Shown here: one piece after another, positions 1 through 39,853 of the stretch
Layout of the letters: every line of letters starts with the position of its first letter
Numbering within the stretch: position 1 is the first letter of the stretch
Source: a virus
IMG/VR virus record: IMGVR_UViG_3300045241_000086
Location: 1 to 39,853 of that record
Strand: one strand, 5' to 3'
Length of the DNA: 39,853 nucleotides
Translations under genes and position numbers: made by a program
Notes under the pieces: generated by a model
What the model was told of the DNA's origin: nothing
Database searches by the model: none
Seen by the model: the letters and a program-made list of their open reading frames with translations, nothing else

Positions 1-674
1 CTCGAGCTGATGCACCGCGACTTGGGACTTTGGTTGAAGGCGGGTGCGGCCCTTTGGTAGCCCGAGTTGAAAAGCGGCTATCAGGCCGGCCGTCGGGGGT
101 AGACCATCGCACACGCACTGGGAACCCGAAGGAACCTGCACCGTTCTATGGAGATGCTTGGGGGGAACCTTTAGGAGGGGGGTCAAAGTGCGCTCTTGAT
201 TCCGCTTTGACGCGAGAAGAAAGTCAAAGGCGCCACGTAGGAGGAGCCGGGGAAGAAGAGTGGACCAGACAGGTTCTCCTCGACGCGCTTTCGGTGTGCA
301 GTCCGGAGTGGGAGCGATACCTAGATGGTGGAGAACAACCTTCGTGGTGGAGGAAGAAGAAGCACCACAAGGCGCCCCTCCTACGCTCAATTCTTCCTCC
401 GGGGTGCCTTTCACTGGAAGAAGCGCTGAGCAGGTTGGAGAGGGTACGCCCGAACGGCGACGAGTGGAGAGCGTTCTGCCCGGTTCACGAAACTCATCAT
501 CGAACGTTGGTTATTTCTAGGAGCGAGATGTTCCCCGGTGAAGGTTGGTTCTATTGCTATGTCGGTTGTACTCATTCCCAGATTAGGGAGAAGCTGCTAC
601 AGATGCGCCCGCTTCTTGGTGGGGATGGCAACAGGGAGCCGAACGCTCCCCGAGCGTTTGGCGACACCGAATGA
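1..674 (+). CDS. CHC2-type zinc-finger (DnaG primase-like) protein, 5' partial
   Basis: The frame is open from the window edge, so the true start may lie outside; an in-frame TTG sits at 30. Counting from that TTG, residues 150-180 carry C-P-x-H, about 22 residues, then C-x3-C (C150, H153, C176, C180). The intervening segment is typical of the CHC2 zinc-binding fold of DnaG-type primases, which contacts single-stranded template DNA. No TOPRIM or polymerase domain follows, because the frame stops 34 residues after the last cysteine. It is either a stand-alone zinc-binding subunit or the tail of a larger upstream protein. The first 130 residues are low-complexity and may not be translated. The last codons overlap the next gene (ATGA). 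Its final 20 codons share a 16-bp DNA match with the end of the gene at 6514-6687. Confidence 0.6.
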   Translation, partial: RADAPRLGTLVEGGCGPLVARVEKRLSGRPSGVDHRTRTGNPKEPAPFYGDAWGEPLGGGSKCALDSALTREESQRRHVGGAGEEEWTRQVLLDALSVCSPEWERYLDGGEQPSWWRKKKHHKAPLLRSILPPGCLSLEEALSRLERVRPNGDEWRAFCPVHETHHRTLVISRSEMFPGEGWFYCYVGCTHSQIREKLLQMRPLLGGDGNREPNAPRAFGDTE

Positions 675-841
675 GTTTGCCTGTGGATAGGTCGTTGCAT
701 CCTGGTTCGTGGGAGGTGCGGTTCATCGAAGCCACCGCAGAGCTTTTGCAGAAGGGCTGGACTCTTGATGAGTTGCGGGGTTTGGTGACGGATGTGTGGG
801 ACGCGGAACAGATCTTCTCGGACGAGGCAGAGGCGTCATGA
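671..841 (+). CDS. small acidic hypothetical protein (56 aa)
   Basis: The ATG at 671 overlaps the TGA of the upstream zinc-finger gene (ATGA), which implies translational coupling. The 56-residue product is acidic and mostly helical, with a central LLQKGWTLDELRGL segment and an acidic C-terminus. I do not recognise a family. Its own stop overlaps the next ATG (838) in the same ATGA manner. This continuous coupling is the main reason to accept it as a gene. Confidence 0.55.
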   Translation: MSLPVDRSLHPGSWEVRFIEATAELLQKGWTLDELRGLVTDVWDAEQIFSDEAEAS

Positions 842-1038
842 GCACCACGGAACTTGTGGATGTGTGCGAGGAGTATTCGCGCCGCCTGCGTGCTCTCGAG
901 TTTGACCGCGAAGTGCTGAGGAATGAGCGCCAACGCTTACAGACACGGGTGGCCGTGATGGAAAGCTTCATCCGTGAGAAGGGCGGCAAGGTTGACGACG
1001 CGCTCCAGGCTTGGGCGGACAAGGGATACGGGCTGTGA
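838..1038 (+). CDS. small coiled-coil protein (66 aa)
   Basis: I chose the ATG at 838 rather than an upstream in-frame ATG at 796 because it overlaps the previous stop (ATGA) and has GAGG-type purines about 10 bases upstream. The 66-residue product is a nearly uninterrupted charged helix. It has heptad-like leucine and valine spacing from residue 10 to 50 (RRLRALEFDREVLRNERQRL), so a coiled-coil dimer is likely. No enzymatic motif is visible. Such small coiled-coil proteins are common in actinophage early regions, but the role is unknown. Confidence 0.6.
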   Translation: MSTTELVDVCEEYSRRLRALEFDREVLRNERQRLQTRVAVMESFIREKGGKVDDALQAWADKGYGL

Positions 1039-1108
1039 GCGTCCTGGAAACAGGTTCTGGGGTGGTGTATGTGGAGGTTATGGCTCTCCTCTACACCGGG
1101 GGGTTGTC

Positions 1109-2347
1109 ATGACATCGTTGCCGGAGCCGGTGCAAGGGCCTAATGGTCTGGGTCGCCTGCCCGGCTCCGAGAGCGATGGCTTCACGGAGGCGGCGGACGG
1201 TGTGATTATCCGTCCCATGCTCACACTCCTTGACGCGGTTGATTTCTTCTGCTCTCGCGGCCTGGCAGAGAAGACGCGTAACGATTACCGCCGCCTGCTC
1301 CACCGCTTCAACAAGGACTTCCCGCCCCACATGGACGTGGTGAAGGTTGAGGAGGAGGACATCCTCCGTTACCTCGGCACCCGCCGGCACCTTTCGAGGG
1401 GCACCCAGGCGTGGGAGGAGTCCGTTCTTTCGAGCTTCTTCGACTGGTTGCATAAGAGCCGGAAGATCAAGACGAACCCGATGGTGTACGTGCCCCGGAC
1501 GAAGCGCGTCGACGGGGAATCACTGGACCTGAAGACCGTTTCGAGCCATGAGGTTGGGCTGATGATGGAAGCCGCCGAGACCTGGTCTGAGCGCTTGTGC
1601 TTCGCTGTCCTGGCGTATCTCGGCCCTCGTCGTGGCGGGGCAGCGCGACTGCGCCTCCGCGACTACGAGCGTAGAGCGAACAGACGCCTGAGGTTCTACG
1701 AGAAGGGCGGCAAGGTGATCTGGAAGCCCGTCCCGTACGAGCTCGCCCTGATCCTCGAGGAGGCTTTGAAGGCCGGGGTCATCACCGACCCGAAGTTCTA
1801 CCTAGACGCCTACCCGGATGGTGTGCCTGACGGTTTGTTTTATCTGGTGCCGCCGGAGTGGCGGCTACAACGGCAGGACCGCGACGACCGGGTGATCTGG
1901 CGGATAGTGACCAAGGTTGCGAAGCGGGCTGGTGTGGACGCGCATACTCATTCGATCCGGGCTGCGTTCGCGGACTTCTGCCTTGACAGCGGCATGGACG
2001 GCAAGGCCCTCCAGTTGCTGATGGGCCACAAGAACCCGTCCACTACAGAGCGGTACACGAGGCGTTACGACCAGCAGCGCCGGATGGAGGGAGTGCTCGG
2101 GTTGTCCTGGGATGCTGTCATTGCCGACAACAAACGGGAACGCGGTTTGGCTCAACCATCAGGGTCCACGTTAGATGAGTCTTACGGAGTGGGGGCGGGA
2201 GGATTCGAACCTCCGGAGGATGAGCCTCGTGGAGAACAGGGGGCTGGAACCCAACGGAGCGGGTCGGATGATCTAACAGCCCCGGTTTTTGACCCTATCG
2301 ACGAGCTTGTAAGCCGGATGAAGCACACCGAGAGGGACCGGTCGTGA
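1109..2347 (+). CDS. int: tyrosine-family site-specific integrase
   Basis: This is a 412-residue tyrosine recombinase that would integrate and excise the phage at attP/attB. I start it at the ATG at 1109; the frame is open further upstream but that part is low-complexity and overlaps the previous gene. An N-terminal SAM-like core-binding domain spans about residues 37-130 (LAEKTRNDYRRLLHRF). The catalytic domain shows Arg in GPRRGG (R174/R175), Lys in the beta-hairpin YEKGGK (K199/K202), HSIR (H281, R284), GH (H307) and the nucleophile Y316 in TERYTR. The C-terminal extension after residue 360 reads GVGAGGFEPP, which is the typical in-frame reading of a tRNA 3' end on the opposite strand. The probable attP therefore lies inside the gene. 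Its stop overlaps the next start (GTGA). Confidence 0.93.
   Translation: MTSLPEPVQGPNGLGRLPGSESDGFTEAADGVIIRPMLTLLDAVDFFCSRGLAEKTRNDYRRLLHRFNKDFPPHMDVVKVEEEDILRYLGTRRHLSRGTQAWEESVLSSFFDWLHKSRKIKTNPMVYVPRTKRVDGESLDLKTVSSHEVGLMMEAAETWSERLCFAVLAYLGPRRGGAARLRLRDYERRANRRLRFYEKGGKVIWKPVPYELALILEEALKAGVITDPKFYLDAYPDGVPDGLFYLVPPEWRLQRQDRDDRVIWRIVTKVAKRAGVDAHTHSIRAAFADFCLDSGMDGKALQLLMGHKNPSTTERYTRRYDQQRRMEGVLGLSWDAVIADNKRERGLAQPSGSTLDESYGVGAGGFEPPEDEPRGEQGAGTQRSGSDDLTAPVFDPIDELVSRMKHTERDRS
2190..2222 (-). other. attP: probable attP core: 3' part of a host tRNA gene embedded in int
   Basis: Read on the minus strand, this stretch gives a T-arm, GGAGG TTCGAAT CCTCC, with a perfect 5-bp stem and canonical TTCGAAT loop. 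It is followed directly by CGCCCCC and A, which look like the 3' acceptor strand and discriminator base. The matching 5' acceptor strand (GGGGGCG) is not found within 100 bases, so this is a tRNA 3' fragment and not a complete tRNA gene. Phages that integrate into tRNA genes carry exactly such a fragment at attP so that the tRNA is rebuilt. The tRNA identity cannot be decided from the piece present. Confidence 0.7.
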
Positions 2348-2658
2348 GCGGCTGGGTTTACCTCATCGACGACGGTGCCTACTCGTACAAGATCGGCTAC
2401 GCCCGCGACCCTGAGAAGCGTCTGAAGCTGCTCCAGTGCGGCCACCCCGACCAGTTGCGGATCGCCGCTGTGGTCGAGGGGACCAAGCGGACGGAGCGCG
2501 AACTTCACGAGCTTTTCTCCGGTGACCGTCTGCGCGGCGAGTGGTTTCGTAAGAGCCGCGAGATCGACGGCTACTTCGAGGAGCACGGTTTCAACTGCGT
2601 CTGTGGCAAGGGCGTGGATGCGGAGTGCTTCATCCACGGAGAGGGACCGCCGTGGTGA
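2344..2658 (+). CDS. GIY-YIG-like (T5orf172/MUG113) family protein
   Basis: This 104-residue product starts at GTG 2344, overlapping the integrase stop. The N-terminal pattern VYLIDD...YKIGYARDPEKRL with ELHELFSGDRLRGEWF matches the MUG113/T5orf172 branch of the GIY-YIG nuclease superfamily. The first two strands carry the GIY and YIG equivalents (VYLI and YKIGYA), the Arg is in EKRL, and a conserved Glu lies in TERELHELF. The family is frequent in phages, where members are nuclease-like, but function is rarely proven. The C-terminus (residues 84-104) adds Cys and His residues (CVCGKG, ECFIHG) that could bind zinc. Co-translation with int could mean a role around integration or mobility; this is only positional inference. 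Confidence 0.75.
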   Translation: MSGWVYLIDDGAYSYKIGYARDPEKRLKLLQCGHPDQLRIAAVVEGTKRTERELHELFSGDRLRGEWFRKSREIDGYFEEHGFNCVCGKGVDAECFIHGEGPPW

Positions 2659-2692
2659 ATCAAAAGTCCGTGCTGTCTACCGAGGAGACAGA

Positions 2693-3124
2693 ATGAAAAT
2701 GCTGACAGTTGGTTTCATCCTGGGTTTACTTCTCCTGGCCGGGACAGGCCACGCCGGGGTTGAGAGTCTCTACAGGCCGTTGACGCAGATGCAGCGGGTG
2801 ATGGGGATGCGTGTCGCGAAGCATCCGCCTGCCGTTCACTGGTACCAGCAGGTCAAGTGGGGTTATCAGCACCCGCCGCACAAGCGTCAGTGGTTGTGCA
2901 TCCACCACTTCGAGGGTTCCTGGTCCGACCCGAACGCTCCCTACTACGGGGGACTCCAGGCTGACCTGACGTTCCAGCGCACCTACGCGGGCTACTTGCT
3001 GTCCACGAAGGGCACGGCGGATCATTGGACACCTTTGGAGCAGATGTGGATGGCTGAGCGAGCCCACCGCAGCCGAGGTTTCTATCCCTGGCCCAATACT
3101 GCGCGTTACTGCGGGCTCATCTAG
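2693..3124 (+). CDS. secreted Rpf-like (resuscitation-promoting factor) transglycosylase
   Basis: I start at the ATG at 2693, which has GAGGAGA about 8 bases upstream and is followed at once by a signal peptide (MKMLTVGFILGLLLLAGTG, cleavage near AGTGHAG). The frame is open further upstream but overlaps the previous gene. The mature part, residues 65-143, has the fold signature of small lytic transglycosylases of the Rpf type: CIHHFEGSW with the likely catalytic Glu, YYGGLQADLTFQRTY, GTADHWTPLEQMWMAERA, and a closing FYPWPNTARYCGL. These enzymes cleave peptidoglycan glycan strands outside the cell. The C-terminal wording is close to that of chromosomal Thermoleophilia proteins, so acquisition from the host is likely. 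It sits just after int, away from the lysis cassette. Confidence 0.85.
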   Translation: MKMLTVGFILGLLLLAGTGHAGVESLYRPLTQMQRVMGMRVAKHPPAVHWYQQVKWGYQHPPHKRQWLCIHHFEGSWSDPNAPYYGGLQADLTFQRTYAGYLLSTKGTADHWTPLEQMWMAERAHRSRGFYPWPNTARYCGLI

Positions 3125-3390
3125 TGGGTGGTTCTCGTCAACCCACACCACTTTCCTCTACCGAGTTTGAGCGTCTGTGCGCTCTGTTCCCGCCGGACAC
3201 GGTTCTGCCTCGTAAGCAGATGGCTGCGCTGATGGCAAACAACACGCCTGCTGTGGCGCGTAAGTGGCTCGATGAGAAAGGTCTGCTCGATTCGCAGGTG
3301 TCGCCCTACGTCCATGCGGGGTGTGCGGATCATCCCGGCGAGATCGAGTGGCCGGACAGTGGTTGCGCGGAATGCAGGGCCGAGCCGTGA
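3124..3390 (+). CDS. small hypothetical protein with helix-turn-helix-like middle (88 aa)
   Basis: The GTG at 3124 overlaps the TAG of the Rpf-like gene. The product has a middle segment (FPPDTVLPRKQMAALMANNTPAVARKWLDEKGLL) that could be a winged or simple helix-turn-helix, and a C-terminal C-x2-H plus C-x2-C pattern (AGCADHP...SGCAECR) that may bind zinc. The start codon is in a 6-bp hairpin (GTGGGT 3124-3129 with ACCCAC 3141-3146). The N-terminal peptide GSRQPTPL is shared with the next protein through a 22-bp direct DNA repeat. I cannot assign a function; a small regulator is possible. Confidence 0.6.
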   Translation: MGGSRQPTPLSSTEFERLCALFPPDTVLPRKQMAALMANNTPAVARKWLDEKGLLDSQVSPYVHAGCADHPGEIEWPDSGCAECRAEP

Positions 3391-3554
3391 GTGGTTCTCG
3401 TCAACCCACACCCCTACCGGGCTACATTCGGGGCGGCGTGGATGCGATCAAAGCGAAAGGGCTCTGCGGAGAAGTGTCACCGGACGGCAACCGGGTCTGC
3501 ATCCTGGACGCTGGCCATGCCGAGCCGCATCCTTGGGAGTCTCGTCAACCCACA
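3128..3554 (+). repeat. direct repeats at gene starts, three copies
   Basis: A 22-bp sequence at 3128-3149 recurs exactly at 3391-3412; its central part is TTCTCGTCAACCCACACC. A shorter 15-bp copy (TCTCGTCAACCCACA) is at 3540-3554. The first two copies begin a few bases after a start codon (GTG 3124 and GTG 3387) and encode the same peptide, GSRQPTP. The third lies inside the second gene, in the same codon phase. Local duplication or a start-associated regulatory element are both possible. Confidence 0.75.
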
Positions 3555-3824
3555 GAAGAAGAAGTGCGGACACTGCGTCGCAGGGCTGAGGGGAAGGCGT
3601 TTCCCTGGGATACGGAGACGTGTCTCGCAATCGCAGATTCGTGGCTGGCTCAGAGAGACGTAGTAGAAGCACTGAAAGAAGGGTTGCGCGACTACTGGAC
3701 GACCTACCACGATGAACACTGCACCGATAACTGGCCGCACGCTGGGTACTGCCACTATCCATCCCCGGCGGTTCTGCGTGAGGTGGCTGCTGTGGTTTCT
3801 GGGACACCGGAGGCGAAGCCGTGA
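3387..3824 (+). CDS. hypothetical protein, Cys/His-containing (145 aa)
   Basis: It starts at GTG 3387, overlapping the previous TGA (GTGA). Residues 1-10 repeat the N-terminus of the preceding protein, and a second partial copy of the motif (ESRQPTEEE) lies near residue 51. Visible pieces are a CGEVSPDGNRVCILDAGHAEPH segment resembling small phage domains with paired Cys and His, and a C-terminal HCTDNWPHAGYCHYPSP segment with further Cys and His residues. Two zinc sites are plausible. The last ten codons contain a 20-bp sequence repeated at the end of the next gene. Family not recognised. Confidence 0.6.
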   Translation: MSGSRQPTPLPGYIRGGVDAIKAKGLCGEVSPDGNRVCILDAGHAEPHPWESRQPTEEEVRTLRRRAEGKAFPWDTETCLAIADSWLAQRDVVEALKEGLRDYWTTYHDEHCTDNWPHAGYCHYPSPAVLREVAAVVSGTPEAKP

Positions 3825-4072
3825 GAGACGACGGCTACAAAGACGACGGTCTGGGAGACGAGCGGGGCAGGATCGCACGCGACCTCTTGACCCAGGCGCG
3901 GACCGTCCTTCGGGGTATGCAGAACCTCCCGTCCCCGTCGCCGGTAGATCCCGTCTTCGAGGAGAACGTTCAGCGGCGGGCTTCGAGTATCGGCTACATC
4001 GGTTTGGCGCTCAAGACCCTGGCCGGTGGGGCTGTGGTTTCTGGGACACCACCACCAGAGGAACACGAATGA
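3821..4072 (+). CDS. small hypothetical protein (83 aa)
   Basis: The GTG at 3821 overlaps the previous stop and is preceded by GGAGG within the repeated junction sequence. The product is acidic at the N-terminus (DDGYKDDGLGDERG), then helical (RIARDLLTQARTVLRGMQNL and FEENVQRRASSIGYIGLALKTL). It ends with the tail VSGTPPPEEHE that is shared with the upstream protein. No family recognised; a small helical dimer is a guess. Confidence 0.55.
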   Translation: MRDDGYKDDGLGDERGRIARDLLTQARTVLRGMQNLPSPSPVDPVFEENVQRRASSIGYIGLALKTLAGGAVVSGTPPPEEHE

Positions 4073-4179
4073 GATACCGCAGGCTGATCTGCCGGTTCGC
4101 CGGACATCGCTGGGAGCCTCGTGGCTACCAAGGCCCGAATCGCTCGTCTGTCTGTATGCGTTGCGGGAGACCGCGATGA
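4069..4179 (+). CDS. small zinc-ribbon-like protein (36 aa)
   Basis: The ATG at 4069 overlaps the previous stop (ATGA) with AGAGGA upstream. The 36 residues contain CRFAGHRWEP followed by VCMRCGRPR, giving a C-x4-H and C-x2-C arrangement like the very small phage proteins of the DUF1660 type (CxxxGHxW ... CxRCG). This supports one bound zinc ion. Function is unknown in that family. Its stop overlaps the next ATG. Confidence 0.6.
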   Translation: MRYRRLICRFAGHRWEPRGYQGPNRSSVCMRCGRPR

Positions 4180-4373
4180 CCATAGCCGTCCTTACCGAGG
4201 CATCAGACCATGGCGTTTTCACCTACTCGTGTCCGGCCACCCAACTTGTCGGTCGATACGGCTCGCTGGTCATGTGGCCGCGCTCCGAGAGACCGATCCG
4301 CGTGCCGTATGCGTGGTGCTATTCGCTCCACTTCGAGGAGTTGGGTGGGACACCACCAGAAGGAGAGACATGA
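4176..4373 (+). CDS. small hypothetical protein (65 aa)
   Basis: It starts at ATG 4176 (ATGA overlap). The product is rich in aromatic residues and likely beta-structured (GVFTYSCPATQLVGRYGSLVMW, IRVPYAWCYSLHFEEL). It ends in GGTPPEGET, encoded by the same junction repeat as its neighbours. The repeat supplies an AAGGAGA ribosome site for the next gene. No family recognised. Confidence 0.5.
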   Translation: MTIAVLTEASDHGVFTYSCPATQLVGRYGSLVMWPRSERPIRVPYAWCYSLHFEELGGTPPEGET

Positions 4374-4537
4374 GCATCGAGAATGGGATCGAGGGTTGCT
4401 ATTGCGAACCGCGCCCGATCGCTGCGTCTGCGTTGGAGGCGGCGAACCGGATCATCCACGGCGACGGCACAGAGAACGATTCGCAGCTTGTGGCCGGTGT
4501 GTTGATCCAGTTGGTGGACGAGGTAGTGAAGTCGTAG
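4370..4537 (+). CDS. small hypothetical protein (55 aa)
   Basis: The ATG at 4370 overlaps the previous stop and has a good Shine-Dalgarno (AAGGAGA, 6 bases away). The 55-residue product contains a CYCEPRP segment, then two short amphipathic helices (ASALEAANRIIHG and SQLVAGVLIQLVDEVV). It is followed directly, with no gap, by the gene at 4538. Family unknown. Confidence 0.5.
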   Translation: MSIENGIEGCYCEPRPIAASALEAANRIIHGDGTENDSQLVAGVLIQLVDEVVKS

Positions 4538-5239
4538 ATGGCCTCACCTTTCGATGATGGGCGCGTTGGGCTGATGGTGACGGATTGGAGCCTGACGATC
4601 CCTTATGCGAACGTCCCCGCCTATGCGACGGACTTGTTTTTGCCGGCGCACACCGTGCAGTTGACGGGTGGGATGTATGACTCGGTGAAGGGTTTGGCGG
4701 GGCAGCGTGGGACGAAGGTTCAGTGGTGGTGGGACGGCACACACGGACAATCTGGGACAGCGGTTGCTGATGCGATCCACGCGTCACTTACCGCGATCCC
4801 GCAGCACACCGGAGGGGTAGAAGTTGATCTTGAAGCCGGGGATGATGTGGTGCTTAAGAAGCTGCTTGGCGATTTCTATTTGAGGTTTCGGGCGCTTCGT
4901 CCTACGAGAGCTTTGGCTTTGAATGTGGTGCCGTTGAAGGGCCAGTTCCTGCCGCTCTCAGCGATGGCTTTCGATCCAAATGTCCATGTGCGAGTCCAGA
5001 CCTATTACGGCGGCGAGATGCGTCCAGCGGACCCGGCTGAATGTGAAGCCGACATTGTGGACAGAGGTTTCCCCCGGGAGCGGTACTCGATTTGTTATTC
5101 GGCTAAGGCGCGGCGGCAGAAGGACGACTCGATCTTCTGCGACCTACCCGTGTTCTCTGATGGTGGGGCGTATGTGCGGAAGCTGAGGAAGGGCCAGATT
5201 TTCTCGTTGAACCTGATGCGGGAGGCGGGGCTGCTGTGA
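4538..5239 (+). CDS. possible TIM-barrel (glycosidase-like) protein (233 aa)
   Basis: It starts at ATG 4538 immediately after the previous TAG. I do not recognise a named family. The hydrophobic strands are spaced as in a (beta/alpha)8 barrel: GLMVTDWSL, VQLTGGMYD, KVQWWWDG, GVEVDLE, ALALNVVPL, VRVQTYYGG, YSICYSAK and IFSLNLM. Acidic residues at strand ends (DWS near residue 17, DLE near residue 98) are where glycosidase catalysts sit in GH18- and GH25-like folds. There is no signal peptide and no wall-binding domain, so action inside the cell or on the virion cannot be decided. It is the largest gene in this run of small ones. Confidence 0.4.
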   Translation: MASPFDDGRVGLMVTDWSLTIPYANVPAYATDLFLPAHTVQLTGGMYDSVKGLAGQRGTKVQWWWDGTHGQSGTAVADAIHASLTAIPQHTGGVEVDLEAGDDVVLKKLLGDFYLRFRALRPTRALALNVVPLKGQFLPLSAMAFDPNVHVRVQTYYGGEMRPADPAECEADIVDRGFPRERYSICYSAKARRQKDDSIFCDLPVFSDGGAYVRKLRKGQIFSLNLMREAGLL

Positions 5240-5364
5240 GTCGTTTACTGCGATGGGAGATGCGTTGGATAGCGCGCTTCATGCTTGCCTGTAATGAGGT
5301 TGGCTTCTGGCCGCGCATGAGCCGCGAGGAGTGGCTGTGGTGGCGTGAGAGGGCGCTTAGGTGA
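5236..5364 (+). CDS. tiny Arg/Trp-rich protein (42 aa)
   Basis: GTG 5236 overlaps the previous stop (GTGA), and its own stop overlaps GTG 5361. The 42 residues are basic and aromatic (SRLLRWEMRWIARFMLAC, EEWLWWRERALR), suggesting an amphipathic helix pair that might touch membrane or nucleic acid. No family recognised; support is mainly the double overlap. Confidence 0.45.
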   Translation: MSRLLRWEMRWIARFMLACNEVGFWPRMSREEWLWWRERALR

Positions 5365-5615
5365 CTGTGTGGCAGATGGACATGTCTTTTCGCGTCGACA
5401 CCGAAGACGAGGCTGAGCTGCTGGTTTGGCGTGAGCGGCTGACTGCGTGTGTGCATGACGCTGACGAGCATCCGAGGTTTAGAACGTTGGCTGAGTGGCT
5501 TGTGGTGGCGATGGGGGTTCCGCCGGCACCGTTCAACAACTCGCGTGGTGTCCCCGAAGCCGAGCATATGGGGAAGATCAGGGCGCCTCGTCGTGGGAAG
5601 GCTCCGGCCCAGTGA
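5361..5615 (+). CDS. small hypothetical protein (84 aa)
   Basis: It starts at GTG 5361 in a GTGA overlap. The product begins with a beta strand (TVWQMDMSFRVDTEDEAELLVW), then a helix, and has a Pro-rich basic tail (KIRAPRRGKAPAQ). No recognisable domain. The stop at 5613-5615 overlaps an ATG (TGATG) that opens a 31-codon frame to 5707, but the better candidate for the next gene starts at 5653. Confidence 0.5.
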   Translation: MTVWQMDMSFRVDTEDEAELLVWRERLTACVHDADEHPRFRTLAEWLVVAMGVPPAPFNNSRGVPEAEHMGKIRAPRRGKAPAQ

Positions 5616-5652
5616 TGTCAACAACTGGTCTCAGAATCCCTCCTGTGGCCCT

Positions 5653-5832
5653 ATGTCTGGACCTGCCCCCGATAAAGATTTGCTGCTTAGGCATGACGCC
5701 GCGATGAAAGTGATCCCTTTTCTGGCGCCGGAGCAGCGGGTTTCGCTTCTGGCTGCGGTTGTGGCTCCTTCCCCGTATTTCTGGTGGATGCTCGAGCGCG
5801 GCCGAAGGCTCGATGAGGAGGAGGCTGCTTGA
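5653..5832 (+). CDS. small hypothetical protein (59 aa)
   Basis: I chose the ATG at 5653. The frame is open upstream but has no usable start between there and the previous stop, and no strong Shine-Dalgarno is visible, so the start is uncertain. The product is helical (DLLLRHDAAMKVIPFLAPEQRVSLLAAVV) with an aromatic segment (YFWWMLERGRRLDEEEAA). Its stop overlaps the TTG start of the next gene. No family recognised. Confidence 0.45.
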   Translation: MSGPAPDKDLLLRHDAAMKVIPFLAPEQRVSLLAAVVAPSPYFWWMLERGRRLDEEEAA

Positions 5833-6347
5833 ACGGTCAGGCTGAACAGAAGATCGAGGGTTTGATCCGGGCTCACATCATGGCGTTGGGGGACGACCAG
5901 TCGACGGCGGGGTATGTGCCCGGCGGCCGTGGCTCGATCCAGTTTCAGAGGAGCGAGTTGTGGCGTGAGGGTGAGAAGCAGTTTCTGGAGCTGGAGCGGT
6001 GTTTTGAGGCGATGAAATACGGGTGGCCCGTGACGTTCGCTCACCTTCGGGCCCGCTACTACCAAACCCGCGAAACAACGAAAATGGTGGGCCGCCGGGG
6101 TAACCAGTGGATCGGCCTTGAACCCCATTGTCAAGTGACATCCATGACAGGAGGACCCCGAACAGACGTCAGCGGAGGGCACAGGAGCCACCGTAAGGCT
6201 TTGATAGTGGAACGGGTGACCGTGGAGTCATGGCCCCACTGGGTTCGCTTAGAACGCGTTTCAGAGGGTTTGGGGTTTGTTCACGCCCAGTTTCTTCGGG
6301 ACCGGATCGAGCCGTGTGTGCCGGCGAGCGTGTGGAAAGCCGCGTGA
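5829..6347 (+). CDS. hypothetical protein (172 aa)
   Basis: TTG 5829 overlaps the previous TGA (TTGA), the same coupling seen with ATG and GTG elsewhere. The N-terminal half is helical (EQKIEGLIRAHIMALGDDQ, WREGEKQFLELERCFEAMKYGWPVTFAHLRARYYQ). The segment around residues 55-85 could be a helix-turn-helix. The C-terminal half looks less ordered. I do not recognise it. Confidence 0.5.
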   Translation: MNGQAEQKIEGLIRAHIMALGDDQSTAGYVPGGRGSIQFQRSELWREGEKQFLELERCFEAMKYGWPVTFAHLRARYYQTRETTKMVGRRGNQWIGLEPHCQVTSMTGGPRTDVSGGHRSHRKALIVERVTVESWPHWVRLERVSEGLGFVHAQFLRDRIEPCVPASVWKAA

Positions 6348-6517
6348 GATTTCGTCGTTGGGAAGTTGTTTACACCGCGTTGAACTACCGGGATGAGCCA
6401 CAGCATCGAGGGTTGGTCTATCTGACTCGTTGGCGGGCCGAGCATGAGCTTCGTAATGCCTCGTCCAGCAACCCTGATATTCGCTGGTGGGTTGAGAAGC
6501 AAAAGAGGTGTGAGTGA
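6344..6517 (+). CDS. small hypothetical protein (57 aa)
   Basis: GTG 6344 overlaps the previous stop, and its own stop overlaps GTG 6514. The 57-residue product is basic and aromatic (RFRRWEVVYTALNYRDEPQHRGLVYLTRWRAEH), probably a small beta-rich domain. No family recognised. Confidence 0.45.
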   Translation: MRFRRWEVVYTALNYRDEPQHRGLVYLTRWRAEHELRNASSSNPDIRWWVEKQKRCE

Positions 6518-6687
6518 AGTATTCGTTGTGGGAACGCCTAGTTTTTCGTGTCACTGGTCGCTGGTCTTGGGGTGTGGTTGAGCGTCGTCTTGCCGAGTAC
6601 GAGCGACTTCGATCTGCCGCTCTGGGTGGGGATGGCAACAAAGTCACTGCGAGCCATACGGCGAGCGGTGACACCAAGGAAGGCTGA
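6514..6687 (+). CDS. small hypothetical protein (57 aa)
   Basis: It starts at GTG 6514 in a GTGA overlap. The N-terminal helix is basic (KYSLWERLVFRVTGRWSWGVVERRLAEYERLRSAAL). The tail GGDGNKVTASHTASGDTKEG resembles the tail of the primase-like protein at the left end. The two share the 16-mer GGTGGGGATGGCAACA (618-633 and 6625-6640) and a downstream GACACC. It is the last gene of this coupled run; a 109-base gap follows. Confidence 0.45.
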   Translation: MKYSLWERLVFRVTGRWSWGVVERRLAEYERLRSAALGGDGNKVTASHTASGDTKEG

Positions 6688-6796
6688 TTCTCCTCCCCGA
6701 GGTCGGGCGACACCAAAACAAGCCCTTTGCTGTCCGACCCAATGTGGTAGAAGGGTTCGCAGATCGCACAACCACGCCCAAAAACAGGAGTGGCCA
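6688..6796. other. 109-bp gap, no gene seen
   Basis: This short gap separates the coupled small-gene run from the candidate terminase small subunit. It holds another GGGCGACACCAAAAC sequence near 6707, related to the gene-end motif. I see no clear promoter hexamers and no strong terminator. A ribosome site (CAGGAG) lies at its right edge. Confidence 0.4.
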
Positions 6797-7222
6797 GTGT
6801 CAACACAAACGGCTGACAGTCACACCGAAACACAGCCTGTCACAGGCCACACCATCGCCAACGGCGTGAAAGCCCATGTTCTAACCGCCGAAGACCGCTC
6901 GAAGGGCGCTCGCACGTCGGCTGAGAATCGCCGGGAAAGAGCGAAGTCTGCTGGTCAGCGTCTTCGTGAAGCGGTGGAGAAGAAGGAGAAAGCCCTGCAT
7001 GCGGCGATGATCGAGAAGGCCGCTGAGGGGAACGTCCAGGCTTACCTTGCTGTGATGTCGTATGCGTATGGGACGCCAGCGAAGGTCGAGCCCGAAGAGA
7101 TCGACATCAACATGACCAGTGATCAAGCCCCTCGAGGCGTGTCTCTTGACCAGCTCAACGCTCTCGCGTCAACGCTCGGGGTCACGGTTGATGGTGAGGC
7201 GAAGGGTTCTAACACCAGTTAG
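6797..7222 (+). CDS. candidate terminase small subunit (141 aa)
   Basis: I chose GTG 6797 because CAGGAG lies 6 bases upstream; the frame is open earlier but without support. The 141-residue product is hydrophilic and helical in the centre (ENRRERAKSAGQRLREAVEKKEKALHAAMIEKAAEGNVQAYLAVMSYAYGTPA). That pattern, helix plus ayLavmxYayGxP, resembles proteins encoded just before HNH and large terminase genes in actinophages. The location (upstream of HNH and TerL) supports DNA recognition for packaging. No helix-turn-helix is obvious, so this is a positional call. Another candidate is the ribbon-helix-helix protein at 7850. Confidence 0.4.
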   Translation: MSTQTADSHTETQPVTGHTIANGVKAHVLTAEDRSKGARTSAENRRERAKSAGQRLREAVEKKEKALHAAMIEKAAEGNVQAYLAVMSYAYGTPAKVEPEEIDINMTSDQAPRGVSLDQLNALASTLGVTVDGEAKGSNTS

Positions 7223-7502
7223 TACCCTCGGTGAATGGGTTAACCAAGCCCTTCGCTAGTGGTAAGCACCATCGTCTGTGTATGTGACACGCCTTTGTGA
7301 CACCAATGCACACATGTATGTACGTGTGTGCAGGCGGACGTACCCCCCTACCCCTACCCCTCTTGTACGCGGCGCTAGTGGGTGGCCGTACACCCCCAGA
7401 GCGAGATGACCGGGGTGGCCCCTCCGCTGAGGCTCCGCGAGGCACACAAAATTTCGTCCAGTAACGCGTAGTGACATCCGGGCTGTGACGTAAGATTGTG
7501 TA
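7223..7502. other. 280-bp structured non-coding region upstream of HNH/terminase
   Basis: This is the longest gene-free stretch in the window, with no convincing frame on either strand. It holds a 12-bp inverted repeat at 7307-7332, pyrimidine-rich short direct repeats (TACCCCC, CTACCCCTACCCCT) near 7341-7361, a second imperfect hairpin (GTACG ... CGTAC) near 7366-7394, and a GGGG/CCCC stem near 7413-7427. A -10-like hexamer is at its right end. A packaging start site (cos or pac), a promoter with operators, or a structured RNA would all fit the place between the small and large terminase genes. Confidence 0.5.
7307..7332. repeat. 12-bp inverted repeat
   Basis: The arms TGCACACATGTA and TACGTGTGTGCA pair over 12 positions with one mismatch (a G-U pair in RNA), separated by only 2 bases. 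As DNA it is a near-perfect palindrome, fitting a dimeric protein site. As RNA the hairpin lacks a U-tract, so it is not a standard terminator. Confidence 0.7.
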
Positions 7503-7503
7503 G
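7485..7503 (+). promoter_or_regulatory. possible leaderless promoter for the HNH-terminase genes
   Basis: TAAGAT (7491-7496) is a good -10 hexamer ending 6 bases before the GTG of the HNH gene, so transcription could begin at the start codon itself. GTGAC lies one base upstream of the -10 (7485-7489), exactly as at the Cro-like gene promoter (36142-36146 before 36148-36153). Further GTGAC copies are at 7471 and 7503. The -35 is weak. Confidence 0.4.
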
Positions 7504-7853
7504 TGACGGGTCAAGACGGTGGTGGTCGTGGAACGCGGCAGTGGATGTTGCGGGCTTTTAAGGTTCAGGGTTGTTCTCGGTGTGGGGTGAAGTACCCGGA
7601 TGTGTCTTTCGCTGATTTGCACTGTCACCACATAGATCCGAGTTCGAAAGTTCGGACGAAGGGGAACAGGGGTATTCGGGGAGATAGGGACGATGGTGGT
7701 TTGGCGGGGCATGATTCTCATGGTGGTCTTATCTCGGAGCTTCTGAAGTGCGAAGTGGTGTGTGCCGAGTGCCATAGGGAGACGCACAGGAATGGCCGGG
7801 AGTCGAGACAGGAGCCGTTGTTCACTGGAACGGGCGAGGCTTGGAAGTTTTGA
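7503..7853 (+). CDS. HNH endonuclease, terminase-associated type
   Basis: This 116-residue protein starts at GTG 7503, with no Shine-Dalgarno but a -10 hexamer 6 bases upstream. The motif set is that of HNH nucleases: a zinc pair CSRCG (near residues 23-26), LHCHHIDPSSK with the catalytic His pair, then an Asn-poor linker, and VVCAECHRETH with the second Cys pair and the closing His. HNH proteins encoded next to terminase genes are common in phages with cohesive ends, where some are needed for terminase cleavage. That role fits here, with a structured non-coding region just upstream. Its stop overlaps the TTG of the next gene. Confidence 0.8.
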   Translation: MTGQDGGGRGTRQWMLRAFKVQGCSRCGVKYPDVSFADLHCHHIDPSSKVRTKGNRGIRGDRDDGGLAGHDSHGGLISELLKCEVVCAECHRETHRNGRESRQEPLFTGTGEAWKF

Positions 7854-8230
7854 AGAAGAATCAGTTCATCCAGATCCGTGTCACTACAGCCGAGAAGCAG
7901 CGGTGGCAGGAGGCCGCGAAGTCGGCGGGCGGGTCGTTGAGTGAGGCGATCCGGCTCGTGATGAACGCGAAGCTTGCTGGGTCACAGCCGGTTCAGGGGA
8001 TGCCTTCAGAGCGCCGGGTAGTAGAGGACCCGCCACTGGTTGGCGTTCCGGATCGGTTAGAGGTTCCGCCGAAGGACATCACTCCGGTGTTGAAGGAGTT
8101 CATGGACGCGACCGCTCCGGGTGCTGAGGTGCTGTATCCGAAGATCAAGGAGAAGCCGAAGCGTGGGCGGTCGGAGATGTGTGAGCATCGGGTGCCGCCT
8201 GACCAATACTGCAAGCAGGGATGTGACTGA
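7850..8230 (+). CDS. ribbon-helix-helix DNA-binding protein with Cys-rich tail
   Basis: I chose TTG 7850 because it overlaps the previous TGA; another TTG at 7841 is in frame. Residues 1-40 fit a ribbon-helix-helix fold: a strand FIQIRVT, helix AEKQRWQEAAKSA, a turn with GGS, and helix LSEAIRLVMNAKL. Such proteins bind operator DNA as dimers. The middle is Pro-rich. The C-terminus has CEHRVPPDQYCKQGC, a compact Cys/His motif likely to hold zinc. Its place between HNH and the large terminase makes it a second candidate for the packaging DNA-recognition subunit, or a regulator of that operon. Confidence 0.6.
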   Translation: MKKNQFIQIRVTTAEKQRWQEAAKSAGGSLSEAIRLVMNAKLAGSQPVQGMPSERRVVEDPPLVGVPDRLEVPPKDITPVLKEFMDATAPGAEVLYPKIKEKPKRGRSEMCEHRVPPDQYCKQGCD

Positions 8231-8427
8231 TGGCTGCGCCGCGTTACCTTGATATCGGACCGTTGTCTGTGTATCGGCAGAAGGCCACGCTTGCTGGTGG
8301 GTTCCACGCTTGGGCGGTGAAGGTTCGGTTTGGTTGGAGCAACCTTGAGTTGAGTTGGTACAGACCCACGAACATGATGCGTTCTAGGCGTAGCACGGGA
8401 ACCAGGATCCGTCAGGGACGTCGCTGA
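8230..8427 (+). CDS. small hypothetical protein (65 aa)
   Basis: ATG 8230 overlaps the previous TGA (TGATG). The N-terminal 48 residues look like a small beta-rich domain (LDIGPLSVYRQKATLAGGFHAWAVKVRFGW). The last 16 are very basic (MRSRRSTGTRIRQGRR). Its stop at 8425-8427 is one base before the next frame, which has no standard start, so a continuation by frameshift is possible. No family recognised. Confidence 0.45.
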   Translation: MAAPRYLDIGPLSVYRQKATLAGGFHAWAVKVRFGWSNLELSWYRPTNMMRSRRSTGTRIRQGRR

Positions 8428-8428
8428 G

Positions 8429-8605
8429 ATTCGCCGCGGCGCTCAGATCAAGTACAAGCCGCCGAGAGCAACGCAGCCGTGCAAAGGGTGCGGCAAGAAG
8501 ACGGACATGCGGTGGGTGTTTTGCCGGAAGTGTTCAGGCAAGGATGTTGGTCCGCGTGATGCTCTTGATCGGCGTGTGCCCGGTTCTTTCGGTTCGAACC
8601 AGTAG
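8429..8605 (+). CDS. zinc-ribbon protein without a standard start codon (58 aa)
   Basis: The frame from 8378 to 8605 encodes a clear four-cysteine ribbon (PCKGCGKKTDMRWVFCRKCS), which supports real coding. It contains no ATG, GTG or TTG before the first cysteine pair. The most plausible start is ATT at 8429, one base after the previous stop and 10 bases after AGGGA. The alternative is a +1 ribosomal shift, or an old frameshift, from the upstream gene, whose basic tail ends here. An internal ATG at 8489 would lose the first Cys pair. The stop is 29 bases before the large terminase. Confidence 0.4.
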   Translation: MRRGAQIKYKPPRATQPCKGCGKKTDMRWVFCRKCSGKDVGPRDALDRRVPGSFGSNQ

Positions 8606-8634
8606 CCAGAGCCACGCTCAGGAAGGGACCCCCG

Positions 8635-10149
8635 ATGACGATTGTAGAGTCGCCGGGGGTCCCGGCCGACATCAGGGTTGACCTCGGGGAGTACTGGCCC
8701 GCCTTGCGGAAGTACTGCCCGTTGGTGGACACACTGAGCCCGCAGCAGGCTCTCTTCCTTCTTCTGAACTGTCGTGAGGCGTTTTACGGCGGCGCGGCTG
8801 GGGGCGGCAAGTCGGCGGCGTTGCTGATGGCGGCGCTGCAATATGCGGATGTTCCGGGCTATGCCGCCTTGATCCTCCGCAAAAGCTTCCCTCAGTTGAG
8901 CCAGCCGGGGATGCTGATCCCGATGAGCAGGTCGTGGTTGGGCCGGACGGACGCGAAGTGGAACGAACAGATGAAGGAATGGAGGTTCCCCAGTGGAGCC
9001 ACTCTTCGATTTGGTCATGTTCAAGACGAGGGCGCTATCTACGACTACCAGGGTGGCGCGTACCACTTCGTCGGTTTCGATGAGCTCACCCAGTTCAGTG
9101 AGCACGCGTTCACTTACATTGCCTTCTCTCGTCAGCGTAGAGACCTCAACATGCGGGACCTTGGTATTCCCATCCGAGTTAGGGCTACCGCCAACCCGGG
9201 TGGTATCGGACACGCTTGGGTCAAAAAGAGGTACATCGACCTAAGAGAACCCGGAGTCGAGTACATCCCCGCAAGGGTCAAAGACAACCCCGGGTTGGAC
9301 GTAGCCGAGTACGAAGAGTCTCTAATGCATCTCCCTGAGATGCTTCGCAAACAACTTTTGGATGGTGATTGGGGTGCGTTTGAAGGCGCCGCGTTTCCGG
9401 AATTCTCGAAAGAAATCCACTGTATCGGCGCAGTGGCAGGGGAGAAACTGGACGTTCCAGCCCGGCATTGGGATCGTTTCGAGTCCATGGACTACGGGCT
9501 CAACAACCCAACTTGCTGGCTCGCCTGGGCCGTCGACACCGATGGCAACGTTCTCGTCTATGACTCCTACTACAAACCTGCGCTTCCTTCGGAGTCAGCA
9601 CCAGTCATTCTACTTAGGCGCCACGATTGGCGGTCTAGCGTCTGCTACGGCGATCCTCAGTCTCTGGCTCAGAGAACGGGGACGGTGAACAGGTTCGGTG
9701 ACCCTGCGACCATCGAGACGGAGTTCGCAGACCAGGGCGTACCTTTGGTCCGGGCCAACAACAACCCCCGCTCGGGATATACCCGGATACGGGAACTCAT
9801 TCAGCCGGACAGTAAGCGCAGGTTCCCTGACTGGCACCCGAGGCGCGGTGAGCTCGGCGCTCCACGGTTTTATGTCGACGAACGTCACTGCCCCCAGTTG
9901 GTGGAACAACTAGCCACCGCCGTCTTACAGCCGATAGACAAACGCTGGGGTGGGGAAATGGTGGACCCTGATTGGGAGGGACCGTATGGACACGCAATCG
10001 CAGCTCTCCGTTATGGAGCTTTATCCCGTCCGGGCCCAAGCGATGTCCCGGCAGCAGAACCTGATGACCCTCGAGCTTTGCTACTCAAAAAGTACGAGGA
10101 CGCTCGTGACAAAACCGATCAGTCCCCAGCGTCCCGTTACTCCTGGTGA
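8635..10149 (+). CDS. terL: terminase large subunit (packaging ATPase-nuclease)
   Basis: This 504-residue motor packages phage DNA into the prohead. It starts at ATG 8635 with AGGAAGGG upstream. The N-terminal ATPase has Walker A GGAAGGGKS (residues 52-60), Walker B HFVGFDE (144-150, D149 E150) and motif C ATANPGG (184-190). The C-terminal RNase H-like nuclease shows the first Asp in SMDYG (D286) and a second acidic site in YGDPQS (D340). The third site reads HAIAALRY (453-460), where the usual pattern is HAIDALRY, so the expected Asp at 456 is Ala. D445 in VDPDWEGP is a nearby acidic residue. The family assignment is safe; nuclease details are worth checking. Confidence 0.95.
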   Translation: MTIVESPGVPADIRVDLGEYWPALRKYCPLVDTLSPQQALFLLLNCREAFYGGAAGGGKSAALLMAALQYADVPGYAALILRKSFPQLSQPGMLIPMSRSWLGRTDAKWNEQMKEWRFPSGATLRFGHVQDEGAIYDYQGGAYHFVGFDELTQFSEHAFTYIAFSRQRRDLNMRDLGIPIRVRATANPGGIGHAWVKKRYIDLREPGVEYIPARVKDNPGLDVAEYEESLMHLPEMLRKQLLDGDWGAFEGAAFPEFSKEIHCIGAVAGEKLDVPARHWDRFESMDYGLNNPTCWLAWAVDTDGNVLVYDSYYKPALPSESAPVILLRRHDWRSSVCYGDPQSLAQRTGTVNRFGDPATIETEFADQGVPLVRANNNPRSGYTRIRELIQPDSKRRFPDWHPRRGELGAPRFYVDERHCPQLVEQLATAVLQPIDKRWGGEMVDPDWEGPYGHAIAALRYGALSRPGPSDVPAAEPDDPRALLLKKYEDARDKTDQSPASRYSW

Positions 10150-10159
10150 AAGGAAACCA

Positions 10160-10489
10160 ATGGCCGACACAAAGAAAAAGCCGGTAGTCAGGCGACGTCG
10201 GAAGACCGCAGCGAAGAAAACCACCGCGAAGAAGACCAGCACCGCCATCGCGAAACGAGAGCCCAGGAAGCCAACCGGTGAAGCCAGGGTCGACAAGCTC
10301 GTCCACGAGTTGAACGCCCACCTTGCTGCTGATCTTGAGCCCGCCCCCGCCGAGCCGGAAACCAAAGACGAAGCGAAGGCTTCGAAGCCGGAGAAACTAA
10401 CGGGTGAAGCGCGGGTTGATGCTCTCGTTCACGCCCTGAATGGGCAGTTCAACGCGAACCTCGAACCAGCGGAGGACACCGGAAGATGA
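10160..10489 (+). CDS. histone H1-like basic protein with two internal repeats (109 aa)
   Basis: I chose ATG 10160, 5 bases after AAAGGAAA. The first 40 residues are Lys/Arg/Ala/Thr-rich (KKKPVVRRRRKTAAKKTTAKK), like histone H1 tails and mycobacterial Lsr2/HupB-type tails, and would bind DNA non-specifically. The rest is two copies of an acidic helical unit of about 25 residues, TGEARVDKLVHELNAHL and TGEARVDALVHALNGQF, each ending in LEPA and separated by an acidic linker. The tandem units suggest a duplicated binding module. It lies directly after terL, so packaging, DNA condensation or virion entry are possible roles. No family recognised. Confidence 0.65.
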   Translation: MADTKKKPVVRRRRKTAAKKTTAKKTSTAIAKREPRKPTGEARVDKLVHELNAHLAADLEPAPAEPETKDEAKASKPEKLTGEARVDALVHALNGQFNANLEPAEDTGR

Positions 10490-10899
10490 TCGAGTTCATG
10501 CTCGTAGAAAACCCCGCCCACTTCCCCCAAACCTGTGTTTGTGGCAGCTCGAAAGGACCACTTGCCGACACGTTCTTCGAACGGGGAAACCAGCACATCT
10601 ACCTGTGCAAAACCTGCGGGAAACGCCTCGCGAGGTTGTGGGGATTCGCGGCCGGCAAAAACCTCGACGCCCTCGAAGCAGCCTCAGACGAACGATTGGA
10701 TCTCGAACGGCAACTCTCGGAGGGTGTGAAGCTCAGGGACAAACTGATGGAACGAAACGCCGCCCAAGCCAAAGAAATCACCCAACTCCAAAACCTCATC
10801 TCGCGGGACCAGGACCGGCGGGCGCAACAGGACCACCTCGTATCCATGATTTTTGAGTCGTCCAAAGAGTTGGTGTCGACCACCAACGGCGGCGTCTGA
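10486..10899 (+). CDS. zinc-ribbon plus coiled-coil protein (137 aa)
   Basis: ATG 10486 overlaps the previous TGA (ATGA). The N-terminal third has C-x-C (CVCG) and C-x2-C (LCKTCGK) about 24 residues apart, a zinc ribbon. Residues 65-125 form a long charged helix (DERLDLERQLSEGVKLRDKL, AKEITQLQNLISRDQDRRA), likely a coiled-coil dimer. Its architecture suggests nucleic-acid or protein binding; no family name can be given. Confidence 0.6.
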   Translation: MIEFMLVENPAHFPQTCVCGSSKGPLADTFFERGNQHIYLCKTCGKRLARLWGFAAGKNLDALEAASDERLDLERQLSEGVKLRDKLMERNAAQAKEITQLQNLISRDQDRRAQQDHLVSMIFESSKELVSTTNGGV

Positions 10900-11048
10900 T
10901 GCTCCAGGTGAACGGTGGCCCTGCCAACAGCGGCACGAAACTACCGCTCAAAGAACCCCACGAGAAATGGGAATGCTCCGAGGGCCACTCGAACAAGGGC
11001 AACTGGACGCGGTGTTTGACCCCCGGGTGTAACGAGAGGAGGCCATGA
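10899..11048 (+). CDS. small zinc-binding protein (49 aa)
   Basis: ATG 10899 overlaps the previous stop (TGATG) and its own stop overlaps ATG 11045. The 49-residue product contains WECSEGHSNKGNWTRCLTPGC, a C-x3-H plus C-x4-C pattern consistent with a single zinc. Tiny metal-binding proteins recur throughout this genome. No family recognised. Confidence 0.5.
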   Translation: MLQVNGGPANSGTKLPLKEPHEKWECSEGHSNKGNWTRCLTPGCNERRP

Positions 11049-11131
11049 AGATGCTGGTCTTGTACTACAAGATCAAGAAGTGGTGGGTGTCTAAGAAGGT
11101 CGACGCCTACATGACTGTTCACAGGCCGTGA
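11045..11131 (+). CDS. tiny basic peptide (28 aa)
   Basis: ATG 11045 is preceded by GAGAGGAGG, a near-perfect Shine-Dalgarno, and overlaps the previous stop. Its own stop overlaps GTG 11128. The 28 residues are basic and aromatic (LVLYYKIKKWWVSKKVDAYM). Function unknown. The strong ribosome site and double overlap argue it is translated. Confidence 0.45.
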   Translation: MKMLVLYYKIKKWWVSKKVDAYMTVHRP

Positions 11132-11331
11132 AAGAGAAAGCCCAGGTCGAGATCACCAAAGAGCTCGCCCTCGTCACCGAAGCCCAAGGCGAACTCCTAA
11201 CCTGGGTTGAGGCGATCGAGGACGCCTACAAAACAGGGCGCATGAACCGCGACCAGCTACTTGAGGTTTACAAGGACATCACCGAGTACCAGCGGTTCCT
11301 TACCGAACGCACAGAGAGGATCTACAAATGA
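11128..11331 (+). CDS. small helical protein (67 aa)
   Basis: It starts at GTG 11128 in a GTGA overlap. The product is predicted entirely helical and charged (QVEITKELALVTEAQGELLTWVEAIEDAY, RDQLLEVYKDITEYQRFLTERTERIY), possibly a two-helix coiled coil. The stop overlaps ATG 11328. No family recognised. Confidence 0.55.
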   Translation: MKEKAQVEITKELALVTEAQGELLTWVEAIEDAYKTGRMNRDQLLEVYKDITEYQRFLTERTERIYK

Positions 11332-11498
11332 GCAACCGAACCCTCGAAGACCAGGTTGCAGCGATGGAAGCAGGGTTCTCGTCAACGACCGAGTGGGCTT
11401 TGCACGAGTGCATCCGCCGCATCCAGGACCTGACCGACCGGGTCGAGCGGCTTGAGGGTGTCAAGGTTGAGGTCGTTGAGCACGACCCGGAGGATTAG
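11328..11498 (+). CDS. small coiled-coil protein (56 aa)
   Basis: It starts at ATG 11328 (ATGA overlap) with AGAGAGGA upstream. The product is a single acidic helix (LHECIRRIQDLTDRVERLEG) with leucine heptads, followed by an acidic tail. The stop TAG shares its last base with the next GTG. No family recognised. Confidence 0.5.
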   Translation: MSNRTLEDQVAAMEAGFSSTTEWALHECIRRIQDLTDRVERLEGVKVEVVEHDPED

Positions 11499-11677
11499 TG
11501 CCCGCCAAGAGCCAGGCGCAGCGCGAGTATTTGAACGCGCACTTCGGCCACGCATGGGTCGTCAAGCACGGCTTCGATAACAAAGGGAAGCTGCCTGACC
11601 ATGTGAAGACGGGGAAACACAAGTACCAGTCCGACAAGCACCACCGGATCGCGATGGACGCTCTGAGCAAGGTATGA
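11498..11677 (+). CDS. small Lys/His-rich protein (59 aa)
   Basis: GTG 11498 overlaps the previous TAG. The pattern AKSQAQREYLNAHFGHAWVVKHGFDNKGKLP is typical of short phage proteins of about 60 residues found near head genes (the AKSxAQRRFLNAxFGxxW type), whose function is not known. The remainder is His and Lys rich (DHVKTGKHKYQSDKHHRIAM). The stop overlaps ATG 11674. Confidence 0.55.
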   Translation: MPAKSQAQREYLNAHFGHAWVVKHGFDNKGKLPDHVKTGKHKYQSDKHHRIAMDALSKV

Positions 11678-11910
11678 CCATCGTCGCGATTGTTCTCGCT
11701 GTTGCGCTCGTCTTGGTGGTTGTTGTTTTCGCTGGTGTTGTTCGGTCGATGCTCCGGCAGTCAGCCCGTGAGCGCGACCTCCTGTTGAACCAGATGATGA
11801 ACCTCGCCGGCCGCCCGTGGCAACCACCCCCCTCCGAGCCGGAGGTTGAGGTTGAGCCTGGCCCGGAGCGGTATGTGCTCACCCCTGAGCAGCTACCAGA
11901 CCCGTACTAG
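11674..11910 (+). CDS. single-pass membrane protein (78 aa)
   Basis: ATG 11674 overlaps the previous stop. Residues 3-24 are a strong transmembrane segment (IVAIVLAVALVLVVVVFAGVV), followed by a basic helix (RSMLRQSARERDLLLNQ) and a Pro/Glu-rich acidic tail. The topology is probably N-out, C-in. Its place between terminase and portal is unusual for a membrane protein, and the role is unknown. Confidence 0.6.
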   Translation: MTIVAIVLAVALVLVVVVFAGVVRSMLRQSARERDLLLNQMMNLAGRPWQPPPSEPEVEVEPGPERYVLTPEQLPDPY

Positions 11911-11922
11911 AAGGGAACCTGA

Positions 11923-14064
11923 ATGGCTAGCAAGCTCGCGATCGTCCAACCGGACGGTTCCCTCCAGGACGGCACCCTCGCCTCAAAGGCCATCCAGGAC
12001 AGGATCCGACAGGCCAGGGAACACCGGAAACAGTTCGAACCGACGTGGCAATCCAACCTTGCGTACGCGGCCGGGAAACACTGGTTGGTGTTCGACTACA
12101 ACACCCGAACCCTCCGGCGCATCCAGGACGTCGACCCGAAGTACCAGGGCCGCGAACTCTACTCGGCCGACATCATCACCGAATACCGAACCACCGTGCT
12201 CGGTGAGTTGGGTTCCGATGATGACCGCCCCGAACTCCTGCTCCAACACGACGACAAGGCCAGCGAGGACTTCCAGAAGCAGACGAACCGGGCGGTCGCG
12301 TGGGGTTGGGACTTCCAGTGGGACGGCGACACAGTCCTAGCCGAAACCGACCGCATGACGTTGGACCTTGGCACCTCCGCGATCCAGGTCTACTTCGACA
12401 AATACGGCGGGCCAGTACGCGAAGAGGAAATACCGCACTACGACGGCCAGCCAGTCCTTGATCCTGAGAAGGCGCACGAGCTTATGGGGAACGGCCCCAA
12501 CCCTGATGTGCAGATGCAAAGCATCCACGAAGGGAAAATCTGCTGGCGGCCGCTGTCGGCGTTCAACCTGCTGGTACCTCCGGGCGTTGTCCACGAGAAG
12601 TACTTCCCCTGGGAGTGCGTCGTCCGGCCCACGTTGCTGAGTGATGTGCAGGATGAGTTCGGTGACGTGGCTGGTGGGTTGAAAGAGGACAAGGACATCG
12701 CTACCACTATGGGGCAGTCAACGTCTGGTTCATCGAACGACGGGGCCGCGCATGCGATCGAGTCACGTAGTTCCCGGCTCCGCGACCATGTTTGGCTGTT
12801 CACGTATTACGAGCGTCCGTCCAGGAAGTTCCAGGAAGGCCGCGTCATGGTCTTCGCCGGCAACGAGCTCAAACTCATCCACACCGAACCACGGCTCCCC
12901 TACGTCGGACCCGATGGGACGTACCGCTCGGGGATCGCGTATTTCCACTGGTGGAGAGCAACCGGCAGGTTCTGGAGTCGCGCTCTTGTTGAGTCTTTGA
13001 AGGACGCGCAACGCGCCATGAACAAACGTCGGACGCAGGCGAACGAGATCATCGACCGGGGCATGCCCGCCGTCTTCGTCGAAGAGAACTCGAACGCTTT
13101 GAAACGGAAGGGATTGCCCCTTGAATTGGTTCAGCTCAAACCTTCGGAGCGTCCGCCTGTGGTTGTGCAGGGTGTTGGACCCGGACCGTGGATGTCAGAG
13201 GAGTACCGCCAGATCAGAGACGACGCGGAACATGCCTCCGGGGTACGTTCGCCTGCCCTTGGTGAGAATCCAACCAACGTCAACACCTACTCGCAGCTTG
13301 CTCTCCTCCGTGAGGCGGATCAGGTAAAGCGCGAACCGACCCTCAACGACCGCAAAGCCAGTATCCGCCGTTTGGTCGAAGACTCGGTGTATGACATCCG
13401 GTTGTACTGGGGGCATGACAAACAGATCATGCTGGCCGGCGACAACGATCAGGTGCAGGCGTATGAGTTCAACGCGACGAAGATCCCGCCGTTCTTCATC
13501 GTCAAAGCAGCGAAAGGCACAGCGAAACCTCGGTCGCAGGCTGCGGAGTTGAAGAAGATCGAGGACATCTGGACCGCCTCACTCAACAGCCAACAGCCGT
13601 TGCCAGTCCAATGGCTCAAAGATTCACTTGAGGCAGGGCAGGCTCTTGATCTACCGGAGAAGCCTTCCGATGACCAGTTGGAGAAGGCGCAGCGGGAGAA
13701 CCACCGGCTCTTGCAGGGCGAACAGTTGGAGCCCGCCTATTACGACCCGCCTGAAGTGCATATCCCGATCCACCGTGGCGCCCAGATCCAGGCTGACCAG
13801 TCGGGTGACATCCAGGCCGTCCAAACCATAGAAGCGCACATCAAGTTGCACGAGCAGATGGCGGCAGAGAACGCCGCGCAGTTGACGCAGCAGATCCCGG
13901 GTGTGCCTGGTGCTCCACCGCAGGTTGACCCGAACCAGCAGGCGCAACTCGATCAGAAGGATGTTCACCATCAGGAGCAGATGCAGTTGAAGACCGCCCA
14001 GGCGGCAGCTCAACTACTTCAGCAGCAGCAAGCCCAATCTCAACAGCAGCCCGGGGGGCCATAG
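11923..14064 (+). CDS. P22-like portal protein
   Basis: This 713-residue protein forms the dodecameric ring through which DNA enters and leaves the head. It starts at ATG 11923 with GAAGGGA upstream. Length is close to that of P22 gp1 (725), and the order terL, portal, scaffold, capsid is as in podoviruses. The N-terminal part (GKHWLVFDYNTRTLRRIQD, YSADIITEYRTTVLGELGSD) and the central DAQRAMNKRRTQANEIID segment fit the stem and wing of this family. The C-terminal 100 residues are a Gln-rich helix (QMQLKTAQAAAQLLQQQQ), consistent with the barrel seen in P22-type portals. It is followed by the spike gene without a gap. Confidence 0.88.
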   Translation: MASKLAIVQPDGSLQDGTLASKAIQDRIRQAREHRKQFEPTWQSNLAYAAGKHWLVFDYNTRTLRRIQDVDPKYQGRELYSADIITEYRTTVLGELGSDDDRPELLLQHDDKASEDFQKQTNRAVAWGWDFQWDGDTVLAETDRMTLDLGTSAIQVYFDKYGGPVREEEIPHYDGQPVLDPEKAHELMGNGPNPDVQMQSIHEGKICWRPLSAFNLLVPPGVVHEKYFPWECVVRPTLLSDVQDEFGDVAGGLKEDKDIATTMGQSTSGSSNDGAAHAIESRSSRLRDHVWLFTYYERPSRKFQEGRVMVFAGNELKLIHTEPRLPYVGPDGTYRSGIAYFHWWRATGRFWSRALVESLKDAQRAMNKRRTQANEIIDRGMPAVFVEENSNALKRKGLPLELVQLKPSERPPVVVQGVGPGPWMSEEYRQIRDDAEHASGVRSPALGENPTNVNTYSQLALLREADQVKREPTLNDRKASIRRLVEDSVYDIRLYWGHDKQIMLAGDNDQVQAYEFNATKIPPFFIVKAAKGTAKPRSQAAELKKIEDIWTASLNSQQPLPVQWLKDSLEAGQALDLPEKPSDDQLEKAQRENHRLLQGEQLEPAYYDPPEVHIPIHRGAQIQADQSGDIQAVQTIEAHIKLHEQMAAENAAQLTQQIPGVPGAPPQVDPNQQAQLDQKDVHHQEQMQLKTAQAAAQLLQQQQAQSQQQPGGP

Positions 14065-15969
14065 ATGCCTGCATCTCCTAGACCATCCACACTCGCCGAC
14101 CTCGGCCCCGAACTCGGGCTCGACCTTCGGGTCCCGTCTCTTGACGTGGCAAGCCAAAAATTTGGTTCCGTCTCGGACGGAGTGACCGACGACACAGCAT
14201 CTATTGCCTCAGCGATAACACAGGCTGGTGCTTTGACCGGGCCGGTGGTGTTGGCGCCCGGCACAACGATCATCAGTTCCAGGTTGAATCCAACCGCGAA
14301 GGCCAACATCTCGATCCAGGGTGCCAGCAAACAAACAAGCATCATCAAGGCTGCCGCGAACACCAACCAAAACCTCGTCCAGGGCGGCACATCAAACACC
14401 TTCAAAGACTTCACCGTTGACGGCAACAAAGCGAACCAAAGCTCGGGTAACGGTGTGCAACTCATCACCCTCGGTGTTCTACAGAACCTGCGGATCGTGA
14501 ACGCGTTTGACAAAGGCGTCCAGACGTTTGGTGTCACGGACGTGCTTGTCCAGAACGTCGAGGTTGAGAGTTGTGGCGGCAACGCTTTCGACATCAACTC
14601 GGCTGTTCGTGCCCGGATAATCGGTAACCGTGTCGATGCTTCCGGCGGTATCGGGATCTCGATGTCCGGCACCGGCGTTGACTTGGTCACGATCGTCGCT
14701 AACGCGATCCACAACCCCGGCAACATCGGAATCGCCGGCGGCGGTGGCAGCGGTGCTCTGGTCAGCCGGATCGTCTCGGCGGCAAACGTGGTCGACGGGG
14801 TTGTCGCCAACCACGGCATCGACATGGGAGGCGCGAAAGACACAACGGTTATCGGCAACGCGATCTACAACTGTGGCGGGGTGTTCTCGTCTGACACGGG
14901 TGGCAGCCAACAGTGGATCGGCAACATCGCTCGCACAACGACGGGAACAACCGGTGCGCTCGGGTTCGGGTTCTCGATCGTAGGCGGCGGCGCCGCAGGC
15001 ACGTCCACTTACCTAGCGAACAACAGCTTCCTTGTCGTCGGGAACACGATCACAGGTGTGAACGCGACCGCTGTCGGGGTGGATAGTCCTCGTGGCGAGA
15101 TCATTATTTCATCGAACATCCTCAAGAACTCGGGGTTGAACCACTCAAGTTCGCACGACGCGATCCTGCTCACCTCTCTCAATAACCCGATGGGCAATGT
15201 GCTTCTGATCGGCAACAAGTGTTACGACGACCAGAACGTCAAAACGCAAGAGTACGGCGTCAACATCGGCGCGAACACCTACCACGTCACCGGGTTTCAC
15301 AATGATTTGCGCGGAAACAAACTCGGTGCCGTCAACGACCTGGGCGTCGCCAACTACATGCACGGCAACCTCGGGTACAACCCGAGGGGATGGCTGACAG
15401 CACCCGCGCCGGCTGCCACAGGAGTCATTCTCTACAACCCGTTCAACGTCGACTGCATGGTCTACATCAACGGCAGCTCGGCTGCTGCTCTTACCGCAGT
15501 TGCGGTCGGCGGGATCGCGGCTCCTGTTAACGCTACACATGTCGCGATAACAACCGGCGGCACACTCGCGGCTGCAACCTATTTCTACAGGGTGAGTGCT
15601 TTGAACCCCAATGGGGAAACGTTGGCGTCAACGGAAACGTCGATTGTTACGACCGGCAGCACCGGTTCCGTAATCGTCCGCTGGACGGCTGTGCCTGGGG
15701 CCACCGGTTACAACGTGTACGGGCGCACCACCGGTGCCGAACTAAAAATGGCAACCAACGTTCAGGCCACCTCGTTTCTGGACACCGGCGCGATCACCCC
15801 CTCGGGAGCCCTCCCTGGAGCAGACACAACCGGCAACACGGCGATAACCGGATGGACCGCTGCCCCCGGCACAGGTAGCCCCGTCGGGATCTACCTCCCC
15901 TGGGGGAACGGCATCAAGTTGACATACACCACTTTCGTGACGGCGAACTGGCAGTGGTACGGCCTCTAA
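14065..15969 (+). CDS. tailspike-like protein: beta-helix with C-terminal fibronectin-like domain
   Basis: This 634-residue protein is likely the host-recognition or wall-polysaccharide-degrading spike. Residues 30-55 carry FGSVSDGVTDDTASIASAI, the pectate-lyase-3 / tailspike N-terminal signature. Residues 80-430 show repeated short strands with Asn ladders (IIGNRVDASGGIGI, TVIGNAIYNCGG, VVGNTITGVNATAVGV, LIGNKCYDD), typical of a right-handed beta-helix. From about residue 487 to 580 a fibronectin-III-like module is visible (ATYFYRVSALNPNGETLAS, GATGYNVYGRT). The position is unusual: directly after the portal and before scaffold and capsid, while tail genes lie 7 kb further on. Confidence 0.8.
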   Translation: MPASPRPSTLADLGPELGLDLRVPSLDVASQKFGSVSDGVTDDTASIASAITQAGALTGPVVLAPGTTIISSRLNPTAKANISIQGASKQTSIIKAAANTNQNLVQGGTSNTFKDFTVDGNKANQSSGNGVQLITLGVLQNLRIVNAFDKGVQTFGVTDVLVQNVEVESCGGNAFDINSAVRARIIGNRVDASGGIGISMSGTGVDLVTIVANAIHNPGNIGIAGGGGSGALVSRIVSAANVVDGVVANHGIDMGGAKDTTVIGNAIYNCGGVFSSDTGGSQQWIGNIARTTTGTTGALGFGFSIVGGGAAGTSTYLANNSFLVVGNTITGVNATAVGVDSPRGEIIISSNILKNSGLNHSSSHDAILLTSLNNPMGNVLLIGNKCYDDQNVKTQEYGVNIGANTYHVTGFHNDLRGNKLGAVNDLGVANYMHGNLGYNPRGWLTAPAPAATGVILYNPFNVDCMVYINGSSAAALTAVAVGGIAAPVNATHVAITTGGTLAAATYFYRVSALNPNGETLASTETSIVTTGSTGSVIVRWTAVPGATGYNVYGRTTGAELKMATNVQATSFLDTGAITPSGALPGADTTGNTAITGWTAAPGTGSPVGIYLPWGNGIKLTYTTFVTANWQWYGL

Positions 15970-16224
15970 ATGGACCCCGTTCCGCTCGAGAAGAAAGAAC
16001 AGGCGAAGCTTGACACGATCGCCGCCGAGTTCGTCGCTGCGCAACAAACGAAAGCACAGCTACAGGAACAACTCGTCGAAGCATCTGAGATATGCGAGCA
16101 GCAGCGCGGCCGGATGCAAGGAGCCCTCGAAACTGTTCTTGACCGCTACGACCTTGACCCAGCCACGTACCGCTGGGATTACAACGGCAACGGTGTCGTG
16201 ATCCACGAGACAGGAGAAGTTTAA
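15970..16224 (+). CDS. small coiled-coil protein (84 aa)
   Basis: It starts at ATG 15970, immediately after the spike stop. Residues 5-60 are a long helix (EKKEQAKLDTIAAEFVAAQQTKAQLQEQLVEASEI), probably a coiled coil, then a short domain ending DPATYRWDYNGNGVVIHETGEV. The last base of its stop overlaps ATG 16224. A structural linker or chaperone of the spike is possible by position only. Confidence 0.6.
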   Translation: MDPVPLEKKEQAKLDTIAAEFVAAQQTKAQLQEQLVEASEICEQQRGRMQGALETVLDRYDLDPATYRWDYNGNGVVIHETGEV

Positions 16225-16592
16225 TGCCAGCCCAGATTCCCGAGAGCTACCAGTTCCAAGCAGTAGGACGCACAACCATGTTCACGAGCCCCAACTACGC
16301 GAATAAAGGATGCAGAGGCATTGTCTTCGTGGTCGTCACCACCGTCATCGGCACAGGAAGCATCACGTTGTCGATCAACGGATACGACCGCGCCTCCAAC
16401 ACCTCGTACCTCCTTCTCGCAGGAGCGGCTGTGGTCACGAACACCACCAACCGTTACACCGTCTACCCCACAGGCACCGCCGCCGCGAACGTCTTCGCTA
16501 TCGACATCCTTCCCGAGCTCTGGAACTTCGTCGTCACAGCAAACAACACCAACGCAGCCACCTACAGCGTCGGCGCTTCCACCCTCGTCTAG
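16224..16592 (+). CDS. probable virion decoration protein, beta-sandwich (122 aa)
   Basis: ATG 16224 overlaps the previous stop. The product is beta-rich with alternating strands (GIVFVVVTTVIGTGSITLSINGYD, NRYTVYPTG, FVVTANNTNAATYSVGASTLV). This pattern is like small phage proteins annotated as head-decoration or minor structural proteins. It has few charged residues and no enzymatic motif. It is part of the appendage block at 14-18.8 kb. Confidence 0.5.
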   Translation: MPAQIPESYQFQAVGRTTMFTSPNYANKGCRGIVFVVVTTVIGTGSITLSINGYDRASNTSYLLLAGAAVVTNTTNRYTVYPTGTAAANVFAIDILPELWNFVVTANNTNAATYSVGASTLV

Positions 16593-17027
16593 ATGCACAA
16601 AGACGAAACCAAGTCTAAGGGTCAGGTCACCCTTGTGTTGCGTGGCCCTGACGGCAAGGTCAAGAAGACCCAGAAAGCGAACACCGTTACCACCGCTGGT
16701 AAGGCAGTCCTCGCTGACAGGCTTCTAGCGGCTCCTACGCTGGTGACCCCGGGTTGGGTGGCGGTAGGCACAGGCTCCCCCGCAGCGACGTTGCTGGGCG
16801 CGGAGATCGCACGGATAGCTTTGGTGACGAAGACAAGGAGCACGAATGTGTTGACGATGACCGCCCAGTTCGTCGCAGGCACAGGAACCGGGGCTCTAAC
16901 CGAAGCGGGGATATTCAACGTCGTGACGGCTAACACCGTTGACATGCATTTGTCCGCTTCGTTCTCGGTGATCAACAAAGCTGCTGGCGACACGCTTGAT
17001 GTGTCCTGGACTTGGACGATGGCCTAG
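16593..17027 (+). CDS. phage structural protein, beta-rich (144 aa)
   Basis: It starts at ATG 16593 with no gap after the previous stop. The layout GKVKKTQKANTVTTAGKAVLADRLL, then VAVGTGSPAATLLGAEIAR, TMTAQFVAGTGTGALTEAGIFN and a closing AGDTLDVSWTWTM matches a widely seen phage minor structural family with the pattern N.vtt.Gk..la..l....v.vGtg. The role is probably in tail appendages or capsid decoration. Confidence 0.6.
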   Translation: MHKDETKSKGQVTLVLRGPDGKVKKTQKANTVTTAGKAVLADRLLAAPTLVTPGWVAVGTGSPAATLLGAEIARIALVTKTRSTNVLTMTAQFVAGTGTGALTEAGIFNVVTANTVDMHLSASFSVINKAAGDTLDVSWTWTMA

Positions 17028-17028
17028 C

Positions 17029-17571
17029 GTGGCGCGCCAGTACCTTCAGGACGGGCCGTACATCGACCCACCGGTTGTTTCCCCGCTCGCTGCGGACGCG
17101 ACCACAACGGCGATCGCGATGTGGGGAGGCGCCCAATACACACCGCTCTACGCGAACGACGCCAAGGCGGGGAAGATTTACGTGGTCGAAGCCGGAGGGC
17201 TGATCACCACTGCTGCCACAGGAGCCTTAACGATTCTGCCGGGGCTCGGCACCACCGCTCCCGGCACAACGCTCGGAACTTCGATCGCGCAGACAGTCCC
17301 TGCCACCTCTCTCTCTGGCCCGTGGTTTCTGCGCTTCGTCGGTGTTGTCCGGACCGTTGGGGCAGCTGGTGCGAACTCCACGATGATGGGCGAAGGGTTC
17401 TTCCAATCCGGCGGGGTAGCAGCCACAGCCAACACCGGGTTGGACCTGACGTTCGGCGGGATCTCGTGCGCGTTCGATTGTACGATCAACAACTTCTTCA
17501 CGTTCACGAAGACGTTGAGTGTGGCCGGGTCGTTCACGACCCACTGGTGCTACGTCTATTCGCTGAACTAA
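17029..17571 (+). CDS. hypothetical structural protein, beta-rich (180 aa)
   Basis: I chose GTG 17029, one base after the previous TAG. The product is rich in Gly, Ala, Thr and aromatic residues and looks beta-structured throughout (KIYVVEAGGLITTAATGALTI, GPWFLRFVGVVRTVG, GLDLTFGGISCAFDCTINNFFTFTK). This is like phage proteins predicted to be capsid fibres or jelly-roll domains. No family certain. It is part of the appendage block. Confidence 0.5.
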   Translation: MARQYLQDGPYIDPPVVSPLAADATTTAIAMWGGAQYTPLYANDAKAGKIYVVEAGGLITTAATGALTILPGLGTTAPGTTLGTSIAQTVPATSLSGPWFLRFVGVVRTVGAAGANSTMMGEGFFQSGGVAATANTGLDLTFGGISCAFDCTINNFFTFTKTLSVAGSFTTHWCYVYSLN

Positions 17572-18129
17572 ATGCCGGGGTTCCTACCCGGCGGCGGCAT
17601 CATGTTCATGCCGAAGGTGGTCACACGCCCCCTTTGGACAACTCGGCTGCGAGGAGCAGGGCCGTTCGCCTACACCCTCCCTCTCGCTGACACCACCACC
17701 GCCACAGACCAACTCGCAAACCGTGTAGGAAAACCCTTCTCGGACACCACCACCAGCACGGATCAGTTGGCGAACCGTGTTGGCAGAACCTTCCCTGACA
17801 CCACTACATCCACCGACGCTCTCGCCAACCGTGTCGGCAAGACGTTCTCCGATACCACCACTTCGACGGATGCGCTCGCGAACCGCGTCGGGAAACAGCT
17901 AGCCGACACCACCACCAGCACAGACGCTTTCGCCAAGGTATCCGGCTATCACCTGGCTGTTGGTGACAACACTGTCTCAACCGATGTTTTCTCGAGGGTT
18001 GTCGCCTACCACCTCACGCGTGCGGACACCACCACGTCAACCGACCTTGCGATCATCCAGGACAACCCGCCGCCTCCTCCTGTGAGCGGAGTGGATGACT
18101 TCACACCGATCATGCCGACGATGATGTAG
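17572..18129 (+). CDS. repeat fibre protein, seven ~18-residue repeats (185 aa)
   Basis: It starts at ATG 17572. Residues 39-165 are seven tandem units with consensus DTTTSTDALANRVGKxF. Four units are nearly identical and three are diverged (GDNTVSTDVFSRV, for example). The C-terminus has a proline run (NPPPPPVSG) and ends FTPIMPTMM. Such Ser/Thr/Asp repeats occur in actinophage fibres as elongated beta structures, and repeat number often varies between relatives. The place amid spike and decoration genes fits a spacer or fibre shaft. Confidence 0.65.
   Translation: MPGFLPGGGIMFMPKVVTRPLWTTRLRGAGPFAYTLPLADTTTATDQLANRVGKPFSDTTTSTDQLANRVGRTFPDTTTSTDALANRVGKTFSDTTTSTDALANRVGKQLADTTTSTDAFAKVSGYHLAVGDNTVSTDVFSRVVAYHLTRADTTTSTDLAIIQDNPPPPPVSGVDDFTPIMPTMM
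17686..18067 (+). repeat. tandem 54-bp coding repeats
   Basis: These encode the 18-residue units of the fibre protein. The first five units are 54 bp each (17686-17955), the sixth is 60 bp and the seventh is shortened. GACACCACCACC-like sequence opens most units. Synonymous changes between units show that the protein sequence, rather than recent copying alone, keeps them alike. Confidence 0.75.
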
Positions 18130-18137
18130 GAGGCACC

Positions 18138-18431
18138 GTGCGTCCAAGTACCCACCGGGGCCTCTCCCACCAACGTCTCGTCTCGACAGGCTCGAGCGAT
18201 GTGCAGACCGTCACGATGCCGAACAACACGTCCGCTATCGACCTTGCTGTTGAGACAACGAACGCTCGTGTGACCTTCGACGGGTCCGACCCGTCCGCCG
18301 TGAGCGCCCCTAGCCTTGTCTTCCCTGCGGGGCAGGTCCCCGTGTTCCGGCCAGTCGGTCCCGGGACGACCATCAAGTTTTGTTCGACCGCCGGCACCAG
18401 TTCGGTGCTGCAACTCCTCTACTACACCTAA
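18138..18431 (+). CDS. small structural protein, beta-sandwich (97 aa)
   Basis: It starts at GTG 18138 with GGAGG 5 bases upstream. The core VQTVTMPNNTSAIDLAVETTNARVTFDGSDPSAVSAPSLVFPAGQ matches a short phage/fibre domain in which a chemical-anchor-like strand repeat ends in a hydrophobic strand (TIKFCSTAGTSSVLQLLYY). Decoration or fibre-associated protein is likely by position. The same GGAGGCACCG sequence precedes the next gene. Confidence 0.5.
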   Translation: MRPSTHRGLSHQRLVSTGSSDVQTVTMPNNTSAIDLAVETTNARVTFDGSDPSAVSAPSLVFPAGQVPVFRPVGPGTTIKFCSTAGTSSVLQLLYYT

Positions 18432-18445
18432 AGAAGGAGGCACCG

Positions 18446-18784
18446 ATGGGTGCTGTAACAGTTGTTGTACGTAAAAGGAACACCGGTGTCGGCGCCGGGA
18501 AAATGGTTATGGCCGACGTCACTTTCTCCGGCACCTACGGGGCAGGAGGCGACACGTATACGAACGCGCAGTTTGAGATGGACACCATCGACGGGTTCAT
18601 CGACTGCGGCTCCGCTGCCGGGTCAGCCACCACTGGCTACCAGGTTATGCCTGACCTCGCCAACAAGAAACTACGGCTCCTTGGTGGTGCGGCGTCGGGA
18701 GTTGCGTTGGCGGAAACAGCAACTGCTGGGCAGACAGGGACCGTCCAGCGTCTCATCGCGGTTTCCCTCGGTCCCTATGTTTAA
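18446..18784 (+). CDS. hypothetical head protein (112 aa)
   Basis: ATG 18446 follows AAGGAGG by 5 bases. The product begins with a strand (AVTVVVRKRNTGVGAGKMVMADVTFSGTY) and continues beta-rich with many Gly and Ala residues (FIDCGSAAGSATTGYQV, LRLLGGAASGVALAETATAG). Proteins of this look and size often sit next to capsid genes as decoration proteins. It lies just before the scaffold. Confidence 0.5.
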   Translation: MGAVTVVVRKRNTGVGAGKMVMADVTFSGTYGAGGDTYTNAQFEMDTIDGFIDCGSAAGSATTGYQVMPDLANKKLRLLGGAASGVALAETATAGQTGTVQRLIAVSLGPYV

Positions 18785-18798
18785 GGAGGTAACACACT

Positions 18799-19461
18799 GT
18801 GTCTGAGTTCGCACCGGAACCGGTCGAGCCCGCAGCAGTAGAAGGAGCGGAAATTGAGGCTCCCGAACCGGCGTGGGCCGGGCCGCCGCAAGAGGAATGG
18901 GAGGCCGCCCAGGAAACCCTGGCGCTGATCAACCAGGCGATCCAGGAGCCAGCCCAGCAATACCAACAGCCCTACCAGGAACAACAGCCGCAGATCGACC
19001 CGTTGGCTGAGGACTTCCAAACCCAGTTGGACCAGTACCTGGAGCAGAAGTTCGCGCCCTACGCGTCGTACCAGGAGCAGTTGGTGATGGGTGAGGCTGA
19101 GGAGAAAGCCAAAGACATCATCCACTCCCTCGAACAGGAAAAGGGGGAGTTCCTCGATCCGAAATCCAGCGAGCTCGCGTTGCAGAGGGCGAACCAGTAT
19201 CTGCCTGACACGCAGGCGAAGTACGGGTACGGGCCACGCGCTGCGGAAGCAGCGCTTGCTCGGGCGTATGACGACATCAAGCAGCTCGAGGACACGGTTG
19301 GTAAGGCGTACTACGAACGGCAGATCAACCAGATCCGAGGATTGAGTAACGCTCCTCGGGAGGCCGGGGTTTCCGGTCAGCAGGCAGGGCAGCAGGTCTC
19401 GATTCCTGAGGGCGGCGACGAGTTCTCGTTGGTGAGCCGCTACTTCCAGCAGAACCGCTAG
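18799..19461 (+). CDS. scaffolding protein
   Basis: It starts at GTG 18799 with AAGGAGG upstream. This 220-residue, highly charged, Gln/Glu-rich, helical protein lies immediately before the major capsid gene, the standard place of scaffolding proteins that guide prohead assembly and leave before maturation. The N-terminus is Pro/Glu/Ala-rich and disordered. Residues 35-95 are Gln-rich (QEPAQQYQQPYQEQQPQID). Residues 96-185 are charged helices (GEAEEKAKDIIHSLEQEKGE). The C-terminus GDEFSLVSRYFQ may be the capsid-binding end. The assignment is from position and composition. Confidence 0.7.
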   Translation: MSEFAPEPVEPAAVEGAEIEAPEPAWAGPPQEEWEAAQETLALINQAIQEPAQQYQQPYQEQQPQIDPLAEDFQTQLDQYLEQKFAPYASYQEQLVMGEAEEKAKDIIHSLEQEKGEFLDPKSSELALQRANQYLPDTQAKYGYGPRAAEAALARAYDDIKQLEDTVGKAYYERQINQIRGLSNAPREAGVSGQQAGQQVSIPEGGDEFSLVSRYFQQNR

Positions 19462-19497
19462 CCCCCATATCCACCTAACCAAAGGAGGTCGGTCATC

Positions 19498-20826
19498 GTG
19501 GCCGACAACGTGCTCGCAACATGGGCGCCCTTCCTGTTCGACCTTAAAGGCAAGGTCTGGGAAGTGTTCCCGTCCGAGGCGCCGTTCCTGGCCGAAATGT
19601 CAGGGTACGACGCCAAAGCTCAAGCAACAGACCACCACTCCACCGTCCGACGCATCAACGCACTCATGGACGGCGGACGCGACATCTTCAGTGGTAAGCA
19701 GGTCCGGCACAGCATCATCCTGTCGGGGCTCCCCGGTGGCGGGTTCGTCCAGGAAGCATCAACCTGGAACGTCCCCCACGTCCTGAACAGCACGGAGATC
19801 CACATCAACCTGACACGGGCACTCCTGCCGCTGTCAATCAGCGTTGACGTGGAGCGTGACTCGTTCAACAACTCGAACGCGACCGCGCTCGCAACGATCG
19901 TCAACCAAACCCGGATGGCTCTCGGCCGGCTCGAGAACCTTGCGTTCCTCGGTGACGGCACAGGCCTCCAGGTTGACATCACGGACGCCGCCACGTCACT
20001 CGCCACAACGGCGAACACGACGTGGAACCCGGATGTGCTCGTGCCAGGAACGGTGTGGGACATCCTCACCCGAACAACGGGCGCGGACCCAGGGCAGGGA
20101 CTCCGGCGGAAGATCGCCTCGGTCGTTGAGTCCACGCGTGTGATTACGTGGGACACGGCGCAGCAGGCGTCAGACGGCGGGACAGGCAACATCGTCCACT
20201 CGTCCACTAGCGGGATCTACATCCCCGGCTCATGGTCGAACGGCACCCTCGCCCAGGCCCCCGGTGCTCTAGTAGCGCAGGGACTCGAGCAGGCCGCAGC
20301 CATCACCGGCACGTTCGAAGCCGTGGACAAGGCTGCTGTGGCGAACTGGCAGGGCACAGACGGCAGGGGTGGAGACACCACTGTCGTTCCCCTCTCAGAC
20401 CAGATCCTGGATGGTGCAGTCCGTAGGGGCCGCAGGGCGGGTATCGCTACGTGGGACTTCGGTCTCGGTGACCCCGCCGCGATCGACCTCTACAAACAGG
20501 GGAAGTACAGCCAGGGCCGGTTCGACATGCAGATCCAAACCCTCAAGGGAGGGTTCAGCGGGATCGTGTATGACGGTGCTGACCGGCCGTTCCCGATGAT
20601 CAAAGACCCGATGGCGAAAAAGTCAGCGGTCAAACTGATCGACAAAGGCTCATTCCAGTTGTACGGGGACCAGCCCGGCCCGAGCTTCCTCGAGGACGAC
20701 GGAGCCATGTTCCGCCGCTTCTCACGGAACCTCACCAAAGAAGCCGAGCTCCTGGATCGCGTTCAGTTGGGTGTTACAAAATGCAACACGCTCGTCTTTC
20801 TCAACAACCTAACCCAGGCGGCGTAG
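19498..20826 (+). CDS. major capsid protein
   Basis: It starts at GTG 19498 with AAAGGAGG 8 bases upstream, one of the strongest ribosome sites in the window, as expected for the most abundant protein. The 442 residues fit the HK97-like fold seen in podophage capsids: a helical start (LFDLKGKVWEVFPSEAPFLAEMSG), a long helix with ERDSFNNSNATALATIVNQTRMAL, GRLENLAFLGDG near residue 145, and the C-terminal part DADRPF-like segment GADRPFPMIKDPMAK. No N-terminal protease signal or delta domain is evident, which agrees with a separate scaffold. Its order after scaffold supports the call. Confidence 0.8.
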   Translation: MADNVLATWAPFLFDLKGKVWEVFPSEAPFLAEMSGYDAKAQATDHHSTVRRINALMDGGRDIFSGKQVRHSIILSGLPGGGFVQEASTWNVPHVLNSTEIHINLTRALLPLSISVDVERDSFNNSNATALATIVNQTRMALGRLENLAFLGDGTGLQVDITDAATSLATTANTTWNPDVLVPGTVWDILTRTTGADPGQGLRRKIASVVESTRVITWDTAQQASDGGTGNIVHSSTSGIYIPGSWSNGTLAQAPGALVAQGLEQAAAITGTFEAVDKAAVANWQGTDGRGGDTTVVPLSDQILDGAVRRGRRAGIATWDFGLGDPAAIDLYKQGKYSQGRFDMQIQTLKGGFSGIVYDGADRPFPMIKDPMAKKSAVKLIDKGSFQLYGDQPGPSFLEDDGAMFRRFSRNLTKEAELLDRVQLGVTKCNTLVFLNNLTQAA

Positions 20827-20850
20827 ATTGCAGAAAAAGCTAAGGGGAGG

Positions 20851-21372
20851 TTACTTCGTCTCCTTATGCTCGTAGTAGTTCTTAAGACGGCGCGGCGCGA
20901 GTACATCGCGGTGCTCTTGGTAGTACCTACGGTTGTACTCGCGCTGTTCCTCTCGATGCTCATCACGCCATATCTCCTCGCAAGTGAGGCAGCGGCGATG
21001 TCCCCGATAGACCGCAAGGTTGTCACCGCTTAGTGGATGACCGCGCTTGCAGTGAGTCTTTAGAGCGTTCTTCGCGGCTTCTCCTTTGGTGAGTTCGAGA
21101 ACGTGTTCTCGTTGCGTCACGACCTGCAAATGGTCCGGGTTCACACAGGCCTTGTTCCCGCAGGTGTGGTGCAGAACTCTCTCTTCAGGGATAGGCCCGA
21201 CGAAGTGTTCGTAGGCGAAGCGATGCCCGTAGCCGTTCTTCGACTTGCTCCAACGAAACTGGGCATAGCCGTTAGCCATTAGCGCGGTTGTCCAGACCCA
21301 GCAACCGGTCTTCGTATCGACACGGTATTTCTTCGCGAAGCGTTGTTCTGGCGGAACCGCTGTTCTAGCCAC
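20851..21372 (-). CDS. HNH homing-type endonuclease, antisense to the head genes
   Basis: This 173-residue gene is the only confident minus-strand gene in the structural region, lying between capsid and connector. It starts at GTG 21372. The N-terminus has CWVWTTALMANGYAQFRW and GYGHRFAYEHFVGPIPE, then the HNH core VLHHTCGNKACVNPDHLQVVT, typical of the HNH_3 group of free-standing phage homing endonucleases. The C-terminus has a second Cys/His motif (HCKRGHPLSGDN, RRCLTCEE). A TAATCT -10-like hexamer lies 6 bases upstream of the start. Homing enzymes of this kind spread by cutting relatives that lack the gene at the same junction. Confidence 0.88.
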   Translation of the reverse strand: MARTAVPPEQRFAKKYRVDTKTGCWVWTTALMANGYAQFRWSKSKNGYGHRFAYEHFVGPIPEERVLHHTCGNKACVNPDHLQVVTQREHVLELTKGEAAKNALKTHCKRGHPLSGDNLAVYRGHRRCLTCEEIWRDEHREEQREYNRRYYQEHRDVLAPRRLKNYYEHKETK

Positions 21373-21403
21373 ACCACCAGATTACAGAACCGGGAGGACA
21401 GCA

Positions 21404-21853
21404 TTGGGCCACAGTTACGCGCAACTTGACTCAGGGCTGGTACTCGCGCAAGACAGCATGGAGGCGGCCGCTGTCGAGCGTGCCCTCAAACGCAAAGACC
21501 CGCACCTCGAACTCCAAGGATGGCCCTCACAAACCCATGACTGCATCATCTGGAAAGTTGTACGAGGACTTGAGACGGTCTGCGTATGGCAAACAGACCG
21601 AGGTGAGCCGCTGCCTCTTTCTTCCGGGATTCTCGACCTGGTGGACCGGTTGGACCGCAATACCCGGGCAGCCTACGTGGACGCAGACGATCTCAACGCA
21701 AGACAGAAGGAACAGGAAGCCAAAGGCTGGGACCAAGACGTAGAAACCCTGACGGAGGATTGGTCACGGAAACACGGACGCCCGATGCTCCCTCGTTCAC
21801 AGAGCCTTAGACGTTCCCGAGACAAGCGCAGGGCCAGGGGTGAGAACGTATGA
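21404..21853 (+). CDS. hypothetical virion-region protein (149 aa)
   Basis: It starts at TTG 21404 with GGGAGGA about 6 bases upstream. The N-terminal half resembles a small alpha/beta domain (LELQGWPSQTHDCIIWKVVRG, TVCVWQTDRGEPLPLSSGILDLVDRL). The C-terminal half is charged and ends with an Arg-rich tail (SLRRSRDKRRARGEN). Its stop overlaps the next ATG. Comparable small proteins follow capsid genes in actinophage podoviruses, but I cannot name the family. Confidence 0.55.
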   Translation: MGHSYAQLDSGLVLAQDSMEAAAVERALKRKDPHLELQGWPSQTHDCIIWKVVRGLETVCVWQTDRGEPLPLSSGILDLVDRLDRNTRAAYVDADDLNARQKEQEAKGWDQDVETLTEDWSRKHGRPMLPRSQSLRRSRDKRRARGENV

Positions 21854-22473
21854 CCTACGCTGAGTTGCAGGCCGAACTGATCACCGTCCCAGCCGCGAGG
21901 TTCAAGGAGACGCAGCGTGGGTCGGTGAAGCGGTGGATCAACGACCGCTACGCCGAACTATGGGGTCTTGAGGACTGGTCGTTCCGTAAAGCCTTCGCCA
22001 CCCTTCCTGTTGTTGGGGGGACGAACGTTGCGACAGCCCCCACCGATATGGCCGCACCCCTAGGGATCTGGGACAACTTCGGCAACCGGCTGATCTACAT
22101 GCCAACACGGGATTACTTCACCATCCACCTCGCCGGCACATCATCCGGTACGCCGGGCAACTTCACGATGGTCAACGACCAGATCCTTCTTGACCCAACC
22201 CCATCCGGGTCAGCGAGCTTTACGATCCACTACGACAAAGCAGTCACCCTGTTGTCAGCAGACGGTGATGTGCCCGCGTTTCCTGCCGCCTACCACTACC
22301 TTCTGGTCCACGGGGCGACGGCCACCGGGTCGGTGCAGGTCAACGATTTCACCTACCAGTTTGCTGAGCAGCGTTGGACGACGGGGATCGACTCGATGCG
22401 TAAAGACTTGTTGGCGGAACAAAGCGAGGAGACGCAGCAGTGGGGGAACTACATGGAAACATGGCGGCAGTAG
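21850..22473 (+). CDS. head-to-tail connector (P22 gp4-like adaptor)
   Basis: It starts at ATG 21850 (ATGA overlap). The pattern MTYAELQAELITVPAARFKETQRGSVKRWINDRYAELWGLEDWSF is characteristic of podoviral adaptor proteins that bind under the portal. The middle is beta-rich (PLGIWDNFGNRLIYMPTRDYF, ILLDPTPSGSASFTIHYDK), and the C-terminal helix is charged. At 207 residues it is slightly longer than P22 gp4. Three bases separate it from the tail-hub gene. Position and pattern both support the call. Confidence 0.7.
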   Translation: MTYAELQAELITVPAARFKETQRGSVKRWINDRYAELWGLEDWSFRKAFATLPVVGGTNVATAPTDMAAPLGIWDNFGNRLIYMPTRDYFTIHLAGTSSGTPGNFTMVNDQILLDPTPSGSASFTIHYDKAVTLLSADGDVPAFPAAYHYLLVHGATATGSVQVNDFTYQFAEQRWTTGIDSMRKDLLAEQSEETQQWGNYMETWRQ

Positions 22474-22476
22474 GAG

Positions 22477-24213
22477 ATGCCCGCTCCTAGCGTTACCTCA
22501 GTCCTTAAGCAGGGGCTCAAGTACTTCTACGGGGAACTCCAGTTCCGCGACTTCTCCGGCGGCCTCAACGTCCGCGACGCTGCCTCCCAGCTAGGCCAGA
22601 ACGAATCTCCCGCAGACAGCAACGTCACCCTTGATGAGCGGGGTGGGGTTGCGAAGCGGCTCGGCTATGTGAAGTACAACACTAACGCCTTCAACGGCAG
22701 TTTGGCGAACAACGGGTATTACTGGCCGACAGGTCAGAACCTGATCACCCAGTGCGGCACCGAACTGTTCAAAGACACCGCCGGCGCATCCTTTAAAACC
22801 TTCACGACGACGTCGCGCTGCGCGATGGTCGACTTCACCGGGTTGCTGTTCATCATCCACCCCATTGACGGGTTGTTCTCGTACGACGGGGCGACGGTTA
22901 CAGCACTTGTGGGTGGGCCGAAGGGGTCGTGTATCGCGAACTGGCAAGGGAAGCTGTGGGCGTCAGCGGACCCGTCGAACAAGAGCCGCGTCTACTTCTC
23001 CGACGCTGGTAACGGGGTGAAATGGTACGCAGCGCAAACCACGACAGTCGGTTCTCATACGTTGCCGACAACACCGATCACGGTTGTGTCGACAACCGGG
23101 TTTACCGCCAGCGGGAACATCAGTGTGGGTGGGCAGACGGTCGCTTACACTTCCCTGACCCCGACTACATTCGCTGGTTGTACTGGTGGTGCGGGAGTCA
23201 TAGCGACGGGGAGCCTGGTGTTTCAGGGCGCCCAGAACTTCAACGACATCCGTGAGAAAGACACCGAACCCGTCGTAGCCCTCTCAGGCGCGTCAGGGCT
23301 CGACGTAAGCGGCCGTCCCGGGCTCCTGGCGTTCAAGCAGAGAAGCACCTACCGGATCTACGACTCGACCACCGGCGCGTACCAGACCCTTGACGCACAG
23401 ATAGGCGCAGCGTCCGCGAACGCCGTCACCAACGGTTTCCAGAGGACCGTTGCGATTGGTGAGGCAGGGATTTTTTGGACGGACGGTGTGGGGCCGATGC
23501 GCCCCGCCTCTGACAAGTTGCAGCCTCTTTTCAATCCGTCCCAGATCGCGTACGACAAGCTCGATCTGTTTTGTGCGGGGTTCAAGGGCGACCGCATGTA
23601 TTTCTCACTCGCCCGCGCAGGTAGTACCGCGAACGATCTGATGCTCGAGTACCACCCGTTGCAAGGGTGGATCGTCGCGAACACCAACGCAGCGTCGTTT
23701 TACGCGACGTATGGGAAGAACGACCAGAAGCTCTACACCGGCCATCCAACAACCGTGGGACGTGTCTATGAGCAGCTGAACGGCGGCTCAGACGATGGTG
23801 CGGCGATCGTCAGTTACTGGCAGTCGCGTTGGATCGAACCCACCGCTGGACATCCCGTCAGAATCGTTCGGGCCAGGATCAACGGTCGTGGCGCTGCGAA
23901 CATCAACATGCTGCGCGACTACGAAACCAGCACGTTCGAGTCGTTGGCGTTCAACCTCGCCACTACTACAGGTGTTTTGTACGACGCCCCAGGCTCTGTT
24001 TATGACACCTCCTTGTATGCGACAGCTTCGGCGTACCAGGCAACCCAGGATTTCCCTCAGCCGGGTGTTGTGACAGCGATAGCGGTGCAGATTGCGGAAA
24101 CATCCACCAGTGTCCAAACAGGTTTGTCGATCATCGGTGGCGCGGCCCCTACCGTGGGCGCCTGGGGGATCTATGGCATCGACTTCTCCTACGTACCGTT
24201 AGGACTGAGCTAA
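22477..24213 (+). CDS. tail hub / nozzle protein (P22 gp10-like)
   Basis: This 578-residue protein starts at ATG 22477. The N-terminus FRDFSGGLNVRDAASQLGQNESPADSNVTLDERGGVAKRLGYVKYN is the standard opening of podoviral tail hub or nozzle proteins (P22 gp10 and T7 gp12 type). Repeated blade-like segments follow (LLFIIHPIDGLFSYDG, LWASADPSNKSRVYFSDAG, RSTYRIYDSTTG, RMYFSLARAGS), consistent with a beta-propeller. It would close the portal channel after packaging. It follows the connector and precedes the fibre, the expected order for a short tail. Confidence 0.8.
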   Translation: MPAPSVTSVLKQGLKYFYGELQFRDFSGGLNVRDAASQLGQNESPADSNVTLDERGGVAKRLGYVKYNTNAFNGSLANNGYYWPTGQNLITQCGTELFKDTAGASFKTFTTTSRCAMVDFTGLLFIIHPIDGLFSYDGATVTALVGGPKGSCIANWQGKLWASADPSNKSRVYFSDAGNGVKWYAAQTTTVGSHTLPTTPITVVSTTGFTASGNISVGGQTVAYTSLTPTTFAGCTGGAGVIATGSLVFQGAQNFNDIREKDTEPVVALSGASGLDVSGRPGLLAFKQRSTYRIYDSTTGAYQTLDAQIGAASANAVTNGFQRTVAIGEAGIFWTDGVGPMRPASDKLQPLFNPSQIAYDKLDLFCAGFKGDRMYFSLARAGSTANDLMLEYHPLQGWIVANTNAASFYATYGKNDQKLYTGHPTTVGRVYEQLNGGSDDGAAIVSYWQSRWIEPTAGHPVRIVRARINGRGAANINMLRDYETSTFESLAFNLATTTGVLYDAPGSVYDTSLYATASAYQATQDFPQPGVVTAIAVQIAETSTSVQTGLSIIGGAAPTVGAWGIYGIDFSYVPLGLS

Positions 24214-24971
24214 TGGGAACAATCAGCCTTACACAGCCGACAGCGGCAACAACGATCACGGCTGGGTTGCACGCCACGAACTACGGGACGATCCAAACGG
24301 TCGTGAACGGCAACCTTGAGGACATCAACATCAAAACAGCGGCTGCTATTGGTGTTGCGAAACTAGCTGCCGGTTCGGCAGGGCAGGTGCTGACGACCAC
24401 TGGCGGGGTTGCTGTGTGGGCTGCCCCCGCGTCCTCAGTGGTTCCTTACGCGACGACGCTTCCTGGGGGTCCGACTGATGGACAGGAGGCGATCCTTGTC
24501 GACTCGACCACGGCGCCGACGTACCAGTGGAGATTCCGTTGGAACAACAGTTCCGTGAACACGGACAAGTGGGAGTTAGTCGGTGGTGTCCCGGCGGTGG
24601 TTGAGATAGCGACAGCGGAAACGACGACTTCAGCCTCGTACGTTGATCTAGCGACTGCGGGGCCATCGTTCACGGTGCCCAAAGGTGGTGTCTACGAAAT
24701 ATCTTTGGGATCTGAGATATATGCGTCAGTTCTTACAGCGCTCCGGACGATCAAGATGGCCGCGAAGCTTGGTGCTGCCGCAGCAGCGGACGCGGAATCC
24801 TGCGGCATATTCCAGTTCACTGCCGCTTCCACGGAGGGCATCTCAGCGACGGTCGCCATGAGACGGACGCTCGCGGCGTCGGATGTTGTGAAGTGCCAAT
24901 ACAAGATTTCGGGTGAAACGGCCACGTTCAAGCGGCGCTGGTTGCGTGTGCAGCCCGTCCGGGTCAGTTAA
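24213..24971 (+). CDS. tail fibre / knob protein (252 aa)
   Basis: The last A of the hub stop overlaps ATG 24213. Residues 30-75 carry AAIGVAKLAAGSAGQVLTTTGGVAVWA, a linker seen in many phage fibres. Residues 80-125 give the GPTDGQEAILVDSTTAPTYQWRFRW segment, also common in fibres. The C-terminal 125 residues look like a TNF/C1q-type jelly roll (FTVPKGGVYEISLGSEIYAS, CQYKISGETATFKRRWLRVQPV). It is a likely receptor-binding fibre of the short tail, in addition to the beta-helix spike. Confidence 0.65.
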   Translation: MGTISLTQPTAATTITAGLHATNYGTIQTVVNGNLEDINIKTAAAIGVAKLAAGSAGQVLTTTGGVAVWAAPASSVVPYATTLPGGPTDGQEAILVDSTTAPTYQWRFRWNNSSVNTDKWELVGGVPAVVEIATAETTTSASYVDLATAGPSFTVPKGGVYEISLGSEIYASVLTALRTIKMAAKLGAAAAADAESCGIFQFTAASTEGISATVAMRRTLAASDVVKCQYKISGETATFKRRWLRVQPVRVS

Positions 24972-26006
24972 GTGGCGCAGAACCCGTATCTGTACGGCCC
25001 AGCGCCGAAAGTGAACCAGTACTCCGGGAACGCGAACGTGTCGCAGAACCAATTGCTGCACGCTTTGGCAACAACTACGAGTGGGGCGCCACCCACGACG
25101 ACCCAGCCGGGCACAACCCCCACATCACCAAGGTCAGGGCCTACGCTGCCGTATGACGAGTTCGGGTTGTCGCAGAACCAGCCGGCGATGCCGACAGTGG
25201 GACAGACAGGTCCGAACCAAACCGCTTCACCCCCAGCAGGGGCGCAGGTTTCGTCGAACAACAACAGTGGTCCGATCAGCTTCGAGGGCGACCCTATCTT
25301 GGCGCGGATCAGGGCGATAAACGCCCAGAACATCGCGCAGGCAGAAGCCGCTGCGTTGGCGCAGCGGAAACGGGCGGAGATCGGGTACGGCTACGACCCC
25401 AACCTCACCTATGAGGATCCAGCTACAGCCGAAGCGGCAAAACAGAACGCCTTCTCCACCCTCTACAACCTGCTGCTGAACCACACGGACAGGGCACATG
25501 GGTTGGATGAGAACCTGAACAAAGCGAACCTCTTCTACTCCGGTACCCGGGCAACAGAGGTCGGCCGTGAAGGACGCCAATACCTCGGTGAGCAGTCGCA
25601 GCAGCAAGGGGTTCTTCAGAACCTGATGGACACCATCGCGCAGGGTGTGTTGCAGACGAAGCTGGGCGCGCAGCAACAGGAAATCCAGGGCGAGTCGGAT
25701 GCCTATAACCGGGCGTTGCAGTTCGCACTCCAGTACAACACAGGTGGTGCCGGAGGCTCAGGTGGAGGTTCCGGTGGTGGTGGCGGTGGGAGTCTCGAGA
25801 ACGCCGGCCAGTTCGGCACCGTCGACCCGAACCAGCTCCAGACCGCAGCCGCGCAGTACGCCTCGGGACGTAGTTACAACGGCTCCCCGTATGTGCCCGG
25901 CCAGGTGATGCAGGAAGGAACGATCACCTACAGGAACGGCAAACCCGGCGTGATGATCAAGTACAGGACAGCCGGGGGAGACTCAACCGAATGGACACCC
26001 ATTTAG
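24972..26006 (+). CDS. candidate internal / ejection protein, Gln/Gly-rich (344 aa)
   Basis: It starts at GTG 24972 directly after the fibre stop. The N-terminus is low-complexity (Pro/Thr/Gln). Residues 115-240 are helical (ILARIRAINAQNIAQAEAAALAQRKRAE, LLNHTDRAHGLDENLNKAN). A poly-Gly linker lies near residues 255-274, and the C-terminal domain is beta-rich (EGTITYRNGKPGVMIKYRT). The same order, helical then Gly-rich, is seen in phage proteins that ride in the virion and are ejected. There is no sequence proof. Confidence 0.5.
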   Translation: MAQNPYLYGPAPKVNQYSGNANVSQNQLLHALATTTSGAPPTTTQPGTTPTSPRSGPTLPYDEFGLSQNQPAMPTVGQTGPNQTASPPAGAQVSSNNNSGPISFEGDPILARIRAINAQNIAQAEAAALAQRKRAEIGYGYDPNLTYEDPATAEAAKQNAFSTLYNLLLNHTDRAHGLDENLNKANLFYSGTRATEVGREGRQYLGEQSQQQGVLQNLMDTIAQGVLQTKLGAQQQEIQGESDAYNRALQFALQYNTGGAGGSGGGSGGGGGGSLENAGQFGTVDPNQLQTAAAQYASGRSYNGSPYVPGQVMQEGTITYRNGKPGVMIKYRTAGGDSTEWTPI

Positions 26007-26210
26007 ATGGCTAGAGATCTGAGAACGGGCACCGTGGTACATGCGCTTGCCTCTCCGAAGTTGCCGAAGAAGAAAGCTCGGTATCCCGGTGACGGCAAGT
26101 TTCCCCCGGTTCCCTATGACGGTGGAGGGAAACCTCCCAAGGTTGTCGGTAAACCTAAGAATCGTTCCTTCCAGGCTACAAACGATTTGAACTATCGACG
26201 ATATGCCTAG
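26007..26210 (+). CDS. small basic protein (67 aa)
   Basis: It starts at ATG 26007 with no gap. The product is Lys/Pro/Gly-rich (KLPKKKARYPGDGKFPPVPYDGGGKPPK), basic and probably disordered. It sits between likely ejection proteins; a DNA-binding virion component is possible. No family recognised. Confidence 0.5.
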   Translation: MARDLRTGTVVHALASPKLPKKKARYPGDGKFPPVPYDGGGKPPKVVGKPKNRSFQATNDLNYRRYA

Positions 26211-26225
26211 ACCGGAGAAGAACTG

Positions 26226-26813
26226 ATGGCCCGAAGCGACCTCCTCAGACAACTCATAGCGTCACCTCACGCTCTACCGCCACCCCAACCCAGGGCGCTT
26301 ACCGTAGCCCCGACTCCTGGACTCCAGCCTCACGCAGGGTTTGGGCCTACCAACCCGTCTCTTACGACGAATTCGCCGTTCAGCGGGGCTGTGACGGCCG
26401 GAGGGGCCATGAATATGGTCCACCCCGAAGCTGGCCCCACGTTCCAGTCGCCCACCTACGCACCCATTGGGCCTGTCTCGCCGCACCTCTCCATTCTGAG
26501 TGCCCTGGCCCCCATCCTCAGCGCCGCCCTGGCAGGTGGTACGGGCGCCACAGGCGGCGGCGGTGGTGGAGGAACTGGTCTCGGCACCACACCCGGCCCC
26601 GGGTTCCCACGGCCTATGGCAGCTGGAGTTCTCGCCTCCCCGACTTTGAGTCCTGCTCCGGGGCGTCCTGGGCCTCGTGGTGCCCCGGGTTCCAGCGGAG
26701 GGCTACAGCCCGTCTCCCCCGCGCTCTCCGCTGGCCTCCTCGCCGCTCTGGCCCAGCAGGGACAGCGGCTTGGTTCTGTCCGCCCACCGGGCGGCAACAT
26801 CATCCGAATGTAG
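26226..26813 (+). CDS. Pro/Gly/Ala-rich low-complexity protein (195 aa)
   Basis: It starts at ATG 26226 with GGAGAAG upstream. The sequence is Pro, Gly, Ala and Ser rich with a hydrophobic stretch (LSILSALAPILSAALAGG, about residues 88-106) and a poly-Gly run. It lacks a signal peptide. The hydrophobic segment could insert in a membrane, as seen with some virion ejection proteins. No family recognised. Confidence 0.5.
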   Translation: MARSDLLRQLIASPHALPPPQPRALTVAPTPGLQPHAGFGPTNPSLTTNSPFSGAVTAGGAMNMVHPEAGPTFQSPTYAPIGPVSPHLSILSALAPILSAALAGGTGATGGGGGGGTGLGTTPGPGFPRPMAAGVLASPTLSPAPGRPGPRGAPGSSGGLQPVSPALSAGLLAALAQQGQRLGSVRPPGGNIIRM

Positions 26814-26822
26814 GAGACCTCC

Positions 26823-27017
26823 ATGAGAAAGCCCATCAAAGAGCGTGGCAATTACCACCTCTACCTCTCCCTGTCCGGGCTGCCGAAGCGCCCCACGCAG
26901 GCGATCGGCATGACCGTCAAACCACCCGCAGGCCCACACCATTACTCGGATTACTCGGCGATGATCCACGACCGCCGTCCGATGCCGACTCGTGTGATTC
27001 GTCCCAAGAAGCGTTAG
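26823..27017 (+). CDS. small basic protein (64 aa)
   Basis: ATG 26823 is preceded by AGGAGA. The product is basic, with the pattern KERGNYHLYLSLSGLPKRPTQAIGMTVKPP at the N-terminus and Arg/Lys at the end (RVIRPKKR). It belongs to the same cluster of small virion-region proteins. No family recognised. Confidence 0.5.
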   Translation: MRKPIKERGNYHLYLSLSGLPKRPTQAIGMTVKPPAGPHHYSDYSAMIHDRRPMPTRVIRPKKR

Positions 27018-27026
27018 GAGCCTCTT

Positions 27027-28076
27027 ATGGCTTGGTCACCAGCCCCGAAATGGGTTCCTCCGAAACCCAAGAGAAAACGGCGGCCCCTTCCCGCACGACC
27101 TAGACCTCCCGTCCGCCAGCAGGTCGCGAATCCGTTTGCGCCCAGGTCGGATGCGGAGTTGCAGGCGCAGGCCGGTGGGTTGGTGCAAGGGCAGTTGGGG
27201 CCGATCATCGCCGCCATCCGTGCCGCCATCGAAGGCCGTTCCCAGTCCGGCCAGGCAGCGATCCAGGGGTACACGCAGCAGTTGGGGAACCTGTTCTCGC
27301 AGGCCGCACCGCAAACAGCGGCCGCGTATGGGCAGGCCCAAACCGCGCAGTCTGGGCTGAACACGGCTTTGGCGAACCGTCTCGGCAGCTTCGGGCAGGG
27401 GCAGCAGGCGGAGGTCGGGAACAAGCTCGCGTACGCGGGACCCTCTGGTGCGAACATCGCCGCGAACACCGGCACCGCCGCGCAGGGCACAACCAACGCG
27501 AACTTCGCGAAAGGCAGCGCGGGGACGGAGATGCTGAACACCCAGGGCGCAGCCGCACAAGCCGGCGCAGCCGCTCTCCCTGGTATCGCGGCGTTGACCG
27601 GGTTGCAGAACTCGAAGCAGCTACAAGCCCAGTTGAGCTCGGAACTGAACACCCAGTTGACGGGTGCTCAGACGAACGCTTCCTCGAGCATTTCGAGCAT
27701 CTACCAGCATCTGGTGGATCAGGAGTTGCAGAAGGCGATAGCGAACCAGTCCGGGCTAATCAACAAAGACAAACTGAAGGCGGACACGACCTACAAGAAC
27801 GCGACGTTGAAGTACAAGAAGCAAGTTCAGGCGCAGAACCTCCAGGTCAAGCTCGGCAACCTCGGGATCTCGCAGCAAAGGGTCAGCGAAACAGCCCGGC
27901 ATAACGGGATCTCTGAAGCACAGGCCGCGAAGAGGTTGATCCAACAGGCGCAGAACGAGAAGGACCGAAACACCAGGGCTGCGAAGCAGCGAGCGGCAGC
28001 GGAGAAACGCGCCAAGATCGCCGCCGGCAAGAAGAACAGTTTCGCTTTGATCCCGCCAAAGAGTAAGAAGAAGTAG
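27027..28076 (+). CDS. candidate ejection protein, long coiled coil (349 aa)
   Basis: It starts at ATG 27027 with AGGAG upstream. The N-terminus is a Pro/Lys/Arg-rich tract (KPKRKRRPLPARPRPPVRQ). It is followed by Ala/Gln/Gly-rich helices over residues 45-220 and a charged helix to the end (AKRLIQQAQNEKDRNTRAAKQRAAAEKRAKIA). Composition (long helical, Ala/Gln-rich) resembles internal core proteins of podoviruses that form a channel across the envelope. The gene is immediately followed by the 1135-residue protein. The assignment rests on position and composition. Confidence 0.55.
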   Translation: MAWSPAPKWVPPKPKRKRRPLPARPRPPVRQQVANPFAPRSDAELQAQAGGLVQGQLGPIIAAIRAAIEGRSQSGQAAIQGYTQQLGNLFSQAAPQTAAAYGQAQTAQSGLNTALANRLGSFGQGQQAEVGNKLAYAGPSGANIAANTGTAAQGTTNANFAKGSAGTEMLNTQGAAAQAGAAALPGIAALTGLQNSKQLQAQLSSELNTQLTGAQTNASSSISSIYQHLVDQELQKAIANQSGLINKDKLKADTTYKNATLKYKKQVQAQNLQVKLGNLGISQQRVSETARHNGISEAQAAKRLIQQAQNEKDRNTRAAKQRAAAEKRAKIAAGKKNSFALIPPKSKKK

Positions 28077-31000
28077 ATGCGGGACATCCGCGCTGGCACC
28101 GCTGGGCCGAAAGCGAAACCACCCAGGCCACATCACGTCAGGGCGTTGCGGTTGGCTGACGCACGGGCAAAACGCGAGAAGAAGATCGCCGCCACCACGG
28201 CTGCGAAACCGAAGCCACCGGACACGCTGCAGAACCGGTTGAAGAGTCTCCAGGCTGGCCAGACACGAACGATCAACAGGCTCTCTGCTGGGATCGGGAC
28301 GGACAAACACGGGTTTGGGGAACGGTTCGTCGGTGATCTGCTCGAGGCTGGGGTGTTCGCGATTCCGAGTGCTGCGTTGGCTGCACGTCACCCGATTCGT
28401 GCGGCGAAGCAGATCAAGAAACAGTACGGCTACACCTACGGGCCAGCAACGCATGGCGATTTCGGCACGACGGCGCATAGGCTCTCGCAGCATCCCGGTT
28501 ACGCTGCCCTGGACGCCTCAGCAGCCATTAGCGTAGGAGCAGGGGTGGGATCACGGGTCGCTGCCGCCGGCCGCGCCGCCCACGCTGGGGAGAACGCTGT
28601 CACCCGCTCCGCAGTAAAGGGCGGCGGGCTAATTCACAAGCCAGCACCGGGCACGGCGAAGCTGACAGCGGGCCAGGCGACCGTTGAGAAACCCCTGTCA
28701 AGGAACGCCGCCCGAGCCGTCGTCCAGAAGGCTAGATACGCGAAGAAGCAACAGCGCCTGAACGTCGCCAAAGGTGTTTACAAGGAGAAGGCTGCTACTT
28801 CTCCGGGAAGGCTGCTGGAACGGCATGGCTCCGAAGCCGAGTTCGGGAAGAGACTCGCTGTGCAACGTCGGTTGGAGCAGGCAGGGCCGAACGCTAAGGG
28901 AGACCTTGAGCACATGCGCCGCGCTGTCCGCCAGTTGCCGCGCAAGAACCGTCGTGGCACCCATGCTGCGATGCGGGTTGTGGCGATCGAGGGCGACAAA
29001 GCGTTCAAGAACCCAGCAGCAGTGATCGACCGGCAGATCGCCATGCACGAGAAGTGGATCGCGGAGGGCGGCGACAAGGTTTCACACCAGGGCGCAATCC
29101 GCGACCTGAAACTTGCTCTGCCGGTGCTGGAGAAGCAGTCGCCCGCGTTCCTGAAAGCCGTCACCGCTGTCAGGGATGTGGCGCAGCACGGTGAGTCCGA
29201 ATCAGTGGCTCGAGGGTTCCTGACCCAGGCTGGAGCTGACAAACGACGGTTGGCTATCGCGAGGGACTACGGGCATTACGGCGATAAGAAGAGTTTTGAG
29301 GTTAATACCTCAGAACTCAAGAAGGTACAGGCCCGGGCGACCAAAGAACTCGCGGGACTCAAAGATCCGAAGGATTATGGCGAGTTGGGCCGCAGGGAAT
29401 ATTTACAGAAGATCGCCAGTGATCCGCAGGCCGCGAAGTTTTACCTTCAAGATGTTGCTCGCAGGGCTGCTGGTCCAAACGTCGATAAGCCCCCTGAAGG
29501 ATCGTTCTACTTCCACGCCGGACAAACCCGAGACGTGCGTATGCCCGGCCGCGTCTGGAACCAACGCCCCGGCAAACTCGGTGTAGGACCTGCGAAACCC
29601 GGTCAGTACGACCCTGGGTTGACGCACCAGTACACCGGGTCAGGACTGAAACGCGGCTACGTCCCGTTGGACATTCCGAAAGCGGTTGAGCAGTCGTTCA
29701 GCCGCCGGATCGTTCTGCATTCCCGTCATGACGTGTACGACACGTTGAAGAAAGCTTCGACAGCAACTCGGGAGTCTCGCTACCAGATTCCGCTGCGTAC
29801 TGGCAAGAACATCAGCGACGAGTTGCGGAAGTACATGGCGACGGTCGAGGATCACATCCACGCGTCCCCGGATGAGGTCCAGAAGCTGACGCACGACATG
29901 GCGGAACATTTGAAGCAGCAGTTGGAGGCCGCTGAGCATCACCAGGCCCCGTTGGGCGCGAACATCAAGGGTGTCCGTTGGGTAGACGAACGGTTCCTGA
30001 AAGACCTCGGGGAAACGTCGATGCGCGGAACGGTGGAAAAGATCGCGGATGCGGTCAACAACCCCATCCGGTTCGGCACCCTCTACGTGCGGCCCGCTTA
30101 CATGCTCAACCTCCTCGGTAACGCAGCGATGGTCGCGCCAGAGGGACCTGCTGGGGTGTCTTCGATGTGGCACGCCGTCCGCTCCGAACACGAATACGGC
30201 ACACGGCTCACCGCCTACCTCGACTCGAGCATGGGATCAGGCCGAGCCTTAGGCCAGTCAGTCAATACCGGGTTCCTACACAAAGGCCCGCAAGCGCTCG
30301 CGCAGGGCTGGAACGCTGTCACTGACCTCCACATCCGACGTGGAACGATGGTGTTGGAGGCGAAGCGGGCAGGCTTCAAAGGAAAAGAGGGATTGCAGAA
30401 GTTGTATGCCCCCGGTAACGAGGCCAAGTTGCGGGAGGTTACGGAGCGAGCTCGCAGCATCATCGGTGACTACGAGAACCTGTCGGCTGCGGAGAAGAAC
30501 ACGATCCGCCGGATCATCTACTTCTACCCCTGGACGAAAGTCGCGGTCAACTGGACCGGACACATGCTCGGAGAGCATCCGGTTGAGTCAGCGCTGTTGG
30601 CTGCGAACGGGCGGGTTGAGGCGAAGCATGTTGCGAAGGTGTTGGGGTTGCTGCCGGCGTGGGCGAAACAGTCTGGGTTGCTCCCCGTTGGGAAGGCGCA
30701 TGGTGTTCCCGGTTCCCAGTTGATCAACACGATCAACCCGTCCTCGATCAACACCCCGGCATCTGTTACTCAGACCGGTTCGGCGCTCGCGAACACAGGG
30801 CGTGCGCTCGTCGGTATCAAGCAGCATCCTGGGGCTGGACTCTCCGACCTCGTAACGCCTGCTTTGCAGGCTGTGCTGAGCGCTGGCGGCCAGGCGGGAG
30901 ACACGTCAAGGCGCACAGGAATCCTTGGTGCGGCAGAAGCGACTCCGATCCCCTCCGCGCTTCGCCGCGCCGGGGTCTACGGCAAACCCTCCAAGACCTA

Positions 31001-31484
31001 CCCCACAACGGGTGTCGGCGCTGCCGTGAATCCTCTCTTGTTCGGTGGGTTGGCGAAACGCCCCACCAGCCTCGACGCTCTCCACAAGGCGGGGGAGAAG
31101 GAAGTCACAGCGAACATGACACCGGAGCAGAAGACCGCCCGTGTCTTCACGAAGTGGCGGACACAGGCCGACGTGATCCTCAAACAACACGGTGTGAAGA
31201 TGCCGAAGGAATACGCAGCCCGGTTGGACCTCTGGCACGAGCGAACCGTTGCGAGGAAGCGGGCGGGGAACCATTGGGAAGACCACATCGCCGCTGACCT
31301 GGACGTGATCTTCGCGCACGGCTGGATCGACCACGAACAGTTGGTCGCTGCGAAAGCGAACATCCAGAAGATCCCCGAGAACAAGCACGCGGCTTTGTCG
31401 AAGCAGTTAACGGACGAGTACTTCGACCGTGACGGCATCCTCCACCAGGGAGCGAAAGAGATGGGGTTGAAGCTGCCGCGTTAG
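28077..31484 (+). CDS. large internal virion / ejection protein (1135 aa)
   Basis: This is the largest gene in the window, starting at ATG 28077 directly after the previous TAG. The N-terminal 70 residues are very basic (HHVRALRLADARAKREKKIAA). Hydrophobic or amphipathic stretches appear near residues 90-110 (LLEAGVFAIPSAALAARHP) and 150-170. A central domain at about 655-715 has NPIRFGTLYVRPAYMLNLLGNAAM, a wording I associate with large actinophage virion proteins. IIYFYPWTKVAVNWTGHML follows near residue 820. Size and position match the large ejected proteins of T7-like (gp16) and P22-like phages. I see no transglycosylase motif. Confidence 0.55.
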   Translation: MRDIRAGTAGPKAKPPRPHHVRALRLADARAKREKKIAATTAAKPKPPDTLQNRLKSLQAGQTRTINRLSAGIGTDKHGFGERFVGDLLEAGVFAIPSAALAARHPIRAAKQIKKQYGYTYGPATHGDFGTTAHRLSQHPGYAALDASAAISVGAGVGSRVAAAGRAAHAGENAVTRSAVKGGGLIHKPAPGTAKLTAGQATVEKPLSRNAARAVVQKARYAKKQQRLNVAKGVYKEKAATSPGRLLERHGSEAEFGKRLAVQRRLEQAGPNAKGDLEHMRRAVRQLPRKNRRGTHAAMRVVAIEGDKAFKNPAAVIDRQIAMHEKWIAEGGDKVSHQGAIRDLKLALPVLEKQSPAFLKAVTAVRDVAQHGESESVARGFLTQAGADKRRLAIARDYGHYGDKKSFEVNTSELKKVQARATKELAGLKDPKDYGELGRREYLQKIASDPQAAKFYLQDVARRAAGPNVDKPPEGSFYFHAGQTRDVRMPGRVWNQRPGKLGVGPAKPGQYDPGLTHQYTGSGLKRGYVPLDIPKAVEQSFSRRIVLHSRHDVYDTLKKASTATRESRYQIPLRTGKNISDELRKYMATVEDHIHASPDEVQKLTHDMAEHLKQQLEAAEHHQAPLGANIKGVRWVDERFLKDLGETSMRGTVEKIADAVNNPIRFGTLYVRPAYMLNLLGNAAMVAPEGPAGVSSMWHAVRSEHEYGTRLTAYLDSSMGSGRALGQSVNTGFLHKGPQALAQGWNAVTDLHIRRGTMVLEAKRAGFKGKEGLQKLYAPGNEAKLREVTERARSIIGDYENLSAAEKNTIRRIIYFYPWTKVAVNWTGHMLGEHPVESALLAANGRVEAKHVAKVLGLLPAWAKQSGLLPVGKAHGVPGSQLINTINPSSINTPASVTQTGSALANTGRALVGIKQHPGAGLSDLVTPALQAVLSAGGQAGDTSRRTGILGAAEATPIPSALRRAGVYGKPSKTYPTTGVGAAVNPLLFGGLAKRPTSLDALHKAGEKEVTANMTPEQKTARVFTKWRTQADVILKQHGVKMPKEYAARLDLWHERTVARKRAGNHWEDHIAADLDVIFAHGWIDHEQLVAAKANIQKIPENKHAALSKQLTDEYFDRDGILHQGAKEMGLKLPR

Positions 31485-31576
31485 CGGCGGAACAACCACA
31501 AGCCCAACTCGAACAGGGCGCAGCCTCCAACGCATAGAACCCAGAGCCAGAAATAGCTGCTTAGGTCGACCCACAT
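31481..31576 (-). CDS. possible small membrane peptide on the minus strand (31 aa)
   Basis: In the 101-base gap between the large virion gene and the hydrolase, the minus strand encodes a 31-residue peptide from ATG 31576: a short head (MWVDLSSYF), a continuous hydrophobic helix (WLWVLCVGGCALFELGLWLF) and a closing RR. Its stop overlaps the last bases of the upstream gene tail to tail. No Shine-Dalgarno is clear, so chance is quite possible. Confidence 0.2.
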   Translation of the reverse strand: MWVDLSSYFWLWVLCVGGCALFELGLWLFRR

Positions 31577-31585
31577 AGGGGGATC

Positions 31586-32536
31586 ATGACACAGCCACGC
31601 CAGTACATAGCCCAGGGGGCGCGGCGAAGAGGACTTGACCCCAGAGCCGTTCTGGCTGTCTCTCAGTACGGAGAGGGCGCAGCAAAGGCACTTAGGGGCG
31701 GAATCTCGGTTGGTGATAACAACACCAGTTTCGGCCCGTTCATGCTGCACATCGGGGGGAGACTCCCGCGTGGCAAGGGTTCAGCCTGGGCTCATTCCAC
31801 CGCAGGAATCGACTACGCACTGGATGAGATCGCCAAGGTTGCCCGGGGTTTGCACGGTAGGGCTGCTGTCGCTGCGATTGTCAAGAGGTTCGAGGCTCCG
31901 GCTAACCCTGGGGCTGAGATTCAGCGTTCGCTGGCTGGTTACGGCCAGGTGCAGGTTGGGGGCGGTGACGCCACATCAGTGAGGCCCGCTCCTCTTCCCG
32001 GGCTCGCAGCCGCCCCCCAACAACAAGAGATAGGACAGGCGCTACTTCAAGCTGTTCAGGCCGGGCCGCAACACAACGACTTCAGCCAGGTCTTCCAGTT
32101 GGTCCAGCAGAAGGCCCAGGCGGACGCGAAGCATCTGTCGAAGAACGTGGTGGTCGACCATAACGAGCCGTTGGCCCCTGACGCGGTGCCGATCGTCAAG
32201 CTCGCGAAGCAGTACTTGGGGACGAAATACCAGTGGGGCGGCACCACACCGAAGGGATTCGATTGTTCGGGGTTCGTGCAGTACCTGTACGGCCACGCCG
32301 GTATCAACCTCCCTCGCACTACCTACCAGCAGATCCATTCCGGCCATGCCGTGAACCCGAACCAGTTGAAACCGGGCGACATCCTGTTCTTCGGGTCGAA
32401 GGCTGACCCTCACCATGAGGGGTTGTACATCGGCCACGGCCAGTTCATCCACGCACCGCACACCGGCGACCACGTTCGCATCTCGTCGCTGAAGAACTAC
32501 GGGCTGCACTTGGTGGCGGCTCGGCGCGTGAAGTAA
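31586..32536 (+). CDS. cell-wall hydrolase: lysozyme-like domain plus NlpC/P60 endopeptidase
   Basis: It starts at ATG 31586 with GGGGGA upstream. Residues 205-316 are an NlpC/P60 domain: YQWGGTTPKGFDCSGFVQYLY with catalytic C227, HHEGLYIG with H277, and QFIHAP with H289 as third residue. This enzyme class cuts peptide stems of peptidoglycan. Residues 5-100 (ARRRGLDPRAVLAVSQYGEG, NTSFGPFMLHIGG, STAGIDYALDEIAKV) look like a lysozyme-like transglycosylase fold with a possible catalytic Glu (E30), so the protein may have two muralytic activities. It has no signal peptide. Being the last of the virion block, it is likely a virion-associated lysin that opens the wall during DNA entry. Confidence 0.85.
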   Translation: MTQPRQYIAQGARRRGLDPRAVLAVSQYGEGAAKALRGGISVGDNNTSFGPFMLHIGGRLPRGKGSAWAHSTAGIDYALDEIAKVARGLHGRAAVAAIVKRFEAPANPGAEIQRSLAGYGQVQVGGGDATSVRPAPLPGLAAAPQQQEIGQALLQAVQAGPQHNDFSQVFQLVQQKAQADAKHLSKNVVVDHNEPLAPDAVPIVKLAKQYLGTKYQWGGTTPKGFDCSGFVQYLYGHAGINLPRTTYQQIHSGHAVNPNQLKPGDILFFGSKADPHHEGLYIGHGQFIHAPHTGDHVRISSLKNYGLHLVAARRVK

Positions 32537-32543
32537 TCCCCCC

Positions 32544-32608
32544 GGCCCTGAGGCGGATCTACCCCGCCGGGACCGGAGGGCCAATTTAACCCATTCGGAT
32601 CTACCCCG
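32544..32608 (+). promoter_or_regulatory. nested hairpin and 13-bp direct repeat before the secreted-protein gene
   Basis: GGCCCT (32544-32549) pairs with AGGGCC (32577-32582), and inside it GGCGG (32552-32556) pairs with CCGCC (32564-32568). The 13-mer CGGATCTACCCCG occurs at 32554-32566 and again at 32596-32608, just before the ribosome site AAAGGA. The hairpin lacks a proper U-tract. Attenuation or a protein-binding leader is possible. Confidence 0.5.
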
Positions 32609-32620
32609 AAAGGACAACCC

Positions 32621-33286
32621 ATGCTCAAGTACCTGGCCGCCCTCGCGGCTGTTCTCACGCTGGTTCTGGCCGGATCGGCGCAGGCGATGCACGCAAGCCA
32701 AGGCTCGTCGGTTCAGGGCTACGTGTTTTGGGGCAACGGCAACAACGGTCCCGCCCCGGGTGCAACGGTGTTCATCAACTCGTCGTGCGGCAACAAAACA
32801 ACGCACTCGGCGTCTTCGGGGTATTTCCCGAACACCGGCGGCGGCGTAGTTCTCTCTGACTTCTGCACCTACTCCATCTACGCCTCGTCGGGTGGCTGCA
32901 CGGTTTGGTACAGCGACACGGCGCAGTTCTTCACGAACCACAGTTCGCACTACTACGAGCTGTATCTGCGCCATTCGGTGCGGGTGTGTGGGCAGCCGAT
33001 CGTTTCAGGCTCGGGTAGAGGCGAAGCCAGAAGCCGCGCCCTCTCAGGGAACGTGTCAGGTATCTGTCTGAACCGCACCGGTTCTTACACCATCCCTTGC
33101 TCGGCTGACTATTACCAGAACACCGGGGCCAACTACGTGTACCTCGGGTCAACGTCGGCCGCGTACCACTACATGTATTTCCCGTATTCGGGGTGCGGCA
33201 CCGTGTTCGCCCACGCCGCCGGTCAAACACGGTCGGCGGGTGTTTGCCCGGGCGGGTTTTGGTCACTCACGTTCAACGTCCCCTGA
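32621..33286 (+). CDS. secreted Cys-rich protein with CarboxypepD-reg-like fold (221 aa)
   Basis: It starts at ATG 32621 with AAAGGA upstream. Residues 1-22 form a clean signal peptide (KYLAALAAVLTLVLAG, then SAQA before the cut). The mature part begins with VQGYVFWGNGNNGPAPGATVFINSS and HSASSGYF, which resembles the carboxypeptidase regulatory-like beta-sandwich. It has at least nine cysteines, suggesting disulfides in the exported form, and is rich in Ser, Tyr and Gly. Secreted extra proteins between virion and lysis genes are often lysogenic-conversion or host-surface factors; the role here is unknown. It has its own upstream hairpin and repeat. Confidence 0.65.
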   Translation: MLKYLAALAAVLTLVLAGSAQAMHASQGSSVQGYVFWGNGNNGPAPGATVFINSSCGNKTTHSASSGYFPNTGGGVVLSDFCTYSIYASSGGCTVWYSDTAQFFTNHSSHYYELYLRHSVRVCGQPIVSGSGRGEARSRALSGNVSGICLNRTGSYTIPCSADYYQNTGANYVYLGSTSAAYHYMYFPYSGCGTVFAHAAGQTRSAGVCPGGFWSLTFNVP

Positions 33287-33420
33287 TGAACCCTTGGACA
33301 GGAACCAGCGCCTGGCGAGAGTTTCTGTTCGACATGAGACACCCAGGTCAACTCTGGGTTCGGATGAAGTCTGGGACCCGTGACGCCTGGTCCGCCTGGG
33401 TTGATTACTTCAACAAATAG
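33286..33420 (+). CDS. small aromatic protein (44 aa)
   Basis: ATG 33286 overlaps the previous TGA (TGATG). The 44 residues are aromatic and mixed in charge (WTGTSAWREFLFDMRHPG, VRMKSGTRDAWSAWVDYF), probably an amphipathic helix pair. No membrane segment. It is followed by an AGGAGGA ribosome site and a membrane protein. Role unknown. Confidence 0.5.
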   Translation: MNPWTGTSAWREFLFDMRHPGQLWVRMKSGTRDAWSAWVDYFNK

Positions 33421-33429
33421 GAGGAACCA

Positions 33430-33585
33430 ATGCTCGGTCTAGCAGCTTTCGTGCTGTTCGTTATCGCTGCCGTCCTGTGTTTCGTCGGCAACACCACTTT
33501 GATCACCATCGTCGGGGTCATCGCCGCAGGGCTCGCGTGTCTCGCTCTGTCGGGGTCTACGAGGATTCCTGACAACTACCGTTGA
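33430..33585 (+). CDS. small two-helix membrane protein, holin-like (51 aa)
   Basis: It starts at ATG 33430 with AGGAGGA 5 bases upstream. Two hydrophobic segments (LGLAAFVLFVIAAVLCFVG and LITIVGVIAAGLACLAL) are joined by a short polar loop (NTT), with a polar tail. The hairpin topology and place beside the amidase gene suggest a holin or antiholin. Several other membrane proteins in the cassette compete for that role. Confidence 0.55.
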   Translation: MLGLAAFVLFVIAAVLCFVGNTTLITIVGVIAAGLACLALSGSTRIPDNYR

Positions 33586-33609
33586 GAAGCGCGATAGAGG
33601 CTCACGAAC

Positions 33610-34191
33610 ATGAGCGCACCGTCGCCTATTACCGCCGTCTGCGACCGGACCTACTTCCCCGCATACCGGCATTCAGGACGCCGGGAGGAGAACGAGATCA
33701 AGTGGGTGATCCTCCACGACGAGGAAGCACCGACAGCGGAGAGCGCAGCCCGGTACTTCAAAATGTCGACCGCTCGCGGCAGCGCACACCTATGTGTCGA
33801 TGATCTGAAATGCTTCCGGTGTCTCCCCAACGATGCAATCCCCTGGGGCGCGAGTTCGGCGTTCGGGGCCAATACTCATGGCTTCCATATCGAGCAGGCG
33901 GGATACGCGAAATGGACAGGGACGGTGTGGCGGGCGAAGCACATGCGCACCCTGAACAGGGCTGCGTACAAGACAGCATTGCACTGCTACAAGTTCGGTA
34001 TCCCGGTTGCGTTCATCACATCGGATCATCTGCCGTACAAGTGGGGTATCACCACCCACGCCGAAGTCTCTAAAGCGTCGAAGCGTCTTGACCCGGCCAA
34101 TGCGTGGCAATACGGACACACGGACCCGGGGTTCGGATGGCCGCGACGGTTGTTTATGTCGCGTGTGAACGCTTACTACGCCGAGCTATAG
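33610..34191 (+). CDS. endolysin: N-acetylmuramoyl-L-alanine amidase (PGRP/amidase_2 fold)
   Basis: This 193-residue protein starts at ATG 33610. The fold pattern is clear: WVILHDEEAPTAESAARYF with zinc ligand H36, GSAHLCVDD, THGFHIEQAG near residue 95, GITTHAEVS with H150, and YGHTDPGFGWP with D172 as the third ligand. Amidase_2 enzymes cut the bond between MurNAc and the first stem L-Ala. There is no signal peptide and no binding domain, so it needs a holin to reach the wall. It lies in a cluster of holin-like genes, so it is the lysis enzyme, distinct from the virion hydrolase at 31586 and the Rpf-like enzyme at 2693. Confidence 0.85.
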   Translation: MSAPSPITAVCDRTYFPAYRHSGRREENEIKWVILHDEEAPTAESAARYFKMSTARGSAHLCVDDLKCFRCLPNDAIPWGASSAFGANTHGFHIEQAGYAKWTGTVWRAKHMRTLNRAAYKTALHCYKFGIPVAFITSDHLPYKWGITTHAEVSKASKRLDPANAWQYGHTDPGFGWPRRLFMSRVNAYYAEL

Positions 34192-34214
34192 ACCTCTCCG
34201 AGGAAGGGGCCACA

Positions 34215-34715
34215 TTGAACGACCACGACCAGGGTGGTGGCGCTTCACTGACCACCGACCTAGCGGCAGGAACGTCGGCGGCAACTGACATTTCGCTACG
34301 TGAGTATTTCGAGGCGCTCCGTCATTCCGACGACAAAGTCGACCAGTGGATCTTCCGGTTCTACGAAGAGCGAGACCGGCGGATCAACGAGGTCAACATC
34401 GAGCGTGAGAAAGCGTTGAAGATCAAAGAAACAGCCGACCTTGCCGCGTTGGGGTTGGCCCGGGAGATCCAGACGTACAAGGACGAGAAAGCGAACGAGT
34501 TGCGGTCACAGATCGAGAGCGAACGCGGAAACTACGCAACGCAGGGCGATCTCAAAGGGGCGGTCTTGACGATCGAGGCTCGACTCCAGCCGGTCTACGA
34601 CTACGTGCTCGCACAACAAGGAAAAAGCGAAGGCGTCGGGTTGACAGCAAACGTGGGGTACCTCCTCGCCATTCTTGTCCTCGGCGGCCTGTCCCTGTAT
34701 CTCGGAACCCGATAG
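34215..34715 (+). CDS. coiled-coil protein with C-terminal membrane anchor (166 aa)
   Basis: I chose TTG 34215 because GAGGAAGGGG lies just upstream; the frame is open earlier, overlapping the amidase. Residues 25-120 are long charged helices (DRRINEVNIEREKALKIKETADLAALGLARE, KDEKANELRSQIESER). Residues 146-164 form a transmembrane segment (YLLAILVLGGLSLYLG) at the very C-terminus. This is the layout of actinophage lysis-cassette proteins often labelled holin or spanin-like. A tail-anchored lysis regulator is the best guess. Confidence 0.6.
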   Translation: MNDHDQGGGASLTTDLAAGTSAATDISLREYFEALRHSDDKVDQWIFRFYEERDRRINEVNIEREKALKIKETADLAALGLAREIQTYKDEKANELRSQIESERGNYATQGDLKGAVLTIEARLQPVYDYVLAQQGKSEGVGLTANVGYLLAILVLGGLSLYLGTR

Positions 34716-34725
34716 GAAGGACCAC

Positions 34726-34797
34726 ATGTCGCTTCTCTGGATCATCCTCATCATCGTTCTCATCCTGATCCTCGTCGGAGGGGTGGCTAGACGATGA
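34726..34797 (+). CDS. tiny membrane peptide (23 aa)
   Basis: ATG 34726 has AGGAAGGA upstream, and its stop overlaps ATG 34794. The 23 residues are a single hydrophobic helix (LLWIILIIVLILILVGGV) ending in ARR, which would place the C-terminus inside. Peptides like this may tune holin timing. The ribosome site and overlap support translation. Confidence 0.5.
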   Translation: MSLLWIILIIVLILILVGGVARR

Positions 34798-35027
34798 AGG
34801 TCAACCAGGTCAAAGACTTCGCCGAACGAGTCGGCTGGACATTCATCCAGGCGTTCGTCGGGGTGATGGTGCTTCAGTTAATCAAGGACGGCACTAACGT
34901 CGACTGGAAAGACACCGCCTACGGCGCCCTGATAGCAGCTCTGGTGGCTGCTGGGAAGGTGATCATCGCGCAGCAGTTCGGTGACCGTGGCTCCGGCGAC
35001 GCCATCCCGGGAGGGGTTGAGAAATGA
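34794..35027 (+). CDS. holin, r1t-like (77 aa)
   Basis: ATG 34794 overlaps the previous stop (ATGA). The pattern VKDFAERVGWTFIQAFVGVMVLQLI, then VDWKDTAYGALIAALVAAGKVIIAQQFGDRGSG, matches the r1t-type holins widespread in actinophages (dlaERa..TFaQal...vdW..al..a..Aa..s..k...a). Two membrane helices frame a short polar turn. It would form holes that release the amidase. It is the strongest holin candidate in the cassette. Confidence 0.75.
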   Translation: MKVNQVKDFAERVGWTFIQAFVGVMVLQLIKDGTNVDWKDTAYGALIAALVAAGKVIIAQQFGDRGSGDAIPGGVEK

Positions 35028-35263
35028 CCCGGGCGCAATACGGCTACCTCCTTTGGGGCTGTATTGCGCTGTTGGTTCTCGTCCCTGAGCTGCTGGCGGC
35101 GTTCTTTGGGAAGCACGTTCCGTGGCCCACCCTGTCCGAGACGGTCGGCAACCTGATCGGAGACACGAACGGATGGGCCGCGATTGCTTTGGTGGGTGGG
35201 TTCGCGATCCTTCTTGTTCATCTGGTGTTGCCGGACACGTTCAACCCGCGCAAGAAGAAGTGA
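35024..35263 (+). CDS. two-helix membrane protein (79 aa)
   Basis: ATG 35024 overlaps the previous stop (ATGA). It has a membrane helix at about 8-27 (LLWGCIALLVLVPELLAAFFG), a polar loop with a short helix, and a second helix at about 50-69 (AAIALVGGFAILLVHLVL), ending in RKKK. It is probably an accessory lysis or antiholin protein, by coupling to the holin. No family recognised. Confidence 0.55.
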   Translation: MTRAQYGYLLWGCIALLVLVPELLAAFFGKHVPWPTLSETVGNLIGDTNGWAAIALVGGFAILLVHLVLPDTFNPRKKK

Positions 35264-35267
35264 TGGC

Positions 35268-35465
35268 ATGTCGGAGCAGCAAACTGACGAACAGGCCGAT
35301 GAGGTGGCCGACGTGCTGCGTTGGCGCCGCCGCGAAGCGTTGGAAGCCGGACTCACAAGGGTCGAAGCAGCCCTCTACGCCGAAAGCGAAATCTCGGCGC
35401 AAGAGCTCCGGCACCTCGTAGCCCTCCGCTGCCCCGCGAAACAGATCGCCAAGATTCTCCTCTAG
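35268..35465 (+). CDS. small hypothetical protein (65 aa)
   Basis: It starts at ATG 35268, four bases after the previous stop. The product is charged and helical (EVADVLRWRRREALEAGLTRVEAALYAESEISAQELRHLV), ending CPAKQIAKILL, a possible helix-turn-helix-like arrangement. It is the last gene before the terminator. No family recognised. Confidence 0.5.
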   Translation: MSEQQTDEQADEVADVLRWRRREALEAGLTRVEAALYAESEISAQELRHLVALRCPAKQIAKILL

Positions 35466-35490
35466 CCCCCGCAAGGGGGATTTTGTGCTT
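35465..35490 (+). terminator. intrinsic terminator after the lysis cassette
   Basis: CCCCC (35466-35470), a GCAA loop and GGGGG (35475-35479) form a tight GC hairpin, followed by ATTTTGTGCTTT. It begins right at the stop codon of the last lysis gene and would end late rightward transcription just before the immunity region. Confidence 0.85.
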
Positions 35491-35506
35491 TAGAAGGGAG
35501 GTTTCT

Positions 35507-35563
35507 ATGGTTTTGGTTGTAGTGCATTTTGTGGTGTGCGCGGGGTCGCTGATTATCTGTTGA
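35507..35563 (+). CDS. possible tiny hydrophobic peptide (18 aa)
   Basis: ATG 35507 has AAGGGAGG six bases upstream, among the best ribosome sites in the window. The frame gives only 18 residues, almost all hydrophobic (MVLVVVHFVVCAGSLIIC). It lies just past the terminator, so it would be read only by read-through or an unseen promoter. It may be a leader peptide. Confidence 0.3.
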   Translation: MVLVVVHFVVCAGSLIIC

Positions 35564-35567
35564 CCTC

Positions 35568-35595
35568 TTGACTTGACAAACGGAGGCGTTATGTT
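35568..35595 (+). promoter_or_regulatory. rightward promoter downstream of the repressor gene
   Basis: TTGACT (35568-35573), 16 bases, TATGTT (35590-35595) is a good housekeeping-type promoter, with start expected near 35602. It points toward the 3' end of the leftward repressor gene, so its transcript would be antisense to repressor mRNA and could encode the 50-residue protein at 35677. Confidence 0.55.
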
Positions 35596-35676
35596 GCCAT
35601 GTACCACCGTTCATTCCTAGCGCCTGCGGCAACGGGCCTCGCAACAAACGAATTCAGGGGAGAGGGGTGCAGGAAA

Positions 35677-35829
35677 ATGGGCGACAGCCAAGAACCCGCT
35701 GTGGACGAACTCAGGGTGGAGGCAGCAACGATTCGACGGCTTCTAGACGACGCCGAAGCTCGTCTATCTCGGCTCGAGCGGCTGTTAGGTCTTCTGCCAG
35801 TCGTGATTGCCGAACGTCTTTCGGGATGA
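35677..35829 (+). CDS. possible small coiled-coil protein antisense to the repressor (50 aa)
   Basis: ATG 35677 follows GCAGGAAA and a promoter 80 bases upstream. The product is one long helix (VDELRVEAATIRRLLDDAEARLSRLERLLGLLP) with leucine heptads. Its frame lies on the strand opposite the end of the repressor, whose own C-terminus is also a coiled coil, so one of the two readings may be a shadow. An earlier ATG at 35599 lies before the expected transcript start. Confidence 0.35.
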   Translation: MGDSQEPAVDELRVEAATIRRLLDDAEARLSRLERLLGLLPVVIAERLSG

Positions 35830-36076
35830 TCAGGTAGCCGGGCTCCTGGCCGAGCTTGACGGCCAGGCAGCGGGCCTCTGACTCTTCCCGGATGCTGGTC
35901 GACCAGCCGTTCAGCCAGCGGTGGACGGATTGTTTCGCGGCGTCCCAGGCTTGCCGGTTGTCGGGGTCTTGGCCTCGGCAGTCGATCAGGAGCCTGATGA
36001 GTTCAGCCGTTTTTCTGGTGCCCATGGCGTGGCGTAGCCGTTGGGCGAGAACAGAAGACGCCGCCTGCCCCGTCAC
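35711..36076 (-). CDS. phage repressor candidate, helix-turn-helix plus coiled coil (121 aa)
   Basis: This leftward gene faces the Cro-like gene, the classic layout of a lysogeny switch. I start it at GTG 36076; an ATG at 36025 would cut off the first helix. Residues 8-75 fit a Cro/CI-type fold: LAQRLRHAMGTRKTAELIRLL, then AWDAAKQSVHRWLNGWSTSI as the recognition helix region, and EARCLAVKLGQEPGYLI. Residues 76-117 are a coiled coil (LAEDLTAARAEIDELRRRL) suited to dimerisation. It lacks a LexA/CI peptidase domain, so induction would not be by RecA self-cleavage. It should hold down the rightward early promoter at 36125-36153. Confidence 0.65.
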   Translation of the reverse strand: MTGQAASSVLAQRLRHAMGTRKTAELIRLLIDCRGQDPDNRQAWDAAKQSVHRWLNGWSTSIREESEARCLAVKLGQEPGYLIIPKDVRQSRLAEDLTAARAEIDELRRRLEAVESLLPPP

Positions 36077-36160
36077 GAGACGTAGCTTGCCGCAAGTAGC
36101 GTGAGAATGTAAGGGACACACCCCTTGACAAGTAACGTCGCGTGACTTACTCTCTGTCAC
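36077..36160. promoter_or_regulatory. immunity switch: divergent promoters with inverted repeats
   Basis: Rightward: TTGACA (36125-36130), 17 bases, TACTCT (36148-36153), with the ATG of the Cro-like gene 7 bases later, so the mRNA is probably leaderless. GTGAC (36142-36146) and GTCAC (36156-36160) form an inverted repeat across the -10. AAGGG (36111-36115) and CCCTT (36122-36126) flank the -35, and CTTGC/GCAAG forms a palindrome near 36086-36096. Leftward: TACATT as read on the minus strand (36106-36111) is a possible -10 for the repressor. Confidence 0.7.
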
Positions 36161-36595
36161 ATGACTGAGAACGGGAAAAGGTTTGTCGAGAACGGAGCTC
36201 GTATCAGGCGAGCCAGGGAACGCCTGCAAAGCACCAGGCCAGCGATCAACCATCGGCCTGACCGTCCGATCAGCCAGGACGACTTCGCGGCGCTCGTCGG
36301 CACAACCCGCCGGAACCTCATGCGCCTCGAGGGCGGGATCACCCGACCTAAGGGTCCATTGCGTGACCGGATTGTTGAGGTCACCGGCACCAAGGAACAA
36401 ATCGAGGCTGCGGACGATGAGGACGAGGAAGACTTGTTCGCCCAACTCCTATCCGAGTTGAAGTGGGCGGGATCGCCGGAGATTTCCTACCGCGACCTCC
36501 ACGGCCACGCCGATGAGCAGGACCTTCGCACCCTCCGGCTGTCCGCGCTCCGCACTCTGTCCAAGGCTGCCCAGATCGCGAGGGAGCTCGCGTGA
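36161..36595 (+). CDS. Cro-like helix-turn-helix regulator (144 aa)
   Basis: ATG 36161 lies at the expected transcription start, so translation would be leaderless. Residues 8-75 form an XRE-type domain: ENGARIRRARERLQ, then PISQDDFAALVGTTRRNLMRLEGGIT as the helix-turn-helix (recognition helix TRRNLMRLE), and PLRDRIVEVTG. The rest is acidic (EAADDEDEEDLFAQLLSELKW), followed by a short helical end. It is the first gene of the rightward early operon and divergent from the repressor. It is likely an early regulator controlling the switch, although it could instead be the maintenance repressor. Confidence 0.7.
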   Translation: MTENGKRFVENGARIRRARERLQSTRPAINHRPDRPISQDDFAALVGTTRRNLMRLEGGITRPKGPLRDRIVEVTGTKEQIEAADDEDEEDLFAQLLSELKWAGSPEISYRDLHGHADEQDLRTLRLSALRTLSKAAQIARELA

Positions 36596-37248
36596 AAGCT
36601 TCTACGGTCGGCACCCTCTTGAAGCTCACCATCGCGGGGCTGATCTTCTACGCCGCCCTCACGGTTGGGGCACACAACGCCCGTGCTGCCAACTGGCCCT
36701 TGGCGCAGCTCGACCAGATCGGCACTTCCCTGAGCGGAAAGCCTGTGAACGTGTACTGCGAGGACTCCTGGTCGCCGTGGGAAGCGTTCTGGGCGCAGTT
36801 CGGGGAGGACGGCACCTACATCGCCGGCTTCACCTACCCCTTCACAGGGTCGACGCTGTTCGTCAGCCCCAAGATTTGCGAAACCCTCCATGCGTTGCTT
36901 GGCAACGAGGACGTGGGTACGTATTACGCCGCCGACGCGATCCTCGTTCTGACGCATGAAGCGACACACCAGCGGCTCCATTCGGGCGATGAGGCGGTTG
37001 TGGAGTGCAACGCTTTGAAGGTGTTCCCGGATGTGGCGCGGGACTACTTTCATGTGCCGACCACCATCTCCGAGCAGTACCTAGCGAGTGTGGTCCGCAA
37101 GGTCAAGGTCGGCAAGAAGGTCAAGCGGGTCACGGTCAAGGTTCTGCGCTACCGAACAGTCGCGAACCCGTACTACACCCGGCTCGTCGTTGACGCCCAC
37201 AGGTGGGACGCCGCGATGCCCGTTCAGTACCACGGTGTGACGTGCTAG
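36592..37248 (+). CDS. exported HExxH protein, putative zinc metallopeptidase (218 aa)
   Basis: GTG 36592 overlaps the regulator stop (GTGA). Residues 9-32 are a signal peptide or signal anchor (LLKLTIAGLIFYAALTVG, ending NARAANW). The motif LVLTHEATHQRL (H122, E123, H126) is followed by GDEAVVECNALK (E138 as likely third ligand), as in a family of actinobacterial proteins with HEAxH...DEAxxEC. At least four Cys lie in the exported part (C56, C96, C139, C218), so disulfides are possible. An exported enzyme in an early operon, beside the immunity genes, suggests a role at the host surface such as exclusion or conversion. Proteolysis itself is not shown. Confidence 0.7.
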   Translation: MKASTVGTLLKLTIAGLIFYAALTVGAHNARAANWPLAQLDQIGTSLSGKPVNVYCEDSWSPWEAFWAQFGEDGTYIAGFTYPFTGSTLFVSPKICETLHALLGNEDVGTYYAADAILVLTHEATHQRLHSGDEAVVECNALKVFPDVARDYFHVPTTISEQYLASVVRKVKVGKKVKRVTVKVLRYRTVANPYYTRLVVDAHRWDAAMPVQYHGVTC

Positions 37249-37343
37249 CGATCTATTGCCACGGCAACCCCGCTTGCGCTATCCAAAGGATGGGCCGGTG
37301 GTACTGCGGACGCTGCGGTACCCGCGTGAGGGTTGTTTGGTGA
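37242..37343 (+). CDS. small zinc-ribbon protein (33 aa)
   Basis: GTG 37242 overlaps the end of the previous gene by 7 bases, in another frame. The 33 residues contain IYCHGNPACAIQRMGRWYCGRCG, a four-cysteine ribbon (C-x6-C and C-x2-C), then a basic end. Its stop overlaps GTG 37340 (GTGA). The intact metal motif and coupling make it a likely gene despite its size. Confidence 0.5.
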   Translation: MLAIYCHGNPACAIQRMGRWYCGRCGTRVRVVW

Positions 37344-37444
37344 CCTGGGAGCTTCTCTACGGGCCTGTGGCGACCACCTACGCCATCCTGGTCATCATCG
37401 CGTGTGTCGCGGTGTTCCTCTACTGGATCGTGACGCGGCCATGA
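37340..37444 (+). CDS. small single-pass membrane protein (34 aa)
   Basis: GTG 37340 overlaps the previous TGA and has GAGGG 10 bases upstream; its stop overlaps ATG 37441. One membrane helix (TTYAILVIIACVAVFLYWIV) spans most of the 34 residues. The frame is open to TTG 37256, but that would overlap the zinc-ribbon gene. Role unknown; it may partner the exported protein upstream. Confidence 0.5.
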   Translation: MTWELLYGPVATTYAILVIIACVAVFLYWIVTRP

Positions 37445-37644
37445 GCGTGAGAGCAGAACCCGTCTTCGAGCTCGTGTTCCCCGAATCGAACCGGCTGCTT
37501 GCCGAGGCTGAGTCCTTGGAGGCGATCCTGCTTGCCGCCGCGACAATTCGCGGTGACGGCGAGGACCTTTCCGGTGTCGTGGTGATGAAAGCCGGACGAT
37601 ACGACGCGGCCACGACCGCTCTGATCGCTGAGGATCTCGCGTGA
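37441..37644 (+). CDS. small hypothetical protein (67 aa)
   Basis: ATG 37441 overlaps the previous stop (ATGA), and its stop overlaps GTG 37641. The fold looks alpha/beta: a strand (VFELVFPES), a helix (NRLLAEAESLEAILLAAATI), a strand (LSGVVVMKAG) and a helix (AATTALIAEDLA). No family recognised. Confidence 0.55.
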   Translation: MSVRAEPVFELVFPESNRLLAEAESLEAILLAAATIRGDGEDLSGVVVMKAGRYDAATTALIAEDLA

Positions 37645-38012
37645 AGGGTCAGAAGGGACGCATCCTCGAAATCCTCGGTGACGGGCAGCCGCACAGTCAC
37701 CACGAGTTCTACGGGTTCTGTGTGCTGCACTCCCGGATCTCGGAGCTTCGGCGGCGGTACGGATACGACATTCGGTGTTGGCGCGACGGAGACGACTACC
37801 TGTACCAGCTTGGGGGTGTGCGCGAGTCGGATCTGGTCCCCGCTACTGGCGGAGCGGATCGAGACCGTCCGACTCGCGGACAGCCCTCGACAGCTGTCCC
37901 TCCTGCCTCTACGACCCCTGAAACCGCAGAGGCAGACGTTGCTGGCCTGGGTCACTCTCCCCCTTCCATCGGCCCGGGCCAGCAACTCACTCTTGAGGAG
38001 GTAGCAGCATGA
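37641..38012 (+). CDS. winged-helix-like protein (123 aa)
   Basis: GTG 37641 overlaps the previous stop (GTGA). Residues 1-57 fit a small winged helix-turn-helix common in phage early regions: KGQKGRILEILGDGQPHSHHEFYG, FCVLHSRISELRRRYGYDIRC (recognition helix) and a wing GDDYLYQL. The rest (residues 60-115) is Pro/Thr-rich and probably disordered. It may be a transcription or replication accessory factor. Confidence 0.6.
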   Translation: MKGQKGRILEILGDGQPHSHHEFYGFCVLHSRISELRRRYGYDIRCWRDGDDYLYQLGGVRESDLVPATGGADRDRPTRGQPSTAVPPASTTPETAEADVAGLGHSPPSIGPGQQLTLEEVAA

Positions 38013-38236
38013 GCGACCCGCGTTACCCAGACGTCGAAGTGCAGCTAACAGGCGAGGACGGCAACGCGTTCGCTGTCCTCGGAAACGTTCAGCGTGAACT
38101 CCGCGCCTACTTCCGCGAGAGCGGCTGGACGACCGGCGAGGCGATGAAGGAAATCAACGCCTTCCAAGAGGAAGCGACAAACGGTGACTACAACCATCTG
38201 CTTCGGACCTGCGGCGACTGGGTGACGGTGGCGTGA
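38009..38236 (+). CDS. small phage hypothetical protein (75 aa)
   Basis: ATG 38009 overlaps the previous stop, with GAGGAGG 10 bases upstream. The pattern VEVQLTGEDGNAFAVLGNVQRELR, then GWTTGEAMKEINAFQEEATNGDYNHLLRTCGDWV, is recognisable as a conserved small protein of actinophage early regions. As far as I know it has no assigned function. Confidence 0.65.
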   Translation: MSDPRYPDVEVQLTGEDGNAFAVLGNVQRELRAYFRESGWTTGEAMKEINAFQEEATNGDYNHLLRTCGDWVTVA

Positions 38237-38463
38237 TCTACGGCATCGACCTCGCTGGCATGCGGTTCCCGCGCTCCATGCTCAACAGCCCCGCGAACGA
38301 ACGGCTACTTGAGAGCTTCGGGGTGGAGATCGTGGACGACCGCGACGCCGAGCTCGAAGACTATGCGAGGGCGTGGCTCGCTCAGGTGGAGCGCCACGAC
38401 TGGGGTAAGGAACCGCCGGCGACGAAGGCTGTGCGGCGTGCGCTTGAGCGGAGAGCTGCGTGA
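38233..38463 (+). CDS. small hypothetical protein (76 aa)
   Basis: GTG 38233 overlaps the previous stop (GTGA). The product begins with a strand-turn (IYGIDLAGMRFP), followed by charged helices (NERLLESFGVEIV, DAELEDYARAWLAQVERHDW) and a basic end (TKAVRRALERRAA). No family recognised. Confidence 0.5.
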   Translation: MIYGIDLAGMRFPRSMLNSPANERLLESFGVEIVDDRDAELEDYARAWLAQVERHDWGKEPPATKAVRRALERRAA

Positions 38464-38984
38464 TGGCGTCTCTGTGGGCAGGCGCCGACCGGGACGTTGA
38501 GCCCGACTGGAAGCCGGAGAAGCGCGAGAAGGCCACTCGGTACGGCTGGGCTGTCATCTACGCGCACTTCGAGAACGCTTGCTGCGTCCATTGCGGGCTG
38601 CCGAACGTGAAGTCGCTCCACCACATTGCTTTCCGCAAGGCTGATTCCGGTGACGACGTGATCGAGAACCTCGCGCCAATGTGCCGACCCCACCATGACC
38701 TGTTCCATTCACGCGGGCCGGGTTGGGAGCAGGTGGCAGCTTCGCTTCGCGTTTACGTACTCACGAACCGTGACCGCTGCGTCTACATGAAGTCGAAACT
38801 GTCGTGGGAGCGGTTCTCGAACCGTTACCCGTTGCTGTCACCGGGGCCGGATGCGGTCTGCGCGCACGCTGGTCAGCCATCCGGCTCCGATGAGAGCGAT
38901 TGGGAGCATTGGGAAGCCCCGGACGAACGCCTGTCCCCGTGGGACATCGCCTACGAACCCACACCCTGGTTGGAGGACAAATGA
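38463..38984 (+). CDS. HNH nuclease-like protein (173 aa)
   Basis: ATG 38463 overlaps the previous stop; a GTG three bases earlier is also possible. Residues 34-80 give CCVHCGLPNVKSLHHIAFRK, then ENLAPMCRPHHDLFH, the HNH set with two Cys pairs, catalytic His and closing HH. Unlike the two other HNH proteins here it lies in the early operon, just before an SSB-like gene. A role in recombination, host DNA breakdown or homing are all open. The C-terminal 90 residues are acidic and aromatic without a known domain. Confidence 0.75.
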   Translation: MASLWAGADRDVEPDWKPEKREKATRYGWAVIYAHFENACCVHCGLPNVKSLHHIAFRKADSGDDVIENLAPMCRPHHDLFHSRGPGWEQVAASLRVYVLTNRDRCVYMKSKLSWERFSNRYPLLSPGPDAVCAHAGQPSGSDESDWEHWEAPDERLSPWDIAYEPTPWLEDK

Positions 38985-39175
38985 GCCAGCAGGACGTTCA
39001 CGAAATCATCTGTCCGCACCGTGACCGGGAGCTTGAGCGGCTTCGCGATGAGCGACCCCGCATCGAGGGGATCGTCCTCGCTCTCCGACGCAAGTTGATC
39101 GCGGCGGATTCGACGTTGCCGCACGAGCTCGACGGGACAGCCTGGATGCCAATCGAAGACGAGTGGAGGAGCTAG
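38981..39175 (+). CDS. small hypothetical protein (64 aa)
   Basis: ATG 38981 overlaps the previous stop (ATGA) with TGGAGGA upstream. The product has one Cys/His pair (ICPHRD) followed by a charged helix (RELERLRDERPRIEGIVLALRRKLIA). No family recognised. Its stop shares its last base with the GTG of the SSB-like gene. Confidence 0.5.
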   Translation: MSQQDVHEIICPHRDRELERLRDERPRIEGIVLALRRKLIAADSTLPHELDGTAWMPIEDEWRS

Positions 39176-39681
39176 TGGAAGAGATTGCTGTTGTTGAGGT
39201 TGGGCTACAGGAAGGCACCCGCAACGACGGGAGCACCTGGAGCAGGTGGACGATCAAGGACGGCAACGGCCGCACCTTCTCCACCTTCAACGAGGACTTC
39301 GCCGGGAAGCTGAAGCAGGGCTCAAGAGCTTTGATTGAGTTCGAGGAGAAAACCCTCACCCCCGGTCGGGATGGTTCACCGCGGAAGGTGAAAAACATCA
39401 CCGCCGTGGAGGCGACAGGGAACGGTTCCGTGCCGGAGCCTGGCTACTCGCAGCAGAAACCAACTGGTGAGCGTGACGAAGACAAGGTTGCCCTCGGCAA
39501 AACTCGGTGCCTCCTCTGGGCCGAACTCCTCTCCGGGCTGTCCTCGAGCCTCTACGCGCAGCACAAAGGCGATCTCGGCTCGTTCATCCGTGCCGCTGTG
39601 GTTCTTGTGGCGGCGGCGGAGAAGGACATTTTTGAGCGTCCTGCCGGGGACGACGGGTTCCCTTTTAACGAGGACGAGTAG
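39175..39681 (+). CDS. single-stranded DNA-binding-like protein (168 aa)
   Basis: I chose GTG 39175 because GGAGGAG lies upstream and it overlaps the previous TAG; GTG 39163 is also in frame. Residues 1-80 look like an OB fold: strands VVEVGLQEG, STWSRWTIKDGNGRTFSTF, RALIEFEEKTL and VKNITAVEA. Residues 100-150 are helical. The C-terminus is acidic and contains DDGFPF close to the end, resembling the SSB tip that recruits replication proteins, but with six more residues (NEDEx type) after it. It likely coats ssDNA in replication or recombination. Bacterial SSB is the nearest known comparison. Confidence 0.6.
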   Translation: MEEIAVVEVGLQEGTRNDGSTWSRWTIKDGNGRTFSTFNEDFAGKLKQGSRALIEFEEKTLTPGRDGSPRKVKNITAVEATGNGSVPEPGYSQQKPTGERDEDKVALGKTRCLLWAELLSGLSSSLYAQHKGDLGSFIRAAVVLVAAAEKDIFERPAGDDGFPFNEDE

Positions 39682-39684
39682 TGG

Positions 39685-39853
39685 ATGCCCCGGAAACTCA
39701 AAAGCAACCCAGGCATCTACGAGGGCTGGAACACAATGCCCGGCCAACCCCGGGACTGCATGTATTGCGGGAAAGCAATACGGATCAGCCGGGAGTCGTG
39801 CGGGTTCAAGACGTTCCCGCCGCTGGAGTCGTGGCACTGGGACTGCCGGCAGG
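39685..39853 (+). CDS. zinc-ribbon protein, 3' partial
   Basis: It starts at ATG 39685, three bases after the previous TAG, and runs off the window. The 56 residues seen include CMYCGKAIRI and a downstream C...WHWDC, a four-Cys zinc ribbon with aromatic residues. An alternative frame from GTG 39681 is also open but shows no motif. It follows the SSB-like gene in what looks like the replication operon. Confidence 0.5.
   Translation, partial: MPRKLKSNPGIYEGWNTMPGQPRDCMYCGKAIRISRESCGFKTFPPLESWHWDCRQ

Follow-up and report, generated by a model that had tools for sequence, protein, structure and literature searches.

What does a phage gain from an exported enzyme of the Rpf type that is encoded beside its integrase rather than with its lysis genes? 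We consider this question for a viral sequence recorded as linear and 39,853 bases long (the window), whose features of interest are collected in Table 1. The two ends of the window belong together, as homologues of 36592-39681 and 30-841 form a single run before the integrase gene (int) of the related G007. Distances between the two ends are given on the joined map.

Table 1. Features of the window discussed in the text
Feature	Position	Strand	Evidence or remarks
Tyrosine integrase (int) ORF	974..2347	+	PF00589 E 1.2e-14, PF02899; phrog_1 E 3.3e-28
attP core, in 3' part of int	2185..2215	-	26-31 bp identical to host tRNA-Tyr(GUA) 3' end plus flank in compared examples
GIY-YIG-like (T5orf172/MUG113) protein	2344..2658	+	PF13455 E 1.9e-13, PF10544 E 2.4e-8
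Conserved island: ribosome site, start codon, signal peptide	2668..2733	+	91% identity to G007 over 69 bp
Gene for predicted secreted Rpf-type lytic transglycosylase	2693..3124	+	Domain at about residues 59-143 (2867-3121); catalytic Glu74 codon 2912-2914
20-bp gene-boundary repeat; G007 homology resumes after stop	3127..3146	+	20/20 identical to L008 8471-8490
NlpC/P60 protein, tail-associated type	31586..32536	+	PF00877 E 6.1e-31; phrog_329 minor tail protein E 6.7e-35
Amidase_2, the phage's own endolysin	33610..34191	+	PF01510 E 9.5e-8; phrog_12609 endolysin E 4.5e-21
Holin	34794..35027	+	phrog_443 holin E 1.6e-10

The gene runs from an ATG at 2693 to a stop codon at 3122-3124, a frame of 143 codons without an internal stop, and has a ribosome site, GAGGAG, at 2682-2687. 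By inspection, the N terminus of the protein, MKMLTVGFILGLLLLAGTGHA followed by G, is hydrophobic and has the look of a Sec signal, ending in GTGHA directly before that G; a crude signal test was passed by 50 of 67 viral relatives. Single-sequence searches of Pfam, NCBIfam, and PDB were too weak to place the fold of the remainder: the protein scored 16.4 bits against PF06737 (E 0.014), below the cut-off of 27, and matched RpfE in PDB at E 0.099. The alignment profile settled the matter. A profile of 56 relatives matched only Rpf chains in PDB, with RpfB as the best (E 1.6e-7), and PF06737 was matched by 26 of the 56 family members (best E 4.8e-11). An AF2 model (mean pLDDT 89.8; 96-99, about 98, in the domain) superimposes on the catalytic domain of RpfB with a Z score of 13.7 and an rmsd of 1.3 Å over 76 residues. 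Rpf structures rank first when this model is compared using Foldseek and VIA-align, the next fold being that of animal lysozymes (Z about 7.5). Hence, the signal peptide and Rpf-type transglycosylase domain claimed in an earlier, sequence-only reading of the locus are borne out by the frame, the leader (by inspection), the family profile, and the model.

Glu74, W77, GG86-87, Q89, W112, Q117, WP133-134, and the cysteines at 69 and 140 are invariant in all 56 relatives. Glu74 falls on the Rpf Glu, and the W-to-E register with Rpf is gapless by eye, while the two cysteines seem to be displaced at both ends, by roughly a helical turn, from what we take to be their positions in Rpf. Like RpfB, RpfC, and RpfE, the window protein has the Rpf fold (Z 12.0 to 13.9), the WxxxxxxE and YYGG..Q...WP signatures, and a secretion signal (by inspection in the window), but it is only some 23 to 34% identical to them and carries a short helical spacer instead of DUF348/G5 or LysM domains. 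Because it misses the PF06737 cut-off while close homologues exceed it (a host copy in G050 with 32.2 bits, and the viral L048 and L241 with 33.0 and 29.9), we regard the protein as Rpf-like, from a divergent Thermoleophilia branch, and not as a canonical Rpf member.

Where did this domain come from? The sequence-only reading had suggested a phylogeny against host homologues as a check on its proposal, and in a tree of 118 domains, which rests on few columns and is unsure at its deep forks, the window domain nests among Thermoleophilia chromosomal copies, grouping with those of G252, G090, and G050 (UFBoot 97, SH-aLRT 77). Its best identity to host copies is 82% over 89 columns. This clade is host-rich with several phage sequences scattered in it, and a separate large set is viral only. 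The host copies adjoin gatB, gatA, folD, serA, and an aminotransferase gene (named from sequence) in a conserved chromosomal block and are therefore not prophage genes. The GC content of the window gene, 61%, equals that of the phage and not the 66 to 67% of these hosts, and a codon comparison with the G090 host copy indicates purifying selection (dN 0.15, dS about 1.5), so the capture was not recent. On this evidence, the window Rpf domain is of host origin.

The attachment site points to the same hosts. The attP 25-mer is present in 30 of 299 Thermoleophilia-class genomes, with the same tRNA context in all 30 (tRNA-Tyr in 15 of 15 scanned). The Rpf-like family occurs in 28 of these 30 genomes versus 70 of the 299 class genomes overall, a difference to which genome relatedness contributes, and a phylum-wide draw of 296 genomes gave matches only in two Thermoleophilia-class genomes and two weak others. 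A Thermoleophilia host, of which the Rpf-like protein had been read as a clue, is thus confirmed by both the match to tRNA-Tyr 3' ends and the nesting of the Rpf domain, and the claim that the phage is temperate is likewise supported. No exact integrated prophage of the window phage was found among the 299 class genomes; homologues of its integrase occur in only three of them, and the closest, in G172, adjoins a different tRNA end. The phage of L105, with an integrase 43% identical to that of the window, has the same tRNA-Tyr 3'-end sequence after int (L105 5095-5105) and other genes in the slot, no Rpf-like gene being seen after its int.

The catalytic residues of the integrase lie upstream of attP, and the ORF, whose real start may be further in, continues through attP into a tail. 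Integration at the attP core would cut int in this noncatalytic tail and would place the Rpf-like gene close to the end of the prophage that lies opposite int, as cargo severed from int transcription. The part of the tail at 2290-2347 (FDPIDELVSRMKHTER) is similar to the last part of a small, distinct ORF in G007 (L008 7497-7745; PDPLVDDLVERLKQTEK). The integrases of the window and G007 differ, and a change of the int/attP module would seem to leave the tail in place.

The start of the GIY-YIG-like gene overlaps the int stop by 4 nt, and the Rpf-like gene follows 34 nt further on. The map therefore agrees with the location that had been claimed, beside int and outside the lysis and virion blocks. 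A promoter and terminator scan was uninformative, with no promoter assigned (none found, 1.3 expected by chance). Since an amidase and a holin are also encoded in the window, the Rpf-like enzyme is not the main endolysin. An export signal (by inspection) together with a muralytic fold might be expected of a principal endolysin of the secreted or signal-arrest-release type, but amidase and holin stand in one block, about 9 kb from the Rpf-like gene on the joined map, and we find this interpretation scarcely credible. Other proteins of the window may be mentioned here. A second secreted protein, without a known family, is encoded in the lysis region between the NlpC/P60 and amidase genes (32621-33286). 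The product of 36592-37248 has a signal peptide and a HEATH (HExxH) motif with a downstream Glu, is 71% identical in G007, and looks like a secreted metallopeptidase, with no match in Pfam or NCBIfam. Finally, 4538-5239 encodes a protein of 233 amino acids with the motifs VEVDLEAGDDV and WWWDGTHG and no family in Pfam, PHROGs, or NCBIfam.

The most telling evidence on what the phages keep comes from relatives in which the enzyme has been exchanged. G007 (L008) has the same leader in the same place, after an unrelated integrase, followed by a different body: a lysozyme-like domain near SLT_3 (PF18896; 25.3 bits, cut-off 27). At both edges of the conserved leader island, homology between the DNA of the window and that of G007 breaks off, and the enzyme bodies have nothing detectable in common until homology resumes at the repeat behind the stop codon. 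Two kinds of short exact repeat (GGTTCTCGTCAACCCAC and GTGGTTTCTGGGACACC) recur at successive gene junctions of the window, one at 3127-3146, 3391-3409, and 3540 and the other at 3792 and 4034, and both are also found at junctions in G007; these repeats are possible recombination joints for gene cassettes.

A second case is more precise still. Upstream, L241, of the Rpf type, and L178/L179, of the SLT type, share 97.1% identity for up to 5,997 bp and have the same sequence in the leader region shown. They diverge after codon 25, just past the signal peptide, and rejoin at the stop codon, from where they are 97.8% identical over 1,221 bp. An assembly chimera is an unlikely cause, as there is a difference of 2 to 3% in each flank, and the assemblies with the SLT version came from separate samples. 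Spacers between leader and body are likewise common to both enzyme types: that of L214 is shared with G007 (45% over 71 amino acids), that of L185 with L163, L164, L180, and L181, and that of G002 with L175.

The SLT-like family was found in 52 viral loci. It resembles SLT_3 and other lysozyme-like domains (PF18896) and has an invariant Glu, and it is much diverged from the Rpf type; hhalign gives the two families a probability of 52% (E 1.5e-4), and they would appear to be remote relatives. A model of the G007 body matches MltF and Rpf with Z of about 7, a value that chance matches can also reach. No locus carried both types when 83 and 54 loci were compared. Among whole records, the Rpf type was absent from all 29 SLT-type records, and the SLT type from all 49 Rpf-type records, where a positive control was detected. 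This is suggestive of mutual exclusion, in records that are mostly fragments. Pattern scans with the two leaders found no third enzyme type behind them. Taken together, these sequence comparisons indicate that Thermoleophilia phages probably hold a dedicated slot, in which the ribosome site and leader are fixed, the spacer is often shared, and whole Rpf and SLT bodies are swapped precisely.

How widespread is the gene, and is it tied to lysogeny? A scan of IMG/VR with the family alignment turned up relatives in at least 100 viral stretches, 80 of which were kept, and none was found in the 50,697 cultured-phage records of INPHARED. Among the 47 Rpf-type records longer than 20 kb, many of them fragments, 13 have a tyrosine integrase and 34 show none, so that the gene does not appear to be a speciality of lysogeny; its use as a marker of temperate phages was dropped for this reason. 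When the window, G007, and G006 are added, there are 16 integrase-bearing records, and in 13 of these the enzyme gene has the same strand as int and lies 0.6 to 4.2 kb downstream, where about 1.1 would be expected by chance, although some of the phages are related and the positions are not independent. Sequences resembling tRNA 3' ends, and hence att sites, directly follow int in L105, L200, L201, L205, and L256. Elsewhere, the setting is different. In L198, L211, and L232, some 20 bases at most separate the end of the Rpf-type gene from the start of TerL homology on the same strand, and in other records an NlpC/P60 or CHAP gene is found nearby. In L207, L218, L221, L226, L231, and L238, an NlpC/P60 gene lies on the opposite strand at 0.25 to 1.2 kb. 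Rpf and NlpC/P60 enzymes cooperate in mycobacteria.

The position beside int and outside the lysis cassette, in the window and most integrase-bearing relatives, would suit a lysogenic role and an early role equally. Conceivably, the gene is lysogenic-conversion cargo, expressed from the prophage just inside att opposite int, which aids growth or wall turnover of the lysogen or alters the wall against superinfection. The closeness to attP in the window, the short distance from int in the relatives, and the tRNA-3'-end sequences behind int all fit such a role. Nevertheless, we think it rather improbable, given the many larger Rpf-type records without a tyrosine integrase and, in the window, a gene without an assigned promoter that integration would sever from int transcription. 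The same near-att position and the host origin might also be expected of a mere passenger, a host gene caught by chance near the attachment site and without present function. Purifying selection, the invariant catalytic residues, the presence of the family in so many viral stretches, and the retention of the leader when a different wall enzyme takes the place of the body all argue against this, and we consider it very unlikely.

The sequence-only reading had proposed that the phage might revive dormant hosts. In a broader form, the exported Rpf domain would stimulate slow or dormant cells or replace a host Rpf activity that the phage needs, allowing infection of non-growing soil populations. 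The Rpf fold and the origin from a host rpf-like gene are in line with this, as are observations on other phages: infection is reportedly reduced in Rpf-deficient mycobacteria (conference abstract, PMC12908700), the tape measure protein of Barnyard has Rpf-related motif 1 and mt3 of TM4 aids infection of stationary cells (PMC1796659), and WC1 infection is accompanied by a rise of host rpf genes (PMC10986025). Revival is, however, not specifically supported, as sister phages carry a non-Rpf, lysozyme-like enzyme behind the same leader in the same slot, and no Rpf-specific accessory domain has been kept. Because Rpf resuscitation itself acts via wall cleavage (PMC1796659), the proposal retains some plausibility, but we consider it a minority possibility, ranking it after auxiliary wall loosening and before lysogenic conversion.

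Since the same leader and slot can carry a non-Rpf enzyme, the property that is kept seems to be exported glycan cleavage, which suggests that selection on the phages maintains the cutting and not a signal specific to Rpf. On balance, then, we favor a host-derived, Sec-exported transglycosylase with a modeled Rpf fold and a conserved catalytic Glu, set near attP with the phage's own ribosome site and signal peptide in front, that loosens the wall in an auxiliary manner and has an exchangeable catalytic body. Such an enzyme would be exported from the infected cell, would cut the glycan strands of the wall, and may act early, beside the cytoplasmic amidase endolysin; once released, it could also act on neighboring walls. 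In related phages, an SLT-like body would take the place of the Rpf body behind a retained leader. We prefer auxiliary wall loosening because exported cleavage would be common to both enzyme types and because the nearest tested case, Tgl of Kayvirus, appears to be analogous. Tgl is a secreted transglycosylase, like a host autolysin, with an Rpf-like core motif, and serves as an additional endolysin, together with the main one, and can be transcribed early (PMC7150955). Likewise, the window phage combines a Sec signal (by inspection) and a predicted transglycosylase domain with a separate main endolysin. In contrast to tgl, which lies near lysK in the lytic module of a virulent staphylococcal phage, the window gene is situated beside int and attP in a temperate phage, and among its relatives two enzyme types are exchanged behind one leader. 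The window enzyme may thus work like Tgl, yet we do not file it as a member of the Tgl family.

Parts of this picture are already known, namely, phage secretion of a host-type transglycosylase, the Rpf motif in tape measure proteins, and the displacement of Rpf by Sps between phyla. Barnyard and TM4 also use an Rpf-related or host-like wall-cutting domain (PMC1796659), but theirs resides in the virion tail, whereas the window enzyme would be a free secreted protein. In the ancient, non-orthologous displacement between Rpf and Sps, which occurred between bacterial phyla (PMC1084345), one wall-cutting domain likewise replaced another within an otherwise kept protein context. The phage swap differs in that it took place between genomes of up to 97% identity whose leaders are conserved as DNA. 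In the literature searched, of which our coverage is incomplete, we found neither a free secreted phage Rpf-type protein near attP nor a case in which catalytic bodies are exchanged with precision at the DNA level while the leader stays fixed.

In conclusion, the attP and family comparisons may supply a host assignment for many soil phages that at present have none. The leaders and spacers provide ready tags for finding more exchangeable wall enzymes. L241 and L178/L179, as a pair that differs only in the mature enzyme, amount to a natural complementation experiment on which property of Rpf the phages keep, and they offer a direct test of whether Rpf action exceeds glycan cleavage and connect the growth of phages with wall enzymes of soil actinobacteria that grow slowly. 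If the exchange slot exists as we propose, it would give these phages a replaceable exported wall cutter, tuned to the wall chemistry or the inhibitors of the host.
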